Source: Paenibacillus protaetiae
Lineage (GTDB): Bacteria; Bacillota; Bacilli; Paenibacillales; Paenibacillaceae
DNA: 64,000 bases
Reading direction: 5' to 3'
Assembly: GCF_004135365.1 (NCBI RefSeq)
Contig: NZ_CP035492.1
Span: 992,001 to 1,056,000, forward strand
The notes under the pieces were generated by a model. That model searched no databases. It saw only the letters and a list, made by a program, of their open reading frames with translations, and was not told the origin of the DNA. Position numbers and translations under genes: made by a program. Shown piece after piece: positions 1 to 64,000 of this stretch (position 1 is its first letter; each line of letters begins with the position of its first letter).

Positions 1-144
1 GGAACAGCGTCCGGCAAAAGAAACAGCCTGGCGGCATTAAAGCCCGGCGCGGTATTTACGTCTCCGTCTACAGACGGCAGAGACCGGGAATACGTCGTTG
101 TATTTGAACGTAAAGCGACTTATAAAAAGCCCTCATTCCTTTAA
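1..144 (+). CDS. 3' fragment of an unidentified gene
   Basis: An open frame runs from the first base to a TAA at 142-144, giving the last 47 residues of a protein whose start lies outside the window. The fragment is hydrophilic, with a basic C-terminus ending KKPSFL. I do not recognise the family. An intrinsic terminator follows at 190-220, which supports this being a real gene end. Confidence 0.55.
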   Translation, partial: GTASGKRNSLAALKPGAVFTSPSTDGRDREYVVVFERKATYKKPSFL

Positions 145-189
145 TGTGGTTAGCTTGCAGCGGTCCGCGCCAGCGGGCCAATCCGGATT

Positions 190-220
190 CAGCCGCTCTC
201 TTGCAGGGCGGCTGTTTTGT
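190..220 (+). terminator. intrinsic terminator
   Basis: Arms CAGCCGC (190-196) and GCGGCTG (208-214) enclose an 11-nt loop and are followed by TTTTGT. It ends the upstream transcription unit just before the phosphoesterase gene. Confidence 0.7.
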
Positions 221-255
221 TCACCGGCTGAATGAGGACGGAAGGAGATGTGCGA

Positions 256-1203
256 TTGGTTTATTTGCTCGTCGTGGCGGCACTGGCCATTATTTTTTAT
301 GTCTTTCTTATTTTTCCCACGCAATGGCTGAAAGTCGTACGGGTAAAAGCGCCGACGGGGCTGGGCATTAAAGCGGTGCAGCTGAGTGACATTCACATCG
401 AGCATTTGCGCATTGGCGCCAGCCGTTTCCGCAAGCTGATCGAGCGGGAGCAGCCCGATTACATTTTGATAACGGGCGATTTTACGCAGATCGAAAGCAA
501 GCTGCCGGATGTGGAGCGTTTTTTGCAGCAGGTGCTCGTGCCGGGCATTCCCGCTTACGCCGTATTTGGCAATCACGATTACCGGCTGGATTCGGAAGGC
601 CGGAAGAAGATGATTGCAAGCATAGAAGGCGCGGGCGTTAAGCTGCTGCTGAACCGTTCTGTTAAGCTGGACCGGTTCCAGCTGGTAGGCATCGACGACT
701 TTGGCACCAGACACAGCGACGTACAGAAGGCGTTTCGGGAAGTAGACGGTTCGCTTCCGGTAGTTGTTATTACGCATGACCCGAATGTGATTGATGCGAT
801 CCCGCACCATTACGATTATTTGATGGCGGGGCATTTTCACGGGATGCAGTTCTATATCCCGTTCCTGTTCCGGTTTATCGACAAAGGTCCGGTCGCGAAG
901 CGGGGCATCATTCAGGGGCTTCATCACGAGAATGGCCGTGTTCTCTACATATCGGCCGGCATGGGGCAAACCTCCCCAATGCGCGGGTGTTTATCCGCAG
1001 CGAGGTTACGGTACATGAGCTATAACGCAATATTTACAGCATTAGAGAAGGAGTATGATGGATATGGCAGCCAAAAAACGCCAGCAGCAGCCGCAGCGTC
1101 AGCAAGCGCAAGCGGCACAAGACAAACCGGCGACACTCAAAGATTTGCTAAGTCCAGAAGTGATGGACAAATTAAAAAAACAGTCCGAGCAGCTGAAAGC
1201 TGA
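256..1203 (+). CDS. YkuE-like membrane-anchored metallophosphoesterase, frameshifted near its 3' end
   Basis: Calcineurin-like phosphoesterase with an N-terminal membrane anchor (about residues 2-20), predicted to act outside the membrane on a phosphoester that cannot be named from sequence. Dimetal motifs are visible in order: D-x-H (SDIHIEH), GDF, GNHD, THDP and GHFHG. The best start is TTG at 256, 9 nt after a GGAAGGAG site; an ATG at 232 lies upstream of that site. After GMGQTS the frame changes: as it stands it reads through to 1203 over the next gene. Adding one base in the C4 run (974-977) would restore a conserved-looking tail, NARVFIRSEVTVHEL, and a stop at 1023-1025. That means either a real frameshift or a sequence error. 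Confidence 0.85.
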   Translation: MVYLLVVAALAIIFYVFLIFPTQWLKVVRVKAPTGLGIKAVQLSDIHIEHLRIGASRFRKLIEREQPDYILITGDFTQIESKLPDVERFLQQVLVPGIPAYAVFGNHDYRLDSEGRKKMIASIEGAGVKLLLNRSVKLDRFQLVGIDDFGTRHSDVQKAFREVDGSLPVVVITHDPNVIDAIPHHYDYLMAGHFHGMQFYIPFLFRFIDKGPVAKRGIIQGLHHENGRVLYISAGMGQTSPMRGCLSAARLRYMSYNAIFTALEKEYDGYGSQKTPAAAAASASASGTRQTGDTQRFAKSRSDGQIKKTVRAAES

Positions 1204-1333
1204 AGAGGCGGATCGTGTGGAAAAGCAGCGGCAGGAGAAGGAGGCCGCCCGCAAAGCGGAGGAAAAGCGGCGGAACAACGACTTCGAATACTTGCTGAAT
1301 AACACCAAGCAGAACTGGCGCGAGTTCAAATAA
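1064..1333 (+). CDS. YqkE-like small charged protein (DUF3886)
   Basis: Small hydrophilic protein of 89 residues, Lys/Glu/Gln/Arg-rich and predicted helical or coiled-coil. It ends in the motif DFEYLLNNTKQNWREFK, typical of the DUF3886 (YqkE) family found across Bacillales; the function is unknown. Three ATGs are possible (1055, 1058, 1064). AGAAGGAG at 1046-1053 gives normal spacing only for 1064. It is probably co-transcribed with the phosphoesterase, and in the restored frame the two genes do not overlap. Confidence 0.8.
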   Translation: MAAKKRQQQPQRQQAQAAQDKPATLKDLLSPEVMDKLKKQSEQLKAEEADRVEKQRQEKEAARKAEEKRRNNDFEYLLNNTKQNWREFK

Positions 1334-1373
1334 GCGCGGCGAGCAAGCGCAAACGCATATAGCTTAGACCAAC

Positions 1374-1437
1374 AAAAAAACTCTCGATCCCGGCGGACTT
1401 ATGGACAAAGCCCGCTCGCTGGTTCGAGAGTTTTTTA
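1374..1437. terminator. bidirectional terminator between convergent genes
   Basis: A perfect 13-14 bp stem pairs AAAAAAACTCTCGA (1374-1387) with its complement at 1423-1436, around a loop of about 35 nt. A-run and T-run flanks allow termination in both directions, for the DUF3886 gene and the uracil permease. Confidence 0.8.
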
Positions 1438-1477
1438 ATTGTGCTCGGATCGTTAGCCGCGGCAAGCCGCCAGCCGG

Positions 1478-2770
1478 TTAATCCGGCGTTTTCTCCGTCA
1501 GCTCTTCATCGTCGTTGGAGAGGCGAAGCACTTCAAACAGCTTGAACAGCAGGCTGAGCAAGATGCCGACGATGGTTGCCAGCGCCATTCCTTTCAGCTC
1601 CACGTTGCCGAACGTAAGTTTTACGCCGCTGATGCCCGTTACAAGAACGAGCGTTGCGAGCAGCATGTTTTTCGGGCGGGCGAAATCCACCTTCTGCTCC
1701 ACGAATATACGCAGCCCGGAGGATGCGATGACGCCAAACAACAGCAGCGATACGCCGCCCATGACAGCGGGAGGGATATTCGCAACTACAGCCGAGAACG
1801 TGCCGAAGAACGACAGCAGAATTGCGATTACAGCCGCACCGCCGATTACAAAAATAGAGTAGACCTTCGTTAACGCCATAACCCCGATATTTTCACCGTA
1901 AGTCGTATTTGGCGTCGAGCCGACAAAGCCGGATAATACGGTAGAGATGCCGTTGCTCAGTAGCGAGCGGTGCAGGCCGGGATCTTTGGACAAATCTTTG
2001 CCTACGATGCTGCTTGTTACAAGCAGATGGCCGATATGTTCCACGATCACGACGAGTGCAACTGGCAAAATCGTAAATACGATGGACCAGTCCAGGCTTG
2101 GCGTAGTTACAACGGGATGCGACAACAGCTTTGCGTCATGTATCGCGTCTGTATTGACCATACCCATGAAATAAGCAACGATATAGCCTACCACGATGCC
2201 GAACAGGATATGGATAATTTTCATAAAACCGCGGAACAAAACAGCCCCAAGCACGGTTACGCCAAGCGTAATCATGGAGAGCGTGACGGTCTTCCATACC
2301 GGAAACGCAGTGTCCGGGTTAATTAAGCCGGCCATTTGTGCGGCAACCGGCACCAGCTCGAGACCGATCAGGGCGACGACGGAACCCATAACCGCCGGCG
2401 GGAAAACAACGGAGATCCAGCTCGTTCCGGCCAGTTTGACAATCAGGCCAACAAGCGCAAATAGAATCCCGGCGACAATAAATGCGCCAAGCGCCGCCGA
2501 GTAGCCGTTATCCGGATATTTCTCCAGTACAAGCGTGACCGGAGCGATAAACGCAAAGCTGGAGCCGAGATAAGCAGGGATTTTTCCTTTACAGATGAAA
2601 ATATAAAGCAGTGTGCCGATGCCGTTCATCAGCAGAATCATGCCTGGATCGACATGAAACAGGTTAGGTACAAGCACCGTACTGCCAAACATGGCAAACA
2701 GATGCTGGATGCTGAGCAAGACTCCTTGTCCTAACGGTACTTTTTCATGGACTTGAATTTCTCGTTGCAA
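1478..2770 (-). CDS. uraA: uracil permease (NCS2 family)
   Basis: Proton-coupled nucleobase permease of 430 residues and about 14 membrane segments, probably importing uracil for salvage. The N-terminal signature SIQHLFAMFGSTVLVP and the segment KGKIPAYLGSSFAFIAP are typical of UraA/PyrP. The conserved motif region VALIGLELVPVAA and the half-helix motif near STPNTTYGENIG are intact. The start is TTG with a GGGAG site upstream. The gene stands alone, not in a pyr operon, and I see no PyrR-type attenuator in the 127 bp upstream. Xanthine transport is less likely but cannot be excluded. Confidence 0.88.
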   Translation of the reverse strand: MQREIQVHEKVPLGQGVLLSIQHLFAMFGSTVLVPNLFHVDPGMILLMNGIGTLLYIFICKGKIPAYLGSSFAFIAPVTLVLEKYPDNGYSAALGAFIVAGILFALVGLIVKLAGTSWISVVFPPAVMGSVVALIGLELVPVAAQMAGLINPDTAFPVWKTVTLSMITLGVTVLGAVLFRGFMKIIHILFGIVVGYIVAYFMGMVNTDAIHDAKLLSHPVVTTPSLDWSIVFTILPVALVVIVEHIGHLLVTSSIVGKDLSKDPGLHRSLLSNGISTVLSGFVGSTPNTTYGENIGVMALTKVYSIFVIGGAAVIAILLSFFGTFSAVVANIPPAVMGGVSLLLFGVIASSGLRIFVEQKVDFARPKNMLLATLVLVTGISGVKLTFGNVELKGMALATIVGILLSLLFKLFEVLRLSNDDEELTEKTPD

Positions 2771-2918
2771 ATGCTATTCACTCCCGGCGTATAATGTAAA
2801 GATAGTCCAATCCTGATGAAATCTTGACGGGCTTTGGCTCGATTAATCCTATTGTTTCCTGTAGTACACTTCTATAAACCGGAGCAAAGGGAACCCGATG
2901 ATGAAGGGAGAGGAAGCG

Positions 2919-3425
2919 ATGAAGATCGTTATCGTGTCTGACACCCATATGCCTCGTATGGCGAAATCATTGCCCGCAGCGCTTGTACAACAGCTGGAAG
3001 GGGCGGACCTGATTCTTCATGCAGGCGATTGGACAACTTTACTAGTATATCACGAACTAGCCCGGTATGCGCCAGTAAAAGGAGTAGCCGGGAATAATGA
3101 CGGTGAAGCGCTTGTTGCGAAATTCGGTTTGAAACGGATTGTGAATGCGGGAGGCAAGCGGTTCGGCCTGGTGCATGGCCATGGACCTGTCCGGAGCCGG
3201 ACAGCCTTGCAGACCGCCTTGGCCGCATTTGACGGGGAACAGGTGGATGCCGTTATATTCGGGCATTCCCATGTGCCGTATATGAAACGGCATGAAGGCG
3301 TATTGCTGTTTAATCCGGGTTCGCCGACCGCCAAGCGGAAGCAGCCGCTTTATTCATTTGGCGTATGGCAGCTGAATGGCGGGGAGCTGCGCGCCCGGCA
3401 TGTTTTTTTCGCGGACAAAAGCTGA
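2919..3425 (+). CDS. YfcE/MJ0936-type metallophosphodiesterase
   Basis: Cytoplasmic phosphodiesterase of 168 residues in the YfcE/Vps29-like calcineurin fold. Metal ligands are visible in SDTH, HAGDW, GNND, HGH and GHSH, in the canonical order. Family members hydrolyse phosphodiester model substrates; the natural substrate is unknown. ATG at 2919 is preferred over 2898/2901 because AAGGGAGAGG lies between them with correct spacing. It is divergent from the uracil permease. Confidence 0.88.
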   Translation: MKIVIVSDTHMPRMAKSLPAALVQQLEGADLILHAGDWTTLLVYHELARYAPVKGVAGNNDGEALVAKFGLKRIVNAGGKRFGLVHGHGPVRSRTALQTALAAFDGEQVDAVIFGHSHVPYMKRHEGVLLFNPGSPTAKRKQPLYSFGVWQLNGGELRARHVFFADKS

Positions 3426-3503
3426 AGCGGAAACTAAAAGCAGACAAAACCTAAACGCGCAGAACGGTTGGGCGAGTTGATGTGATAAGGGAGGGGAGCT
3501 GCT

Positions 3504-4106
3504 GTGGAGCAGATGCAACAACGGCCGGAGCGGCCGCGGTCGGGAGATCAACGGGGAGAAGGGGAGCTGCACGTGCAGATACCGGCTGAACGACAACCAA
3601 TGAAACAAGAACAGAACGGCCCGTCACAGACGGAGCCGCTGTTGGCAGGACAACAACAAGCGCCAGTGTCAGCAGGAGCAGTCTTGCTAATAGACGGGGA
3701 ATGCAACCTTTGCAACGGAATCGTTCAATTTATTATTAAACGCGACCATAAGCGCTGCTTCCGGTTTGCTTCCCTGCAATCGCCGGCGGGACAACGGCTT
3801 CTTCAAGAAGCGGGTTTGCCGGCAGGCGAGATAGACACGGTTGTCCTGCTGGAGCAGGGGGCTGTTTATACAAGATCAACGGCAGCGCTGCGCATACTGT
3901 TGCGGCTTGGCCGCGGCTGGAAGCTTATGTACGTGCTGGCGGCATGCCCTCCTGCCTGGCGGGACTGGCTGTACAATCAGGTTGCACGCAACCGGTACCG
4001 GCTATTCGGCAGGAGAGATACATGCCTTGTTCCAACGGCGTCCATCCAGGAGCGATTTTTGCCAGACGAGGAAACGCACGCCGGGGCACAAGGGACTTCG
4101 GGGTAG
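3504..4106 (+). CDS. DCC-family thiol-disulfide oxidoreductase-like protein (DUF393)
   Basis: The 200-residue protein has a family motif at D64-GE-C67-NL-C70 (thioredoxin-fold-like CxxC), followed by the usual DUF393 body (STAALRILLRLG, PAWRDWLYNQVARNRYRLFG). The role is unknown; a redox function is inferred from the CxxC. The GTG start at 3504 follows a strong AAGGGAGGGGAG. This gives an unusual N-terminal extension of about 55 residues, rich in Gln, Glu, Arg and Pro and probably disordered. A later start is possible, but none has as good a ribosome site. Confidence 0.82.
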   Translation: MEQMQQRPERPRSGDQRGEGELHVQIPAERQPMKQEQNGPSQTEPLLAGQQQAPVSAGAVLLIDGECNLCNGIVQFIIKRDHKRCFRFASLQSPAGQRLLQEAGLPAGEIDTVVLLEQGAVYTRSTAALRILLRLGRGWKLMYVLAACPPAWRDWLYNQVARNRYRLFGRRDTCLVPTASIQERFLPDEETHAGAQGTSG

Positions 4107-4119
4107 CGCCTGGCATAGG

Positions 4120-4458
4120 CTACGGTCTTATGGTCACTCGTGTACCGACCGGGACAAGACGCGACAATGCCACCACATCTTCATTGTACATCCGAATACA
4201 GCCATGCGACACTTCATGACCGATGGATGAAGGGTCATTCGTCCCGTGAATGCCGTAATGCGGCTTCGACAACCCCATCCATAACACGCCGAAAGGCCCT
4301 CCGGGATTTAACTGTTTATTAATAATGGTAAACTCGCCTTGCGGCGTCTGAGTGAGCATTTTGCCGATTCCTACGGGATAACCCCGGACGACGACATTAC
4401 CATCCAGCAGATACAGCATCCGATCGGATAAATCAACGATAATACGGTAAGCAGGCAT
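4120..4458 (-). CDS. L,D-transpeptidase (YkuD domain only)
   Basis: Minimal YkuD catalytic domain of 112 residues with [10 protein letters not shown] (His71) and SHGCIRM (His85, Cys87, Arg89), the active site that forms 3-3 peptidoglycan cross-links or attaches proteins. There is no LysM domain and no obvious signal peptide, so its route to the wall is unclear; homologues of this short type occur in spore formers. Its stop lies only 13 bp from the stop of the convergent DCC gene. It is followed upstream by the YheC/YheD gene on the same strand, 29 bp away, and may form a small sporulation-related unit with it (inference). Confidence 0.87.
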
Positions 4459-4487
4459 AGGCTTCTACCTCTCCTTCTTGGCAGCGT

Positions 4488-5275
4488 TTAATCGTCATAA
4501 CGCCCGTAGCTCCGGGCAAAACGAGCCATCCGCTTATATTCCGAGGGATTAATGCGCTTTAAAGGATGAAATTGCGGATGGTTGGAGTTTACTTCAAGAA
4601 CCCACAGCTTTTTGTTCTGGTCAATTGCAAAATCGATCCCCATCTCCTGCATGCCTGAACGTTTGGAGCTGAGCACGCGCGCGATATTCAAAGAGGCATG
4701 CTTTAACCGCTCAATTTCCCCGCTGCGCTCCTCTTCGGGAATATTCAATTTGCGCAGCAGCTTGTCGATAGACCAGATCCGGCCGCCTTGATGATAATTG
4801 GTTACGATTTTGTTGGGAGAGCCTACTTTGACCAAAAAGCCGGTACACGTCCATTTGCCTTTTGGTTTGCGCTGTACCATGCTGCGTATGTCATAAGGCT
4901 TGTTAAGAACGCGGCCGAGGTCAATCGGGGCTTGAATAATCATCCGGTAAGGCGTCAGCGACTTCAAATATCGAAGCAAGCTTTTGGACGTGCGAAAATG
5001 TTTGCGGATCTGCCGCTTTTTCCGGGTGGTATCCAGTGTGAACCCTTCTTCGTCTTTTTGAACCTTGCAGACGCCAATGCCTTGTGAACCAATATTAGGT
5101 TTGACATATGCAGCTCCGTAATCGGCCAGCATACGCAGAAGGCGGGATGGGGTAAGAAAAGCGGTATGGGGGATATACGCTTTCGTCCGCTGGTCGGCCT
5201 GCAGATAGCGGTAGACCTTCAGTTTGCCCGTATGTTGCGGCTGGCGTATGTTTTTTTATAGTTAAGTTTCAGCAA
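4488..5275 (-). pseudogene. YheC/YheD family (spore-coat-associated ATP-grasp-like) gene with a homopolymer frameshift
   Basis: The C-terminal 214 residues (from ATG 5132) match the YheC/YheD family: YVKPNIGSQGIGV, then DIRSMVQ, VTNYHQGG and MGIDFAID...WVLEVNSNHP, the ATP-grasp-like core. Family proteins are linked to the spore coat. The conserved region before ATG 5132 is also present in frame (KLKVYRYLQADQRTKAYIPH), but it meets a stop near 5257 and has no start codon. A TTG at 5273-5275, with GAGGTG nine bases upstream (5285-5290), opens another frame (LLKLNYKK). The two frames join if the A7 tract (T7 at 5251-5257 on the plus strand) had one more base, giving 262 residues. Possible explanations are phase variation, decay or a sequencing error. 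Confidence 0.75.
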
Positions 5276-5322
5276 TGGAGATTTCACCTCGCCTTACTGT
5301 ATGTGGTTATTTGTACATTGAC

Positions 5323-5351
5323 TTGTACCCTCGTCTACCGGGCTATAAAAT
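5323..5351 (+). promoter_or_regulatory. candidate sigma-A promoter of the SDR gene
   Basis: TTGTAC (5323-5328), a 17-bp spacer and TAAAAT (5346-5351), about 70 bp before the SDR start. The boxes are reasonable but not perfect. Confidence 0.45.
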
Positions 5352-5423
5352 GGGTGCAAATATCCGCAGGACATCCGTTTGGGGTAAAATGGTTATGTAT
5401 TCATAAGAAAGAAGGGGATAAAG

Positions 5424-6167
5424 GTGTACAAAGGCAAAGTTGTGGTCATAACGGGAGCTGGCGGCGGAATCGGGCGGGAGCTGGCCATCGCCTACGCTGC
5501 ACAGGACGCTTATGTTGTCCCGCTCGATATAAATGGGGAGGGGCTTCGGGAGACGGAGGCTTTGATTGCCCGGCAAGGAGGTTTAGCGGCGGGGTATGTG
5601 CTGGATGTGAAGCAGCCGGAAGCAATTGTCGAAGTGTTTAATGACGTTAAAGAAAAGTTCGGGCGGGTAGATGTTCTCCTCAATAACGCGGGTATCGGAA
5701 AGTGGAAATCGCCGTATGAGCTGACGGTTGAGGAATGGGATACGGTGATCCATACGAACCTGCGGGGCACTTTTCTTTGCGCAAGGGAAGCAGCTGCCCT
5801 AATGCGCCGGAACGGAGGAGGGGCTATCGTTAATATTGCTTCGACACGCGCTTTAATGTCCGAGCCTCATTCAGAAGCGTATGCCGCAACCAAAGGCGGC
5901 ATTGTGGCGCTGACCCATGCGCTTGCCGTATCTTTTGCGCCGGACCGCATTACGGTTAATGCAATCAGCCCTGGCTGGATTGAAACGGGCGATTATAGCG
6001 CTCTGAAGCCGTCTGATCATGAGCAGCATCCAGCAGGGAGAGTGGGGACTCCGGCGGATATCGCCAGAGCATGCCTCTATTTGACGAACCCGGATAATGA
6101 TTTTGTGACCGGAATTAATTTGGTTGTGGATGGCGGCATGACCCGGAAAATGATTTACGAGGAATAA
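5424..6167 (+). CDS. short-chain dehydrogenase/reductase
   Basis: Classical SDR of 247 residues. The Rossmann motif TGAGGGIG (about residues 10-17), NNAG (about 89-92), catalytic Ser in NIAS and Y-x-x-x-K in YAATK are all present, followed by the usual SPGWIET segment and a C-terminal GINLVVDGGM. It should be an NAD(P)-dependent alcohol/ketone oxidoreductase; the substrate is not evident. The GTG start is preceded by AGAAGGGGAT. It is a single-gene unit, followed by a palindromic region and a terminator. Confidence 0.88.
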   Translation: MYKGKVVVITGAGGGIGRELAIAYAAQDAYVVPLDINGEGLRETEALIARQGGLAAGYVLDVKQPEAIVEVFNDVKEKFGRVDVLLNNAGIGKWKSPYELTVEEWDTVIHTNLRGTFLCAREAAALMRRNGGGAIVNIASTRALMSEPHSEAYAATKGGIVALTHALAVSFAPDRITVNAISPGWIETGDYSALKPSDHEQHPAGRVGTPADIARACLYLTNPDNDFVTGINLVVDGGMTRKMIYEE

Positions 6168-6277
6168 GTTTACTTCAATATAATTATGTAAACTTTCACG
6201 TGAGCTAACAGGATTACCTGCCTAATGATTGGGTAGGATGAGTTCGCAAGTTTACGTTAATAATATTATGTAAACTT
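6166..6277. repeat. pair of AAGTTTAC...GTAAACTT inverted repeats
   Basis: Two imperfect copies of an AT-rich element lie 82 bp apart: AAGTTTAC (6166-6173) with GTAAACTT (6188-6195), and AAGTTTAC (6248-6255) with GTAAACTT (6270-6277), each with a 14-nt AT-rich centre. Between them is a further hairpin, CCTGCCTAAT-G-ATTGGGTAGG, with G-U pairs. The whole unit is therefore nested and roughly symmetrical. The function is unknown; it may be operators or an intergenic palindromic element. Confidence 0.6.
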
Positions 6278-6313
6278 GTAGCGGAGCAGAAGATACATAG
6301 ATGCAAAAGGCCA

Positions 6314-6356
6314 TACAAAAGCCGTTTCTGATGGATGATCAGAAACGGCTTTTGTA
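6314..6356. terminator. bidirectional terminator
   Basis: A perfect 19-bp stem: TACAAAAGCCGTTTCTGAT (6314-6332) and its complement (6338-6356) with a GGATG loop. It serves the SDR gene and the convergent LtaS-family gene, whose stop codon is 4 bp away. Confidence 0.88.
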
Positions 6357-6359
6357 CAC

Positions 6360-8264
6360 TTATTTACTTTCGTCCGGAACCGGTACGGCAGATTGCGTTT
6401 TGTTTTCCGTACGGTCCGGCAGCTGGCCTACATAGCTATGTGACAGCAGGCGCAGCTCATTGACGCGGTTGAACTCATCTTCGGTCGTTACCGGCGTGGT
6501 AGACGGCAATTCCGTGGAGTACGAATATTGAGTACCGTCATCGTATTTCGTCCCCGGAATAAACCATCCGTTGTTGTTGAAGAACGAACCGGTAGGGAGG
6601 TAGTAGCTGATTGGCACAAGATTATATTTATCCTGGTTCAGCAAATCCTGCCCGAAATGAATATGATCTTTCATCGATACGCCCAGCAGGTTGGCCACTG
6701 TAGGGAAAATATCGGTTTGTCCGCCAAGCTGTTTCATCACTGCAGGGTGGGTAACACCCGGGGAAGAAATGATCAGCGGAATGTTCAGCATTTTTTTATC
6801 CGAATAATTGCCCATGCCCAGTTCATTCAGGAGATCCATATCTTTATCCTGCAAAGAGAACAGCGGCATGCCGCGATGATCGCCGTACACTACAAGCAGG
6901 CTGTCATCCCATAAGCCTTTGGCTTTCAATTCGTCAATCAGCTGACCGAAGCAGTAGTCGGCATAGTTTTGCGCCGTCAAATAGTTGCCTACATACGTAT
7001 CTTTATAACGGTCCGGCAGCTTGATGGTTTGCCAATCTTCCGGAATCGTGAACGGATGGTGGCCGCTCATCGAGATCAGCTGCGCATAAAATGGCTTGTC
7101 GGATTGATCCATTTTTTGCAGCTCGTCGGTCGTTTTCGCATACAAAATATCGTCGGTAGAGCCAAAGTACAGCGAATGGTCTTCGCCAAAGAAGTTTTTG
7201 TCGTAATAACGGTTAAAGCCAAGCGCCTGATAAAGATCGTCGCGGTTCCAGAAATGAACTTCGTTCGTATGGAACGTAGCCGTGTCGTAGCCGTTCGCTT
7301 CCAGCAGCTTCGGCATGCTCGGCAAATCTTTGTTCGCATACACTTGCGAAGCCGTTCCTACCGCCGGCACATAAAACGAAGTGTTTACAGCGTACTCGGC
7401 GTCGGAAGTGTTGCCTTGCCCTGCCGCTTGATAAAAGTTCGTAAAATGGAAGCCTTCGTTAGCCAAGCGGTTCAGGTTTGGCGTAATTTCCTGGCCGTCT
7501 ACCTTTAAGTTGATCAAAAAGTCCTGGAATGATTCCATTTGCACGATAATCAGGTTTTTGCCTTTGGCAGCGCCGAACATAACCGGGTTGGCTGTTTCGG
7601 TAATGCCTTTCAGCTTGTCGATGCCTTCCTGCGTAATAATATCGAAAGGAACCGGATCCGGCTGCTTGTCAGCGAGCAGGGTATACGCTTCATAGCTGAG
7701 CAAGCCCATTTGCTCGGCTTTGACCGTTTCGTTCATGCTTGCCGAGTTCGGAAAAATGTTGAGCGCGCACAAAATGATCGAAACGCTGAACACGCCCAAG
7801 ATAAGCTTGCGGCTTGAAGGCGCGTTGAACACCTGCAGCCATTTTTTCGCCGTTTGCTTCCGGATGAACATAAAAGCAAGAACGATAAAGTCAATGAACA
7901 AAATGAAGTAAACCGGATGAATGAGCGAGAATATGCTCTTTTGCACGGCATGAGCCTGATCCATCTGGCCAAGGACATGGAATGTCGCGATAATGCCGTA
8001 ATGCTCGTAGTACATAATAAGCGACAGGTACAAGATCGAGATGACCAAGTTGACGATTAAATAATAAAGCAGCTTTCTGCGGGTAGCAAACCATTCGATA
8101 GCACAGAAGATTACGAGAATAATCGGAATCTCTCTAATAATTGTTTCTAGCGAAGGGCCATCCTCAAACAATACGTGCCACGCGAAGTAGCATTTCAGCA
8201 GCATACTGACCGAAAAAAACAAAATGGTGCCTGCACTGAATTTGGATTGTCTTGAGCCAAACAT
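6360..8264 (-). CDS. LtaS-family lipoteichoic acid synthase (sulfatase fold)
   Basis: Membrane enzyme of 634 residues: five predicted membrane segments in about residues 10-165, then an extracellular sulfatase domain. That domain contains the metal/catalytic residues of LtaS: Glu244 (QMESFQ) and Thr286 (GNTSDAEY), followed by the HTNE, SGHHPF and YGDHRG motifs. Family enzymes transfer glycerol-phosphate from phosphatidylglycerol to build the lipoteichoic acid backbone. Bacilli carry several paralogues (LtaS, YfnI, YqgS, YvgJ), and which one this is cannot be decided here. The C-terminal 50 residues are polar and poorly conserved. It is monocistronic and divergent from ppaC. Confidence 0.92.
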   Translation of the reverse strand: MFGSRQSKFSAGTILFFSVSMLLKCYFAWHVLFEDGPSLETIIREIPIILVIFCAIEWFATRRKLLYYLIVNLVISILYLSLIMYYEHYGIIATFHVLGQMDQAHAVQKSIFSLIHPVYFILFIDFIVLAFMFIRKQTAKKWLQVFNAPSSRKLILGVFSVSIILCALNIFPNSASMNETVKAEQMGLLSYEAYTLLADKQPDPVPFDIITQEGIDKLKGITETANPVMFGAAKGKNLIIVQMESFQDFLINLKVDGQEITPNLNRLANEGFHFTNFYQAAGQGNTSDAEYAVNTSFYVPAVGTASQVYANKDLPSMPKLLEANGYDTATFHTNEVHFWNRDDLYQALGFNRYYDKNFFGEDHSLYFGSTDDILYAKTTDELQKMDQSDKPFYAQLISMSGHHPFTIPEDWQTIKLPDRYKDTYVGNYLTAQNYADYCFGQLIDELKAKGLWDDSLLVVYGDHRGMPLFSLQDKDMDLLNELGMGNYSDKKMLNIPLIISSPGVTHPAVMKQLGGQTDIFPTVANLLGVSMKDHIHFGQDLLNQDKYNLVPISYYLPTGSFFNNNGWFIPGTKYDDGTQYSYSTELPSTTPVTTEDEFNRVNELRLLSHSYVGQLPDRTENKTQSAVPVPDESK

Positions 8265-8407
8265 AGCTTACGAAGCCTTCTTTCTGTCGGTTAATGTGAA
8301 AAAAAGTACAAAGTTTTGAAAACGAGCATTCCAAACTACTAAAACACAATAGAAACATTTTAATCCATAGAGTAGAAGAAAAGCAATAAGAAAAGAATGA
8401 CCATAAT

Positions 8408-8424
8408 CCCATTAATGTAATGGG
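8408..8424. repeat. intergenic palindrome in the LtaS-ppaC divergent region
   Basis: CCCATTA-ATG-TAATGGG, a perfect 7-bp inverted repeat between the two divergent genes, about 30 bp upstream of the ppaC -35 box. It could be an operator; no family match is claimed. Confidence 0.4.
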
Positions 8425-8452
8425 AAAAATGAATCTTTTCCGCTTTATTGTA

Positions 8453-8482
8453 TTGATTGTACCTTTCTAATTAAGGTATACT
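8453..8482 (+). promoter_or_regulatory. candidate sigma-A promoter of ppaC
   Basis: TTGATT (8453-8458), an 18-bp spacer and TATACT (8477-8482), about 55 bp upstream of the ppaC start. Confidence 0.55.
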
Positions 8483-8535
8483 TTTCTCGGTATTACGGAT
8501 AGAACCTTCTAATTTTGCAAATAAGGAGCATGAAG

Positions 8536-9468
8536 ATGGAAAAAGTACTTATTTTCGGCCATAAAAACCCTGATACGGACACCATTTGTTCGGCTATCGC
8601 CTATGCCGACCTGAAGACAAAGCTGGGACAAAATGTTGAAGCGGTTCGTCTTGGTGCTATTAATGGAGAAACGCAATATGCGCTCGATACGTTTAAAGCG
8701 GCGGCGCCTCGTCTCGTTGAGACGGTTGCGAACGAAACGAAAACAGTTATTCTTGTGGACCATAATGAACGCCAGCAAAGCGTTTCCGATATCGGCGAGG
8801 TTCGCGTTGCGGAAGTTATCGACCATCACCGCATTGCGAATTTTGAGACAAGCGGTCCTTTATATTACCGCGCTGAGCCGGTTGGCTGCACCGCCACGAT
8901 CCTGAACAAGCTGTACAAGGAAAACGGCGTTGCGATCTCGCCTGAAATTGCCGGCCTGATGCTGTCGGCGATCATCTCCGACTCGCTGCTGTTCAAATCG
9001 CCTACCTGCACGGAGCAGGACGTGGCTGCTGCACGCGAGCTTGCTGAAATCGCAGGCGTTAATGCGGAATCCTACGGCCTTGAAATGCTGAAAGCCGGTG
9101 CTGACTTGAGCGACAAAACGATCAGCCAGCTCATTTCGCTCGACTCCAAAGAATTCCAAATGGGCAGCGCGAAAGTGGAAATTGCACAAGTGAACGCGGT
9201 TGACGTGAACGATGTGCTCTCCCGTCAATCCGAGCTGGAAGATGCCCTTTCCGCAATTGTAGCGGACAAAGGCCTTGATCTGTTCCTGTTTGTCGTAACG
9301 GACATCCTGAACAACGATTCCGTTGGCCTGGCGCTCGGCAAAGCCGCCGATGCAGTAGAAGCGGCATACAACGTGAAGCTTGAGAACAACACGGCTCCGC
9401 TGAAAGGCGTTGTATCGCGCAAATCGCAAATCGTACCTGTACTGACTGAAATCTTTAACAAACGCTAA
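8536..9468 (+). CDS. ppaC: manganese-dependent inorganic pyrophosphatase (family II)
   Basis: Cytoplasmic family II pyrophosphatase of 310 residues, the normal length. It hydrolyses PPi to phosphate and pulls biosynthetic reactions forward. The DHH-type motifs are clear: GHKNPDTD (His9, Asp13, Asp15), LVDHNE, then DHHR, and a C-terminal DHHA2 domain with the SRKSQIVP substrate loop. ATG 8536 is 7 nt from AAGGAG; the ATG at 8530 and the TTG at 8515 are too close to or upstream of that site. Monocistronic, with its own promoter and a terminator. Confidence 0.96.
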
Positions 9469-9513
9469 TATAATTAACAGTTAACGTTATTAAATAGCTT
9501 CCTATTATATAGG

Positions 9514-9581
9514 AACACAACAACCGCTCCATTTGGGATGCTACGGAAACGTATCATTTCGGATGGGGCGGTTGTTGTGTT
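9514..9581 (+). terminator. terminator of ppaC
   Basis: AACACAACAACCGC... (from 9514) pairs with ...GCGGTTGTTGTGTT (to 9581), a stem of about 19 bp with one mismatch and a loop of about 30 nt, followed by ATTTT. Confidence 0.75.
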
Positions 9582-9797
9582 ATTTTAAGCCCGAAGAGAG
9601 AAGTGACGCAAATGAAACTTTGCTCATAATCCACGATGAGGCGGAAGGGCGGAAAGCGGCGGCTCTCTAATTAACCATACAACGATTATTTCCGTTTTAT
9701 TCGCATTACCTGTCAAATGACCGGGCAGTTACACAAGTGAATATCCAAAATGGGACTTATATCGCCAATTTCAGCCTAAAAACACGCCGAAAAAATG

Positions 9798-9819
9798 GCG
9801 TGAAATACATATTTCACGC
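9798..9819. repeat. perfect 22-bp palindrome in a 500-bp intergenic region
   Basis: Ten-base arms GCGTGAAATA (9798-9807) and TATTTCACGC (9810-9819) flank CA. The region 9582-9985 otherwise holds no gene that I can support. The CGTGAAA core recurs as an inverted repeat in the tandem repeat at 19428-19502. It may be an operator for the downstream MFS gene or a dispersed palindromic element. Confidence 0.55.
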
Positions 9820-9985
9820 AGTTTACGATATAAGCTGTCGAATCTGTGCGGGACGAACAGAAATACATTCAATGGCTTGTCTGTTTGCCCCAATATTTGA
9901 GGGTCTGCCCTGAGGAATGAACATGAAACGGAGGCTCATACTATAAAAGTTGTTCACCATCCGTAAACGAAAAGAGGGTTCTTGC

Positions 9986-11242
9986 TTGAGCCAGCAAAAT
10001 AACAAAGCAGCATTATGGGCGCTAAGCTCGATTCCGCTTATTATGACGCTTGGGAATTCAATGCTCATACCGGTGTTGCCTGCAATACGCAAACAGCTGT
10101 CCATTACCTCATTCCAGAGCAGCTTGCTTATAACCGTCTATTCGGTTATGGCCATTATTCTCATTCCGCTTGCCGGTTACTTGTCCGACCGGTTTGGCCG
10201 TAAAAAAATTATAATTCCGGCTCTGATTGTTACGGCGGTTGGCGGCGCAATCTGCGGCGCCGCATCAATGCTGATGGCACACCCGTATGGCTTGCTGGTC
10301 GGCGGAAGGATCGTTCAAGGTATCGGTGCAGCCGGAGCGATGCCGATTGTCATTCCGCTGGTCGGCGACTTGTTTAAAAGCGAGGAGCAGGTCAGCGGCG
10401 GTCTCGGCCTTATTGAAACGTCTAATACATTTGGCAAAGTGCTCAGCCCGATTTTAGGCTCGCTTATTGCATGGCTGTCCTGGTATGCGCCTTTTTTGTC
10501 GATTCCGGTCTTTTGCGCGATTTCGATTTTGTTAGTGGCTGTTCAGGTAAAGCCGCCGCGCAAGGAAGAGACGCCGGTTCCGTTTCACGAATTCGTCCAT
10601 ACATTAGGCAAGCTGTTCCGCAAGCAGGGCAGATGGCTGTATGTCGTTTTTGCTTCCGGCGGCCTTGCGATGTTTATGTTATTTGCATTTCTTATCTATT
10701 TGTCGGATACGCTGGAGGAGCAGTTCCATCTGAAAGGGATCGGTAAAGGGTTTGTATTGGCTGTTCCATTGGCTTTATTGTGCACAGCGTCTTATTTGAC
10801 AGGTAAAATAATCGGTGAAAGCAAAGCCCGGATGAAGTGGATGATAACGGGCGGTTTCGTATTGTCTGCTATTGCGCTTTTCTTTACGATGACTGCACAG
10901 GGGCTGGTGTTCCGTATCGCGCTGTTAAGCGTATCAGGCGTCGGCATTGGCGCTGCGTTGCCTGCTCTCGATGCGCTTATTACGGAAGGCGTGGAGAAGG
11001 AGGAGCGCGGCACTGTCACTTCGCTCTACAGCAGCTTGCGCTTTGTAGGCGTTGCGCTTGGACCGCCTGTTGCTTCTTTGCTGGCTGCACGCGGGAGCGA
11101 ACAATTGTTCTGGACGCTTGCAGGCGCTTCTTTACTGTCGGCTGTGCTTGTTTTATTCGGCATACAGTCAGGGGCGAAGCCTGCGCCGCGCAATCGGAGA
11201 AACAGACAGGTTGTGCAACGCGCCGGCAAAGCTTTACAATAG
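9986..11242 (+). CDS. MFS multidrug-type exporter (DHA1-like)
   Basis: Drug/H+ antiporter-like MFS protein of 418 residues with 12 predicted membrane segments. Loop 2-3 carries the MFS motif GYLSDRFGRKK, and segment 5 carries a motif C-like stretch (GKVLSPILGSLIAW) typical of exporters. The substrate is unknown. The TTG start at 9986 (protein SQQNNKAALW) follows AAAAGAGGG at a spacing of 8; the ATG at 9950 lies upstream of that site. It is followed after 29 bp by the tyrosine recombinase, possibly co-transcribed. Confidence 0.85.
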   Translation: MSQQNNKAALWALSSIPLIMTLGNSMLIPVLPAIRKQLSITSFQSSLLITVYSVMAIILIPLAGYLSDRFGRKKIIIPALIVTAVGGAICGAASMLMAHPYGLLVGGRIVQGIGAAGAMPIVIPLVGDLFKSEEQVSGGLGLIETSNTFGKVLSPILGSLIAWLSWYAPFLSIPVFCAISILLVAVQVKPPRKEETPVPFHEFVHTLGKLFRKQGRWLYVVFASGGLAMFMLFAFLIYLSDTLEEQFHLKGIGKGFVLAVPLALLCTASYLTGKIIGESKARMKWMITGGFVLSAIALFFTMTAQGLVFRIALLSVSGVGIGAALPALDALITEGVEKEERGTVTSLYSSLRFVGVALGPPVASLLAARGSEQLFWTLAGASLLSAVLVLFGIQSGAKPAPRNRRNRQVVQRAGKALQ

Positions 11243-11271
11243 AAGCATCCTATTCATGGGAGGCTTAACCA

Positions 11272-12204
11272 TTGCCTGTAACACAACATGATTTAACCGA
11301 ACAATACGGAATCGAACTTGAAATCTTTAGCATATGGCTTAAAAACAACGGGATGACAGCGGAAACCCAGCGCGCTTATTTGAATGATACGAAGCGCTAT
11401 CTGGAACTGGTATACCCGGAATCGATCGAGCGCACCGGCAAGATGCATATTATGCGTTATCTTTCGGCGGCGCGTGAACGGGGAGCTGGAGATGAAGCCC
11501 GGAACCGGAAGCTGTCGGCTCTCCGCGCCTTTTATAAAGCGCTGATCGAGATGGAAAGGGTGAGCAATAATCCTGCAGCATTAACGGCTAAATCCAAGAT
11601 GCAAAAAAACAAGCTGCCGGTTTATTTGGAGGAGGAGCAGCTGGAAGAGCTGCTGTCTTGCGTAAAAGGCAAATACAGGCACCGCAATCTGGCGATCCTG
11701 CTTCTTATGTCGTACGCCGGGCTCCGAGTTGGAGAAGTACACCGTCTCAATATCGAAGACTTGCACCGGGACGGTTCTATACATATTTTAGGAAAAGGGC
11801 GCAAGTGGCGTGTAATCCCGCTGCCCGAGCCGATACATAAGGTGCTTGCTGGCGCGCTTGATCAGCGCATGACGGCAAAGCAGGGCAGGGAACAGCCGTT
11901 TTTTGTATCGCAATTTGGAAGAAGGTTGTCCATCCGGATGATTCAGACGATTGCGGATGAAACATTCGCCCGCTTGAAAGAGAAGCAGCCGGAGCTCGCA
12001 CGGCAGCGCTTGTCCAGCCATAAGCTGCGGCATTCCTTTGCCACGATGCAAATTCGCAGCGGAACGGATATACGGACGCTGCAGGAACTGTTGGGACATG
12101 CAAGCATCGAAACAACTCAAATTTATACGCATGTAGACAACAAGCAGCTGAAGCTTGCAATGGGCAATATTGCAGGCAAAATTCCGGATTTGGACATAGA
12201 CTAG
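11272..12204 (+). CDS. tyrosine site-specific recombinase (XerC/XerD-like)
   Basis: The 310-residue protein has an N-terminal SAM-like core-binding domain (about residues 12-95) and a C-terminal catalytic domain with the full set of active residues: Arg152 (GLRVGE), Lys175 (GKGRKWR), His250-Arg253 (SSHKLRHSFAT), His276 (LGHAS) and Tyr285 (QIYTH). It should be an active strand-exchange enzyme. It resembles XerD-like chromosomal recombinases more than phage integrases. No att site, tRNA or phage gene lies nearby, so its target is not evident. The TTG start has GGGAGG 8 nt upstream. Confidence 0.9.
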   Translation: MPVTQHDLTEQYGIELEIFSIWLKNNGMTAETQRAYLNDTKRYLELVYPESIERTGKMHIMRYLSAARERGAGDEARNRKLSALRAFYKALIEMERVSNNPAALTAKSKMQKNKLPVYLEEEQLEELLSCVKGKYRHRNLAILLLMSYAGLRVGEVHRLNIEDLHRDGSIHILGKGRKWRVIPLPEPIHKVLAGALDQRMTAKQGREQPFFVSQFGRRLSIRMIQTIADETFARLKEKQPELARQRLSSHKLRHSFATMQIRSGTDIRTLQELLGHASIETTQIYTHVDNKQLKLAMGNIAGKIPDLDID

Positions 12205-12225
12205 GGTTTTGATTAACATAAACAA

Positions 12226-12243
12226 AATTATGTAAACATAATT
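12226..12243. repeat. 18-bp palindrome downstream of the recombinase gene
   Basis: AATTATGT-AA-ACATAATT, perfect arms, in the 235-bp gap before the isochorismatase-like gene. It shares the TTATGTAAAC core with the AT-rich repeats at 6166-6277. Possible operator; no regulator is identified. Confidence 0.45.
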
Positions 12244-12439
12244 ATAAAAATGGAGTTTTGTTGAACATATTTTAAAATGATCGACCTGAAAAGGAATATT
12301 GTGGTAAATTAGTATAGTAGAGCTTGTCCGCCAGGAGTGGTGATTGCAGCGTTGATTGTGCTTACTGGCCGTATATAGCCAACATCATGACATTCTTCCA
12401 TCATTGTAAGAATTATGATTTGAAGGAGAGATCGTTGTT

Positions 12440-12937
12440 ATGAGGATTGCGCTGCTAATTGTAGATATGCAAAAAAAGTTTATCTGCAATGAAGACATAG
12501 ACCGGGCTGCTTTAATTCAAACTTCGGAGTACATCAATCAAATCGCAGATTCGCTGCGCGCTAACGGCCATTATGTCGTTCATATTCGTGATGTGGAGGA
12601 TTGGACGGAGGAAACGGCCGATTCTTATGAAATGATAGCTGAAGTCAAAACAGAAGAGTCCGATCTTCATATCAGCAAGCTTTATTCCAATGCTTTTTGG
12701 CATACGGAACTGGAGCTTACGCTGAGAGAGCGCAATGTTCAATTTGTAATTGTTGCGGGATATGCTTCGGAATACAGCGTTTTATTTACGTATAACGGAG
12801 CAAGGGAACAAGGGTTCAAATCCGTTATTTTGCAGGATGGAATCATATGCAGGAAGGACAATCGCCCGCATTATACGGTACGGGAACAACCTGTCATTTA
12901 TTCGGCCAAACCTTTCTTAGCCGAGGCTATCGGCTGA
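12440..12937 (+). CDS. isochorismatase-like protein with the catalytic Cys replaced by Ser
   Basis: Isochorismatase-superfamily fold of 165 residues. Asp9 (LIVDMQ) and Lys80 (ISKLYSNAFW) of the Asp-Lys-Cys triad are present. The nucleophile loop, normally T-D-x-C-V, reads S110-E-Y-S113-V, so the Cys is Ser. The cis-peptide-type glycine environment (VAGYA) is kept. Cys hydrolase activity (nicotinamidase, carbamoylase and similar) is therefore doubtful; isochorismatase-type members also lack the Cys. ATG with AAGGAGAG upstream. Monocistronic, with a very strong terminator. Confidence 0.82.
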   Translation: MRIALLIVDMQKKFICNEDIDRAALIQTSEYINQIADSLRANGHYVVHIRDVEDWTEETADSYEMIAEVKTEESDLHISKLYSNAFWHTELELTLRERNVQFVIVAGYASEYSVLFTYNGAREQGFKSVILQDGIICRKDNRPHYTVREQPVIYSAKPFLAEAIG

Positions 12938-12945
12938 ACAGCGGA

Positions 12946-13003
12946 ATAAATAATTAAAAAACGACAGCCGGCATTCGCCGGCTGTCGTTTTTTAATTATT
13001 TAT
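12946..13003. terminator. 27-bp perfect bidirectional terminator overlapping the gntK stop codon
   Basis: Arms 12946-12972 and 12977-13003 are fully complementary around an ATTC loop. The GC core CGACAGCCGGC sits between A-rich and T-rich outer parts. It serves both convergent genes and includes the last codons of gntK. Confidence 0.93.
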
Positions 13004-14546
13004 GCTCCAGCAGCTGCGCTTGGAATTTGGCGATACTTTCGTATTCGTCCTCCAGCTTCCTAGCCAGGCTGATATAGATGCCCATCAGTTGATGATAGAC
13101 GGATGCATTTGCTTTGTTTGGCTGATGCTCATGCGTAGAACCAACCATTCCGGACACGATGTTCAAGTTGTCCGTGCGGCCGGTTGCATAAAGACCAAGC
13201 ACAACGGCGCCGAGGGAGGAGCTTTCAAAGCTTTCCGGCACGACGACGTTTTGGTCGAAAATATCCGCCATCATTTGCCGCCAAAGCTGGGAACGGGCAA
13301 AGCCGCCGGTCGCTTTAATTTGTTTCGGCCGGCCAATTGCCTCTTCGAGTGCGAGCAGAACCGAATACAAGTTAAATATAATGCCTTCCATCACCGCGCG
13401 GATCATATGTTCTTTTTTATGATGCAGCGACAACCCGAAAAACGAGCCTCTGGCGTTCGGATTCCAAAGCGGCGCCCGTTCACCCGTAAAATAAGGGTGG
13501 AACAGCAAGCCTTCTGCTCCAGGCTGTACCTGTTCGGCCAGCTTGGACATTAAATCATAAGAGCTCATGCCGATCCGTTTTGCCGTTTCCGTCTCGGCAG
13601 CGGCAAATTCATCACGGGCCCAGCGGAATATAACCCCGCCGTTATTTACAGCCCCGCCAATCACCCACAGCTTGTCAGTTAAGGCGTAGCAGAAGTAACG
13701 GCCCTTCGGATCGGTAACGGGCTTGTCAACGACAGCGCGGATAGCTCCGCTTGTACCGATCGTAACCGCAACGACCCCCGGTGCGATGGCGTCAACGCCC
13801 AGATTGGATAATACGCCGTCACTGGCGCCGACAATAAACGGCGTGAAAGGGGACAAGCCCATGTCAGCTGCATATTTGGCATCCAAGCCTTCCATCAGGT
13901 GTGTCGTTGGGACAAGAGCGGACAAGCGGTCCGGGGTAATGCCGGCGATTTGCAGCGCTTTTTCGTCCCAATCCAGCTTCTCCAGGTTAAACATGCCGGT
14001 AGCCGAGGCAATCGAATAGTCAATCACGTACTGGTTAAACAGCTTGTAAAACACATATTCCTTCATCGAAATAAACTTATATGTCCGGCTGAACAAATCA
14101 GCCTGCTCCTGTTTCATCCACATCAGCTTTGTGAGCGGAGACATCGGATGGATCGGCGTACCCGTCCGGCGGTATATCTCTTGCCCGCCAAGTTGCTTGC
14201 GGAGCAGCTCCGACATTTCTGCGCTCCGGTTGTCCGCCCAGGTGATGCAGCGCATAAGCGGCACTCCGGCCCGGTCAACCGGAATAACGCTGTGCATCGC
14301 AGAGCTGAACGATACAAACAGCACTCGCTCGGGCGCGATTCCGCTTTGGCTCATCAGCGATTTTATCGTGTGCAGAACCGCCCCGAACAGCTGATCGGGG
14401 TCTTGCTCGGCGATAGACGGGGTAGGCGTATAAAGCGGATATTCTTCGCTGGCTGTCGCAACGATCGTACCGTTCTCCTCAAACAGGACCGCTTTGGTGC
14501 TTGTCGTCCCCATATCGACCCCGATCATATAATTTACATTGCTCAT
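12996..14546 (-). CDS. gntK: gluconate kinase (FGGY family)
   Basis: Phosphorylates gluconate to 6-phosphogluconate, feeding the pentose phosphate pathway. At 516 residues it is the FGGY (Bacillus) type, not the small E. coli type. The N-terminal phosphate-binding motif GVDMGTTSTKAVLF, the ITWADNRS region, the second phosphate loop TIGTSGAIRAV and the C-terminal FGGY signature area (ATGGFARSQLWRQMMADIF) are all present. It lies 25 bp after gntP in the operon gntR-gntP-gntK and is followed by the terminator at 12946-13003. Confidence 0.93.
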   Translation of the reverse strand: MSNVNYMIGVDMGTTSTKAVLFEENGTIVATASEEYPLYTPTPSIAEQDPDQLFGAVLHTIKSLMSQSGIAPERVLFVSFSSAMHSVIPVDRAGVPLMRCITWADNRSAEMSELLRKQLGGQEIYRRTGTPIHPMSPLTKLMWMKQEQADLFSRTYKFISMKEYVFYKLFNQYVIDYSIASATGMFNLEKLDWDEKALQIAGITPDRLSALVPTTHLMEGLDAKYAADMGLSPFTPFIVGASDGVLSNLGVDAIAPGVVAVTIGTSGAIRAVVDKPVTDPKGRYFCYALTDKLWVIGGAVNNGGVIFRWARDEFAAAETETAKRIGMSSYDLMSKLAEQVQPGAEGLLFHPYFTGERAPLWNPNARGSFFGLSLHHKKEHMIRAVMEGIIFNLYSVLLALEEAIGRPKQIKATGGFARSQLWRQMMADIFDQNVVVPESFESSSLGAVVLGLYATGRTDNLNIVSGMVGSTHEHQPNKANASVYHQLMGIYISLARKLEDEYESIAKFQAQLLEHK

Positions 14547-14571
14547 TTCGAATCTTCCCCTTTGGGCTGGT

Positions 14572-15933
14572 TTAAACGATTGCGCTCAGTATGAGAATGA
14601 ACACAAGACCCAGCACGGATAATAACGTCTCCATGGCTGTCCAAGATTTTAGCGTCTGAGGGACGGACATATTAAAGAACTCTTTGACCATCCAGAAGCC
14701 AGCATCATTGACATGCGATAAAATAAGCGAACCTGCGCCGGTTGCCAGAACAACAAGTTCAATATTTGCACCTGGCGAAAGCGCGAGTACAGGTGCTACG
14801 ATACCTGCCGCTGTTGTCATAGCGACCGTAGCCGAGCCGGTAGCAACACGGATCAGGGCGGCAACCAGCCATGCAAACAGAATCAGGTTGACGTTGGCAT
14901 TCGTTGCAATCGTAGCGATGGCATTGCCGACGCCGCTGTCGATCAGCACCTGCTTGAACGCGCCGCCGCCGCCGATAATGAGCACAATGCCGGCAATTGG
15001 CGGCAAGCTTTCTGTCGCGAACCGGTTAATGTCTTCCTTCTTGAAGCCGCGAGCAAATCCAAGGGAAAAGAAGGAGAACACAACCGAGATCAGCAGCGCG
15101 ATAATTTCGTTGCCGATAAACTCGCAGAAGACGGTAAACGGCTGCGAAGCATCCGTGTCGATAATGCTTGCGATAGCGCCGATCAGCATCAATAGGACCG
15201 GCATCAGGATGGTGAGCAGCGTAATCCAGAAGCCCGGAAGCTTGCGGTCTTCTTTCAGCGAGAACTGCTCTGTCAAATTGGGTGCGGGTGTAGCCTTAAT
15301 CCGGTTGCCGATCCATTTGCCGAACAGCGGTCCGGAAATAATGGCGGTCGGAATCGCTACAATCAGCGCATACAAAATCGTGCGGCCGAGATTCGCCTGG
15401 TAAGCGTCGATGGCAATCATCGGCGCCGGATGGGGAGGAACAAGCCCGTGTACAATGGATAAGCCGGCAAGCATCGGAATCCCGATTTGAAGCAGCGACA
15501 TTTTAGTTTTGCGCGCTACCGTAAACAATATCGGAAGGAGCAAAATAACTCCGACTTCAAAAAAGACCGGAATGCCGACCAAAAAGCCGACAAGCACCAT
15601 CGCCCAGTGGACGCGCTTCTCGCCAAACTTGTCGATCAGCGTTGTAGCGATCTGTTCGGCACCGCCGGATTCGGCCATCATTTTGCCAAGCATGGTGCCT
15701 AGGCCAATAACAATTGCAATGGTGCCAAGCGTACCGCCAAGCCCTTTCGTAATGGAATTCACGACGTCAAGCGCTTTCATGCCCGCCATAAGGCCAAGGA
15801 ACAATGCAGCGATAAGCAGCGTAACGAACGGATGCCATTTGAGGGTGGAAATGAACACGATTAGAAATACGATCGCAACTGCGGTCCATACCAGCAGCGT
15901 AGCGTCGTGGCTCATTCCAAGAAACGTACTCAT
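14572..15933 (-). CDS. gntP: gluconate permease (GntP family)
   Basis: Gluconate:H+ symporter of 453 residues and about 12-14 membrane segments. GntP-family features include the early GLGGTLGTIAIVIGLGTMLGKM stretch, VPPHPAPMIA, and the C-terminal SHVNDAGFWMVKEFFNMS signature. ATG 15933 is used because GGAGG lies 8-9 nt upstream; the ATG at 15954 precedes that site. Second gene of the gluconate operon, between gntR and gntK. In B. subtilis the order is gntR-K-P-Z, so the order differs and gntZ is absent here. Confidence 0.93.
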   Translation of the reverse strand: MSTFLGMSHDATLLVWTAVAIVFLIVFISTLKWHPFVTLLIAALFLGLMAGMKALDVVNSITKGLGGTLGTIAIVIGLGTMLGKMMAESGGAEQIATTLIDKFGEKRVHWAMVLVGFLVGIPVFFEVGVILLLPILFTVARKTKMSLLQIGIPMLAGLSIVHGLVPPHPAPMIAIDAYQANLGRTILYALIVAIPTAIISGPLFGKWIGNRIKATPAPNLTEQFSLKEDRKLPGFWITLLTILMPVLLMLIGAIASIIDTDASQPFTVFCEFIGNEIIALLISVVFSFFSLGFARGFKKEDINRFATESLPPIAGIVLIIGGGGAFKQVLIDSGVGNAIATIATNANVNLILFAWLVAALIRVATGSATVAMTTAAGIVAPVLALSPGANIELVVLATGAGSLILSHVNDAGFWMVKEFFNMSVPQTLKSWTAMETLLSVLGLVFILILSAIV

Positions 15934-16017
15934 GTAGATCTGCCTCCATGTCATGTAATCTGTAGTTGTAATACGGCATGTTGATATTTAAACAAAAGAC
16001 CTTGGTTGTAATCGGTA

Positions 16018-16701
16018 TTACCGGATACTGCGGTGGAGCGTGCTTCGGGAATCGGCAAAATAAACCCGCACAGATTCTTCAATAGCTGACTCATCGCCGC
16101 TTTCCAGGTTTTCGAGCAGCCTGCGGTGCTTGTCAATAACCTGGACAATACGCTCGGTGCCTTGATTGAAAACGTTCTCGGTAGTAATCAGCATAACGGT
16201 CAACACGAGCTGGCGGATGCTTTTCCATAAATGCATAATGCGGTTATGCTTCAGTTCTGAAATGATCGCCTCATGGAAATTCAAGTCCTGCAGCGTAAAC
16301 TCTTCACTGTCCATGTGCTGTGCCGCGAGCTCCATGCGGTCGATGACATGCTTTAGCCGGACAAACAGCTCGCTGTTTGATTTGCCGGCAAGCTGCACCT
16401 GCACGAAGCTTTCAATGAGGTAACGGACGTCATACAGTTCCTGAATATCCCGGGCATCCATTCCCCGTACAACGGCGCCCATCCTTTCAAGCTCCAGCAA
16501 TCCTTCGCCTGCAAGCGTACGCAGCGCTTCTCTGACGGGAGAACGGCTAATGCCGAAATCGGAAGCAATGCGGTTTTCCGATAAAACTTCCCCATGGGGC
16601 AGCGTTCCCCGCAAGATTTGAAACCGGAGCTCACTGGATACTGCTTCGCCAAGAGAAGCGCCGGTCAGCCAAGAAGAGGGGTATTGCTTTATCATCGTCA
16701 T
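16018..16701 (-). CDS. gntR: gluconate operon repressor (GntR family, FadR subfamily)
   Basis: Winged-helix repressor of 227 residues. The DNA-binding domain covers about residues 15-80 (LSENRIASDFGISRSPVREALRTL, then GLLELERMGAVV) and is followed by an all-helical FCD effector domain with the usual metal/ligand residues (DVRYLIE, DLNFHEAII, HRRLLENL). Expected to release its operator on binding gluconate. ATG 16701 lies 8 nt from AGGAGG. It is first in the operon with gntP and gntK, and the operator at 16764-16781 sits just upstream, so it autoregulates. Confidence 0.92.
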   Translation of the reverse strand: MTMIKQYPSSWLTGASLGEAVSSELRFQILRGTLPHGEVLSENRIASDFGISRSPVREALRTLAGEGLLELERMGAVVRGMDARDIQELYDVRYLIESFVQVQLAGKSNSELFVRLKHVIDRMELAAQHMDSEEFTLQDLNFHEAIISELKHNRIMHLWKSIRQLVLTVMLITTENVFNQGTERIVQVIDKHRRLLENLESGDESAIEESVRVYFADSRSTLHRSIR

Positions 16702-16763
16702 CCCAATTTCCTCCTATTCTGAAAACCCCAGTCGCTTATGTTTTTACATATCAAAATACATGT

Positions 16764-16781
16764 ATACTTGTATACAACTTA
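16764..16781 (-). promoter_or_regulatory. GntR operator upstream of gntR
   Basis: ATACTTGTATACAACTTA at 16764-16781 matches 14 contiguous positions of the known B. subtilis gnt operator, ATACTTGTATACAAGTAT. It lies about 63 bp upstream of the gntR start. An overlapping palindromic ATACATGTATAC (from 16757) may extend the site. It is the likely gluconate-responsive operator of gntR-gntP-gntK. Confidence 0.85.
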
Positions 16782-16916
16782 TACGTTTTATCATAATAGT
16801 ATCCGTAATGAATGTAAATCACTTTTTGTTAGCTTCCAAATCCGTACAGCGGCTGCAAGAGGACAACAGGGCTTGACAGCGTGTATAATGATTGTATTAA
16901 GAAGAAATGGAGATGT

Positions 16917-17981
16917 ATGAACATGAAAGAAGCTTTGCAACCGTCCATGAACCGCGATTACATACTGCAGTTGCTAGAATTGCTGCTGAATACGCCAAGC
17001 CCAACCGGCTATTGCATGAATATTATGAAGCTTGCTGCTGAAGAAGCGGCAAAGCTTGGTTACGAAATGGAAATAACCCCTAAAGGGAACGGCATCATTA
17101 CCATTCCCGGAAATAACCAAAATGATGTGCTTGCCTTATCCGGGCATGTCGATACGCTGGGCGCCATGGTCCGTTCCATCAAATCCAGCGGCATGCTGCG
17201 CATTACACCGGTTGGCGGATACGCCATGCAAACCATAGAAGGGGAATATTGCCGCATCCATACGAGAGACGGACGGGAATACGAAGGCACCGTCTTGTCG
17301 ACAAAGCCGTCGGTCCATGTATACCCTGACGCGCGTGACTGGAAGCGGGAAGAAGCCAATATGGAAATCCGGATCGACGAAAACACTTCATCTAAAGCCG
17401 AAACCGAACAGCTTGGCATTCGTGTAGGCGATTTTGTATCCTGGGATGCGCGCGCCCGGATCTTGCCGAATGGCTGGGTCAAATCGCGCCATCTGGACGA
17501 TAAGGCGAGTGTTGCGGCGCTTTTTGGGCTGCTCGAATGGCTGAAACGCGAAGGAAAAACGCCTGCCAGAACGATCAAAATCATTTTGTCTACTTATGAA
17601 GAGGTTGGCCACGGGACGGCCTATATCCCGCCGGACATTACCGAAATGATTGCGGTTGATATGGGGGCTTTAGGCGATGATTTATCGGCGACGGAGAAGG
17701 ATGTGTCCATCTGCGCCAAAGATTCGTCCGGCCCTTACGATTATGGCATGACGTCCAAGCTGATTGAACTGGCCGAAAGAGAGCAGCTGCCGCATGCTGT
17801 AGATATTTACCCCCAATACGGATCGGACGCATCGGCTGCGCTGCGCGGCGGAAGCAATATCCGTGCGGCGCTGATCGGTCCCGGCGTTCATGCTTCGCAT
17901 GGCATGGAACGGACGCACGCGGACGCGATTGTAAATACAGCCGCTTTGCTGCTTGCTTATATCATGGAGCCGACGGCGTAA
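16917..17981 (+). CDS. M42 family glutamyl-aminopeptidase-like metallopeptidase
   Basis: Cobalt/zinc aminopeptidase-family protein of 354 residues (M42; YsdC/FrvX/YhfE-like). Visible ligands: His77 and Asp79 (GHVDT), bridging Asp194 (RHLDDK), catalytic Glu228 and ligand Glu229 (YEEVG), Asp248 (VDMG) and a C-terminal His in SHGMERTH. It probably releases N-terminal residues from peptides in the cytoplasm; some family members act on polysaccharides. ATG 16917 follows GGAG; ATG 16923 is an alternative. It is 45 bp from the aldehyde dehydrogenase gene, probably co-transcribed. Confidence 0.9.
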   Translation: MNMKEALQPSMNRDYILQLLELLLNTPSPTGYCMNIMKLAAEEAAKLGYEMEITPKGNGIITIPGNNQNDVLALSGHVDTLGAMVRSIKSSGMLRITPVGGYAMQTIEGEYCRIHTRDGREYEGTVLSTKPSVHVYPDARDWKREEANMEIRIDENTSSKAETEQLGIRVGDFVSWDARARILPNGWVKSRHLDDKASVAALFGLLEWLKREGKTPARTIKIILSTYEEVGHGTAYIPPDITEMIAVDMGALGDDLSATEKDVSICAKDSSGPYDYGMTSKLIELAEREQLPHAVDIYPQYGSDASAALRGGSNIRAALIGPGVHASHGMERTHADAIVNTAALLLAYIMEPTA

Positions 17982-18026
17982 GCGCAATTCGGTTCATGAA
18001 AGCATTTCAGGAGAGGGGAAACATGG

Positions 18027-19412
18027 ATGAGTATGGTTACCGGCAGCAAGTGGGAAGATGCGGTCGCCCGGCAAAAGGCGCATGCGCTCACCGTTATGGA
18101 CAAATCCGTCCCAGCCAGGCTGCAAAGGCTGTCGAAGCTGAAAGAAGCGATCAAACGGAGCGAACCGGAACTGCTGCAAGCATTGCGGCTAGATTTGAAT
18201 AAATCCGAGACGGAAGCGTATATGACGGAGATTGGGATTGTTTATTCCGAAATCAGCCATACGATGCGCCATTTGAAGCGCTGGGCTAAACCGAAAAAAG
18301 TAAAAACCGCGCTGACGCATGCCGGCTCGCGGGGCGTTATTATCCGTGAGCCGTACGGAACGGTGCTCATTATTGCCCCTTGGAACTACCCGTTTCAGCT
18401 TGTAATGTCACCGCTTGTCGGCGCGATTGCCGGCGGAAATACGGCTGTCATTAAACCTTCGGAGCTGTCGCCGCATGTCTCGGCCGTCATTGCCGGCATA
18501 GTGTCCGGCTTGTTTCCGCCGGAAGAGGTCATGACCGCCGAAGGCGGCGTTGAAGTGAGCACCGCGCTGCTGGAGCAGCCGTTTGATTATATTTTTTTTA
18601 CCGGCAGCACAGCGGTTGGTAAAGCGGTTATGGAGGCGGCGGCCAAGCGGTTGATCCCGGTTACGCTGGAGCTTGGCGGCAAAAGCCCGTGTGTCGTCCA
18701 CCGCGATGCGGACTTAAAGCTGGCTGCGAAACGCATTTTGTTCGGGAAGCTTACGAATGCCGGCCAGACCTGTATCGCACCGGACTACTTGCTTGTCCAC
18801 CAGGAAGTGAAGGGAAGGCTGCTGGATGAATTGAAGGCTGCAGCGGTCCGTTTTTACGGCGATCAGCCGCTTAGCAATCCGGATTACGGCCGGATCATAA
18901 ACAAGCGGCATTTTGACCGGCTTGTGCGGTTGTTGCAGGATGGGACGATTGTGCATGGCGGGCAATATGATGAGGACGCCTTAAAGATAGCGCCAACCTT
19001 CATCGAAATTGCGGATTGGGAATCGCCGGTTATGCAGGAGGAAATATTCGGGCCGATTATGCCGATCTTGGCTTACAGCTCGGCAGACGAAGTTGTGGAT
19101 GCAGTTACCGCCCGGCCGAAGCCGCTTGCTTTTTATTTGTTTACCGGCGACCGGGACGTAGAGAAAGAGCTGCTGCATCGCATTCCGTTTGGAGGGGGCT
19201 GCGTAAACGACACACTTATGCATATCGCAACGCCTTATTTGCCGTTCGGCGGCGTCGGAGAAAGCGGGATGGGCGGTTATCACGGCGAAAGCAGCTTTCA
19301 GACGTTTACACATGCCAAAAGCGTGCTGAAGCAAACGACTGCGTTTGATTTTGCTTTCCGGTACCCTTCTGCAAGGAACGGATTGCGCTGGCTCAAAAAA
19401 GTAATGAAATAA
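18027..19412 (+). CDS. NAD(P)-dependent aldehyde dehydrogenase (YwdH-like, ALDH3 type)
   Basis: Oxidises an aldehyde to the carboxylate. At 461 residues it is the short ALDH3-like class. Active-site residues are present: Asn120 (APWNYPF), Glu215 (LELGGKSP), catalytic Cys249 ([11 protein letters not shown]), and the cofactor motif [11 protein letters not shown]. The C-terminal hydrophobic stretch is close to those of fatty-aldehyde dehydrogenases, but no membrane anchor is certain. The start ATG at 18027 follows GAGAGGGG. It is downstream of the M42 peptidase in the same orientation. Confidence 0.92.
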
Positions 19413-19427
19413 ACCTTTTTCACATAA

Positions 19428-19502
19428 AACCGATACAAACCAGCTCTATTTCACGAATGCGTGAAACAGAACCGATACAAACCAGCTCTATTTCACGAAT
19501 GC
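19428..19502. repeat. 33-bp perfect direct repeat, period 42, with an internal palindrome
   Basis: Identical 33-bp copies occupy 19428-19460 and 19470-19502, starting AACCGATACAAACC and ending TTTCACGAATGC. The 9-bp spacer GTGAAACAG completes an inverted repeat TTTCACG-AATG-CGTGAAA across the first copy. It lies just after the aldehyde dehydrogenase stop. There is no T-run, so it is not a normal terminator. It may be a repeat element or a paired operator for the next gene. Confidence 0.8.
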
Positions 19503-19539
19503 TGTAGTGCGTGTCATGGCAAGAGCGAAAGGAGAGCTT

Positions 19540-20022
19540 ATGACTGACCATCAACATGAGAATGAAGAAACGATTATTTCCGAAGAAGAATTGAACCAAG
19601 CAGTTCAATTGTTTAACCAAGCGTATCCTTATTTTATTGAAGAAATCGACCGGGTTGAAGCAGAACGCGGCAAGCTGAACGATTTTCAGCTGATGATCGC
19701 CGTGTCGCATGCCAAACAAAAATTGGAGATTATTAGCTGGAATTGCCGCAAGACGGTAAATGCCATCTTTCAAACATTCGTAGAAATATACCGGCGCACA
19801 TCGAAAGAAGAAGCGGAGGATTGGGCGGAAGAAACGTTCGGGACAAGCCGGATCCGGTTTGTGCCTGAATCCGATGCGGGACAGATCGCGCCGGAAGGCG
19901 TCAATCCGCGAATCCATGAACTGAAGCTGCAAATTCAGGCGAAGGAAGCGGAGTTGCTGCTGCTGTACCAAGAACTGGTGCAGCTGCAGGAACAGGAACA
20001 AGCCAGTCAGCGGGAGGAGTAA
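19540..20022 (+). CDS. hypothetical acidic helical protein
   Basis: 160 residues, not recognised. Acidic, without signal peptide or membrane segment. The C-terminal third (about 120-158: LKLQIQAKEAELLLLYQELVQLQEQEQ) is a likely coiled coil, and the N-terminus is rich in His and Glu. ATG 19540 is chosen because AAAGGAGA lies 5 nt before it; an ATG at 19507 in the same frame has no ribosome site. The next gene starts 33 bp downstream and may share its transcript. Confidence 0.7.
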   Translation: MTDHQHENEETIISEEELNQAVQLFNQAYPYFIEEIDRVEAERGKLNDFQLMIAVSHAKQKLEIISWNCRKTVNAIFQTFVEIYRRTSKEEAEDWAEETFGTSRIRFVPESDAGQIAPEGVNPRIHELKLQIQAKEAELLLLYQELVQLQEQEQASQREE

Positions 20023-20055
20023 CGCTTCGCTTTTGGGACAAAGGAGATTAGATCA

Positions 20056-20712
20056 TTGGTCAAAATCGGCTGCTTGCATGCGCATTATTCAAATATACCG
20101 TACCTCGAGGCAGCGGCTGAAGGCATGGATCTGATTCATTTTGTAGATCCCGGCCTAATAAACCGCGTTGCCGCTGGCATGGATCTGGACAAAGCCAAAA
20201 GAAAAGTGCATGAACAATTGCATTGGATAGCGGGCACCGGCGTAGAAGCGATAGTCATCACTTGCACCCAATATATTGCGCTGCTTGATAATGAAGAAGA
20301 GCCGGTATCAAGCAATCTTCCCGTTATTGCTATAGATGAGCCGCTGTTTGCTTCCATTTGCGGCAATGATGGTCCACAGCTATTCGTATTTACTAATCCG
20401 GCAACGGTGAAAGGCACCATGGACAGGCTGGCCGCATATGCGAGAAGGCATGGACGATCCGGCAGCCTTATTCAAGCCCATCTCATTGAAAATGTTTTTG
20501 AGCTTATTATGCAAGGCAAAAAGGAGCAATATGATCAAGCGGTAGCACAAGAGCTTAAGCAGCTGCTCGCCGGAGGAGCGTACAAGAGCATCTCCGTAGC
20601 ACAGTTATCTATGGTTGATGCGGCCGTCTTGGCGGAATGTGAGCTGGCGGTGACAATCGGCAACCCGCTGCAGCCGTTAAAGGAAAAGCTCTTTAGTTTA
20701 TATCATAAATAA
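20056..20712 (+). CDS. Asp/Glu racemase superfamily-like protein
   Basis: 218 residues resembling the aspartate/glutamate/hydantoin racemase fold: an N-terminal IGCLHAHYSNIPYLE strand-loop, a first Cys motif VITCTQYIALL (about residue 75), and a C-terminal LSMVDAAVLAE where the second catalytic Cys is expected but is not found. With one Cys it may be a non-racemising relative such as an isomerase- or decarboxylase-like enzyme, or be inactive. The TTG start follows AAAGGAG at 20040-20046. Confidence 0.65.
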   Translation: MVKIGCLHAHYSNIPYLEAAAEGMDLIHFVDPGLINRVAAGMDLDKAKRKVHEQLHWIAGTGVEAIVITCTQYIALLDNEEEPVSSNLPVIAIDEPLFASICGNDGPQLFVFTNPATVKGTMDRLAAYARRHGRSGSLIQAHLIENVFELIMQGKKEQYDQAVAQELKQLLAGGAYKSISVAQLSMVDAAVLAECELAVTIGNPLQPLKEKLFSLYHK

Positions 20713-20813
20713 TTAAGGATATTAATTATAAGAATGATGCGTACCGTAAGCTCTCTTATGCTGACTCATGATATAATGAATCGCAGAGCGATGACAGAAT
20801 GGAGTAAGCCGGC

Positions 20814-21698
20814 ATGAAAAAATTCAAAAAGTTTTATATGGAAATTACAAGCGTATGCAACTTGGCATGCAGCTTTTGTCCGCAAACGCAGCGGGCTAAA
20901 GGATTTATCAACGTTGAAGACTTTACGCAACGGCTGGATCAAATCCGGCCTCACACCGACTATATTTACTTTCATCTGAAGGGCGAGCCGCTGATGCATC
21001 CCAAGATCGGCCAACTGCTTGATCTGAGCCATGAGCGGGGCTTCCAGGTGAATATTACGACAAACGGCACGCTGCTTCATAAGGTTAAACCGATTCTTCT
21101 GACGAAGCCGGCCATCCGGCAAATGAATTTTTCGCTGCACAGCTTCGACGGTCATGCCGGTTCCAAAGACAAAGACGGTTACATCGGCAGTATTTTATCG
21201 TTCGTTAGAGAAGCGCTGGAGCATACGAATATGATTATTTCGCTTCGGCTTTGGAATTTGGACGAAAATAACGCGACCAATGCGGAAAGACAGCGGAACC
21301 GCGAAATTTTAGGCGCGATTGAACAAGCGTTCGAGCTGGACTACCGCATCGAGGAGCGGGTATCGCCGGGCAAAGGCATCAAGCTGGCGGACCGGGTTTA
21401 TTTGAATCAGGATTATGAGTTTGATTGGCCGGATTTGAAAGCCGAAGAGGATGACGGCAAAGGATTTTGCCATGGGCTTCGCAATCAGGCAGGCATTCTG
21501 GTGGACGGCACGGTTGTGCCATGCTGCCTGGACGGCGAAGGCGTTATAAATTTGGGCAATATTAACGAGACGCCTTTCTCGGAAATTGTGGAAGGCGAAC
21601 GGGCTAACCGGCTGTATGAAGGCTTCTCCCGCCGTGAAGCAGTGGAGGAGTTATGCCGCAAATGCGGATACCGCAAACGGTTTGGCGCCGGAGCGTAA
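20814..21698 (+). CDS. radical SAM protein with SPASM-like C-terminus
   Basis: 294 residues. The radical SAM cluster motif is at Cys15-x3-Cys19-x2-Cys22 (VCNLACSFC), followed by the GEPLMHP glycine-rich motif and ITTNGTLL. The C-terminal Cys set (FCHGL, VPCCLDGEG, LCRKCGYRK) with VDGTVVPCC matches SPASM-type auxiliary cluster domains. Such enzymes modify peptides or other substrates through a 5'-deoxyadenosyl radical. No precursor peptide gene is visible next to it, so the substrate is unknown. ATG with GGAG upstream; its own terminator follows. Confidence 0.88.
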   Translation: MKKFKKFYMEITSVCNLACSFCPQTQRAKGFINVEDFTQRLDQIRPHTDYIYFHLKGEPLMHPKIGQLLDLSHERGFQVNITTNGTLLHKVKPILLTKPAIRQMNFSLHSFDGHAGSKDKDGYIGSILSFVREALEHTNMIISLRLWNLDENNATNAERQRNREILGAIEQAFELDYRIEERVSPGKGIKLADRVYLNQDYEFDWPDLKAEEDDGKGFCHGLRNQAGILVDGTVVPCCLDGEGVINLGNINETPFSEIVEGERANRLYEGFSRREAVEELCRKCGYRKRFGAGA

Positions 21699-21713
21699 CA
21701 ACCTAATTGATAT

Positions 21714-21757
21714 GCACAAAAGAAGCTGGTTCCATTGCGAATCGGCTTCTTTTGTGC
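21714..21757 (+). terminator. terminator of the radical SAM gene
   Basis: GCACAAAAGAAGC (21714-21726) pairs with GCTTCTTTTGTGC (21745-21757), and the stem continues inward imperfectly. The T-rich part lies within the arm, so it may work in both directions. Confidence 0.7.
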
Positions 21758-21868
21758 GATGTTGACAACGATTTCCGCAATCTTGACCAAATTGCCCGTG
21801 AATGCTAGTTATCCGGCAAGGGGTAGCTTATAATCGGGTTGAATCTTGCATCTGAGAAAGGACTTCAA

Positions 21869-23077
21869 ATGAAAAAAATAATATGGATCGGTTCGCTTTC
21901 TTATTTTCTGATCGGGCTTGCGCATGTCGTATTGGGGGCTGTGCTTCCGGTTTTGCTGGATCATTACGGCAAAGCTTACGGATTGGGCGGCACGCTGATA
22001 TTTGCGCAGTTCGCCGGTTTTCTCGGCGGCGTGTTATTGTCGCCGCTTATTAACCGCAGCATTGGCAAACGGAACGGGCTGCTTCTTGCCGTAGGTTTGC
22101 TGCTTGCAGCAGAGGTGCTGTACTCGCTGCTGCTGCCATGGGGGTTGTTGTACGTCGTTGCGCCTATCGCCGGATTTGGCTTCGGAATGATTGAAGCTGT
22201 CATCGGGACGATTGTAATAGCTGCCGTTACGAGTAATGCGGCAGTGGCGATGAGCCGCCTGGAAGTGCTGTTTGGCGTCGGGGCGATGGTCATGCCGCTT
22301 GCTGCAAGCGGTTTAATTTCCTTAGGCTATTGGCGGCTGGCTTTTCTCGTTATTGCCTTGTTCGCAGCCATTACGTTTATTTTCTGGTGGAAAAGCGCTT
22401 TCGGAGAAATCGACCGGGTGCTGGATGAACGGGTTAAGCCTTCTGCCGCAAGCAAAGCGCAATCGAAGGCCAAATTCGCCTACAGGGGCAAAAACCGTGT
22501 TATGCTTGTTCTGTTTATATTATTTTTCTTTTTGTATGTAGGGACAGAGATGAGCCTTGCCAACTTTTTGCCGGCGTTTCTGATCCGCAAATTGCAAATG
22601 TCGGAGGCCGGCTCTGCATTAAGTGTCACCTGCTTCTGGATTGCGATGTCATTTGCCCGGCTGTTTGCAGGATATGTGGCAGAGAAAGTCCAATATAAAG
22701 TATATCTGCTGTTCAGCTGCGCCGCCGCCGCCGTTCTTCTTATGCTGCTGCCTTTGGCGGGACAGGTATGGTCGGCTTTTGCCGTGGTAGCGCTGCTTGG
22801 CCTGGCGTTCTCCGGCGTATTCTCCATCGCGCTCGTATTCGTCAGCAAGATGATTGTTGGCGCTGAAGAGAAGACGCCCAGCCTGATGATCGCATCCGGC
22901 GGCGTAGGGGGAGCGGTTCTGCCGCTGTTTACCGGATGGAGCATGGACCATATGGAGGTCAACCAATCCATATGGATACTCGCGCTCTTCAGCATCGGCC
23001 TGTTTCTAATCATTGCGGCGGTTTACCGTTCGCACAAACAAACCTCTCAAGTAAAGGAAGGTGTACAAACAACATGA
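21869..23077 (+). CDS. GlcP-like sugar:H+ symporter (MFS, FHS-type)
   Basis: MFS permease of 402 residues and 12 predicted segments. It resembles B. subtilis GlcP (glucose/mannose:H+ symporter) in MSRLEVLFGVGAMVMPL, in FILFFFLYVGTEMSLANFLPAFLI and in the final GGAVLPLFTGW segment. A sugar or sugar-acid substrate is likely. ATG 21869 is chosen because GAGAAAGGA precedes it. Its stop overlaps the start of the 2-hydroxyacid dehydrogenase gene (ATGA), and a Gfo/Idh/MocA gene follows. The three probably form a sugar or sugar-acid use operon. Confidence 0.82.
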   Translation: MKKIIWIGSLSYFLIGLAHVVLGAVLPVLLDHYGKAYGLGGTLIFAQFAGFLGGVLLSPLINRSIGKRNGLLLAVGLLLAAEVLYSLLLPWGLLYVVAPIAGFGFGMIEAVIGTIVIAAVTSNAAVAMSRLEVLFGVGAMVMPLAASGLISLGYWRLAFLVIALFAAITFIFWWKSAFGEIDRVLDERVKPSAASKAQSKAKFAYRGKNRVMLVLFILFFFLYVGTEMSLANFLPAFLIRKLQMSEAGSALSVTCFWIAMSFARLFAGYVAEKVQYKVYLLFSCAAAAVLLMLLPLAGQVWSAFAVVALLGLAFSGVFSIALVFVSKMIVGAEEKTPSLMIASGGVGGAVLPLFTGWSMDHMEVNQSIWILALFSIGLFLIIAAVYRSHKQTSQVKEGVQTT

Positions 23078-24042
23078 TGCCGAAGGTTGTTGCTGCAAAA
23101 CCTCTGCGTGACGAAGTAAAAACCTATCTGAAGGAACATGTACAGCTGCTGGAATGGGAAGAAGGAAACAAAGAGGACTATTATGCGAAGCTTGCTGAAG
23201 CGGACGGGCTGCTGACGACAGGGGGAGAGCCGATTACGCCGGAACTGCTGGACCGGGCACCGGCCCTGAAGGTGGTTAGCAACATCAGCGTCGGCTATAA
23301 CAATTTTGATATCGCAGCCATGAAGGCGAGAAACATTATTGGCACGAATACGCCGGGTGTGCTGGACGATACGGTGGCGGATCTGATCTTTGCGCTTATG
23401 CTGTCGGCAGCGCGCCGGGTGCCGGAGCTTGACCGTTATGTCCGGGATGGCCGCTGGCATGCAGGCGATGGCTTGAACCTGTTTGGGCTGGATGTCCATC
23501 ACCGGAAGCTTGGCATTATCGGCATGGGCAGAATCGGCGAGGCGGTTGCAAGGCGCGGCAAGCTTGGATTCGGCATGGACGTGATTTACCATAACCGTTC
23601 CCGCAGCGGGCTGGCAGAAGAACAGCTTGGCGCAGTTTACAAACCGTTAAACGAGCTGCTCCAGGAGGCGGATTTTATTGTGCTGATGACGCCGCTGACG
23701 CCGGAGACACGCGGAATGCTTGGTGCAGCCGAGTTTGCGCTTATGAAGCAGACGGCAGTTTTTGTGAATGCGTCACGCGGGCAAACCATTGATGAACAAG
23801 CATTGGTGGATGCGCTGGAACAACGTAAACTTTATGCGGCCGGCCTTGATGTATTTGAACTGGAGCCTCTTCCTGCGGGCCATCCGCTTACGAAGCTCGA
23901 CAATGTGGTTTTGCTTCCGCATATCGGTTCCGCAACTGAAGCGACGCGGCTGGACATGGCGATGCTGGCCGCCGGCAATTTGATTGACGCCTTGTATGGG
24001 AAAGAACCTCGCAATATCGTAAACGAATTGAAGAGAGGATGA
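23074..24042 (+). CDS. D-2-hydroxyacid dehydrogenase (GhrB/2-ketogluconate reductase-like)
   Basis: 322 residues, NAD(P)-dependent. The Rossmann motif GIIGMGRIGEAVAR and catalytic Arg (NASRGQ), Glu (ELEPLPAGHPL) and His (LLPHIGSAT) are intact. The ELEPLP and GGEPIT features are like glyoxylate/hydroxypyruvate/2-ketogluconate reductases (YvcT/GhrB). The start overlaps the upstream symporter stop by ATGA, with AAGGAAGG upstream, so the two are translationally coupled. The partner oxidoreductase follows after 6 bp. Together they suggest reduction of an imported ketoacid (inference). Confidence 0.88.
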   Translation: MMPKVVAAKPLRDEVKTYLKEHVQLLEWEEGNKEDYYAKLAEADGLLTTGGEPITPELLDRAPALKVVSNISVGYNNFDIAAMKARNIIGTNTPGVLDDTVADLIFALMLSAARRVPELDRYVRDGRWHAGDGLNLFGLDVHHRKLGIIGMGRIGEAVARRGKLGFGMDVIYHNRSRSGLAEEQLGAVYKPLNELLQEADFIVLMTPLTPETRGMLGAAEFALMKQTAVFVNASRGQTIDEQALVDALEQRKLYAAGLDVFELEPLPAGHPLTKLDNVVLLPHIGSATEATRLDMAMLAAGNLIDALYGKEPRNIVNELKRG

Positions 24043-24048
24043 CTGGCG

Positions 24049-25035
24049 ATGACAAAGGTGTTGAAATGGGGCATTTTAGGAACAGGCAGCATTGCTTCAA
24101 AATTTACGGGTGATCTTCCTTTTTCCAGCAGCGGACAAGCGTATGCGGTTGGGTCGAGAACGAAAGAAAGTGCGGAAAAGTTTGCCGCTAAATTCGGCAT
24201 TCCTAAAGCTTATGGCAGCTATGAAGAGCTTGCAAATGATCCGGAAGTTGACGCGATCTATGTGGCGACCCCTCATCCGTACCATAAAGATAATACGCTG
24301 GCATGCCTTCGCGCAGGTAAAGCGGTATTATGCGAAAAGCCGTTTACTATTAACGCAGGCGAACTGGAAGAGGTTATTTCCTACGCAAGAGAAAACAAGC
24401 TGTTTTTGATGGAAGGCATGTGGACCCGCCTGCTGCCGGCAGTTGTGCAAGTAAAGCAATGGCTGAAAGAAGGGCGTATCGGCGACGTACTCCATGTCGA
24501 TGCGGATTTTGGCTTCCGGACGGGGTTTAACCCGGCAAGCCGTTTGTTTGATCCGAACCTGGGCGGCGGCGCACTGCTGGACGTAGGCATCTATCCGGTT
24601 TCCTTTGCCTCCATGATCTTCGGCAGCAAGCCGCAATCGTTAGCGAGCACGGCTTTTTTGGGCGAAACCGGCGTTGACGAACAGTTTACGCTTCTGCTTT
24701 CATATGAGGGCGGCAAAACGGCATCCTTAAGCGGCGCCGTTCGCCTCGGGCTTCGCAATGATGCCTATATCTATGGAACGGAAGGCTCCATCCATGTTCC
24801 TTCATTCTTTAATGCCCATTCCGCGGCGCTTTATCAAAACGGCGAGGCGGTGGAGACGTTTACGGATGACCGTACAAGCCTGGGGTACCATTACGAAGCG
24901 GATGAAGTAGCGCGTTGTCTGGAGGAAGGCCTGCTGGAAAGCGACGCAATTACGCTGGATGAATCGCTCGCCATTATGAAGCTGCTGGACGAAGCGCGTC
25001 AACAATGGGGTTTGCAATACCCGATGGAATCATAA
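24049..25035 (+). CDS. Gfo/Idh/MocA family oxidoreductase
   Basis: NAD(P)-dependent sugar or cyclitol dehydrogenase of 328 residues. It has an N-terminal Rossmann fold (GILGTGSIASKF), the diagnostic E-K-P of CEKPFTIN (about residue 97), and the second-domain GGGALLDVGIYP, which is like dihydrodiol/xylose dehydrogenases. The substrate is unknown. Third gene of the operon with the GlcP-like symporter and 2-hydroxyacid dehydrogenase; AGAGAGGA lies upstream and a clear terminator follows. Confidence 0.9.
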   Translation: MTKVLKWGILGTGSIASKFTGDLPFSSSGQAYAVGSRTKESAEKFAAKFGIPKAYGSYEELANDPEVDAIYVATPHPYHKDNTLACLRAGKAVLCEKPFTINAGELEEVISYARENKLFLMEGMWTRLLPAVVQVKQWLKEGRIGDVLHVDADFGFRTGFNPASRLFDPNLGGGALLDVGIYPVSFASMIFGSKPQSLASTAFLGETGVDEQFTLLLSYEGGKTASLSGAVRLGLRNDAYIYGTEGSIHVPSFFNAHSAALYQNGEAVETFTDDRTSLGYHYEADEVARCLEEGLLESDAITLDESLAIMKLLDEARQQWGLQYPMES

Positions 25036-25051
25036 CCTAATCCTTTACTTT

Positions 25052-25081
25052 CCGCTTGCCTGGACAGGCAAGCGGTTTTTT
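25052..25081 (+). terminator. terminator of the symporter operon
   Basis: CCGCTTGCC (25052-25060) and GGCAAGCGG (25067-25075) around TGGACA, then T6. Confidence 0.93.
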
Positions 25082-25274
25082 GCGTGCATGCATTTCCTTC
25101 GAACTAATAAATTAGGTAAAAAGAAGGATATGAAGCGAACATATCGAATGATTGATGTAAGCGCTATTGTTTGCGGATTGGCACCCGCATAATGTGCCGC
25201 CAATCAGCCGCTCAGGCAGCGTGAAGAAACGCAAGGGTTGCTTTTTTTTAAAACTAGTGGAGGTGTTACGGTTT

Positions 25275-25448
25275 ATGAGTTCATCGAATAAGCCCGTGTA
25301 TTATGACGGAAGCGGCCAGTTCCAATTACATGCTAGTAACCCGCAGCCTGTGCCTGAAGTGACTGTTCCCCGTGAGACGGCAATCGACAATAAGCCCGTG
25401 TATTATGACGGAAGCGGCCATTTGCAATTTTTAAACAACAAGCAATAG
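25275..25448 (+). CDS. 57-residue microprotein with a tandem NKPVYYDGSG repeat
   Basis: Not recognised. The protein consists of two copies of NKPVYYDGSGxxQ (about residues 5-17 and 40-52), joined by a Pro/Val-rich linker. The copies share about 32 identical bases of DNA, so the duplication is recent or actively kept. There is no signal peptide, Cys or membrane segment. The aromatic Tyr-Tyr-Asp-Gly units suggest a structural or sporulation-type small protein, but this is only a guess. GGAGGTG sits about 11 nt before ATG 25275, and a good terminator follows, so it is a real small gene. Confidence 0.7.
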   Translation: MSSSNKPVYYDGSGQFQLHASNPQPVPEVTVPRETAIDNKPVYYDGSGHLQFLNNKQ

Positions 25449-25459
25449 TATGGACGAAG

Positions 25460-25487
25460 AGCCTGCGGTGAAAACCGCGGGCTTTTT
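25460..25487 (+). terminator. terminator of the microprotein gene
   Basis: AGCCTGCGGT-GAAA-ACCGCGGGCT (25460-25483, one G-T pair), with a T-run following. Confidence 0.85.
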
Positions 25488-25488
25488 A

Positions 25489-25762
25489 TTTGGGCTATCG
25501 GGTACAGGTTGTAACGGCCACAACGGGCGATTGGCATCTATCTGCCCGGAGTGACTGCTGCTGGTGAAACTGGCAACTCCGGGCGGCGATGAGCTGGATT
25601 ACGGCTCTATTGGCTATGAGCAGCCGCAGCCAGCGGCTTTTTTTGATGGGCGGCAGCAAGTATTAGCATCTTGGCATTCTTCTCGATTTTCTTTCCCGAA
25701 TTTGCGGCGAATCGAACAGCCGGGTGCTTGCCGCATTGGGTGATGACATTAAACAGAACGAT
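25489..25762. other. gene-free stretch with an extra terminator-like hairpin
   Basis: No convincing gene lies between the microprotein terminator and the pdxK promoter. A GTG-started frame of 59 codons (25564-25743) has no ribosome site and is crossed by the hairpin AGCCGC-AGCCA-GCGGCT plus T7 (25622-25644). That hairpin ends some transcript in this stretch. It may be what remains of a lost gene. Confidence 0.45.
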
Positions 25763-25791
25763 TTGACAACCTTATTTATTCGCTGTAGGAT
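25763..25791 (+). promoter_or_regulatory. sigma-A promoter of pdxK
   Basis: TTGACA (25763-25768), a 17-bp spacer and TAGGAT (25786-25791), 36 bp before the pdxK start. Confidence 0.75.
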
Positions 25792-25827
25792 GTATCCAAC
25801 TGTATAACAAAAGGAGATTCTGCCAGC

Positions 25828-26643
25828 ATGACGATTCCTAAAACATTAACGATTGCAGGCTCGGATACAAGCGGCGGCGCAGGTATTCAAGCTGACCTGA
25901 AAACATTCCAGGAGCTGGGCGTATACGGTATGACCGTCCTGACGACGATTGTCGCAATGGAGCCGAATACTTGGGATCACCTCGTATTTCCGATTGATTT
26001 GAACATCGTAGAGACCCAGCTTTCCACCGTATTGGACGGCATCGGTTTTGATGCGATGAAGACCGGTATGTTAGGTTCGGTTGATATTATTGAACTGGTT
26101 GCATCCCGTTTGAAAAAGGCGAACCTGAGCCGGATTGTTATCGACCCGGTAATGGTTTGCAAAGGCACTGACGAGGTGCTGCAGCCGGAAAATACTGACG
26201 CGATGCTGGATGTGCTGATTCCGGGCGCGGATCTCGTTACGCCTAACCTGTTCGAAGCGTCTCAACTTGCCAAAACAGGCCCGATCCGCTCACGCGAGAT
26301 GATGCAGCAAGCTGCGGCTGTTATTCATGAGCATGGCGCCAAGCATGTGCTGATTAAAGACCGCGGTGTGATCGAAGAGGGCAAAGCAATTGATTTGCTG
26401 TACGACGGAAAAAACTTCGTATGGAACGAAGCACCTGTCGTAAAAACGACATTTACGCATGGAGCGGGCTGCACGACTTCCGCTGCAATTACAGCCGGCC
26501 TTGCTAAAGGCTTGTCCATGCACGAGGCGGTGCAAGAAGGCAAAGCTTTTATTACAAAAGCCATTGCCGGCGGTTTTCCTCTGAATCAGTTTGTTGGTCC
26601 AACCCTCCATGCCGCACACCGGCTTGAAGGCGCAAAACGGTAA
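25828..26643 (+). CDS. pdxK: pyridoxine/pyridoxal (and HMP) kinase
   Basis: ThiD-like ribokinase-fold kinase of 271 residues. It matches B. subtilis PdxK along its whole length: TIAGSDTSGGAGIQADLKTFQELGVYGMT, DAMKTGMLGSVDIIELVA, VIDPVMVCKG, TPNLFEASQ, and the anion-hole THGAGCTTSAA with Cys, plus the closing FPLNQFVGPTLHAA. It phosphorylates pyridoxine, pyridoxal or pyridoxamine, and in Bacillus also hydroxymethylpyrimidine. Own promoter, GGAG site and strong terminator: monocistronic. Confidence 0.95.
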   Translation: MTIPKTLTIAGSDTSGGAGIQADLKTFQELGVYGMTVLTTIVAMEPNTWDHLVFPIDLNIVETQLSTVLDGIGFDAMKTGMLGSVDIIELVASRLKKANLSRIVIDPVMVCKGTDEVLQPENTDAMLDVLIPGADLVTPNLFEASQLAKTGPIRSREMMQQAAAVIHEHGAKHVLIKDRGVIEEGKAIDLLYDGKNFVWNEAPVVKTTFTHGAGCTTSAAITAGLAKGLSMHEAVQEGKAFITKAIAGGFPLNQFVGPTLHAAHRLEGAKR

Positions 26644-26655
26644 TTTTGTAACATG

Positions 26656-26704
26656 CAGCGCCCCGATTGTTAGATTTCACTAACTGTTGGGGCGCTGTTT
26701 TTTT
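26656..26704 (+). terminator. terminator of pdxK
   Basis: CAGCGCCCC (26656-26664) pairs with GGGGCGCTG (26689-26697), with an inner GTTAG/CTAAC stem, followed by T7. Confidence 0.92.
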
Positions 26705-26766
26705 ACGGCAGCGAATGAATTTACGTATTGGTACAGCCAGATAGATGGGAAGGAGGCTTAGTAATA

Positions 26767-26964
26767 ATGAATTGCCCTTTTTGCGGCAAGTCCGGCTATT
26801 GCGGCAATTTGAATAGCCATCCGGACGTTCCTTGCTGGTGTTACAAGGCTGTTTTTCCTAAAGATGTGCTTGCCCTTATACCAAAAGAACTGCAGGGCAA
26901 AGCCTGCATTTGTCCCGATTGTCTTAGAACGCTCACATTATCTTTGCATCCCCCGCATGATTAA
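26767..26964 (+). CDS. Cys-rich CWC family small protein
   Basis: 65 residues with a CPFCGKSGYCG N-terminus, the diagnostic CWC triplet in VPCWCYKAVFPKDVLALIPKE and a closing ACICPDCL. Eight Cys in pairs suggest zinc binding. The family is widespread, and its function is unknown. ATG 26767 follows AAGGAGG at 26751-26757. Confidence 0.85.
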   Translation: MNCPFCGKSGYCGNLNSHPDVPCWCYKAVFPKDVLALIPKELQGKACICPDCLRTLTLSLHPPHD

Positions 26965-27021
26965 CCTCATAAATTATGATGCAAGGCGGCATGCAGTTTT
27001 GCAGATCATGTTCCCATCGGT

Positions 27022-27050
27022 TTGACAAGCGCTTGTAATCGTTTTATGAT
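27022..27050 (+). promoter_or_regulatory. consensus sigma-A promoter of the hydroxyacyl-CoA dehydrogenase/tetR operon
   Basis: TTGACA (27022-27027), a 17-bp spacer and TATGAT (27045-27050): near-perfect boxes. The operator at 27054-27084 covers the expected start site. Confidence 0.9.
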
Positions 27051-27053
27051 TGA

Positions 27054-27084
27054 TTTGAACAGTCGTTCAAAACGAACGTTCAAA
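27054..27084. promoter_or_regulatory. TetR-type operator over the transcription start
   Basis: TTTGAAC-AGTC-GTTCAAA (27054-27071) is a perfect 18-bp inverted repeat, followed by a second GTTCAAA (27078-27084) that overlaps an AACGTT centre. It lies directly behind the -10 box. The co-transcribed TetR protein is the obvious ligand (inference). Fatty-acid or acyl-CoA control, as for FadR-like TetR proteins, would fit the dehydrogenase. Confidence 0.8.
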
Positions 27085-27128
27085 TTATAAGCGGACAAGA
27101 AGAACAAGCCCGCAAAAGGAGAACAGCT

Positions 27129-28010
27129 ATGAACTACAAACACATTACAGTAGCAGGCAGCGGCGTTCTGGGCAGCCAAATCGCCTTTCAAACCGCATTC
27201 AAAGGATTTCAGGTTTCGATTTATGACATTAATGATACTGTATTAGAAACGGCCAAAGAGAGGCTTCAAGGATTAAAGAAACGTTATCAAGAGGACTTGG
27301 CTGCAACGCAAGAGGATGTAAACGAGGCTTATGGCCGGATTTCGTTCTACAGCGATCTGGCAGCGGCGACGGCCGATGCGGATCTCGTAATTGAAGCGAT
27401 TCCCGAAGTTGTTGACATTAAAGTGAAATTTTATAACGAGCTTGGTAAAACGGCACCGCAAAAAACGGTATTTGCAACGAACTCGTCAACGCTGCTTCCG
27501 AGCCAATTCGCAGAAGCGACCGGCCGGCCGGCTCAGTTTTTGGCACTTCATTTTGCCAACGAAATATGGAAAAACAATACTGCAGAAGTGATGAAGCATC
27601 CCGGCACGGACATGAATGTTTTTCAGGATGTCCTTCAATTCGCGGAAGCGATCGGCATGGTGGCCTTGCCGCTCCATAAGGAGCAGCCGGGGTATATTCT
27701 GAACTCGCTGCTGGTTCCGCTCCTTGAATCCGCGCAGCTATTGCTGTCGAGAGGCATATCCGACGTGGAAACAATCGACAAAACGTGGAAAATCGCTACG
27801 GGAGCCCCGCTTGGTCCGTTCGCGATTTTGGACGTTGTTGGCATAAACACCGCATATCATATTTCGCTCGCGAAAGCTAAAGCTACCGGCAATGCGGAAT
27901 TCCAAAAAATCGCCGACATGCTGAAAACGGACTACATTGATAAAGGCAAACTCGGCAAGGCGGCCGGTGAAGGCTTCTATTCTTATACAGACGGGGGCAA
28001 GTCCAATTAA
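27129..28010 (+). CDS. 3-hydroxyacyl-CoA dehydrogenase family protein
   Basis: 293-residue, single-function NAD-dependent dehydrogenase. The Rossmann motif TVAGSGVLGSQIAFQ and DI acidic cofactor end are at residues 8-35, FATNSSTLLPSQFA holds the catalytic Ser/Asn region, and ALHFANEIWK carries the catalytic His. The C-terminal helical domain is complete (GPLGPFAILDVVG, GKLGKAAGEGFYSY). The likely substrate is 3-hydroxybutyryl-CoA or a related hydroxyacid; the FAN sequence differs from the usual FNP, so the substrate is uncertain. TAATG overlap with the downstream tetR gene indicates coupling. Confidence 0.88.
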   Translation: MNYKHITVAGSGVLGSQIAFQTAFKGFQVSIYDINDTVLETAKERLQGLKKRYQEDLAATQEDVNEAYGRISFYSDLAAATADADLVIEAIPEVVDIKVKFYNELGKTAPQKTVFATNSSTLLPSQFAEATGRPAQFLALHFANEIWKNNTAEVMKHPGTDMNVFQDVLQFAEAIGMVALPLHKEQPGYILNSLLVPLLESAQLLLSRGISDVETIDKTWKIATGAPLGPFAILDVVGINTAYHISLAKAKATGNAEFQKIADMLKTDYIDKGKLGKAAGEGFYSYTDGGKSN

Positions 28011-28609
28011 TGGCTAAGCCCCAAACGCCTCCTGAACCGGATAAAAATAAAGAAGTAAAAGAGCAAATATTGCGCGCAGCCAAAACGTTATTTACAACAA
28101 GAGGATACGACGGGACCTCGGTAAGGCAGATTTGCGAGGAAGCAGATGTCTCCTTAGCGCTTGTCTCATATCATTTTGGCGGCAAAGAAAAGCTGTTTTA
28201 TGAGCTGTTTAATCCGATTCGCGAAATATTCCGGAACCAGCAGTTCGATCTCGCCGATCCGGAGAAGGCGCTCAAACAGTTTTGCATGGAATTTGTGCGG
28301 AACCGTTACAGCGAGAACGAGCTCATTAATATATTGCAGCAGGAGCTGTTGATGAACAGCCCGAGGCTGGATATGCTGACCGATGTTTTCCTGCCTTCCT
28401 GGGATCATTTGCGCCAAATACTGCAAGCCTGCAAACAGTGCGATATCATTGAATGCCCATCCGTGGATACAGCCGTACGATTTGTAATGGGGACGCTGAT
28501 GTATTCCATACAATTGCCGTTCTTGAATCAGAGCGGTCCGGCACAGACTCCGGAAGAGACAGCCCGGTTTGCAGCGGATTACGTGCTGAAAGGGCTAAGC
28601 CGGCGATAA
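28010..28609 (+). CDS. TetR family transcriptional regulator
   Basis: 199 residues. The HTH is in about residues 18-63 (ILRAAKTLFTTRGYDGTSVRQI...VSLALVSYHFGGKEKLFYELF), with a helical ligand domain after it of the CerR/YbiH-like sort. The ATG shares one base with the stop of the dehydrogenase (TAATG). It probably binds the inverted repeat at 27054-27084 and so controls its own operon. The inducer is unknown; an acyl-CoA is a reasonable guess from the partner gene. Confidence 0.9.
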   Translation: MAKPQTPPEPDKNKEVKEQILRAAKTLFTTRGYDGTSVRQICEEADVSLALVSYHFGGKEKLFYELFNPIREIFRNQQFDLADPEKALKQFCMEFVRNRYSENELINILQQELLMNSPRLDMLTDVFLPSWDHLRQILQACKQCDIIECPSVDTAVRFVMGTLMYSIQLPFLNQSGPAQTPEETARFAADYVLKGLSRR

Positions 28610-28648
28610 GCAAGATCCGCTTCATGCAGCTATAAATCTTTAAGCTAG

Positions 28649-28701
28649 AACTGCACCTCTTACGGCTACTGCTAACCGGCCGGAGGTGCAGTTTTTTTTT
28701 C
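28649..28701 (+). terminator. terminator of the dehydrogenase/tetR operon
   Basis: AACTGCACCTC (28649-28659) with GAGGTGCAGTT (28683-28693), ending in T9. Confidence 0.88.
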
Positions 28702-28762
28702 GCACAAGCATTCAGAAGCCAGTTTGTATGCCGGCTGTCGGAAATCGGGACGGCTGTGTAAA

Positions 28763-28776
28763 TGTTTTATAAAACA
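28763..28776. repeat. 14-bp palindrome upstream of the DHA2 exporter
   Basis: TGTTTTATAAAACA, fully self-complementary, 124 bp before the GTG start of the exporter. Possible operator for a regulator encoded elsewhere. Confidence 0.4.
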
Positions 28777-28899
28777 GGCTTATCTGCCTTTAAAAGGGGG
28801 GGATCCATATCTGATAATCATTTACAATAGTGGGCTTCTGTTCTAATATAAGGAGCGTGCAACAGATCAATATAAAGTGGAGAGGAGAGCAAACCAATC

Positions 28900-30381
28900 G
28901 TGAATGTTTCCAGTGAAGCAACCGCCGCTGTCGATTTGACCCAAATCAAGCGCGGGCCAATTGTCGCTGCACTCATTATTGGCGCATTCGTAGCTATTTT
29001 GAACGAAACGCTGCTTAACATCGCTTTTCCGGACCTGATGACAGAATTCAGCATCTCGCCGGCAACGATTCAATGGCTGTCTACCGCTTATATGCTTGTT
29101 ATCGGTATTCTTGTTCCGGTAACGGCGCTGCTCCAGCAGTGGTTTACGACAAGGCAGATGTTTTTATCTGCAATGATTTTGTTTCTGGCCGGCACAATTG
29201 TATGCGGAACCGCCCCGGCGTTCAGTCTGCTACTGATCGGCCGGATCATTCAAGCTCTCGGCACAGGTCTTATGCTCCCTGTTATGATGAACACAATCCT
29301 CGTTATTTTTCCTCCGGACAAACGGGGCGGAGCGATGGGGATGATCGGTCTCGTCATTATGTTCGCTCCGGCGATCGGCCCGACACTGGCCGGCTTAATC
29401 ATTGATCAGCTGGACTGGCGCTGGCTGTTTTATCTGGTCATCCCGCTGGCCGCATTCTCTATTGTATTCGCAGCAGCTTTTTTGAAAAACGTATCCGATC
29501 TGACTAGGCCAAAGGTTGATGTATGGTCCATCATTTTATCTACGATCGGTTTTGGCGGGGTCGTATACGGCTTCAGCAAAGCCGGGGAAGGCTCATGGTC
29601 AGATCCTGAAGTCGTATGGACTATCGTGATCGGCGGCGTCGGAATCCTATTGTTTGTCATCCGCCAGCTGCTGGTGAAAAATCCGATGCTTGAGCTGCGG
29701 ACGTTCCGGTTTCCGATGTTTACGCTCGTGACCATCTTGATGCTCGTGTTAATGATGACGTTGTTCTCGACGATGATTTTGCTGCCGCTGTTCCTCCAAA
29801 CCGCCTTGCTGATGACGGCGTTCAAGGCTGGCTTAACTTTAATGCCCGGCGGCATTATTAACGGGATTATGGCGCCGATATCCGGCAAGCTGTTCGACAA
29901 ATACGGGCCTCGCCTTCTGGTTGTGCCGGGTATTGTGCTGGTATTGCTTGCGGTGTGGCTGTTCACCGGCATTTCGGTAAGTACATCAGCGGGATACGTC
30001 ATTACGCTTCATATTATATTGCTGGTCGGCATTTCTCTCGTTATGATGCCAGCCCAAACGACCGGGCTCAATCAGCTGCCCCGCCACCTGTACCCTCATG
30101 GTACAGCGATTCTGAACACGCTGCAGCAGGTGTCAGGCGCAATCGGCACGGCATTGTTTATTAGCATTATGTCCTCCGGCACCAAAGATTTCTTGAAATC
30201 CAAACCTGACGGCAGTCCTGCTGAAGCATTGGTAGCCGGTTTGCATGATGCATTTTTTATTGCCTTCCTAGTTGGGATATTGGCGCTTATTCTGGGCTTT
30301 TTCATTAAAAAAGTACATCCCCCTAAAGAAGACCAGCAGAACGGAGCTGAAGCTTCCGCTCAGCAGGTCCAGCATGAATAA
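28900..30381 (+). CDS. DHA2-type multidrug exporter (EmrB/LmrB-like MFS)
   Basis: 493 residues and 14 predicted membrane segments, typical of the DHA2 drug:H+ antiporters such as B. subtilis LmrB. Segment 1 has the family signature FVAILNETLLNIAFPDL, and segment 5 carries motif C, GPTLAGLIID. The C-terminal tail is hydrophilic. The substrate is unknown, and lincomycin or puromycin are only analogies. GTG start with GAGAGGAGAG upstream. Monocistronic; a strong terminator follows. Confidence 0.9.
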   Translation: MNVSSEATAAVDLTQIKRGPIVAALIIGAFVAILNETLLNIAFPDLMTEFSISPATIQWLSTAYMLVIGILVPVTALLQQWFTTRQMFLSAMILFLAGTIVCGTAPAFSLLLIGRIIQALGTGLMLPVMMNTILVIFPPDKRGGAMGMIGLVIMFAPAIGPTLAGLIIDQLDWRWLFYLVIPLAAFSIVFAAAFLKNVSDLTRPKVDVWSIILSTIGFGGVVYGFSKAGEGSWSDPEVVWTIVIGGVGILLFVIRQLLVKNPMLELRTFRFPMFTLVTILMLVLMMTLFSTMILLPLFLQTALLMTAFKAGLTLMPGGIINGIMAPISGKLFDKYGPRLLVVPGIVLVLLAVWLFTGISVSTSAGYVITLHIILLVGISLVMMPAQTTGLNQLPRHLYPHGTAILNTLQQVSGAIGTALFISIMSSGTKDFLKSKPDGSPAEALVAGLHDAFFIAFLVGILALILGFFIKKVHPPKEDQQNGAEASAQQVQHE

Positions 30382-30406
30382 CATAGCATAAAACTAATGC
30401 CCGGCC

Positions 30407-30447
30407 GGCCGGCTGTCTCCTGTTCGCAGGAGGCAGCCGGCCTTTAT
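30407..30447 (+). terminator. terminator of the DHA2 exporter
   Basis: GGCCGGCTG-T-CTCCTG / CAGGAG-G-CAGCCGGCC (30407-30442) with a TTCG tetraloop, followed by TTTATTT. Confidence 0.92.
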
Positions 30448-30538
30448 TTACTGGACAGGCAGCGAATGGAAGCTTGGCAAATTGCAGCCAATATGCCAAG
30501 ATAAATAATATACAGGTGTTTGAAAGGAGAAAAACAGC

Positions 30539-31501
30539 ATGAAATGTGCCGTATTGGATGATTATCAGCAGGTTGCCGAAACCATGGCCGATTGGCAGCC
30601 GGTATCCGAACGTGTGGAGGTAAAAGTATTTCATAATCATTTTGAGAGCGAAGATGAGCTGGTGCAGGCCGTCCAAGATTGCGAGATTATAGCTATAATG
30701 CGGGAGAGAACGCCGTTCCGCCGGCAGCTGCTTGAACGGCTGCCACAGCTGAAGCTGCTGGTGACAACCGGCATGCGCAACGCTTCGGTTGATATGGATG
30801 CCGCTTCCGAGCAAGGCATCACCGTTTGCGGCACACGCGGCGGAGGCGAAGGGACAACGGAGCTGACATGGGCGCTAATATTAGGGCTTGCCCGCAAGCT
30901 GGTGCAGGAGAATGCATCGCTTCGCGCAGGAGGACCATGGCAAAGTACAGTTGGCGCCGATCTGTATGGCAAACGGCTTGGATTGCTTGGTCTTGGCAAC
31001 ATTGGAGGCAAAGTAGCCCGCATTGGACAAGCGTTCGGAATGGAGGTTACGGCCTGGAGCCCCAATCTGACGGAAGAAAGGGCGGCATCGGCAGGCGTTA
31101 AGCGGGCTTCCTCCAAGGAGGAAGTTCTGGAAACCGGCGATTTTGTCTCCATTCATCTCGTGCTTGGCGAACGCACAAGAGGGTTGATTGGCGCAGAAGA
31201 GCTTAAGCGGATGAAACCAACCGCTTATTTGATTAATACATCGCGCGGCCCGATCGTGGATCGGGAGGCGCTGCTAGAAGCGCTGCGCAGCGGCACGCTT
31301 GCAGGCGCCGGATTAGACGTATACGAGCAGGAGCCGCTGCCGTCCGATGATCCGTTCCGCACGCTGCCGAATGTGCTGGCAACGCCGCATATCGGTTATG
31401 TAACGGAGGCCTCATACCGTCAGTTTTATACCGGCATCGTCGAGGATATTCAAGCATACCTGGACGGATCGCCGATTCGCATTTTAAACGCAAAGCAGTA
31501 A
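30539..31501 (+). CDS. D-2-hydroxyacid dehydrogenase (phosphoglycerate dehydrogenase-like)
   Basis: 320 residues. NAD-binding LGLLGLGNIGGKVARIGQAF and catalytic Arg (INTSRGPIVD), Glu (YEQEPLPSDDP) and His (ATPHIGYVTE) are intact. There is no C-terminal ACT domain, so it is not a feedback-regulated SerA. The substrate is unknown. AAAGGAG lies before the ATG. Monocistronic; the long hairpin at 31555-31599 follows. Confidence 0.87.
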   Translation: MKCAVLDDYQQVAETMADWQPVSERVEVKVFHNHFESEDELVQAVQDCEIIAIMRERTPFRRQLLERLPQLKLLVTTGMRNASVDMDAASEQGITVCGTRGGGEGTTELTWALILGLARKLVQENASLRAGGPWQSTVGADLYGKRLGLLGLGNIGGKVARIGQAFGMEVTAWSPNLTEERAASAGVKRASSKEEVLETGDFVSIHLVLGERTRGLIGAEELKRMKPTAYLINTSRGPIVDREALLEALRSGTLAGAGLDVYEQEPLPSDDPFRTLPNVLATPHIGYVTEASYRQFYTGIVEDIQAYLDGSPIRILNAKQ

Positions 31502-31554
31502 GAAGGGTGTTATGCAGCCCGCGGCTGTAGCCGCAGCCTTATATAAAACATGGA

Positions 31555-31599
31555 GCAGCCTGAATGAAGCAAAGAGAACTTCTTTGCCATTCAGGCTGC
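31555..31599 (+). terminator. long hairpin after the hydroxyacid dehydrogenase gene
   Basis: GCAGCCTGAATG (31555-31566) pairs with CATTCAGGCTGC (31588-31599), with an inner GCAAAGA/TCTTTGC stem and an AA bulge. No T-run follows, so it may be a weak terminator or an mRNA 3' end stabiliser. Confidence 0.55.
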
Positions 31600-31771
31600 T
31601 GCCGTTATAGGCCGGGCTGCAAATCCGGCATGCAGAACACGTACTTATCGTTTATATCGAAATATTATATATCCAACATTATATTTTTCTATTATACATC
31701 CTGTTCCGCCTCCCCTATAGTGGTTATATCCAAGTAATCATATCGAATTATTGAACAGGGAGTGATCTCCA

Positions 31772-32317
31772 ATGGCAGACTTAAACGAATATTTGCAGCA
31801 CAAAAGAGAAGCGCTGATTGCCCGACGCAAACGGTCGGAGCAGCAGCCGGAAAAAGCGGTGTCGAAACTTAATGCGAAAGTAAAAGCGCTTGGCCGCAGC
31901 GGTGTCCGCGAAATTCGCATTCGCGACTACCGGGTAATCAGCGATAGTCCTCCGGATTTTGCCGGTTATGATCTCGGACCTTCCTCGCCGGAGCTTCAGC
32001 TTGGCGTGCTTGGCAGCTGTCTGACGCATATTGCGCTTATTCAAGCTGCGGAGCGTAAAGTGTCGCTTCGCTCACTGGAAGTCGAGGTGGAGGGTGAAAT
32101 GCATGCGTTGGCCGGAAGATCGGGGTATGAGCATATTCCCGTATATCCGCATAACATCCGTTACAAGCTGCTGATCGAGTCGGACGAATCCGAAGAAACG
32201 ATTCGTGCGCTGCATGAGGAAATCGAGCGGGTATGCCCGATTTTTAATCTGCTTCAAAATCCGCAGCAGATCGAAGGCCAGCTTGTCCTGCACCGCCCCG
32301 AGGCGCATCATGCCTGA
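31772..32317 (+). CDS. OsmC-like peroxiredoxin-type protein
   Basis: 181 residues with both OsmC redox cysteines, Cys83 (LGSCLTHIAL) and Cys155 (RVCPIFNLLQ), which reduce organic hydroperoxides in characterised family members. The N-terminal 40 residues are basic and extended. It is followed by an MFS gene (51 bp) and a flavin monooxygenase gene (17 bp) in the same direction. Such grouping is common in organosulfur operons, so a role in handling sulfur intermediates is inferred. ATG with GGGAGTGA upstream. Confidence 0.85.
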   Translation: MADLNEYLQHKREALIARRKRSEQQPEKAVSKLNAKVKALGRSGVREIRIRDYRVISDSPPDFAGYDLGPSSPELQLGVLGSCLTHIALIQAAERKVSLRSLEVEVEGEMHALAGRSGYEHIPVYPHNIRYKLLIESDESEETIRALHEEIERVCPIFNLLQNPQQIEGQLVLHRPEAHHA

Positions 32318-32368
32318 TTTGGCGGCTGCCAGTGCAGGGCAGCCGGTCAAAGAACGGAGGCGCTAGCC

Positions 32369-33613
32369 GTGGAGCACTGGAAGCGCAATTTGTACATTTT
32401 ATGGATCGGCTTGTTTCTGAATCATATGGCTTATACGCTTTCAGTGCCTTTCTTTCCGCTGTTCCTGCAAAATAATTTGGGCATTCACAGCGGCGTGGAA
32501 GCGTGGGCCGGCGTGTCCATTTCAATCAGTTTTCTGATCAGCGGCTTATGCGCGCCATTCTGGGGTTCGCTGGCTGATAAATACGGCAGCAAGCTGATGC
32601 TGTTCCGTTCCGGCGTCGGGCTTGCTTTGGCGCATCTGGCCAATTTTTTTGTCCAAGACCCGCTTACGTTTATTCTTGTGCGGGTGTTTCAAGGCTTGAT
32701 GGCGGGCTTTAGCCCCGCTTCCGTTGCGCTAGTCGGCACCAACACGCCTGAAAAGCATGTTGGCTATGCGCTTGGCGTTATTTCCACCTCGACTGCAGCT
32801 GGCGGCATATTAGGACCGCTGGCCGGAGGGGTGCTCAGCCATTGGATCGGGCTGCGCGGCTGCTTTATTGCTTCTTTTGCAATAACGCTTATCTCCGCTT
32901 TTATTATTTTGGCGGTCAAAGAAGTGCATAAGCGCAGCACCGGAAGACGTCCAAGTGTATGGCAGGATTTAAAGCAGGCGGGTTCTACGCCGGGTCTGCT
33001 GCGCATTTACGGCCTTATTTTGCTAGTATCCACTTCGGTGCTCATTTTGGAACCGCTGCTGACGATTTATGTCGTACAAATCGGCGGAAGCGCGGATAAC
33101 GCTACGCTTAGCTCGGGGATTGTTTTTTCTGCGGTAGGCGTTGCCACTGTTCTGATGGGGCCGCGCTGGGGGAAGATCGGCGGGCGGATCGGGTACGAGA
33201 AGACGCTGCTGGTCGGCTTGATCGGCGGAGGTATCGGCAACATACTCCAGCTTGCTGTTCATCAGCTCGCCGGCTTTGGCATTTTGCGCTTTGTATACGG
33301 GTTGTTTTTTGCTGCGGTCTATCCGGCGCTGAATGCTTTAATCATTCAATACGCGGATAAAGATTTCCGCGGGCGGGCGGTCAGCTTAAGTCAATCCTCC
33401 AATCAATTCGGCATCGTTGCCGGTCCGCTGCTGGGCGGATTTCTGGGCGGATGGATCGGCATTCCTTACGTGTTTTTACTGACGGGAATCGTGTTGCTCC
33501 TTGCCGCTTGGCGGGTATGGGCGGCTTACGTATCCCGGTCCCGCAAGCCGGAGGCGGCGGAAGGATCGGCGCTGGCCGGTACAAGCTCTGCCGGCAGTCA
33601 AGAACAAATTTAA
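32369..33613 (+). CDS. MFS transporter in the OsmC-monooxygenase operon
   Basis: DHA1-like MFS protein of 414 residues and 12 predicted segments; motif A is [10 protein letters not shown] in loop 2-3, and [16 protein letters not shown] follows in segment 5. The C-terminal tail is short, polar and rich in Ala and Ser. GTG start with CGGAGG upstream. Its position between OsmC and an NtaA/SnaA-type monooxygenase suggests export or import of the monooxygenase substrate or product. Confidence 0.87.
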
Positions 33614-33630
33614 AGAGGAGGTACGTGTTT

Positions 33631-34956
33631 ATGGCCAAACGCCAACTGAAGCTTGGCGCCAATTTGAACGGCGTCGGCAACAGCATTTCATTTTGGAGGC
33701 ATCCTTCGGTACCGATCAATGCCAGTGTCAGCCTCGATTTTTACAAGGAACAGGCGAAAATTGCAGAGAAGGGGAAGTTTGATCTTCTCTTTATTGCGGA
33801 CGGTTTGTATATTAACGAGAAGTCGAACCCGCATTTTTTGAACCGGTTTGAGCCGCTCACCCTTCTGTCCGCGCTTGCTTCGGTTACAAGCCATATCGGG
33901 CTTGTCGGCACTTTGTCGACCTCGTACAGTGAACCTTTTACGGTGGCGCGCCAATTTGCTTCCATTGATCAGCTGAGCGGCGGGCGGGCAGGATGGAACG
34001 TCGTCACTTCGCCGCTCGAAGGCTCCGCGCTTAATTTCGGGAAAGGCGAACATCCGGACCACGCGCTGCGATATGAAATTGCCGAAGAGCATCTGTCCGT
34101 TGTGAAGGGACTGTGGGATTCTTGGGAGGATGACGCTTTTGTAGGCGATAAAGCCGGCGGCGTCTTCTTTGATCCGTCGAAGATGCATCCGTTAAATCAT
34201 AAAGGAGCTTTTTTTGCCGTACAGGGGCCGCTGAATGTTGCCCGCTCCAGACAGGGATACCCGGTTGTATTTCAGGCCGGCTCCTCCGAACCCGGCAAGC
34301 AACTCGCAGCGAAGTCCGCGGATGCCGTCTACACGGCTCCCGAGACAATAGAAGAAGCGAAGGCGTTCTATCAGGATGTGAAAGTGCGGGCGGCAGCTTA
34401 TGGGCGGAACCCTGATCATATCGTCATTATGCCGAGCCTTGGACCGATTGTAGGCAGGACGCAGGAAGAGGCGGAGCGAAAATATGAGGAGATTGCGGAA
34501 CTCGTAGCGATTGACCAGGCGCTGCTTTATTTGGGGCGTTATTTCGAACATTATGACTTCTCGCAATTCCCGCTGGATGAACCGTTCCCTGATCTGGGCG
34601 ATTTAGGCCAAAATTCGTTCCGGAGCACAACGGATAAAATCAAGCGGGAAGCGAAGGAACAAGGCTTGACCTTACGGCAAGTTGCGCTTCGCGCCTCGAC
34701 GCCGCGAACGGGCTTTATCGGAACGCCGGAAGCTGTAGCCGATCAAATCCAGCAATGGTTTGAAGAAGGCGCCGCAGACGGCTTTAATGTCAGAACAGTT
34801 GTGCCAAACGGCCTTGCCGATTTTGTTGAACTGGTCGTTCCTATTTTGCAGGAGCGCGGGATATTCCGCAAAGACTATGAAGGCGGCACATTAAGAAGCC
34901 ACCTGGGGCTTCCTGTCCCTCAAAACCGTTACGCGAAAACAGCGGAACAAGTGTAA
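33631..34956 (+). CDS. FMN-dependent monooxygenase (NtaA/SnaA/DszA/SoxA family)
   Basis: Bacterial-luciferase-like, reduced-FMN-using monooxygenase of 441 residues. Typical features: [20 protein letters not shown] at the start, [53 protein letters not shown], and [21 protein letters not shown]. Relatives cleave nitrilotriacetate, dibenzothiophene sulfone and other sulfur compounds. It needs a separate flavin reductase, which is not seen here. ATG 33631 has AGAGGAGGT 8 nt upstream. Last gene of the OsmC-MFS-monooxygenase operon. Confidence 0.92.
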
Positions 34957-34974
34957 GCTGCTGCATACTTAACC

Positions 34975-35015
34975 ACCGCCCCTGGCTTTACGAAGCCGAT
35001 AAGGGGCGGTTTTTG
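34975..35015 (+). terminator. terminator of the OsmC-MFS-monooxygenase operon
   Basis: ACCGCCCCT (34975-34983) and AGGGGCGGT (35002-35010) with an inner GGCTT/AAGCC stem, then T5. Confidence 0.92.
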
Positions 35016-35101
35016 TGTGGAACGGATACGGAAGGAGATTGAACGTGCGCGGCTAATACATATAAGATGACGTATACCATTACACAAAAAGGGATGAGTT
35101 T

Positions 35102-36061
35102 ATGCCGTTAATCGACAAACCGTTATCCGAGCTGTATCTTTATGAAGGACGCAATCCGAAGCCGTCGGATCATGCAGCATACTGGGAGCGTGCCCTTGCA
35201 GAAATGAAAGCGGTTGATCCGCAGGTAGAGCTGGTGCCAAGCGAATTCCAGGTGCCTTTTGCCGATTGCTTTGATCTCTATTTCACAGGTGTTCGGGGCG
35301 CGCGGATATATGCCAAATATATTCGCCCGAAAAATGTGCCCGGACCACATCCGGCCGTCGTGCAATTTCACGGCTATTCGGGCAGTTCCGGCGACTGGCA
35401 GGACAAGCTTGGTTATGCTGCGCTTGGTTTTTCGCTGTTTTCGATGGACTGCCGCGGACAAGGCGGCAGATCGGAGGACACGGGCGGCGTAAAAGGGACG
35501 ACGTTAAACGGCCACTTTATACGCGGATTGAATGACGATCCGGACAATCTGCTGTTCCGTCATATCTTTTTGGATGCGGCGCAGCTGGCCGGTATTGCGA
35601 TGAGCATGCCGGAAGTCGATCCGACGCGCGTAGGCGCGTTTGGCGGTTCGCAGGGCGGGGCGCTTACAATCGCCTGCGCCGCGCTGGAGCCGCGCATTAA
35701 ACGACTGGCGCCGGTGTTCCCGTTCCTGAGCGACTATTTGCGCGTATGGGAGATGGATTTAGCGAAAGATGCCTATTCCGAGCTGAAGACGTTTTTCCGC
35801 CACTTTGATCCGCAGCATAAACGCGAGAATGATATTTTTACAAAGCTGGGCTATATTGATATTCAGCATCTGGCGGACCGCATTCAAGGGGAAGTGCTGA
35901 TGGCTGTCGGGTTAAGCGATACCGTCTGCCCGCCGTCTACGCAGTTTGCCGCTTACAATAAAATTCAAGCGCCAAAGCAGGTTGAAATATTCCCGGATTT
36001 CGGCCACGAGCATCTGCCGGGCTTTCATGATAAAACGATGCAGTTTTTCATAAAGCTGTAG
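35102..36061 (+). CDS. CE7 acetyl-xylan esterase/cephalosporin-C deacetylase
   Basis: Cytoplasmic alpha/beta-hydrolase of 319 residues, the normal CE7 length. Catalytic Ser183 (GGSQGG), Asp273 (GLSDTVCPP) and His302 (FGHEH) are present, with oxyanion features in HGYSGSSGDW and the CRGQGG signature. It removes acetyl groups from small acetylated xylo-oligosaccharides or other compounds. Monocistronic; the ATG follows AAAAAGGGATG. Confidence 0.94.
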   Translation: MPLIDKPLSELYLYEGRNPKPSDHAAYWERALAEMKAVDPQVELVPSEFQVPFADCFDLYFTGVRGARIYAKYIRPKNVPGPHPAVVQFHGYSGSSGDWQDKLGYAALGFSLFSMDCRGQGGRSEDTGGVKGTTLNGHFIRGLNDDPDNLLFRHIFLDAAQLAGIAMSMPEVDPTRVGAFGGSQGGALTIACAALEPRIKRLAPVFPFLSDYLRVWEMDLAKDAYSELKTFFRHFDPQHKRENDIFTKLGYIDIQHLADRIQGEVLMAVGLSDTVCPPSTQFAAYNKIQAPKQVEIFPDFGHEHLPGFHDKTMQFFIKL

Positions 36062-36121
36062 CAACGATTCAACCGGCACAAAAGTCAGGCGGAAAGTTAT
36101 CGTTTTTTCGAAAAATTTATA

Positions 36122-36151
36122 TTTACCTGAAGGCTGTTTTTTTGTTATTAT
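36122..36151 (+). promoter_or_regulatory. candidate promoter of the T-box leader
   Basis: TTTACC (36122-36127), 18 bp and TATTAT (36146-36151). The start would lie close to 36158, just before stem I. Confidence 0.5.
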
Positions 36152-36159
36152 AGTCGCAA

Positions 36160-36462
36160 TAACAAATGCGATGACGAGACGAGTAAATAAATGCATTCTT
36201 TTACAGAGAGCTCCGCCAGCTGAAAAGGGGCAAAGAAACGTTTATTGAAAAAAAGACTCCGAGCAGCCCGTTGGATCCGTGCTTCAGGCAGAGGGGATGG
36301 CGGGACAGGAGCTCCTGTTACAGAGCTAGAGTATATGTACCGCATAGCGGTATCGTACTCGAAGAGGCTGGCATGGCGACTTGCCGGTGAATCTGGGGTG
36401 GTACCACGAGTATTCCAATCTCGTCCCTAAGACTACGGTCTTGGGGGTGGGATTTTTTATTT
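36160..36462 (+). ncRNA. T-box leader riboswitch upstream of asd
   Basis: Stem I shows AGTA (36182-36185), paired arms AATAAA/TTTATT and TTCTTT/AAAGAA, and AGAGAG (36205-36210) near the distal loop. The T-box sequence, TGGGGTGGTACCACG, is at 36394-36408. An intrinsic terminator follows (TAAGAC-TACG-GTCTT core, T6 at 36453-36458). The specifier side of the loop, GAAAAAAAGAC (36247-36257), contains AAA and AAG, both Lys codons, so uncharged tRNA-Lys is the likely ligand. GAC (Asp) is possible but would fall into the lower helix. Uncharged tRNA would favour the antiterminator and allow asd expression. Confidence 0.93.
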
Positions 36463-36547
36463 GTTTCATACACCATTTCGACAAGTTTGAATAGTAAACT
36501 AAAAGACGCATAACCTATGATGCCAACTCGAAAGGAATGGATTCGGA

Positions 36548-37633
36548 ATGTCTCAAAAATTGAAAGCGGGTATTGTGGGCGGAACGGGCATGGTTGGCCA
36601 GCGTTTCGTTCAATTGCTGGATCAGCATCCGTGGTTTGAAGTTACGGCTATTGCAGCAAGCGCGGGTTCAGCAGGCAAAACATACGAGGAATCGGTTCAG
36701 CATAGATGGAAAATGTCCGGTCCTATTCCGGAAAGCGTTAAATCAATCGTCGTACAGGACGCTTCCAAAGTGGAGGCGTTCGCCTCCCAGGTCGACTTCA
36801 TCTTTTGCGCTGTTGATATGAAGAAAAACGAGATTGTTGCGCTGGAAGAGGCGTATGCCCAAACAGGTACGCCTGTTATTTCCAACAACTCGGCACACCG
36901 CTGGACGCCCGACGTTCCGATGGTCATTCCGGAAATTAATCCGGGCCATATCGAGGTAATCGAAGCGCAGCGGAAACGTCTGGGCACTTCTACCGGATTT
37001 ATTGCGGTAAAGCCGAACTGCTCCATTCAAAGCTATGTGCCGGCGCTCCATGCGCTGCTGGATTTCAAACCGACGAAAGTGGTCGCTTCCACGTATCAGG
37101 CGATTTCCGGCGCCGGCAAAAACTTTACCGACTGGCCGGAAATGATTGATAATGTCATTCCGTACATTGGCGGGGAAGAGGAAAAAAGCGAGCAGGAGCC
37201 GCTCCGCATCTGGGGCAGCGTTGTAAACGGCGAGATTGTAAAAGCAAGCTCCCCGATCATTACGACGCAATGTATCCGCGTGCCGGTTGCGGACGGACAT
37301 TTGGCTACCGTATTTGCTTCGTTCGAGCAAACGCCTTCCAAGGAAGAAATTATCGAACGCTGGAGACAATACAAAGGACGCCCGCAGGAGCTGGGCTTGC
37401 CAAGCGCGCCTAAACAATTTATTACGTATTTCGAGGAAGAAAACCGTCCGCAAACGAAGCTGGATCGCGATATCGAACATGGTATGGGCGTTTCGGTCGG
37501 CCGTCTGCGCGAGGATTCGCTGTACGATTTCAAATTCGTAGGCTTGTCGCATAACACGCTGCGCGGCGCGGCAGGCGGCGCTGTACTGATTGCAGAGCTG
37601 CTGAAAGCGGAAGGTTACATTCAGCCTAAATAA
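36548..37633 (+). CDS. asd: aspartate-semialdehyde dehydrogenase, archaeal/fungal-type
   Basis: Makes aspartate semialdehyde from aspartyl phosphate for Lys, Thr, Met and diaminopimelate synthesis. 361 residues. NADP-binding GIVGGTGMVGQRF, SNNSAHR, and catalytic Cys158 in VKPNCSIQ, with a His in VPVADGHLATV. The sequence is of the class seen in archaea and fungi (long form), not the usual Bacillus class, judging by QHRWKMSGPIPE and KPNCSIQSYVP. It is controlled by the T-box leader at 36160-36462, and no other pathway gene is adjacent. Confidence 0.92.
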   Translation: MSQKLKAGIVGGTGMVGQRFVQLLDQHPWFEVTAIAASAGSAGKTYEESVQHRWKMSGPIPESVKSIVVQDASKVEAFASQVDFIFCAVDMKKNEIVALEEAYAQTGTPVISNNSAHRWTPDVPMVIPEINPGHIEVIEAQRKRLGTSTGFIAVKPNCSIQSYVPALHALLDFKPTKVVASTYQAISGAGKNFTDWPEMIDNVIPYIGGEEEKSEQEPLRIWGSVVNGEIVKASSPIITTQCIRVPVADGHLATVFASFEQTPSKEEIIERWRQYKGRPQELGLPSAPKQFITYFEEENRPQTKLDRDIEHGMGVSVGRLREDSLYDFKFVGLSHNTLRGAAGGAVLIAELLKAEGYIQPK

Positions 37634-37649
37634 ACGCTGCAAAATGATA

Positions 37650-37691
37650 AGCAGCAAGCTTCCCGTTGACGGGGGCTTGCTGCTTTTTTTA
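37650..37691. terminator. terminator between asd and the convergent gap gene
   Basis: AGCAGCAAGC (37650-37659) pairs with GCTTGCTGCT (37675-37684), then T7. It ends asd. The gap stop lies just beyond at 37695. Confidence 0.9.
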
Positions 37692-37694
37692 GCT

Positions 37695-38699
37695 TTACAG
37701 ATTGGCGTATTTTTCAAGCGTTCGGACCAGCTGCGTTGTAAAGCCGTATTCGTTATCGTACCAGGCTACAACCTTCACCAGCTGATCGTCGCCGAAGGAA
37801 GTCACTTCCGTCTGGGTAGCGTCAAACAATGAACCGAAGTGAATGCCGATTACGTCGGTGGACACAATTGGCAGGTCGGTGTAGCCAAATGATTCATTGT
37901 TTTCGGTTGCTTTTTTGACGGCGGCATTCACTTCGTCAGCAGTGACCTTCTGATTAAGCAAGCAGACCAGCTCGGTAACGGAACCAGTAATAACGGGAAC
38001 CCGCTGGGCATGTCCCTGCAGCTTGCCGTTCAGCTCCGGAATGACCAGGCCAATCGCTTTAGCAGCGCCTGTCGTGTGCGGGATGACGTTAATTGCTGCC
38101 GCTCTTGCCGCTCTAAGATCATCGCCTCTTGGGCCGTCCACCAAAGATTGCGTTCCGGTATAGGCATGGACGGTAGTCATCGTGCCAACCCGAATGCCAA
38201 AGGCGTCGTTAACAGCTTTGGCCAGCGGCGCGAGACAGTTGGTTGTGCAGGAAGCGACCGAAACAATCGTATCGCCGCTGTCCAATATGTCGTCGTTTAC
38301 GTTGTATACGATTGTTTTCATATTGCCCGCCGGGGCGGAGATCAGCACTTTTTTGGCGCCGGCAGCCAGATGGGCTTTCGACTTTTCTTCCGATGTATAG
38401 AAGCCGGTGGATTCCACCACAACATCTACCTTCTCTTGCGCCCAAGGGATGTTGTGTGCGTCCCGCTCGGCATACACTTTAATTTCTTTGCCGTTTACAA
38501 TGATTGAATTTTCCGTTGCTTCAACGGTGCCGCTGAATTTGTGATAAGAGGAATCAAATTGAAGCAGATGAGCAAGCACTTTGGGCTTGGTCAAGTCATT
38601 GATTGCGACAACCTCAAGATCATCCGATACTTCCAGTATGCGGCGCAGCACAAGCCTGCCGATTCTCCCGAAACCGTTAATCCCTATCCGTTTTGACAT
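37695..38699 (-). CDS. gap: type I glyceraldehyde-3-phosphate dehydrogenase
   Basis: 334 residues, complete. The [10 protein letters not shown] Rossmann motif, Asp35 in AINDL (suggesting NAD use), catalytic Cys151 (SCTTNC) and His178 (TTVHAY), and the phosphate-binding region HTTGAAKA are all intact. It stands alone, not in the gapR-pgk-tpi operon, so it is probably a second, perhaps gluconeogenic or condition-specific, GAPDH. It could also be the only one if the operon is split in this organism. AGGAGG precedes the ATG. Confidence 0.94.
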
Positions 38700-38809
38700 T
38701 TATACAAACCTCCTATACAGTTAGGTGCAACCACATTATAGTATGAACCAAGAAAAAATTGTATATTGCATTTATTTTTAACATATATTTGCTGCAGGGA
38801 GGGGTTCTT

Positions 38810-39244
38810 GTGGACAAGCCAATCCGTTTGAGAGGGCATCATTTGCTTTGTTTGCTTGGCTATCGGGGAAAAGGGTATTCGGAGTCGTTTTGCGTCAATA
38901 TGTCGGCGATCTATGAAACGTTAAGGCAGGAGCCGTACACCGCGATCAAGCTGATCGAGGGGCCGGATGATGTATGCGCAGCCTTTCCGTCCGATCAGCC
39001 GTCCCATTGCGAGAATGCAAGCGTATACCGGAAAGACCGGGAAATTTTGCAGCAGGTCGGCTTGAAGCCGGGTTTGCAGCTAAGCTGGCAAGCCATATGC
39101 GACCAAGTCGCCCGGCAAGTGAAACCGCATGATATCGCCACATTATGCAGCGACTGCATATGGCAGCCGTTTGGGTTATGCGAGGAGGGGGTCGCGCATA
39201 TTCGCGAAAGCGGGTCGCTGCGCGAGCTTCCCGAAGCCCGGTAA
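38810..39244 (+). CDS. DUF1284 protein
   Basis: 144 residues. The family N-terminus IRLRGHHLLCLLGYRGKGYSESF is clear, with Cys-rich positions near the C-terminus (TLCSDCIWQPFGLCEEG) that may bind metal or a cluster. Found in Firmicutes and archaea; the function is unknown. The GTG start at 38810 is preceded by CAGGGAGGGG; the ATG at 38759 lies upstream of that site and is unlikely. A hairpin terminator follows. Confidence 0.85.
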   Translation: MDKPIRLRGHHLLCLLGYRGKGYSESFCVNMSAIYETLRQEPYTAIKLIEGPDDVCAAFPSDQPSHCENASVYRKDREILQQVGLKPGLQLSWQAICDQVARQVKPHDIATLCSDCIWQPFGLCEEGVAHIRESGSLRELPEAR

Positions 39245-39249
39245 AATGA

Positions 39250-39296
39250 AAGGAAAGCCCTCCCGTTCCGATTGCAGGAATGGGAGGGCTTTCCTT
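39250..39296. terminator. strong hairpin after the DUF1284 gene
   Basis: AAGGAAAGCCCTCCC (39250-39264) pairs fully with GGGAGGGCTTTCCTT (39282-39296), with an inner TTCC/GGAA stem. Confidence 0.85.
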
Positions 39297-39400
39297 CCGT
39301 TTTAGAGCTGCCGGTTCTGTCTCCTCGTATACTTTCACAACATGATATGTTAATATATGTTGAATTATGGTAAGGCACAAGCATGGAGGGTTATGGAAAG

Positions 39401-39703
39401 ATGAGTCAACGTTACCGCATTACGAGACAGTTTCAAGAGCCGGCGGGGGAGATCAGCCTGGAGGAATGCCACGCTTATTTTGAAGCCAGAACCGGATTTA
39501 CGTATACATCCGTTTTCACCGTTAAGAACGAATCGAGCACGATGTCGATCGAGGGGCATTTTTTTATGTGGGACAGCGGCAGCGCCCTTATTCCGTTCCG
39601 GTATTATGCCGGAGATGTTTATGTATCCGGCACGAATGAAGCGGTCATTCCCGTTATGCTGGAGGCGGCAAGCGCGCTTCGAGCGGATGTGGCTGAAGGT
39701 TAA
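39401..39703 (+). CDS. hypothetical protein
   Basis: 100 residues from ATG 39401. It begins MSQRYRITRQF, is beta-rich in the middle (TYTSVFTVKN, MSIEGHFFMWDSGSALIPFRYYAGDVYVSG) and ends with a short helix. Not recognised. An ATG at 39383 is also in frame but has no ribosome site; GGAGG at 39385-39389 favours 39401. It sits 84 bp before the AlkX-like gene, in the same direction. Confidence 0.65.
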   Translation: MSQRYRITRQFQEPAGEISLEECHAYFEARTGFTYTSVFTVKNESSTMSIEGHFFMWDSGSALIPFRYYAGDVYVSGTNEAVIPVMLEAASALRADVAEG

Positions 39704-39787
39704 TCCGTATGCAAAATCCCGGTTGCCCTGCAAGGTGATCGGGATTTTGTGTCATTCGTTCCTTTAAACCGAGAGGGGCAGGCATGT

Positions 39788-40993
39788 ATGAATACGATTC
39801 AAACTACGAAACGGGCGCTCAGGCGTTTTTTGCTGGAGAAGCAGCTGCTTCTTCAACCCCGGACGGTAATGAAGCTGGATCATGAGAACAGGCGGCAGCT
39901 GGTGCTGGACGTTATTCGCCGGCTGGAATGCATCCAGATTGATCCGGTATCGGCGGTGCGGCCGAACCAGCATCTGGTTTTGTCGGCCAGAATAGCCGGC
40001 TATGAGCCGGAGATCGTTCATGAACTGCTGCGCGGCAATGCGTTGTTTGAGTATTATGCCAACGCAGCTTGTCTCATTCCGATGGAGCATTTTCCGATGC
40101 TGGAGCCTGTGCGAAGCCGGATGCGGGCGCATACAAAAGAGGCGATTGATGCGCTTCAGCCTGTAGCCGCACATGTGTTGGACAAGCTGAAGGAGGATGG
40201 TCCGCTGCCGTCCAAAGCTTTTGAATCCGATCAGCGGGTGCATGGCTATTGGGATAATACGGCTGCGAAGACCAAAGCAACCTCACATGCGCTCAACCTC
40301 CTGACCGACGCCGCTTATATCCGGATTGTCGGGCGGGAAGGGAATCAGCGGCTTTTTCATTTGACGGAGCAAAGCGTTCCCGGAAAATTGCTGGAGCAAG
40401 CCGGGAAGCTGAAGCCGGAGGAAGCAAGCCGGCAGCTGCTGTTGAAATATTTCCGGGCCTATCGCGTATTCGAGCCAAGCGACTCCCGGTTTGGCTGGCA
40501 GCGGTTCAGCGCTGCGGAGAGGCGCGGCATCATCGGACAGTGCGGGAAGGACGGCCTTATTACAGCTGTTGAGGCGGATGGGGTCAAACAGCCTTATTAT
40601 ATATTATCTTCCGACCGCGACGAGCTGCTTCGTCAGGAAGAGGCCATCTCCGCCGGCGATGAAGAAACGATTACATTTTTGCCGCCGCTCGATAATGTCT
40701 GCTGGAGCCGTAAACGTCTTGAAGACTTGTTTGATTTTGAATACAGGTGGGAAATTTATACACCGGCAGTCAAACGGAAGTACGGTTATTACGCGATGCC
40801 GATTCTAGCCGGGGACCGGCTTATCGGCCGGATGGACCCGCGGCTGGACCGAAAGCAGGGGGTGCTGAGGGTGCAGCTGCTGCAATTGGACGCATCGGGA
40901 GATGGCCCGGCACAAGCAGACAGCAGCATGATGAGGGCGCTGGAGGCATTTGCGCAAGCGCATGGAGCAACGGACGTTATTTGGGAATCGTGA
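39788..40993 (+). CDS. winged-helix DNA-binding protein, AlkX/YcaQ (HTH_42) family
   Basis: 401 residues. The superfamily active motif near residue 45 reads Q-I-D (LECIQIDPVSAVRPNQHLVL). The QxD form is like AlkX/YcaQ DNA glycosylases rather than QxQ AlkZ. Three winged-helix units and the C-terminal beta-barrel (PPLDNVCWSRKRLEDLFDFEYRWEIYTP...YYAMPILAGDRLIGRMDPR) are present. Characterised relatives remove bulky or cross-linked nucleobases in DNA. ATG 39788 follows GAGAGGGGCAGG. The assignment to glycosylase function is by family. Confidence 0.87.
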   Translation: MNTIQTTKRALRRFLLEKQLLLQPRTVMKLDHENRRQLVLDVIRRLECIQIDPVSAVRPNQHLVLSARIAGYEPEIVHELLRGNALFEYYANAACLIPMEHFPMLEPVRSRMRAHTKEAIDALQPVAAHVLDKLKEDGPLPSKAFESDQRVHGYWDNTAAKTKATSHALNLLTDAAYIRIVGREGNQRLFHLTEQSVPGKLLEQAGKLKPEEASRQLLLKYFRAYRVFEPSDSRFGWQRFSAAERRGIIGQCGKDGLITAVEADGVKQPYYILSSDRDELLRQEEAISAGDEETITFLPPLDNVCWSRKRLEDLFDFEYRWEIYTPAVKRKYGYYAMPILAGDRLIGRMDPRLDRKQGVLRVQLLQLDASGDGPAQADSSMMRALEAFAQAHGATDVIWES

Positions 40994-41003
40994 CGGCTTG
41001 CAG

Positions 41004-41032
41004 TTGAAATTCATTTTGGACCATGATATGAT
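41004..41032 (+). promoter_or_regulatory. sigma-A promoter of the Lsa-like ABC-F gene
   Basis: TTGAAA (41004-41009), 17 bp and TATGAT (41027-41032). The transcript would begin near 41039, giving a leader of about 245 nt before the ABC-F start. Confidence 0.88.
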
Positions 41033-41039
41033 GGGTTCA

Positions 41040-41283
41040 CTTTTAACGATTGGGGCTGAAAGATTAATGTAGAACTTCTTGCCGGACGAAATAAAACGAG
41101 AATGCGGGTTGCCGCATGTTTTATTTGTACTGCAAGAAAGTTGCGTTATCTTTCGGCCCATACGATACGATATCCGATTCCAGCGCCCCCAGAGCGGGCT
41201 GGTTTTGTTGTATTCAATTGGAGCCGCAGAAAGGTAACTTTCTTGCGGCTCTTCTTATTTTTTGGAATACAGGAGGATATTTT
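41040..41283 (+). promoter_or_regulatory. attenuator leader of the Lsa-like ABC-F gene
   Basis: Three hairpins are visible. The first is AATAAAAC/GTTTTATT around ATGCGG-GTTG-CCGCAT (41090-41125). The second has CCAGC/GCTGG arms followed by TTTT (41180-41206). The third is a clear terminator: GAGCCGCAGAAAG with CTTTCTTGCGGCTC (41221-41251), with a T-rich tail to about 41263. GCAAGAAAGTT (41132-41142) is fully complementary to AACTTTCTTGC (41236-41246) in the last terminator, so it can form an antiterminator. An AUG-UAG minimal frame is at 41067. Antibiotic-stalled ribosomes probably switch the folds (inference from other ABC-F genes). Confidence 0.8.
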
Positions 41284-42771
41284 ATGTCATTAATTAATGT
41301 GGCGAATTTGACCTTTGCTTATGACGGCAGTTACGATACGATCTTTGACAATGTCAGTTTTCAAGTCGATACGGATTGGAAACTTGGATTTACAGGCCGA
41401 AACGGCAGAGGAAAGACGACTTTTCTAAACTTGCTGACGGGCAAATACGAGTACCGTGGAACGATCTCCTCGCAGGTGGAGTTTGAATATTTCCCTTTCC
41501 AGGTGGACAATGACGAGCTGAACACGATTGAAGTGGTCGAAAGCATCTATCCCGATTATGTGCATTGGGAGCTGCTGCGCGAGTTATCCTTGCTGCAGGT
41601 GGAAGATGATGTCCTGTACCGGCCGTTCCGCTCCTTGTCGAATGGGGAGCAGACCAAGATCATGCTGGCGGCATTGTTTTTGAAAGAAAACAGCTTCCTG
41701 CTTATTGACGAGCCGACAAACCATCTGGATATGGAAGCAAGAAAGATAGTTAGCCGTTATCTGAACAGTAAAAAAGGGTTTATTCTCGTCTCGCATGACC
41801 GCGCCTTCCTGGACCGCTGCGTGGATCACATTCTGTCGATCAACAAAACGAATATTGAAATCCAGCGGGGCAATTTCTCGGACTGGTGGGAAAACAAGCA
41901 GCGGCAGGACCATTATGAGCTTGCGGAAAATGAGAAGCTTAAGAAAGATATTAAACGGCTGAACGAATCCGCCAAGCAAAAAAGCGACTGGTCGCATGAA
42001 GTGGAGAAAACTAAAAACGGCACCAGAAATTCCGGTTCCAAAGTAGACAAAGGGTACATTGGCCATAAAGCAGCCAAAATGATGAAGCGTTCCAAAGCGA
42101 TCGAAGGCCGGCAGCAAGCTGCTGCCGAAGACAAATCGAAGCTGCTGAAAAACGTGGAAAGCGCTGAAACCTTAAAGCTGACGCAGCTGCCATATCCTAA
42201 AAATCAGCTTGCGGAACTGGATCATGTGACTTTATATTACGGCGGCAAAGCTGTTTGCCGTGATGTCAGCTTTACGATCGAGAAGGGCGACCGGATTGCG
42301 GTAACGGGACGGAACGGCTCCGGCAAATCCAGCATTCTGAAGCTGATTTGCGGGGACAACATCGACCATGACGGGAACTTCCGGAAGGGCAGCCAGCTGC
42401 AAATATCGTATGTGTCACAGGATACGTCGTTTCTGCATGGCAATCTGACCCACTTCGCGAGAAATCACAATATTGATGAAAGCTTGTTTAAAGCGATATT
42501 GCGCAAACTGGATTTCTCCAGGCAGCAATTTGAGAAAGATATCGCTTCATTTAGCGGCGGCCAGAAAAAAAAGGTGCTTATCGCCAAAAGCCTGAGCGAG
42601 CAAGCCCATCTCCATATTTGGGATGAGCCGCTTAACTTTATTGACGTCATCTCACGGATGCAGATCGAAGATTTGCTGCTTGAATACGAGCCGACGATTG
42701 TATTCGTTGAGCATGACAGCGAGTTTTGCAGCCATATCGCAACGAAGGTTGTTGAACTGCAGAAGGATTAA
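41284..42771 (+). CDS. ribosome-protection ABC-F protein, Lsa family
   Basis: 495 residues, two ATPase domains and no membrane segment. The start (LINVANLTFAYDGSYDTIFDNV) and WKLGFTGRNGRGKTTFLNLLTGKYEYRG are very close to Lsa-type antibiotic-resistance ABC-F proteins. Walker A is at residues 38-46 and again near 345; LSNGEQTK and FSGGQKKK signatures and two Walker B/Glu motifs (LIDEPTNHLDM, IWDEPLNFIDV) are present. The linker between the domains is about 80 residues. Such proteins bind the ribosome E site and displace lincosamides, pleuromutilins and streptogramin A. ATG 41284 follows CAGGAGG; an in-frame ATG at 41116 sits inside the leader and is unlikely. Confidence 0.92.
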   Translation: MSLINVANLTFAYDGSYDTIFDNVSFQVDTDWKLGFTGRNGRGKTTFLNLLTGKYEYRGTISSQVEFEYFPFQVDNDELNTIEVVESIYPDYVHWELLRELSLLQVEDDVLYRPFRSLSNGEQTKIMLAALFLKENSFLLIDEPTNHLDMEARKIVSRYLNSKKGFILVSHDRAFLDRCVDHILSINKTNIEIQRGNFSDWWENKQRQDHYELAENEKLKKDIKRLNESAKQKSDWSHEVEKTKNGTRNSGSKVDKGYIGHKAAKMMKRSKAIEGRQQAAAEDKSKLLKNVESAETLKLTQLPYPKNQLAELDHVTLYYGGKAVCRDVSFTIEKGDRIAVTGRNGSGKSSILKLICGDNIDHDGNFRKGSQLQISYVSQDTSFLHGNLTHFARNHNIDESLFKAILRKLDFSRQQFEKDIASFSGGQKKKVLIAKSLSEQAHLHIWDEPLNFIDVISRMQIEDLLLEYEPTIVFVEHDSEFCSHIATKVVELQKD

Positions 42772-42848
42772 GTCATCCGTCCGTGCGATTAACTATCAGC
42801 CGGCTATGCTTGGCGCAAGCTGCTGCGGGAAGCGATGCCCCGCATGGA

Positions 42849-42917
42849 AAAACAAGAACCGCGCATGAAACGGCAATCCCGATTCCCAGGAACCGATTCA
42901 TGCGCGGTTCTTGTTTT
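42849..42917. terminator. 21-bp bidirectional terminator
   Basis: AAAACAAGAACCGCGCATGA (from 42849) pairs perfectly with the arm ending at 42917; A-rich and T-rich ends allow use in both directions. It separates the Lsa-like gene from the convergent GH105 gene. Confidence 0.9.
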
Positions 42918-42919
42918 AT

Positions 42920-44050
42920 TCAGCTTGCCGAGACGGAAGCTTTGCTCATTTCCACGCACATAAGTACAAAAGCGCCTGCGCCATGCAGATCGTTTTCGCT
43001 TGTCGGGCGGTGGATGTAATGCGAATAATCCCCGATGCCGGTGCCGATGCAAATATGCCCGATGACAACATGCCCGCTCTCATCGAACCGCAGCGTGTCC
43101 AAGACGCCGTAATAGCCTTTCCATGCATTGTCCATGCAGCTGGCGTCCAAATAACCTAGCCGCATCGCTTTCGCAATGGCTTGAACGTACAAGGAGGTAC
43201 AGGAATTTTCCGGCCAATTGCCAGGCTGTTCAGCCTTGTCGACCACCTGGTACCATAATCCGGTCTCGGGATGCTGATATTTCGTCAATGCGGCAAGCAG
43301 CTCGCGGACAATACGGATTAACCGGTCCCTGTCTTTATGGTCTTTAGGAAGATGATCGAGCATCTCCAATATCGCAACCGGATACCAGCCGATTGCCCGT
43401 CCCCAGAACTCAGGCGCAAGCCCGGTTACCGGATCGGCCCATTCGGCGGATTTGCTTTCGTCCCAGCCGTGATACATCAATCCGGTAACCGGATCTTTAA
43501 TATGATCGTCCATCAGAATCGCCTGTTTGGCCATCATGTCAAAATAAACATCCTCGCCAAAGGTTTGGCCAAATTGAACGGCAATCGGGCCGGCCATATA
43601 CAAACCGTCCAGCCACATTTGATCGCGGCTGCGGCCGTTATGCCAGAACCCGCCTGACGGATTGGACGGCCATGTCTTCAGCTTCGGCACGAGATGGTAC
43701 AGCGCTTTCCGGTAGCGCTCGTCTCCTGTCTGTTCATACAGATTATACAGCAGGATGCCGGGTTGAATATCATCCAGCTCATCCGCTTCATGCTTCCGGA
43801 TGCTTCCGTCAGCGAGGACTTGGCTGTCCGCCCAGCGTTTAATATAGTCCAGATAACGGCTGTTCCCGTTCTCCCGCCAGCACTTCTCCATGCCGGACAA
43901 GAATACGCCTTGATGATAATGGAACCGGTCCGGCGGCAGCTGCTCCGGCTCATACTTCAACATTAACGCTTCGCATGCTTTTTCCGCCCATTCGAGGGGA
44001 GAAGCCGGCTGCACATATCGCTTCGCCGCATAAGTTTCCGCATTATTCAT
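42920..44050 (-). CDS. GH105 unsaturated rhamnogalacturonyl hydrolase-like enzyme
   Basis: 376 residues of the YteR/YesR family (alpha/alpha6 barrel). It hydrolyses the unsaturated galacturonic acid end made by pectin lyases, in the cytoplasm. Recognisable: FHYHQGVFLSGMEK, DELDDIQPGI (catalytic Asp region), RDQMWLDGLYMAGP, EFWGRAIGWY and GIGDYSHYIHRPTSENDLHGAGAFVLMC. ATG 44050 has AAAGGAGG 7 nt upstream; the ATG at 44056 is too close. Divergent from an AraC-type regulator, which probably controls it. Confidence 0.9.
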   Translation of the reverse strand: MNNAETYAAKRYVQPASPLEWAEKACEALMLKYEPEQLPPDRFHYHQGVFLSGMEKCWRENGNSRYLDYIKRWADSQVLADGSIRKHEADELDDIQPGILLYNLYEQTGDERYRKALYHLVPKLKTWPSNPSGGFWHNGRSRDQMWLDGLYMAGPIAVQFGQTFGEDVYFDMMAKQAILMDDHIKDPVTGLMYHGWDESKSAEWADPVTGLAPEFWGRAIGWYPVAILEMLDHLPKDHKDRDRLIRIVRELLAALTKYQHPETGLWYQVVDKAEQPGNWPENSCTSLYVQAIAKAMRLGYLDASCMDNAWKGYYGVLDTLRFDESGHVVIGHICIGTGIGDYSHYIHRPTSENDLHGAGAFVLMCVEMSKASVSAS

Positions 44051-44131
44051 TGTCATTCCTCCTTTGGTTACCAACAGGTTAACACGAAGAAATGTACATT
44101 TTTTGCGCAAACAGCTCCTTTTTTCTTATAT

Positions 44132-44160
44132 TTTGCGTGAATGGGACAGATACGTATAAT
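44132..44160 (+). promoter_or_regulatory. candidate promoter of the AraC-type regulator
   Basis: A perfect -10, TATAAT (44155-44160), with a weak -35, TTTGCG (44132-44137), at 17 bp. The weak -35 is what one expects of an activator-dependent promoter. Confidence 0.5.
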
Positions 44161-44191
44161 AAAGGAGAATGCTTTAGGGAGGGCAAACCGG

Positions 44192-45055
44192 ATGGATGAG
44201 CTGCAATATGAAAGTGATGATGGAACCTTCTCTGTGTCCCATCGGAAGGCGCTTCGGCACCATATGCCGGCCAGCCATTGGCATAGCACTTATGAAATTT
44301 TTTATTTGATCTCCGGGAAAAGAGAGTTTTTCATTAAAGACCGGACGATTGTAGTGAGTGAAGGCGATGTCGTCGTTATTGCTCCGCATATATTGCACCG
44401 GACAACGAATACCGAAATGCCTGCTCATGAACGGCTTATTATTAATATGGACGAAGGCATGTTAAGTTCGGTTTATGGCAGCGGAAATGATATCGTCACC
44501 CCTTTGTTCCAGCCCTTACTGGACAAGGAATACATGATTATAACTAGTTCTGTTCAGGACCGGATTGTATTGGATGAACTCACGAAACGCATGCTGCATG
44601 AAATGGAAGACCATCAACCCGGCTTTGACCTGTACGCCCGCACATTGGCGCTGCAGCTGCTCTTAATTTGCTGCCGGCGTGTATGGCGAAGCGGCCTGGA
44701 TCCGCTTCCGGCGCCAAGCCCGATGCACGAAACGATTCTGGAGATCGTCCGATATATCAATGGGCATTATGCAGAGGAATTGACGCTTCATGTGCTGGCG
44801 GAGAAATTTTTTGTCAGTCCCTATTACTTAAGCCGTTTCTTTAAAGAAGTAACCGGTTATACGTTCGTGGAATATGTAAACAGCGTCAGAGTAAAGGAAG
44901 CGATAAAGCTGCTGCAGGCTTCTTCACTGAAAGTCGGCTTGATCGCCAAAAAAGCGGGCTTCAGCAGTGTTACGCATTTCGGCAGAGTGTTCAAATCGGT
45001 TACCGGTCATGTGCCGTTATATTATCGGAAAACAAATCTGCTTAAGCGGCCTTGA
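44192..45055 (+). CDS. AraC family transcriptional regulator
   Basis: 287 residues. An N-terminal cupin-like sugar-binding domain (HWHSTYEIFYLISGKREFFI, then EGDVVVIAPHILHRT) is followed by a C-terminal double HTH (about 190-285: LAEKFFVSPYYLSRFFKEVTGYTFVEYVN, then IAKKAGFSSVTHFGRVFKSVTGHVPLYYRK). ATG 44192 follows AGGGAGGGC; the ATG at 44141 lies upstream of it. It is divergent from GH105 and probably activates it in response to pectin breakdown products. Confidence 0.92.
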   Translation: MDELQYESDDGTFSVSHRKALRHHMPASHWHSTYEIFYLISGKREFFIKDRTIVVSEGDVVVIAPHILHRTTNTEMPAHERLIINMDEGMLSSVYGSGNDIVTPLFQPLLDKEYMIITSSVQDRIVLDELTKRMLHEMEDHQPGFDLYARTLALQLLLICCRRVWRSGLDPLPAPSPMHETILEIVRYINGHYAEELTLHVLAEKFFVSPYYLSRFFKEVTGYTFVEYVNSVRVKEAIKLLQASSLKVGLIAKKAGFSSVTHFGRVFKSVTGHVPLYYRKTNLLKRP

Positions 45056-45077
45056 CAACAAGAAAGGAAATGAAACG

Positions 45078-46217
45078 ATGAGTAAATTGATCGTGATCGG
45101 CGCCGGCATTGCCGGCGCATCAACCGCGTACCAGCTGGCCAAGCTTGGGGCGGACGTGCTTCTTGTAGACCGGAAAGATGCCGGGCAAGCAACGGATGCT
45201 GCCGCAGGCATCATCTGCCCCTGGATATCCCAGCGGCGCAACCAAGCCTGGTACCGGCTGGCAAAGGCGGGAGCAAAGTTTTATCCGAAGCTGATCGCAG
45301 CACTTGAGAGCGAAGGCGAGACGGAAACCGGATATTCGCAAGTTGGCGCACTCAGCATTCATACCGATGCCGCCAAAATCGGCCAGATCGAAGATCGCGC
45401 CTGCAAGCGGCAGGCGGATGCGCCGGAAATCGGCGAAATTACGCGGCTGGATGAGCAGCAAACCCAGAAGCAGTTTCCGCTGCTTGCAGACGGCTACGCG
45501 TCCGTGAGAATAAGCGGAGCTGCCCGTGTCGACGGCCGGGCGCTGCGGGATGCGCTCATCCGTTCGGCGCAGCGAAACGGCGCCAAGCTGCTGCAAGGGG
45601 ATGCTGCGCTGTATGCCAAATCCGGACGGACGGCAGGCGTAACAATTGACGGCGAGTTGTACGAGGCGGACAAAGTGTTAATTTGTGCGGGCGCATGGGC
45701 GGGGCAGCTGCTGCAGCCGTTAGGCCTTCATTTTCGGGTAAGCTACCAAAAAGCGCAAATCATGCATTTACAAGTTCATCGTGCCGCAGGGAATACCGGG
45801 GAATGGCCGGTCGTAATGCCGCCTGCGGACCAGTATTTGCTTGCATTCGAGAATCAAAAAATCGTCATCGGCGCTACCCACGAGAATGATGTGGAGGGCT
45901 ATGACACCCGCGTAACTGCAGGCGGCATGCAGGAAGTGCTGGAGAAGGGCTTAGCGCTGGCTCCGGGACTTGCGGACAGCACGTTTACCGAGGTGCGGGT
46001 AGGCTTTCGCCCTTTCACGCCGGGGTTTCTCCCGGTAATCGGCGCTGTTCCCGGATGGGACAATTTGTTTGCCGTTAACGGGCTTGGCGCATCCGGTTTA
46101 ACGATGGGGCCGTACATCGGCAGCCAGCTGGCGAAGCTTGCATTAGGCATGGAGCTGGAGGTGGACCTTGCCGATTACAGCCTGAACGGGGCATTAGCAG
46201 ACAGCAGCCTATTATAA
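45078..46217 (+). CDS. FAD-dependent amino acid oxidase-like protein (DAO family)
   Basis: 379 residues. The N-terminal dinucleotide motif IVIGAGIAGASTAYQLAKLGADVLLVD is intact, as are GYSQVGALSIHT, the FAD-contact RVSYQKAQIMHL and the C-terminal GFRPFTPGFLPVIGAVPGWDNLFAVNGLGASGLTMGP of D-amino acid/glycine oxidases. The substrate is unknown; glycine, sarcosine or D-proline-like amines are typical. ATG 45078 follows AAAGGAAAT. It starts 22 bp after the AraC-type gene and may be co-transcribed with it. Confidence 0.87.
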   Translation: MSKLIVIGAGIAGASTAYQLAKLGADVLLVDRKDAGQATDAAAGIICPWISQRRNQAWYRLAKAGAKFYPKLIAALESEGETETGYSQVGALSIHTDAAKIGQIEDRACKRQADAPEIGEITRLDEQQTQKQFPLLADGYASVRISGAARVDGRALRDALIRSAQRNGAKLLQGDAALYAKSGRTAGVTIDGELYEADKVLICAGAWAGQLLQPLGLHFRVSYQKAQIMHLQVHRAAGNTGEWPVVMPPADQYLLAFENQKIVIGATHENDVEGYDTRVTAGGMQEVLEKGLALAPGLADSTFTEVRVGFRPFTPGFLPVIGAVPGWDNLFAVNGLGASGLTMGPYIGSQLAKLALGMELEVDLADYSLNGALADSSLL

Positions 46218-46298
46218 ATCAGAGGAGCACTCCGAATAATTTCAGGAACCATGCCTAAACTGGAGGTATATTTTACCGACGGTAAAGGGGTTCCGGAG

Positions 46299-48326
46299 AT
46301 GGACTTATTAACTCAAGTTATTTTGCTGCTTATTTGCTTGCTTCTCTCGAATGTCGTAAGCCATTATTTGCCTTCGATTCCTGTGGCGCTTATTCAAATC
46401 GCATTAGGAATCGGACTGGCGCTTGCCGTCAGCCACGTTTCGTTTGAGATTGAAACGGAATGGTTTCTGCTGCTGTTTGTAGCGCCGCTGCTTTATAACG
46501 ACGGCAGGCATTTTCCGCGCGATGAGCTGTGGAATATGAAAGGGGCTATTCTTGGCAACGCCATTCTGCTTGTTCTGATTACGACAATCGGCGGAGGTTA
46601 CGCTATTCATTGGCTTATCCCTTCCATTCCGCTCGCAGCCGCGTTTGCACTGGCCGCCATTCTATCGCCAACCGATCCGGTGGCGGTTAACGGCATTGCG
46701 AAACGGATCCGCATTCCGGAGAAGGTGCTTCATCTCGTGCGCGGCGAATCACTGATTAATGATGCAACCGGCCTTGTTTCGTTTAATTATGCGGTAGCGG
46801 CTGTCGTCACCGGCTACTTTTCGCTGCATAAAGCATTGTTTGATTTCGCTTATATGTTTGTTATCGGCGGTCTGCTTGGCATCGTGCTGGGCATCCTGTC
46901 GACCGGCATTCGGTTTGTGCTCCGAAAGCAGGGCATTCAGGATGCCGCCTTTCATACGCTGCTGCAGCTGCTGACGCCGTTTGTTATTTTTATCGTCACG
47001 GAGGAATGGCTGCATGCATCCGGCGTCGTTGCTGTCGTTGTGGCGGGCATGATCCATGCACTAGTGAAGGAACGGACCGAAACGCTGGTAGCGGAGGAAC
47101 AAGTGCTGACCGAAAATGCCTGGTCCATTTTGTCCTTTATTTTAAACGGCCTTGTTTTTCTGTTGTTAGGCTTAAATATCCCATCAACAATCCGGGAAAC
47201 CGTTGCGAACCCGAACATGAGCAATACGTTAGTGGTCGGCTACGCGTTTACGATCGGCCTTGTAATTCTGGGCATCCGGTTTATATGGACGCATCTGTTC
47301 GCCTGGTATGAATACCGGACCGGCCGTACGGAAAAGCCTGCTAAGCCGAAGCTGGTCACTACGCTTGTGACCAGCTTGACCGGCGTGCGCGGCGCTGTAA
47401 CGATGGCGGGTGTTCTGTCTATTCCGTATGTGATCCGTGACGGCGGTCCGTTCCCGGAGCGATCCCTTATTTTGTTTTTGGCGGCAGGGGTTATATTGTT
47501 TACTATCCTCGCAGCTACGCTGTTGCTGCCGTTTGTAAGCCGTGAAACCGGTGGGACGGAAGGGGAAGGCGCCAAGCTGGATATGAGCGAGGCGAAGCAA
47601 AAGATGCTGTTGTCTGCCATTCGGACGCTACGGAAGCAGATTACCGAGGAGAACGAAGCCGCAGCTTATGAGCTGATTGATGAATATAAGCAAATGTTTC
47701 AGCAGATCATGCCTGAACAAGCAGGGCGTTATCATGAGCAAATTACCCAGGTTCATCTCGCAGCATTGCAGGCGGAGCGGGAGGTTATAGAGGCGGCATC
47801 CCGCGAAGGTCAGCTGGATAGTCATTTGTTTGACGCGTTTGAGCAAATTTTGGACAGCAGGGAGAAACGATTAGCCGGCAGCGTGCGTTTGGGGATGACC
47901 TACGTGATTCGAAGCCTGTTCCGCAAGGTGAGACGGACGAGCAAGCCCGGATCAGCGGGCAGACAGGTGAAGATCGCTTTGCTGCAGCAAGGCATGGATA
48001 TCCAGTTGAAGGCGATGGAATCCGCTATACATGCCATCGAAGCTTATGCGAAAGAAATGAATACGCCTGAAATCGCGGATGGGGTCAAATCCGACTACAG
48101 ACGAATGATAAGCCGGCTGCGCAGTAAACTGAAACAGACAGATCCGCTTGATTTGGCCGAAAAGCAGGAACAGAAAGAAGAATTGCGGCTTAAAGTGATG
48201 GATATTGAACGCTCTGAAATTAGAATGATGTTTGAGGCGGGGACGATTAGCCGGGAACAGGCGAAGGAATTAAGGCGGTTCCTCAATTATATTGAGAATG
48301 TGACGTTGTACGAGTATGCCGAATAA
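46299..48326 (+). CDS. CPA1 Na+(K+)/H+ antiporter (NhaK/YjcE-like)
   Basis: 675 residues: 12 or so membrane segments in the first 410, then a long cytoplasmic helical tail. The ion-binding segment is AAILSPTDPVAV and is followed by RGESLINDATGLVSFN, typical of CPA1 NhaP/NhaK exchangers. The tail (about 425-675) is rich in Lys and Glu with several coiled-coil stretches and may be regulatory. ATG 46299 has CCGGAG just upstream; an ATG at 46251 would add a 16-residue polar end and is less likely. A terminator follows. Confidence 0.9.
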   Translation: MDLLTQVILLLICLLLSNVVSHYLPSIPVALIQIALGIGLALAVSHVSFEIETEWFLLLFVAPLLYNDGRHFPRDELWNMKGAILGNAILLVLITTIGGGYAIHWLIPSIPLAAAFALAAILSPTDPVAVNGIAKRIRIPEKVLHLVRGESLINDATGLVSFNYAVAAVVTGYFSLHKALFDFAYMFVIGGLLGIVLGILSTGIRFVLRKQGIQDAAFHTLLQLLTPFVIFIVTEEWLHASGVVAVVVAGMIHALVKERTETLVAEEQVLTENAWSILSFILNGLVFLLLGLNIPSTIRETVANPNMSNTLVVGYAFTIGLVILGIRFIWTHLFAWYEYRTGRTEKPAKPKLVTTLVTSLTGVRGAVTMAGVLSIPYVIRDGGPFPERSLILFLAAGVILFTILAATLLLPFVSRETGGTEGEGAKLDMSEAKQKMLLSAIRTLRKQITEENEAAAYELIDEYKQMFQQIMPEQAGRYHEQITQVHLAALQAEREVIEAASREGQLDSHLFDAFEQILDSREKRLAGSVRLGMTYVIRSLFRKVRRTSKPGSAGRQVKIALLQQGMDIQLKAMESAIHAIEAYAKEMNTPEIADGVKSDYRRMISRLRSKLKQTDPLDLAEKQEQKEELRLKVMDIERSEIRMMFEAGTISREQAKELRRFLNYIENVTLYEYAE

Positions 48327-48336
48327 CATCACCAAG

Positions 48337-48375
48337 AGGCCGGGCAATGCGAATCCGCATTTGTCCGGCCTTTTT
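48337..48375 (+). terminator. terminator of the antiporter gene
   Basis: AGGCCGGGCAATGCG (48337-48351) pairs with CGCATTTGTCCGGCCT (48356-48371) around AATC, then TTTT. Confidence 0.88.
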
Positions 48376-48414
48376 GCCGTTTGGATTGGTGCAGCTGTGC
48401 CTACCGTTTGGCAG

Positions 48415-48840
48415 CTATTCCGGCTTGACGTACTCCGTGCCGTTTAAGATCAGGCGGTAAGTAATGTCCGCCTTTAAGGAGTCGCTTACGGCGCAATATT
48501 TTTGCTTGCCCAGCTCGATCGCCTTCCAGAACCGGTAGTCGGGAATATCGCCTTCCACGCGGAATAGAAGCTCAATGGCCGTAAAGCCAGTTGGCTGCGT
48601 CTCCTTGCGGGCGCCGGTCGTCTCGATCTCGATTGATTTCACTTTATCCAAAAAAGCATCCAATATCATCGTGACGTCAATCCCGATACAGCCGGCCAGC
48701 GCCGACAGCACCAGTTCCATCGGCGTTGTGCCTTTACTGTCGCCGCCATAAGCGGCCGTAGCATCCATCTGAACACGGTAGCCCGACGGGCCTGTGGAAT
48801 CAAATGCCCGTTTGCCTTTCCATACGGTTTGAACCTGCAT
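48415..48840 (-). CDS. OsmC family protein (YhfA-like)
   Basis: 141 residues from ATG 48840, which has GGAGGT upstream. Both redox cysteines are present: Cys51 (ALAGCIGIDV) and Cys116 (QKYCAVSDSL). It lacks the N-terminal extension of the OsmC at 31772 and is of the short YhfA-like class. It lies directly downstream of a polar amino acid importer in the same operon. If that system carries cystine, a link between thiol uptake and peroxide handling would make sense (inference). Confidence 0.87.
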   Translation of the reverse strand: MQVQTVWKGKRAFDSTGPSGYRVQMDATAAYGGDSKGTTPMELVLSALAGCIGIDVTMILDAFLDKVKSIEIETTGARKETQPTGFTAIELLFRVEGDIPDYRFWKAIELGKQKYCAVSDSLKADITYRLILNGTEYVKPE

Positions 48841-48854
48841 GCATTTACCTCCAA

Positions 48855-49613
48855 TCAAAGAATAGGGGAATACGAAGAGAGTTGCCTTAAAAACCGTTTG
48901 GAACGCTCCTGCTGAGGAGCTTCAAAAAACTGCTCCGGCGGCGCTTCTTCCACTATAACGCCATCGGCCATAAATATAATCCGGTTTGCCGCGTTGCGGG
49001 CAAATTTCATCTCATGGGTGACAATAAGCATCGTCATGCCTTCCTGAGCGAGCTCCTGCATCACCAGCAGCACTTCGCCGACAAGCTCGGGATCAAGCGC
49101 CGAGGTTGGCTCGTCGAACAACATAATTTGCGGGTCCATCGCCAGCGCCCGCGCAATGCCGGCCCGTTGCTGCTGGCCGCCGGACAGGCGGGACGGATAG
49201 GCATCCATTTTATCCTTCAGCCCGACCCGGTCGAGGAGGCGTTCTCCGATGGCGACAGCCGCGTCCTTCTTCATTTTTTTGACGGTCCGAAGCCCTTCAA
49301 TCACATTGCCTAATACCGTCATATGCGGATATAAATTAAACTGCTGAAACACCATCCCCGTCTGGCGGCGGATATCGCGGATCAGCTTCGCCTGGCGCCT
49401 GGCCGGAAGCCCGGCATCCAGGCGAATGCCGTTCACCTCAATGCGGCCCGCCGTTATTTGCTCCAGCCCGTTTAAGCTGCGTAACAATGTACTTTTACCC
49501 GAGCCGCTTGGCCCCAGCAGCACGACGATTTCGCTTTTTGCGACATGAAGATCAATACCTTTCAGCACTTCATGCTGCTGGAACGACTTATGCAATCCGT
49601 AGGTAGTAATCAT
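48855..49613 (-). CDS. polar amino acid ABC importer, ATP-binding subunit
   Basis: 252 residues with Walker A GPSGSGKST, Q-loop FQQFNLYPHMTVLGNV, signature LSGGQQQR, Walker B IMLFDEPTSALDPE and switch His in VTHEM; this is the GlnQ/TcyC/YecC class. It supplies energy to the permease encoded 14 bp upstream. The ATG at 49613 is preferred, with CGGAG upstream; an in-frame ATG at 49631 overlaps the permease stop. Operon order: binding protein, permease, ATPase, OsmC. Confidence 0.92.
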   Translation of the reverse strand: MITTYGLHKSFQQHEVLKGIDLHVAKSEIVVLLGPSGSGKSTLLRSLNGLEQITAGRIEVNGIRLDAGLPARRQAKLIRDIRRQTGMVFQQFNLYPHMTVLGNVIEGLRTVKKMKKDAAVAIGERLLDRVGLKDKMDAYPSRLSGGQQQRAGIARALAMDPQIMLFDEPTSALDPELVGEVLLVMQELAQEGMTMLIVTHEMKFARNAANRIIFMADGVIVEEAPPEQFFEAPQQERSKRFLRQLSSYSPIL

Positions 49614-49627
49614 GCGTTTAACTCCGA

Positions 49628-50272
49628 TCAATAAGCGATGGACAAGCGTTTCTCCGCCAGCGACAGGATGGAGGAGAAGAAAGTGCTGAGAATCCAGTAC
49701 ATAACGGCAACGGCGATATAGAACGGCATGTATACATAATATTGGGCGATCAGCAAATCAGCGGACCGCAGCAGCTCCGTAACCGTGATAACGGAAACAA
49801 GAGAGGTTTCCTTCAGCATGCCGATAAACGTATTGCCCATCGGCGGTATGGCGATGCGCAGCGCCTGCGGGAACACGATGCGGCGCATCGCTTGCCAAGG
49901 CGTCATTCCCGTTGCATAGGCCGCTTCCGTCTGCCCTTTGGGCACGGCAATAATGGCGCCGCGGAACGTCTCCGACAAATAAGCTCCGATATTAATGCTG
50001 AGCGCAACATAAGCCGCAGTTAACGGGCCGAACATAATGCCGTATTCCACCAGGCCGTAATAGACGATAATGATTTGCACCAGAGTTGGCGTGCCGCGAA
50101 TGGCTGATACATATACGCGTGCGATCCCGCGTACCGGCTTGCTGCCATACAGCCTGGCGACTGCAGCGGCAACTCCGATGATTAAGCCGAAAAACATGGA
50201 TACGACTGTAATCAGCAGCGTATAATACGCTCCTTTCAGCAGGAAAGGGAGGTTGTCCAAGACGAGCTGCAT
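49628..50272 (-). CDS. polar amino acid ABC importer, permease subunit
   Basis: 214 residues and five predicted membrane segments. The EAA-type loop (GQTEAAYATGMTPWQAMRRIVFPQALRIAIP) and SAIRGTPTLVQIIIVYYGL are the His/Glu/Gln/Arg/opine family pattern, closest in flavour to YecS/TcyB cystine permeases. Single permease gene, so a homodimer is expected. It starts 3 bp after the binding-protein stop. Confidence 0.92.
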   Translation of the reverse strand: MQLVLDNLPFLLKGAYYTLLITVVSMFFGLIIGVAAAVARLYGSKPVRGIARVYVSAIRGTPTLVQIIIVYYGLVEYGIMFGPLTAAYVALSINIGAYLSETFRGAIIAVPKGQTEAAYATGMTPWQAMRRIVFPQALRIAIPPMGNTFIGMLKETSLVSVITVTELLRSADLLIAQYYVYMPFYIAVAVMYWILSTFFSSILSLAEKRLSIAY

Positions 50273-50275
50273 CGG

Positions 50276-51145
50276 TCAGGCTGCCGGCGCGGCGGGTTCC
50301 TCGCCAAACCACTTTTTGAATATATTCGTATAGGTGCCGTCATCCCGCATATGATTCAGCGCTGTGTTCAGCGCCTCTACCAGCTCAGGGTTATTTTTAC
50401 GCACGGCGATGCCGGCCTGATCGGATTTAAGCGGTTTGCCGACTGCTTTTATTTTGTAGCCGTTCTCGTCAATGATTGGCTTCAAGGCGTAGATGTTGTT
50501 AATCGTCGCGTCAATGCGGCCATTGTTTAAATCAGCCAGCGACATAATGACGTCGTCGTATGTTTTGATCGTAAATTTGCCGACCTTCGGCATCAGCTCG
50601 GTACGCAAAAATGTCTCATCGTTGGTGCCAAGCCCGACGCCGATATTTTTGCCTTTGAAATCTTCCACCTTGGTAATGCTGGTGTTGCTGTCTTTTACAA
50701 TAATTTTGACGTCATTCGTAATATACGGATCGGAGAAGTCCATCTGCTGCTTCCGCTCGTCCGTAATGGTCATCTGGCTGATGACGGCGTCGAACTTTTT
50801 GGCTTGCAGACCGGCGATCATGCCCGACCAGTCCTGGGTCACAAACTCCGCTTTCACGCCAAGCCGTTTGGCAACCTCTTTGGCAATGTCGACGTCAAAC
50901 CCGTCCAACTCCTTGTTTTTGTTCAAAAAGTTGTACGGCGCATAGGTGCCCATCAGCCCGACCTTCAGCACGCCTGAAGCTTTAATCTGCTCCAGCAGAT
51001 TGGATTCCCCGGCGGCCGGGCTGCCTGTCCCATTCGTGCCGTTTTTGCCGGCGCCGGCGCCGTTTGAATTTCCGCCGCATGCAGCAAGCAGCAACACAAT
51101 GAAGCAAACTGCGGCCAGCCCGCCATAACGCCATTTTCTGTACAT
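50276..51145 (-). CDS. polar amino acid ABC importer, substrate-binding lipoprotein
   Basis: 289 residues. Lipobox LLAAC (Cys23) after a hydrophobic signal, then a Gly/Asn/Ser-rich linker and an SBP_bac_3 domain (VLKVGLMGTYAPYNFLN, ELDGFDVDIAKEVAKRLG, DAVISQMTITDERKQQMDFSDPY, VGLGTNDE). The substrate is uncertain; cystine or another polar amino acid is likely. The ATG has a GGGGG-type site upstream. First gene of a four-gene operon ending with OsmC. Confidence 0.92.
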   Translation of the reverse strand: MYRKWRYGGLAAVCFIVLLLAACGGNSNGAGAGKNGTNGTGSPAAGESNLLEQIKASGVLKVGLMGTYAPYNFLNKNKELDGFDVDIAKEVAKRLGVKAEFVTQDWSGMIAGLQAKKFDAVISQMTITDERKQQMDFSDPYITNDVKIIVKDSNTSITKVEDFKGKNIGVGLGTNDETFLRTELMPKVGKFTIKTYDDVIMSLADLNNGRIDATINNIYALKPIIDENGYKIKAVGKPLKSDQAGIAVRKNNPELVEALNTALNHMRDDGTYTNIFKKWFGEEPAAPAA

Positions 51146-51312
51146 GATGCGATCCCCCCTTGGTTATTTTGCTGCACGTATTATTTCCTGCGGGATTCCG
51201 ATTCATTCCAAATAACGGATAACAGGCGGGCACGGAGAAGGATCAGATAGAGGAAAGCTGCTGCCGGGTTCAAGTCCAGCCAAGAGACTATGGAAAAACA
51301 TGGGCAATAGGC

Positions 51313-51336
51313 TATACTGTATATGTGCTACACATA
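51313..51336 (+). promoter_or_regulatory. promoter/operator of the TetR gene
   Basis: TATACT (51313-51318) is a good -10 and is part of TATAC-T-GTATA. It is followed by TATGTG-CTA-CACATA (51322-51336), a perfect 6-bp inverted repeat over the start site. TACTGTATA here (51315-51323) recurs on the opposite strand before the DrrA-like gene (53939-53947). Confidence 0.6.
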
Positions 51337-51365
51337 AAAGTTCAGGATAGGGAGCGGCGGACAAC

Positions 51366-52148
51366 ATGGATAACGAACATACTACCGGCGAAGACAAGCT
51401 GAGCCAGCTGCCGCCTGGCGTAGCGCTGAGCTGGGGAATCGTCAAGCAGCAGAAGCGCGGGCCAAAAGGCGAGCTCAGCATTAAAAAAATTGTAGACGCG
51501 GCTATTGCGATAGCGGATCAGAAAGGGCTGGCGGCCGTGTCCATGAGCAAAGTGGCCCAGTCGCTTGGCTATACGACAATGTCGCTTTACCGTTATATGA
51601 CAAGCAAAGACGATCTGCTGGTACTGATGCAGGACGCTGTATGCAATATCCCGATCCCGCCGGAGGTGGAAGGCAAACCTTGGCGCGAGGAAATGAAAGC
51701 GTTCGTCTGGGCTTGTATCGGCGTATTCCGGGACCATCCCTGGTTCGGCGACATTCCGATTAAAAGCGTGCCGCTTACGCCCGGAAACCTGCGTATCGTG
51801 GACTGGGTGCTGCGCATTATGAGCAAGTTTCCGCTTAACGATTTTGAGAAAATGTCATTTGTGATGCTGCTTAGCAGCTATGGGCGCGCCTGCGGGCTAA
51901 TCGCCAGAGATGCGGATACAGCTGTCCGTACCGGAGACGGGCTGGAATCGTTTAACGGACATCGGTACGGAGATGCGCTCAGGCTGCTGGTGAAGCCCGA
52001 GCTGTTCCCGTATTTGCATCCGGTGCTTCATTCCGGCGCCTATACGGAAGAAGCGGACAATCCGATCGGCGACGACTTGGAGTTTGGGCTGGACCGGATA
52101 TTGGACGGCTTCGAGCATTACTTGAAGCTGAAAGCGGAAAGGCAATAG
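51366..52148 (+). CDS. TetR/AcrR family regulator of a drug-efflux locus
   Basis: 260 residues, longer than average. The N-terminal 30 residues precede the HTH (about 37-85: IKKIVDAAIAIADQKGLAAVSMSKVAQSLGYTTMSLYRYMTSKDDLLVLM). The C-terminal domain is of the TetR_C type that often goes with DrrAB-like ABC exporters. It is convergent with the ABC permease/ATPase pair at 52206-53890 and shares a promoter motif with it, so it probably represses that pair. GGGAGCGG upstream of the ATG. Confidence 0.9.
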   Translation: MDNEHTTGEDKLSQLPPGVALSWGIVKQQKRGPKGELSIKKIVDAAIAIADQKGLAAVSMSKVAQSLGYTTMSLYRYMTSKDDLLVLMQDAVCNIPIPPEVEGKPWREEMKAFVWACIGVFRDHPWFGDIPIKSVPLTPGNLRIVDWVLRIMSKFPLNDFEKMSFVMLLSSYGRACGLIARDADTAVRTGDGLESFNGHRYGDALRLLVKPELFPYLHPVLHSGAYTEEADNPIGDDLEFGLDRILDGFEHYLKLKAERQ

Positions 52149-52184
52149 GAACAGCGCTTCGACTGTGTCTGAAGCGCTGTTCCT
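52147..52184. terminator. bidirectional terminator between tetR and the DrrB-like gene
   Basis: AGGAACAGCGCTTC (52147-52160) with GAAGCGCTGTTCCT (52171-52184), perfect 14-bp arms and a 10-nt loop. Confidence 0.85.
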
Positions 52185-52205
52185 TCACTTATAGAGATCA
52201 GGACG

Positions 52206-52994
52206 TTACCGGCGGCCGCCTCTGCGGCGGAACGAAATGGCGCACCAGAGCACCGACAGCGCCAGTATGGCTGCGCACCAGGCGGCTGCCTGCCAAGCGT
52301 ATCCCGCATCGGCTGAGCCGGCAAGCAATCCGCGGATCGTCTCAATGACCGGCGTAATCGGCTGGTGTCCGGCAAAGCCTTGCAGCCATGAAGGCATGGT
52401 GCTTGTCGGGACAAAGGCGCTGGACAGGTATGGCAGGAACAGCAGGGCAAAGCCGTAGCCGCTGGCGGCGGATGGGCTGCCCGTCACAAGGCCGATGGCG
52501 GCGAACAGCCATGTGAATGCGAGAATAAACAGGATGATAACTCCGAGCGCTCCCAGCCATTCGGCCAGCCCGGCAGAAGGCCGGAATCCGACCAGCAGGG
52601 CAACGCCGATCACGATGCATGTCGCAAGCAGATTTCGCACAAGGCTGGCGGCTACATGCCCGGTGACGACGCTTATGCTGCGGATAGGCATCGTCCGAAA
52701 CCGGTCGATAATGCCATTGCTCATATCCGTTGCAACGTCAACCGCCGTGCTGGACGATCCGAATCCGGCGCACAGCAAGATGATGCCCGGCACGACGTAA
52801 TTGACATAATCGCCGCCGGGTGCAATGGCGCCGCCAAATACATAAGTGAACAGCAGCATCAGCATGACCGGCAGCATAACCGCCATCATTAACGACTCCA
52901 TGTTGCGCAGGCTGTGGCGCAGGCTTCTTCCAATAAAGACGGCATTGGTGACGGCAAATGAAACAGGTTTAACCGCGTGTTTGTTCGCATTCAT
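52206..52994 (-). CDS. ABC-2 type drug exporter permease (DrrB-like)
   Basis: 262 residues and six predicted membrane segments. ABC-2 features: MESLMMAVMLPVMLMLLFTYVFGGAI, YVNYVVPGI, DRFRTMPI, and the late PFL-type region FAGHQPITPVIETIRGLL. It exports hydrophobic drugs with the ATPase encoded just upstream. The start overlaps the ATPase stop (ATGA), so the two are coupled. Confidence 0.92.
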   Translation of the reverse strand: MNANKHAVKPVSFAVTNAVFIGRSLRHSLRNMESLMMAVMLPVMLMLLFTYVFGGAIAPGGDYVNYVVPGIILLCAGFGSSSTAVDVATDMSNGIIDRFRTMPIRSISVVTGHVAASLVRNLLATCIVIGVALLVGFRPSAGLAEWLGALGVIILFILAFTWLFAAIGLVTGSPSAASGYGFALLFLPYLSSAFVPTSTMPSWLQGFAGHQPITPVIETIRGLLAGSADAGYAWQAAAWCAAILALSVLWCAISFRRRGGRR

Positions 52995-53890
52995 CCTAAA
53001 GATACCTCCTTGTGAAGAGCTGGACTGCTGCCCGTTAAGGCAAGGAATACATCGTCCATGCTTGGCTTGCGAATGACAATCCGAACATCCGGGGGACAGG
53101 ATGCCTCCAGCTCATTCAGCTTCTGCCGGACATCTCGGACGCTCCCGTCCGTCGGAATGGAACCGATCAGCTCATCTTTCAGTCCGCGAAGCTCGATGAC
53201 TTCGCCGCCAACCCGTGCTTTCAATTCATCTGCCGTTCCGGCAGCGGCAATTCTGCCGCCGTTCAACACGGCGATTTCATCGGCAAGCTGATCGGCTTCC
53301 TCCAAATATTGCGTTGTCAAGAAAATGGTCATTCCTTCATTCTTCAGCTGCCGGATCATTTCCCATAAGGAGCGGCGGCTGGCCGTATCAAGGCCGGTTG
53401 TAGGCTCGTCGAGAAACAGCACCGGACGGCTGACAACGAGACTGACCGCAAGATCCAATCTGCGGCGCATGCCGCCTGAATACGTTTTTACCCGTTTGAA
53501 TGCGGCTTCCTCCAGCTCGAATTGCTGCAGCAGCTCTTTCGTCCGGGTACGGGATTGTGCCGCCGACAATCCGGACAGCCGGGACATCATCATCAAATTT
53601 TCCGAACCGGTCAGCACTTCGTCTACTGCAGCGAATTGGCCGGTAAGGCTGATCGCTTGCCGGACGTTGTTTCGGTCCGATAGGATGTCATATCCGGCAA
53701 TTCGGGCAGAACCGCTGTCAGGATGGACCAGGGTCGATAAAATATGAATCAGCGTTGTTTTGCCGGCGCCGTTTGGTCCAAGCAGCGCATATATCGTTCC
53801 TTTTGCAACCGACAAGCGGATGCCGTCAAGCACGGTGTGGGCGCCGTAGCTTTTGCGCAAGCCGTTTACTTCAATGGCATGTAATACCAT
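52991..53890 (-). CDS. ABC drug exporter ATPase (DrrA-like)
   Basis: 299 residues. Walker A GPNGAGKTT, Q-loop LTGQFAAVDEVLTGSENL, signature YSGGMRRRLDLA, Walker B PVLFLDEPTTGLD, and a C-terminal DrrA-type extension ending KPSMDDVFLALTG. ATG 53890 has AAGGAG 8 nt upstream; the GTG at 53899 is an alternative. Resembles daunorubicin/doxorubicin resistance ATPases. Likely controlled by the TetR protein at 51366. Confidence 0.92.
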   Translation of the reverse strand: MVLHAIEVNGLRKSYGAHTVLDGIRLSVAKGTIYALLGPNGAGKTTLIHILSTLVHPDSGSARIAGYDILSDRNNVRQAISLTGQFAAVDEVLTGSENLMMMSRLSGLSAAQSRTRTKELLQQFELEEAAFKRVKTYSGGMRRRLDLAVSLVVSRPVLFLDEPTTGLDTASRRSLWEMIRQLKNEGMTIFLTTQYLEEADQLADEIAVLNGGRIAAAGTADELKARVGGEVIELRGLKDELIGSIPTDGSVRDVRQKLNELEASCPPDVRIVIRKPSMDDVFLALTGSSPALHKEVSLG

Positions 53891-53925
53891 CACATTCACT
53901 CCTTATTTAATTGATTAATATATAA

Positions 53926-53947
53926 ACAGTATATGTCGTATACAGTA
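53926..53947 (-). promoter_or_regulatory. candidate TetR operator before the DrrAB-like genes
   Basis: GTATA-TGTCG-TATAC (53929-53943) is a perfect 5-bp inverted repeat. On the minus strand the stretch contains TATACTGT (53926-53933) and TACTGTATA (53939-53947), both also found in the TetR promoter at 51313-51323. Confidence 0.55.
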
Positions 53948-54054
53948 ATTATGCCTCATTCCTCAGACGGAAATGAAACTCGTTTGGAGGACCGATAAAA
54001 AGGCCGGTTACGTAGTTCAACCTGCTTCAATACGATAAGGCAGACAGGGGAATA

Positions 54055-54838
54055 ATGGTGAAGAAACGTCGTATCAACAAAATTTACGCCATGCAGCTGG
54101 CAACGATTTTTTTAGGATTTATGATTTTTGGGTTCTCGGAAAATATTAAAGGCCCGGCGATCCCGCGCATTCAGTTTGATTTCTCGCTAACCGAAGCACA
54201 GCTGGGCACCTTATTGTCGCTTAACTCGCTAGGTTATTTGCTGGCCTGCTCGTTTACAGCTTATTTAACCCGGATATGGGGGATTAAATGGGTAACGATA
54301 ACTTCTTTTGCGTTAATGGCGGCCTCCGGCATTCTCATCTATTATTCGCAGCATTACGGGTTGTTCTCGGCGTCGTATTTTCTGATGTATATCGGAAACA
54401 AGATGCTGGAGATCGCCCTCGCGATTCTAAGCGCGCGTATTTTTGTGAAAAACACCGGCATGATGATGAATATGACGCATGGCTTCTACGGCTATTGCCG
54501 GGGGCGAAAGCTTCGCTTTTCTGTTTGCGGCGGCAGGGATCGGTATCGCCATGATTTATCCGACGGTTATGGCGTTTATCGCCAGACGTTATGCCAATGG
54601 GAGCGATACGGCGATCACATTTATCGTTACCTTAATGGGGATTGGCAGCGTTATCGGCAATTATTTGATTGGCGGTATTATCGATTTGGTCAAAAGCTTC
54701 TATGAAGCCGGCTCGCAAGAGGGGCTGCTGCACGGCCTGCAGGCCGGATACAGCTTCATTGGCTTATGTGCGGCATTAAGCTCGATTTCGGGCCTCATTC
54801 TGATTATCTATTTGCGCAGAAGGAAAGAACTGATATAA
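54055..54838 (+). pseudogene. MFS transporter pseudogene with central deletion and frameshift
   Basis: The 5' part (54055 to about 54490) encodes the first four or so membrane segments of an MFS protein (IYAMQLATIFLGFMIFGFSENIKGPAIPRIQ...NMTHGFYG). The 3' part, in another frame (from about 54495 to 54838), encodes the last three or four segments (GGESFAFLFAAAGIGIAMIYPTVMAFIARRY...GLILIIYLRRRKE). Together they give about 260 residues against a usual 390-410, so roughly 130-140 central codons are missing and the frame has shifted. The 5' frame runs on as nonsense to 54705. A terminator follows. Confidence 0.85.
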
Positions 54839-54881
54839 AAGCAGGTTGATGAGGCCTATCCGTTTCATCATTGTATAAACA

Positions 54882-54940
54882 GCAGCCTTTTCGGAGGAAT
54901 GAACTCTCGTTCCGGCATTCGGAAGGCTGCCTTTTGTTTA
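54882..54940 (+). terminator. terminator after the MFS pseudogene
   Basis: GCAGCCTT (54882-54889) pairs with AAGGCTGC (54923-54930), with an inner GAATG/CATTC stem, followed by CTTTTGTTT. Confidence 0.75.
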
Positions 54941-55023
54941 CATCCGATTTCCGATCTGGCTTGTGTACACACGACGGACACAAGAGCGGCTTATACTTAG
55001 CTTTGCAGACAGGAGGTGCAGCC

Positions 55024-55704
55024 ATGAGGCGCAGTATTTTGCTGGTTGAAGACGATATGCTGCTGCGCGAGCTCATTACGGATTATTTCGAACAGGAGCA
55101 ATGGCTCGTTATCGAAGCGGACAATGGCAGGCTTGCCATTGAACGGTTCGAACAGCATAACGTGGACCTGGTCGTGCTGGACATCATGATGCCCGAAATG
55201 GACGGCTGGTCTGTGTGCCGGCATATCCGGAAGCAATCCGATGTTCCGATTATGATCATGACAGCCAGGGCGGATGACAACGATCAGCTGCTTGGCTTTG
55301 AGCTGGGGGCTGACGAATACGTGACGAAGCCGTTAAGCCCGCGGGTTCTTGTCGCCCGCGCCAAAGCGCTTCTGAAACGGACGGAAGGCACGGTTGGCCG
55401 CGAGGAGCATTTGCTCGCATACGGGAAGCTGTCGGTGGACCGCTTGTCGCATGCCGCAGCCGTCAATGGCGAACCGGTCGCTTTGTCGCCCAAAGAATAC
55501 GAGCTGCTGCTATTTCTGATGAAGCATGCCGGCAAAGTGCTGCCGCGCGAATATGTGCTGAACGCTGTCTGGGGGTACGATTATTTGGGGGATGTGAGAA
55601 CGGTCGATACGCATATCAAAAAACTGCGGGCAAAACTGGGTGAAGCCGGCGAATATATTCATACCGTAATACGTTCGGGTTATAAATTCGAGACGGAGAC
55701 ATGA
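55024..55704 (+). CDS. OmpR-family response regulator
   Basis: 226 residues. Receiver domain with Asp10/Asp11, phospho-acceptor Asp53 (LVVLDIMMPEMDG), Thr80 and Lys102 (VTKPLSP), then a winged-helix Trans_reg_C domain (LSPKEYELLLFLMKHAGKVLPREYVLNAVWGYDYLGDVRTVDTHI). ATG 55024 follows CAGGAGGTG; the same frame is open upstream but has no ribosome site. ATGA overlap with the kinase gene. Cell-envelope control is plausible from the lipoprotein in the operon. Confidence 0.95.
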   Translation: MRRSILLVEDDMLLRELITDYFEQEQWLVIEADNGRLAIERFEQHNVDLVVLDIMMPEMDGWSVCRHIRKQSDVPIMIMTARADDNDQLLGFELGADEYVTKPLSPRVLVARAKALLKRTEGTVGREEHLLAYGKLSVDRLSHAAAVNGEPVALSPKEYELLLFLMKHAGKVLPREYVLNAVWGYDYLGDVRTVDTHIKKLRAKLGEAGEYIHTVIRSGYKFETET

Positions 55705-57455
55705 GAACAAACCGCGTAGTATTTAAATTGTTTGTGATTACGGCTTTGCTCATCGCGGCAGCTTTTACCATTGTGCTGCTGGCGCAGGGGCTGTTCTTCG
55801 AACGGTTTTACCGTTCGTCCAAACTACATGCGCTGGAGCGCAGCATGAAACATTTGGCGCAGGAAGCGGCAGCGGCGGATCATGACCAGCAGATGTCCAA
55901 GCTGCTTGGAACGTTTATGAACAGCAATGATGCAGGGGCGGCGCTGCTGAACCATAATCTGGAACGGATTGTGATAAATCCGTATTATGTTGCGGTGCAG
56001 GCCGGCGGAAAGTTGATCACGGTGCTTATCTCACCCAAAGGGATGAAGATGGATGCCGTTCCGCATGGCATACATGCTGGAGATTCAATTACGGTTGACG
56101 GGATCTATATGGATGAGGCGGACACGGTGCTGCATCCGGTTATTTTCCAGCCGCACAGCAAGGCGCCGGAGCAAGGGCTGGTTAGAGTAAGCGGACTTGT
56201 GGCGGAAGCGCTGCTGCCCGAGCAGCGCTCGTCTAATCCGTATTACGAGGATGCACTGTTAGACGACGCGCTGCAGGAAAGCATCCGCAATTCGAATCCG
56301 GATTTGTCCCGGATGCCGACGAGCCGGACTCTCGTGCGGGAATGGACCGATGAATGGAGCGGCTTCCGTTACGCCGTGCTGCTTCAGCCTGTGCCGGACG
56401 CCTCCCATGCGGAAAACAGCCGTTACTTGCTCGTGATGGCTTCGCTTCAGCCAGTCGGGGAAGCCGTAGGCGTGTTAAAGCATTATTTCATTTATTTAAC
56501 GCCATTAATGTTCTTGCTGGCTATCGTGTTATCCGTCTTTTATTCGCGTATCATCGCCCGTCCGCTTGTCCAGCTTAACCGTTTGGCATCGAGGCTTGCC
56601 AAGCTGGATTTTACAGCCCAGCCGGTGATAAAGACGAAGGACGAATTTGGACAGCTGTCGCAGACGCTGATGGAGATGTCCCGCAGCCTGGATGCAGCCA
56701 TGCAAACGCTGACTGCCGCCAACGAACAGCTAGCGGAAGATATGAGAGAAAAACAGCGGTCGGAAGCGCTCCGAAAAGAGCTGATTGCCAATCTTTCGCA
56801 TGAGCTGAAGACGCCGCTGGGCATCGTGAAAGGTTTTGCCGAAGGGCTGCAGGACGGAATTGCCGGCGAGAAAAAAGAACTGTACCTCGCTTTGATCGTG
56901 AGCGAAACTGACCGGATGAATGCAATGATTATGGATATGCTGGAATTGTCCAAGTATGAAGCAAAAGCCATCCAGCTGCAGACCGGCACTTTCCCGATCT
57001 CCGGGCTCATACGCAGCACGCTGGAATTGTTTACGCCTCTGCTGGAGAGCAAGAAGCTTACGGCAGTATTTCCGGAACAGGAACAGCTTGTTGTGGAAGC
57101 CGATGCCAAACGGATTGAGCAGGTGTTGTCCAATTTGTTCAGCAACGCGATCCGTTATGCGGTCCAAGGCAGCGCGATTACAATAGAAGCGAAACGAACT
57201 GCGGAAGGAACGGTTGCCGTTTCGGTCGAAAATACCGGCCCATCCATCGCAGAGGCGGATTTGCCGCGAGTATGGGAACCTTTCTACCGGGCAGACCGTT
57301 CCAGAGACCGCCAAACAGGCGGAACGGGCCTTGGGCTGGCCATCGTCAAGCATATTTTGGAGCTGCACGGCAGCGAATACGATGCAGCGAATACGGATCA
57401 TGGCGTTACTTTTTCATTTACACTTAAAGAAAGCAGGGGAGATCCAGATGAATAA
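55701..57455 (+). CDS. sensor histidine kinase
   Basis: 584 residues. Membrane segments at about 9-31 and 263-283 enclose an extracellular sensor of about 230 residues. HAMP follows (about 284-337), then HisKA with His367 (NLSHELKTPLG) and HATPase with NLFSNAIRYA, FYRADRSR and TGGTGLGLAIVKHI. It phosphorylates the response regulator encoded upstream, to which it is coupled by ATGA. The lipoprotein start overlaps its stop by 8 bp. The signal is unknown. Confidence 0.95.
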   Translation: MRTNRVVFKLFVITALLIAAAFTIVLLAQGLFFERFYRSSKLHALERSMKHLAQEAAAADHDQQMSKLLGTFMNSNDAGAALLNHNLERIVINPYYVAVQAGGKLITVLISPKGMKMDAVPHGIHAGDSITVDGIYMDEADTVLHPVIFQPHSKAPEQGLVRVSGLVAEALLPEQRSSNPYYEDALLDDALQESIRNSNPDLSRMPTSRTLVREWTDEWSGFRYAVLLQPVPDASHAENSRYLLVMASLQPVGEAVGVLKHYFIYLTPLMFLLAIVLSVFYSRIIARPLVQLNRLASRLAKLDFTAQPVIKTKDEFGQLSQTLMEMSRSLDAAMQTLTAANEQLAEDMREKQRSEALRKELIANLSHELKTPLGIVKGFAEGLQDGIAGEKKELYLALIVSETDRMNAMIMDMLELSKYEAKAIQLQTGTFPISGLIRSTLELFTPLLESKKLTAVFPEQEQLVVEADAKRIEQVLSNLFSNAIRYAVQGSAITIEAKRTAEGTVAVSVENTGPSIAEADLPRVWEPFYRADRSRDRQTGGTGLGLAIVKHILELHGSEYDAANTDHGVTFSFTLKESRGDPDE

Positions 57456-58035
57456 AGTCAAAAAAGGGTTGTGGGTGGCTGCTGCATGCTGCGCGCTGCT
57501 CCTTATCAGCGCATGCGGGGCAGCGAACGAAGGGAAATCCGGGAATGCCGGAGCTTCTCCGGCAGAGACCAGCCAGACGCAGGAGGGCAGCGGCAGCACA
57601 GCTTCCGCTAACCCGGACGATACGGCGGAAGGCCAAGCTGCTTCAGGCGGTACGGAGGCATCTGCCGCTCCGGAAGATGACGCTGCTTCAGCCGCACCAT
57701 CCGGCACAAGCAGTGAAATATTGATCATTATCGACCAAACGCCTAAGCCGATTGAAGGGAACAGCTTTGATTTTACAGTCAATAAGCGGCCGGACGGGTA
57801 TGCCTTGTCGGAAATGCAATGGATATCGGAGACAACCACAATCGTAAATACGACCGCTGAAGCTGTTCAGCACGGGCAAAATGGCGAAGACGGCTTTTAT
57901 ATTAGCGGCGACGGGCAGTTTACCGGCTTTTTTTATCCCGATTCCATGAAGGGCGAAAAGGGAGAGGTCGTATTTGTATTCAAAAACAGCGATAATCAGG
58001 AGCTTACCTGGAAAAAAACGATCACATTAATGTAA
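57448..58035 (+). CDS. lipoprotein of the two-component operon
   Basis: 195 residues. Signal peptide with lipobox LISAC (Cys24), then a low-complexity linker of about 70 residues rich in Ala, Ser, Gly, Glu and Asp, then a compact beta-rich domain (EILIIIDQTPKPIEGNSFDFTVNK...GEVVFVFKNSDNQELTWKKTITLM). The family is not recognised. Its start lies inside the kinase gene, so it is tightly coupled and may act as an accessory sensor or an effector of the system. Confidence 0.85.
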   Translation: MNKVKKGLWVAAACCALLLISACGAANEGKSGNAGASPAETSQTQEGSGSTASANPDDTAEGQAASGGTEASAAPEDDAASAAPSGTSSEILIIIDQTPKPIEGNSFDFTVNKRPDGYALSEMQWISETTTIVNTTAEAVQHGQNGEDGFYISGDGQFTGFFYPDSMKGEKGEVVFVFKNSDNQELTWKKTITLM

Positions 58036-58041
58036 CGGAAA

Positions 58042-58086
58042 GTCCCCTTGCCGGCGGGTGCAGCCGCTGTGCAGGGGGGATTTTTT
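58042..58086 (+). terminator. terminator of the two-component operon
   Basis: A GTCCCCTTGC arm pairs with GCAGGGGGGA (to about 58080), followed by T6 and GTG. Confidence 0.8.
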
Positions 58087-58280
58087 GTGCGCGAAGGTTT
58101 ATTCCGGTATAAGATTCAGCTATCGCGAGAATGGAGAATGCGAGGTTATTCCGCCAGGGTATCCCGGTATAGAGCGGTGCAGAAGGTATCTTTTTCCTTT
58201 GGAACGGATGCGGTACAATAGGGGTATTACTTGACTTATTCATTTGCGTAGGGCACCCACAGAAGAGGGGGATGAAAGCT

Positions 58281-58610
58281 ATGAGTATTGCACGTACGCC
58301 TGAACCGCCGTATTATGCGGTTATTTTCACATCGCAGCTGTCGGAGGGAGACCACATCGGATACGAAGCAATGGGCGACAAAATGGTGGAGCTGGCTGCA
58401 GAGCAGGAAGGTTTCCTTGGCGTGGAAAGTACCCGCGGTACGGACGGACTTGGCATCACCGTTTCCTATTGGGCTTCGCTGGAAGCGATTCAGGCGTGGA
58501 AAAACCACGCCTTGCACCGTGTTGCACAGGAAAAAGGCAAGTCAACCTGGTATAACCAATTTGGCCTGCGGGTTGCAAAGGTTGAACGCGAAAACTTTAT
58601 GGGGTTATAA
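58281..58610 (+). CDS. antibiotic biosynthesis monooxygenase-fold (ABM) protein
   Basis: 109 residues; a dimeric alpha/beta-barrel, YczJ/YgiN-like. The family pattern YYAVIFTSQLS...MGDKMVELAAEQEGFLGVESTRGTDGLGITVSYWASLEAIQAWKNHALHRVAQEKGKSTWYNQF is complete. Relatives oxidise quinones or are of unknown function. ATG 58281 is 9 nt from AGAGGGGG; an in-frame ATG at 58272 abuts that site. A terminator follows. Confidence 0.88.
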   Translation: MSIARTPEPPYYAVIFTSQLSEGDHIGYEAMGDKMVELAAEQEGFLGVESTRGTDGLGITVSYWASLEAIQAWKNHALHRVAQEKGKSTWYNQFGLRVAKVERENFMGL

Positions 58611-58620
58611 ATCGGACTGG

Positions 58621-58653
58621 AACCGGCAAGTGAATGCTTGACCGGTTTTTTTT
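58621..58653 (+). terminator. terminator of the ABM gene
   Basis: AACCGGCAAG-TGAATG-CTTGACCGGTT (58621-58647, one bulged A) followed by more T. Confidence 0.85.
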
Positions 58654-58728
58654 GTTACATTCATGGCTATGTCATCTTGCTACTGCCAGCTTATGACGTT
58701 GTGACATGAACAAGGAGGTTCTGATGAG

Positions 58729-59772
58729 ATGAAGGTGAAACAGGTAAGGGAGGCGGCAGCGGATTGGGTACGGAGCCGCGGCAGCGGGCTTGAACAGTAC
58801 TGCGGTGCTTACATCAGCGGGTCGACGGTAGGGCTGCCAGATGATGCCGATATGCCGATCGGCTCGGATATTGACGTTATGGTTGTGCTGAACCGGGACA
58901 ATCTTCCGATGAAGCCGGGCAAGCTGCTGCATCAGGGCGTCCTTGTTGAAATTTCTTTTTTAGCTTTGCAGCAGCTTTCCTCCCCTGAAGCCGTGTTGTC
59001 TTCTTATCATTTGGCCGGCGGATTGCGGACAGACACGATTATTGATGATCCTACTGGCTATTTGCGGAAGCTGCAGAGCGAGGTTTCCCGGCATTTTGCA
59101 CAAAAAAAGTGGGTACGCGCACGCTGTGAGCATGTTCTCCAGTCCATTCAGAACGGGCTGAGCTCTATTCCGCCGGCCGGGCCTTGGCATGCCCCAATAA
59201 CGTCGTGGCTGTTTCCTACAGGCATTACGACACATGTCATCCTGGTTGCAGCGCTTCGCAATCCAACCGTACGGCTGCGTTATTTGGCGGCTTCCCGGGT
59301 TCTTGCTGCCGATAATCGTATGGCGCTTTACGAGAAGCTGCTGCGCTTGCTGGGGTGTGAGACTATAAGCGCGCAGCGTGTGGAACAGCATTTGCAGCAG
59401 CTGGAGCGGACTTTTGATACAGCAGCTGCTGCTGCCAGAACGCTGCTGCCGTTCAGCTCCGACATCACCGCAGCGGCAAAACCAATTATCATCGACGGCA
59501 GCCGCGTGCTGATCAAGCAGGGGAATCACAGAGAAGCTGTATTTTGGATGATGGCTACGTTTGCCAGATGCCATCATATTTTTACGGTGGACCAGCCGGA
59601 GCTGCTGCCCGTCTACGAGCCGTCTTTTCGTGAGATGGCGGCTGATCTCGGAATTTATTCTTTTGAAGATATGGCCAAGCGTGCCCGGCAAACGCTTAAC
59701 TTCCTGCCTGAGCTGCGGCAAGCGGCTGAGCAGATGATCCAAGCTTCAGAAGCGGAAGCTCATCGTTCGTAA
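58729..59772 (+). CDS. nucleotidyltransferase-superfamily protein
   Basis: 347 residues. The N-terminal domain carries the polymerase-beta-like motif G31-S32...D47-x-D49 (ISGSTVGLPDDADMPIGSDIDVMVVL), followed by VEISFL, where the third acidic residue lies. The C-terminal two thirds are helical and unlike known antibiotic nucleotidyltransferases. It should transfer a nucleotide to an unknown acceptor (small molecule, RNA or protein). AAGGAGG precedes the ATG. Monocistronic as far as can be seen. Confidence 0.75.
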   Translation: MKVKQVREAAADWVRSRGSGLEQYCGAYISGSTVGLPDDADMPIGSDIDVMVVLNRDNLPMKPGKLLHQGVLVEISFLALQQLSSPEAVLSSYHLAGGLRTDTIIDDPTGYLRKLQSEVSRHFAQKKWVRARCEHVLQSIQNGLSSIPPAGPWHAPITSWLFPTGITTHVILVAALRNPTVRLRYLAASRVLAADNRMALYEKLLRLLGCETISAQRVEQHLQQLERTFDTAAAAARTLLPFSSDITAAAKPIIIDGSRVLIKQGNHREAVFWMMATFARCHHIFTVDQPELLPVYEPSFREMAADLGIYSFEDMAKRARQTLNFLPELRQAAEQMIQASEAEAHRS

Positions 59773-59859
59773 ATTAGAGCAGGAAAGCGGCATCCTTTTC
59801 ACGAAAAAGTATTAGGGATTTGTTTCCATCTTGATGGGTTGATAAGGAGAAAGTTCACG

Positions 59860-60144
59860 GTGGAAATGGGTCTTACATTAAAGTGGTTTTCCAGTCCGGA
59901 GAAACCGGATTTACGGGAACAGCAATTTGCCGCTCGTTATCCGTGGCATAAACCAAGCGATTATTATAACCGCTGTCTGGACGCATTGGACTTGGAGTAG
60001 GGTTATACCCGGATTACGGAAACGCCCCAAAAAATGTACATCAAACGCGGGTATATGCCGGACGGTAACGGAAAGACGTACCGCAACGTGACGGTATATC
60101 CCGGACAGTCTGTCATAGTGGATAAACCCGACATTAACCAGGCA
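59860..60144 (+). pseudogene. remnant of a GNAT acetyltransferase
   Basis: A 46-codon frame (GTG 59860 to TAG 59998-60000) ends FAARYPWHKPSDYYNRCLDALDLE, which looks like the start region of a GNAT protein. Directly after the TAG, in the same frame, comes the typical GNAT C-terminus: GYTRITETPQKMYIKRGYMPDGNG...VTVYPGQSVIVDKPD. The central acetyl-CoA-binding part is missing. The gene has thus lost its middle, gained a stop and lost its normal end. The frame then runs on into the next gene. GGAGAAAG precedes the GTG. Confidence 0.7.
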
Positions 60145-60156
60145 GGAGGCTTCAAA

Positions 60157-60765
60157 ATGGGCTGGACCGAATTCAAGGCAATTCCTAACGAATACAATGA
60201 TGAAGTGCAAGCAATTGATAAGCAGATCATAACGTTAATCATGAAGCGCAAGGAAGCAGCCAAAGGCAAACGGCTGTTTCCGCCCCAGGAGCTGCTAAGC
60301 AATTGGGCGAACGAATTCGATATGGAAGCAGCTCAGCTGAATGCCATAATTGATTCTTTTTCCATACGTTTTCCGGTCATTACGCCACAAGGGCCCGGCA
60401 AGCTGGTTCATGTGCTGCCAATTATGAAAAAGACCATCTTGGATGGTTTTGAATATGAATTGACACATGCGATGCAGCACGAGAACGGCAGTATTGTATT
60501 TGTAGAAATTTATCAAACGGAGACAGACGACTTTAATGGACATATGCGTCCGAAGCTGCAATTGGAAGTGACGGGCGAGCAGGAGTACTCTGTACACAGG
60601 GATGGCGCAAGTGGCGGCAGCGGACATACTCAGCTTAGTTTTCTCGTTATTCCCCGATTGCCGGACAGTCTGGATCAGGTTCGATTTAAGTTAATCCCGT
60701 ATGCGCCGATTTCGGAATATATTAGAAAAGAGATCATTTTGAATCAAGAGGTTGCCTTTGAATAA
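60157..60765 (+). CDS. hypothetical protein
   Basis: 202 residues from ATG 60157, which has GCAGGAGG 6-7 nt upstream. Not recognised. The N-terminus (EVQAIDKQIITLIMKRKEAAKGKRLFPP) has the helical I-D-x-x-I-x-x-L pattern of chorismate-mutase-like helices but lacks the rest. The middle is mixed alpha/beta (GFEYELTHAMQHENGSIVFVEIYQTE), and the end is beta-rich. The same frame is open back to 60001 because of the GNAT remnant, so a longer fused product from 60034 cannot be fully ruled out. Confidence 0.7.
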   Translation: MGWTEFKAIPNEYNDEVQAIDKQIITLIMKRKEAAKGKRLFPPQELLSNWANEFDMEAAQLNAIIDSFSIRFPVITPQGPGKLVHVLPIMKKTILDGFEYELTHAMQHENGSIVFVEIYQTETDDFNGHMRPKLQLEVTGEQEYSVHRDGASGGSGHTQLSFLVIPRLPDSLDQVRFKLIPYAPISEYIRKEIILNQEVAFE

Positions 60766-60806
60766 ATAGCCCCGCAAATCGTTAATGCCATGAAATAGGA
60801 ATCGGG

Positions 60807-60835
60807 TTGAGCGGGAGCTTCTGCTGTGATATAGT
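60807..60835 (+). promoter_or_regulatory. sigma-A promoter of the second ABC-F leader
   Basis: TTGAGC (60807-60812), 17 bp and TATAGT (60830-60835). The transcript would begin near 60842, giving a leader of about 270 nt. Confidence 0.85.
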
Positions 60836-60866
60836 AATCCTAATTATGTAAAGGGAGGTGAGGTAG

Positions 60867-61010
60867 GTGAATCACGAATGGGTTAACAACCGTCTTAGCC
60901 AGCTGCCATTGTCGATGGCTGGCATTTTTTCCGCTTTAATCGCGAACGGGATCAGTCTGTCTATTTTTGACTATACGATTAAACCATTCGCGAGAAGACG
61001 CCTACCTTGA
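60867..61010 (+). CDS. 47-residue leader peptide upstream of the second ABC-F gene
   Basis: GTG start behind a strong AAGGGAGGTGAGGTAG. The product (VNHEWVNNRLSQLPLSMAGIF...KPFARRRLP) has a hydrophobic middle and a basic end. Its coding region overlaps a terminator hairpin: GCCAG-CTG-CCAT / ATGG-CTGGC then A-T6 (60898-60930). A second internal stem is TCGCGAA/TTCGCGA (60940-60993). This overlap suggests a regulatory peptide whose translation, or antibiotic-induced stalling, controls read-through. A small functional membrane protein is the alternative. Confidence 0.65.
   Translation: MNHEWVNNRLSQLPLSMAGIFSALIANGISLSIFDYTIKPFARRRLP
60898..60930 (+). terminator. attenuator terminator 1 of the second ABC-F leader
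   Basis: GCCAG (60898-60902) and CCAT pair with ATGG and CTGGC (60915-60923), then A and T6. It lies inside the leader-peptide frame. Confidence 0.75.
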
Positions 61011-61034
61011 CCACTACGGATGATGTTATGATCC

Positions 61035-61068
61035 AGAGGGCCGCGGGCTTGTTGCCGCGGCTCTTTTT
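61035..61068 (+). terminator. attenuator terminator 2 of the second ABC-F leader
   Basis: AGAGGGCCGCGG and CCGCGGCTCT pair with one bulged G, then T7. It sits between the leader peptide and the ABC-F start, where a complete stop would silence the gene. Confidence 0.85.
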
Positions 61069-61112
61069 TTGTGTGTTTAAGAAGGGTTTTCCTGGAGCAG
61101 GAGGCTCTTACT

Positions 61113-63017
61113 ATGATAATTGTTAACTTACAGCAAGTTCAAAAATATAACGCCGCCAATCTCGTATTGGATGGCGTAACCTTCCAGCTGCAAGCCGGCG
61201 AGAAGGTAGCCCTTATCGGCCGCAACGGAAGCGGAAAGTCAACGCTGCTACAGCTGTTATCTGGGGCTGAGACCGCTGACAGCGGTTCAGTCTCCATCAA
61301 GAAAGATTTGCATATCGGATATTTGCCGCAAATTCCATCGCAATATGAGCATATGACCGTGTATGAAGTGCTTGCATCCGGCTTTCTGGAGCTGACGGGC
61401 TTGAAACAGCAAATGGCGGAGCTGGAATATGACATGGCAAGCAGCGATACATCCGGTCATGCCCGTGATCTGGATCGTTTGCTTACAAGCTACACCTCCG
61501 TGCAGGAGAACTTCGAACGGCTTGGCGGTTATGAAATGGATGCGTCCATTGATCAGGTGGCAAACGGGCTGCAAATTGACCGCAGCCGTGACAGCGGCCT
61601 ATTCTCCAGCTTGTCAGGCGGAGAAAAGACACGTGTTGTCCTTGCATCACAGCTTGTAGCTCGACCCGAATTGCTGCTTCTGGACGAACCAACCAATCAT
61701 TTGGATTTAAAAGGGATCGAGTGGCTGGAGCAGTATTTGCGGCGTTATGACGGGGCATGTGTCATCGTATCGCATGACCGGCAATTTCTGGACGCAGTGG
61801 TCACGAAGTTGATTGAGCTTGAGGAGGGAGAATCCTGTACGTACCCGACGAACTACAGCGGTTATATGCTGGAGAAGGAACAGCGGCTGCTGCAGCAGTT
61901 TGATTTATACCAGGAACAGCAAAAAAAGATAAAAAAGATGAAAGAAACGATTCGCCAGCTTGAAGAATGGGGCAAAATCGGCGGTAACGATAAGTTTTTC
62001 AAACGAGCTGCCTCTATTCGAAAAGCGCTGTCGAAAATAGACATGGTGAAACGTCCGGTGCTGGAACAAAAAAACGCTGATTTTTCCGTTTCGATGCTGG
62101 ATCGCTCGGGCAAAAGAGTGATTTCGTTTGAGCAGCTGACCAAACGGTTTGGAAACCGGCTAATTGTAGAGCAAGCGGAGGGCAGCCTTCTGTTTGGAGA
62201 TAAAATTGCATTGGTTGGAGGTAACGGTACAGGTAAAACGACTTTCCTTCATCTGTTAAGAGGCGCATTAGCTCCGGATGAAGGGCTAATTACGCAAGGC
62301 TCCCGGCTAGTTATCGGTTATTTGGCCCAGCAAGAGCCTGTTCCTAATGAAAAACAGTCGGTTCTGGATTATTTCCGTACAGAAGAAGCATTGGAGGAAG
62401 GGGAAGCCCGCCGCGAGCTGGCCCGTTACTTGTTTTACGGGACTCATGTATTTAAACCGCTGCAGTCGCTCTCCGGCGGCGAATGGACCCGGCTGCGTCT
62501 AGCGATGCTCATGCGAAAAAAACCTAATCTGCTGCTGTTGGACGAACCAACGAACCATCTCGATATCGCTTCACGCGAAGCGTTGGAAGAAGCGCTCGAA
62601 GATTTTCCGGGAACGGTGTTCGCCATCTCGCATGACCGGTATTTTATTAACCGGCTGGCGAAGCAGATCTGGGAAATCGAAAATGCGCGTTTACTTTGTT
62701 TTTCCGGTCATTACGAGGATTACAAGGCAAAGCGGGATCAGTTAAGAAGCCATAAGCCCGGTGAACTGCATAAGCAGCCGGGCAAGAAATTTGAACAGCC
62801 GAGTAAAGGGAAAGAGAAGGATAGGACCCAAAGCAGTGAACAGCTGCTGAAGCATATCACTGCCATCGAAGCAGACTTGGCTAGATTAGATTCGGAAATA
62901 GCCCGGCTGTCCGATTCGGCGGAACTAAAGGAGCTGGCAGCGAAATGGGAAGAAAGAGAAGCGCTTCAAATCAAGCTGGATGAACGGACCGAGCAATGGT
63001 TGAAGCTTAGCGAATAA
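61113..63017 (+). CDS. ABC-F family ATPase (probable ribosome-protection type)
   Basis: 634 residues, two ATPase domains and no membrane segment. Walker A motifs GRNGSGKST (about residue 36) and GGNGTGKTT (about 370), signatures LSGGEKTR and LSGGEWTR, and LLLDEPTNHLD twice. The linker after the first domain (about 240-320) is basic and helical, as in ABC-F proteins; the C-terminus is a charged coiled coil (about 555-634). It is not close to Lsa; the subfamily is not certain. Resistance (Vga/Msr/VmlR-like) or a housekeeping translation factor are options, and the attenuator leader favours resistance. ATG 61113 follows GCAGGAGG. Confidence 0.85.
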   Translation: MIIVNLQQVQKYNAANLVLDGVTFQLQAGEKVALIGRNGSGKSTLLQLLSGAETADSGSVSIKKDLHIGYLPQIPSQYEHMTVYEVLASGFLELTGLKQQMAELEYDMASSDTSGHARDLDRLLTSYTSVQENFERLGGYEMDASIDQVANGLQIDRSRDSGLFSSLSGGEKTRVVLASQLVARPELLLLDEPTNHLDLKGIEWLEQYLRRYDGACVIVSHDRQFLDAVVTKLIELEEGESCTYPTNYSGYMLEKEQRLLQQFDLYQEQQKKIKKMKETIRQLEEWGKIGGNDKFFKRAASIRKALSKIDMVKRPVLEQKNADFSVSMLDRSGKRVISFEQLTKRFGNRLIVEQAEGSLLFGDKIALVGGNGTGKTTFLHLLRGALAPDEGLITQGSRLVIGYLAQQEPVPNEKQSVLDYFRTEEALEEGEARRELARYLFYGTHVFKPLQSLSGGEWTRLRLAMLMRKKPNLLLLDEPTNHLDIASREALEEALEDFPGTVFAISHDRYFINRLAKQIWEIENARLLCFSGHYEDYKAKRDQLRSHKPGELHKQPGKKFEQPSKGKEKDRTQSSEQLLKHITAIEADLARLDSEIARLSDSAELKELAAKWEEREALQIKLDERTEQWLKLSE

Positions 63018-63111
63018 GACCAAACGATACCAGACATGAAAGTTTGGGTTGGGTTGCACAACAAGCATAACCGTTCCTGCTCGCGCTCACGCTCGAAAAG
63101 AGTTCTCACTT

Positions 63112-63153
63112 ACAAACACCGGCTATTGGAAAGATCCAATAGCCGGTGTTTGT
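63112..63153 (+). terminator. terminator of the second ABC-F gene
   Basis: ACAAACACCGGCTATTGGA (63112-63130) pairs perfectly with the arm 63135-63153 around AAGA, followed by TTATTT. Confidence 0.93.
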
Positions 63154-63182
63154 TTATTTGCCGCGTGATAGAGGAAAAAGCT

Positions 63183-63203
63183 TAATCGTAATGTTGACGA
63201 TTA
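63183..63203. promoter_or_regulatory. Zur box 1
   Basis: TAATCGTAAT-G-TTGACGATTA: a 21-bp near-palindrome close to the Bacillus Zur consensus (AAATCGTAATnATTACGATTT). It overlaps the -35 box of the promoter at 63194-63222. Confidence 0.85.
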
Positions 63204-63222
63204 AGAGAAGTTCTGTTATTGT
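63194..63222 (+). promoter_or_regulatory. Zur-controlled promoter
   Basis: TTGACG (63194-63199), 17 bp and TATTGT (63217-63222), flanked by Zur boxes 1 and 2. Confidence 0.65.
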
Positions 63223-63228
63223 ATACAC

Positions 63229-63249
63229 TAATCGTAATAGTTACGAATA
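63229..63249. promoter_or_regulatory. Zur box 2
   Basis: TAATCGTAAT-A-GTTACGAATA, just downstream of the -10 box, where bound repressor would block transcription start. Confidence 0.87.
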
Positions 63250-63283
63250 AAAAGGCTATAGCATAAAAGAGAGGGGGAGCCAA

Positions 63284-63298
63284 ATGCACGGCCAATAG
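63284..63298 (+). other. four-codon minimal ORF in the zinc leader
   Basis: ATG CAC GGC CAA TAG directly after GAGAGGGGGAG, a very strong ribosome site. Next comes a perfect 10-bp hairpin, AAGTTCAATC-CATAC-GATTGAACTT (63306-63330). It may be a leader minigene or the stub of a deleted gene (znuA or znuC would be expected here). Confidence 0.5.
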
Positions 63299-63343
63299 GC
63301 AAAACAAGTTCAATCCATACGATTGAACTTTATTATCGCCACC

Positions 63344-63364
63344 TAATCGTAATGGTTACTATTT
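63344..63364. promoter_or_regulatory. Zur box 3
   Basis: TAATCGTAAT-G-GTTACTATTT, the third copy, with a perfect left half-site and a weaker right half. It lies about 68 bp before the permease start and may guard a second promoter. Confidence 0.8.
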
Positions 63365-63431
63365 ATTCGAAAGCCTTTTATCCGAGGAAAGGGATACGGG
63401 CTTACATCTTGGATGGGAAAGGAGGCTAGAC

Positions 63432-64000
63432 ATGGAGATGCTGCAATACGATTTTATGCGCAGAGCGATGCTCGCGGGCAGTATGATCGCGCTGATCGCA
63501 TCGGTACTCGGCGTCTATCTGCTGCTCAGAAGGCAGGCTATGGTAGCCGACATGCTGTCGCATGTATCGCTGGCTGGTGTCGCCCTTGGCGCTTATCTAC
63601 AGCTGAATCCGTCAATCACCGGTTTTGCAGTTGCCATAATCGGGGCGGCAGCTGTTGAATACGTGCGCAGGGTGTACAAAAGCTTCAGCGAGCTGTCCGT
63701 GGCGATCATTATGGTCGGCGGATTATCGCTGGCTATGATCATGATTGCCATGAACAAAAGCGTGAACATGAACTTATCGTCTTATTTGTTTGGCTCGGTT
63801 GTAGCCGTTGGCCGGACGGATCTGCTGGAGCTGTTTATTTCGGCAATGATTGGCGCCATCTTTTGTTTGGTGTTCCGGAGATCCCTTTACTTAATTGCGT
63901 TTGATGAGGATATCGCCAAAGCCAGCGGCGTGCAGGTGGCGCGGGTTTCGCTCGGATTCAGTGTCGTAACCGGCATGATTGTCGCTTCTGCCATGCCAAT
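63432..64000 (+). CDS. znuB: zinc ABC transporter permease (ZnuB/AdcB), cut by the window end
   Basis: The frame from ATG 63432 is open to the end of the window (189 residues seen of about 270). ABC-3 family permease features: GSMIALIASVLGVYLLLRRQAMVADMLSHVSLAGVALGAYL, then SYLFGSVVAVGRTDL and FDEDIAKASGVQV. At least five membrane segments are visible. AAAGGAGG lies 7 nt upstream. Three Zur boxes upstream show zinc control and support zinc (not Mn or Fe) as substrate. The ATPase and binding-protein genes are not upstream, where they are often found, and may lie beyond the window. Confidence 0.92.
   Translation, partial: MEMLQYDFMRRAMLAGSMIALIASVLGVYLLLRRQAMVADMLSHVSLAGVALGAYLQLNPSITGFAVAIIGAAAVEYVRRVYKSFSELSVAIIMVGGLSLAMIMIAMNKSVNMNLSSYLFGSVVAVGRTDLLELFISAMIGAIFCLVFRRSLYLIAFDEDIAKASGVQVARVSLGFSVVTGMIVASAMP

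Follow-up and report, generated by a model that had tools for sequence, protein, structure and literature searches.

Ahead of an ABC-F gene of Paenibacillus protaetiae stand a promoter, a frame of 47 codons and a terminator. The locus lies in a 64,000-nucleotide stretch of contig NZ_CP035492.1 (positions 992,001 to 1,056,000, forward strand), called the window here. Its layout raises the question of whether the short frame is a protein in its own right, part of a structured RNA, or a device by which translation controls the gene behind it. The best reading was found to be a ribosome-controlled attenuator of the ABC-F gene, to which we give a probability of roughly 0.7. Related leaders, placed ahead of ABC-F genes of this kind in many Gram-positive bacteria, suggest peptide translation as the step that determines production of the ABC-F.

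The features of the locus are collected in Table 1. The promoter (TTGAGC-17-TATAGT), the strong ribosome site and the 47-codon frame, all proposed in an earlier sequence-only reading, were present at the positions given there. Consensus scans of the region gave nine promoter-like sites, with 6.7 expected by chance, and nine terminator-like sites, with 6.8 expected. Neither number is above chance, and the case for the leader therefore rests on conservation. An extended -10 (TGNTANNNT) was observed upstream in 66 of 85 leaders of the window's family, compared with 6.6 expected from shuffled letters. A terminator 3' of the frame was found in 79 of 85 own-family leaders and, with near-copies counted, in 28 of 29 other-family leaders. 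The sequence-only reading had placed two terminators in the leader. The second, after the frame (stem at 61035-61066), held up; the two-terminator model was rejected as a conserved design, as a terminator within the frame was present in only 3 of 114 leaders (the window's own, L001, together with L078 and L104). Elsewhere in the window, at 36162-36431, a T-box leader scored above the Rfam gathering score (97 bits).

Table 1. Features of the leader and the ABC-F gene, in window coordinates
Feature	Position	Strand	Basis
Promoter TTGAGC-17-TATAGT, TG ahead of the -10	60807-60835	+	Consensus scan and conservation
Shine-Dalgarno GGGAGG of the leader frame	60853-60858	+	Sequence; similar site in relatives
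P1a 5' strand, ribosome site and start codon; partner 60999-61012	60857-60869	+	Fold, swap test, pair counts
Leader peptide frame, 47 codons, GTG start, TGA stop, RAxF-45	60867-61010	+	Profile match
P1b 5' strand; partner 60984-60993	60872-60881	+	Swap test, fold
P2 hairpin, the earlier 'terminator 1'; followed by T-run 60925-60930	60898-60923	+	Helix scan, pair counts, fold
P3 5' strand TCGCGAACGG; can pair with 60984-60993	60940-60949	+	Fold with ribosome site covered, swap test
Conserved RNA block, here ACGGGATCAGTCTGTCT, apical part of P3	60946-60962	+	Silent-site invariance, phase independence
Shared 3' strand of P1b or P3, CCATTCGCGA	60984-60993	+	Fold
P1a 3' strand (strand A), last codons and stop; partner 60857-60869	60999-61012	+	Swap test, fold
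Small hairpin GGATGAT/ATGATCC ahead of the terminator	61018-61034	+	Fold only
Intrinsic terminator, 12-pair stem 61035-61066 and T-run	61035-61071	+	Scan, fold, conservation
Shine-Dalgarno AGGAGG of the ABC-F gene	61099-61104	+	Sequence
ABC-F gene, 634 codons, ribosomal protection-like ABC-F	61113-63017	+	NF000355 match

The leader peptide matched the NCBIfam family RAxF-45 (NF041642) with 29.6 bits on the protein and 28.4 bits on the genome, above the cut-off of 27, and no Pfam match over any cut-off was observed for it. Matches to the peptide (E up to 0.01) were found in 172 of 295 genomes of the window's family, and the RAxF-45 model matched 82 of 299 genomes of the class, 45 of them above the cut-off. 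No match to it was obtained in 14 control genomes, Bacillus subtilis among them. Ninety of the 172 family matches were examined (the 30 best and 60 chosen down the list), together with the 30 best of the class matches from other families. A same-strand ABC-F match was found downstream in 89 of the 90 family loci (in L088 as a short piece), the contig ending first in the remaining one. It was also found in all 30 of these best other-family loci, with 41-45% identity to the ABC-F of the window. In all 119 examined loci with downstream sequence the peptide stands before this ABC-F. The frame thus travels with the gene, which supports the earlier interpretation, a leader peptide with attenuation of the gene behind it.

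Genomes lacking the peptide were represented by the first 20 listed of 123 in the window's family without a match. The ABC-F ortholog was missing in 15 of these, 11 having paralogs only (350-381 bits) and four nothing at E 1e-100. The other five kept the ortholog (569-645 bits). A frame missing where the ABC-F gene is kept had been named in the sequence-only reading as an observation against a leader. A diverged leader was recognized by eye in four of the five keepers, and in the fifth, genome G007 (L167), no leader was visible by eye, a possible case of natural leader loss.

The ABC-F protein itself matched NCBIfam NF000355 (ribosomal protection-like ABC-F) with 450.7 bits, above the cut-off of 380. 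All scores listed for the named resistance subfamilies (Vga, Msr, Lsa, Sal, OptrA and CplR) were far below their cut-offs. A tree of 33 proteins, built without seven intended rows (L050, L092, L096, L109, L121, L142 and L167), separated the window protein and 19 leader-bearing ABC-Fs from 13 paralogs by a branch with support of 99/98. The best NF000355 match of the genome, with 491 bits, is the first ABC-F of the window, at 41299-42759. Only one RAxF-45 match is present in the genome, and the leader of that first gene is therefore of another kind.

The predicted fold of the leader RNA has an energy of -80 kcal/mol (z -2.68), and 3 of 200 shuffles were as good. According to the folding model and the comparison of relatives, the leader forms a three-way junction of stems P1, P2 and P3 that spans the frame. 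In P1 the ribosome site and first codons of the frame (strand R) are paired with the end of the frame (strand A), P2 lies over the central codons, and P3 is built around a conserved block. In the fold of the window P1b and P3 compete for 60984-60993. The stems were examined by a swap test, in which each strand was paired with its own partner and with partners from other species. In the 21 other-family leaders the own partner won in 17 for P1a, 19 for P1b, 18 for P2 and 21 for P3, with 0 of 2000 permutations as good in each case. The corresponding numbers in 85 family leaders were 65, 61, 43 and 55, with 0, 0, 1 and 0 of 2000 permutations as good. For the start region as a whole, the own partner was the better one in 19 of 21 other-family and 78 of 85 family leaders. 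The energy tests cover the loci with a matched block pattern, that is, all except 5 of the 90 family loci and one of the 30 class loci (L114). Dereplication removed nine near-copies from the other-family set: L095, L106 and seven of L112-L120, L114 among them.

A blind helix scan of the plain alignments ranked P1a first and P2 second in the family. In the other families P1a again ranked first and P2 third, behind one weaker helix outside the model. This further possible helix, from the start of P3 to the 3' side of P1, joins columns 86-93 with 155-162 of alignment A2, which were 68% paired. On the same alignments that had picked both helices, 82.1% of the P1a and P2 cells were paired in the other families, against 39-61% when the strands were slid, and 90.8% in the family, against 26-51%. 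The covariation score of P1a and P2 in the other families was reached by 1 of 500 shuffles, the number of double-sided changes by 26 of 500 and the number of further pair types by 327 of 500. Covariation of the two helices within the family alone was no better than in shuffles (81 of 500).

Substitution patterns among the leaders show selection on two layers, codons 4-22 being selected as peptide and the downstream block as RNA. Silent change with the residue kept was observed in N-terminal and central codons of the 85 family leaders, at Ile20 (pS 0.76, pN 0.01), Pro14 (pS 0.72, pN 0.10) and Asn7 (pS 1.28, pN 0.23). Codons 27, 28, 30 and 31 of the same leaders were without synonymous change (pS 0.00). 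Over the whole frame pN/pS was 0.66 in the window's family and 0.86 in the 21 other-family leaders, values this high because much of the remaining frame is free as protein or bound as RNA. Synonymous substitution throughout the frame, which the sequence-only reading had expected of a functional protein, was thus found in the N-terminal and central part and not in the rest. In the last part of the frame the DNA is alike among relatives and the reading frame is shifted (for example FARRRLP, HSREDACLHHNG and CEKMPALT).

The GTNTG of the block begins 36-38 bases past the core (RA) codons in 46 parsed other-family loci. These represent 42 different places, since L148, L149, L150 and L152 repeat L091, L105, L101 and L111. 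Parsing covered 47 loci, of which L092 was left uncounted as the pattern fell in the wrong place; L110 and L114 are without the block and L151 is without the core. The block lies inside the frame in 25 of the 46, in the usual phase in 23 and in two other phases in L133 and L142, and after the stop codon in 21. It is thus met in all three reading phases. Its possible origin as a copy of another RNA was rejected, the pattern ACGGGANNNGTNTGYCC having 0 matches in the genome; the window's own block ends in TCT and falls outside this pattern. A NusG-type TTNTTT pause, an idea taken from vmlR, was dropped on inspection by eye, as the T-run past the block is missing in some relatives.

We consider it unlikely that the leader works mainly as a structured RNA, either a riboswitch or a P3-block element bound by the ABC-F or another protein, with the frame secondary. 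Invariance of the block at silent positions and the compact three-way junction would fit such an RNA, as would the 23 of 46 parsed loci in which the block is not read in the usual phase of the frame. The silent change of codons 4-22 with their residues kept, and the conservation of a ribosome site and start codon, the very site hidden by P1, speak against it. Far less probable still is an independent functional small protein, with the terminator as only a partial attenuator between two genes. Conservation at the peptide level, a named protein family and a hydrophobic centre agree with a small protein, but the C-terminal part shifts frame between relatives, 21 of 46 parsed loci have a frame that stops short of the block, the peptide precedes this ABC-F in each of the 119 loci with downstream sequence, and the frame pairs with its own stop region. 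A functional protein over the full length is not supported.

The attenuator could work as follows. When the leader is translated normally, R would re-form its pairing with A, strand A would be tied up and the terminator would end the transcript. Ribosomes stalled by a drug, or by another translation block relieved by this ABC-F, would cover R, directly or by queueing, and leave strand A free. Free strand A could then hold the 5' arm of the terminator before the 3' arm is made, allowing expression of the ABC-F gene. In staphylococcal plasmid relatives it may instead hold a strand that hides the ABC-F ribosome site.

Antitermination at equilibrium was rejected, as the finished terminator remained above 0.5, whichever ribosome state was imposed, in all 79 family and 20 other-family leaders. 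When the 3' arm was left out, covering of the frame start raised the predicted pairing of the 5' arm with the strand-A region from 0.12 to 0.66 in the 20 other-family leaders (up in 19, down in 0). In the 79 family leaders it rose from 0.18 to 0.52 (up in 63, down in 6). The shift in the window's own leader was small, from 0.16 to 0.23, and the switch predicted for the window itself is weak. Native 5' arms performed better than swapped ones in 17 of 20 other-family leaders (p 1e-4); the result for the family, 23 of 40 (every second of the 79 leaders), was not clear (p 0.07). They also performed better than shuffled arms in 19 of 20 other-family and 31 of 40 family leaders. A simpler duplex test was weaker (13 of 17 other-family and 26 of 79 family leaders), and in a further simple duplex test on 19 other-family leaders, L102 and L110 giving no hairpin, 236 of 5000 permutations were as good. 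Two other sets of pairings were rejected because own pairs were no better, or hardly better, than swapped ones: R or the frame interior with the terminator arms, and A, R or the terminator 3' arm with the ABC-F ribosome site.

Members of the same ABC-F clade were found on plasmids in three of 12 Staphylococcus records, the three that were examined: L188 (S. epidermidis pEpi56), L189 (S. aureus) and L190 (S. simulans). The three proteins are 41-42% identical to the ABC-F of the window. In each leader the frame is related, all three stems are present and the block is represented by its end (AAGTCTGTC); a terminator was not visible by eye in any of the three. The predicted fold has four strands, in which strand 2 can leave the frame start for strand 3, which otherwise hides the Shine-Dalgarno of the ABC-F gene. 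Predicted accessibility of this site increased from 0.10-0.11 to 0.41, 0.29 and 0.44 when the leader start was covered; in L189 the hiding helix was still the best fold in this state. Covering of mid-frame codons alone left the accessibility unchanged in the staphylococcal leaders, and a deep stall would therefore need a ribosome queue reaching back to the start. By their predicted folds, the staphylococcal leaders resemble erm-type switches in which the ribosome site of the ABC-F gene is masked. The staphylococcal ABC-F genes have a recombinase or Fst-type toxin gene as neighbour, and the ABC-F match of L190 is in two pieces, without an annotated gene.

A further relative of the leader was recognized in RliI of Listeria. 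Two other-family leaders gave full-length matches to Rfam rliI (RF01487) with 25.9 and 23.3 bits, the gathering score being 45. A search of the 299 class genomes with rliI gave 20 matches, none over the gathering score. Eighteen of these share their place with RAxF-45 matches, many of them below the RAxF-45 cut-off, and 19 stand before the ABC-F, which in L141 is matched by a short piece. The match without an ABC-F, L151, was taken as chance and was not recovered at E 0.01. L133 (G455), the rliI-like leader with one of the unusual block phases, is without a RAxF-45 match. The window leader gave no rliI match at E up to 10, with a gathering score of 45 bits, and is therefore not filed as an rliI member but as a relative through intermediates. 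Its other Rfam matches were below threshold, the best being BjrC1505 (20.7 against 50 bits).

The rliI loci of L. cossartiae, L. farberi, L. marthii and L. monocytogenes have a Shine-Dalgarno, a frame with the core FLYIVRAIFS, a terminator recognized by eye and an ABC-F gene. The L. monocytogenes leader scored 282.6 bits against rliI. Identity to the ABC-F of the window was 45.0% over 322 residues for L. farberi, 43.1% over 371 for L. marthii and 44.7% for L. monocytogenes; the L. cossartiae locus gave only a 42-residue piece. RliI thus resembles the window leader in standing before an orthologous ABC-F (from the tree and identities of 43-45%), in its related core frame and in its terminator. 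The Rfam consensus structure of RliI, compared by eye, likewise has an enclosing stem with two inner stems. Unlike the window leader, RliI is catalogued as an sRNA gene, and the passages on it make no mention of a peptide. According to a review passage (PMC8079631), Term-seq identified RliI as a putative conditional terminator acting on lmo2760, a gene for an ABC transporter ATP-binding protein. lmo2760 is named in a passage of another paper among the proteins whose new synthesis was detected only upon infection (PMC8407217). A role of the terminated leader transcript chiefly in trans, as a small RNA, was the original proposal for RliI and is highly improbable in our estimate: passages of PMC8079631 and PMC11394854 report that RliI binds lmo1035-lmo1036 RNA and that Rli21/RliI binds Rli51, but conservation tracks the downstream ABC-F across families and the staphylococcal relatives are without a terminator by eye.

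A broader proposal, which we regard as doubtful though worth stating, can be built on the attenuator reading. RAxF-45 would be a widely conserved arrest peptide, whose stall on impaired translation is released by its own ABC-F and read by a three-way junction that can be connected either to a terminator or, in the plasmid versions of staphylococci, to masking of the Shine-Dalgarno. The invariant P3 block would add a second sensor at the RNA level or would be bound by the ribosome or the ABC-F, and RliI would be reclassified as a member. The attenuator reading itself joins three loose ends: the uncharacterised family RAxF-45, Listeria RliI and a clade of ABC-F proteins to which no function has been assigned. 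If it is right, RAxF-45 would be re-annotated from a protein to a regulatory leader and RliI from mainly a trans sRNA to a cis attenuator, and the peptide would offer a direct way to learn what is sensed or relieved by this ABC-F. The presence of related leaders before plasmid ABC-F genes of S. epidermidis, S. aureus and S. simulans makes the inducer and the role of this clade worth establishing.

Several known leaders invite comparison. Translational attenuators of the ermC type operate by a four-strand logic, which the staphylococcal relatives share as folded; unlike these attenuators, the present leaders control an ABC-F and enclose the whole frame in P1. The bmrB leader of bmrCD in Bacillus subtilis encodes a long leader peptide of about 54 codons and acts by ribosome-mediated attenuation. 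It resembles the present leaders in the length of its peptide and differs in controlling an exporter, not an ABC-F. According to the passages on vmlR of B. subtilis, a uORF within an anti-antiterminator stem and a terminator precede the ABC-F gene (PMC9226507), and those on cplR of Clostridioides difficile describe a uORF, a terminator and a hidden ABC-F ribosome site (PMC10201436). Both are like the window in having a translatable uORF and a terminator ahead of an ABC-F gene. The vmlR uORF is a tripeptide (Met-Ile-Asn) in these passages, whereas the present class has frames of 40-55 codons, a conserved core and, in addition, an RNA block; the uORF of cplR has three codons, and the passages on it describe no three-way junction. 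From these sources, ABC-F leaders with uORFs of three or four codons and terminators are thus already known for vmlR and cplR. In the literature searched, to which subscription papers mostly did not belong, no paper naming RAxF-45 was found, nor one tying RliI to a leader peptide or to an ABC-F family. Within that literature, the joining of RAxF-45, RliI and one ABC-F clade as one leader class is new, as are the frame-independent RNA block and the staphylococcal version that hides the Shine-Dalgarno.
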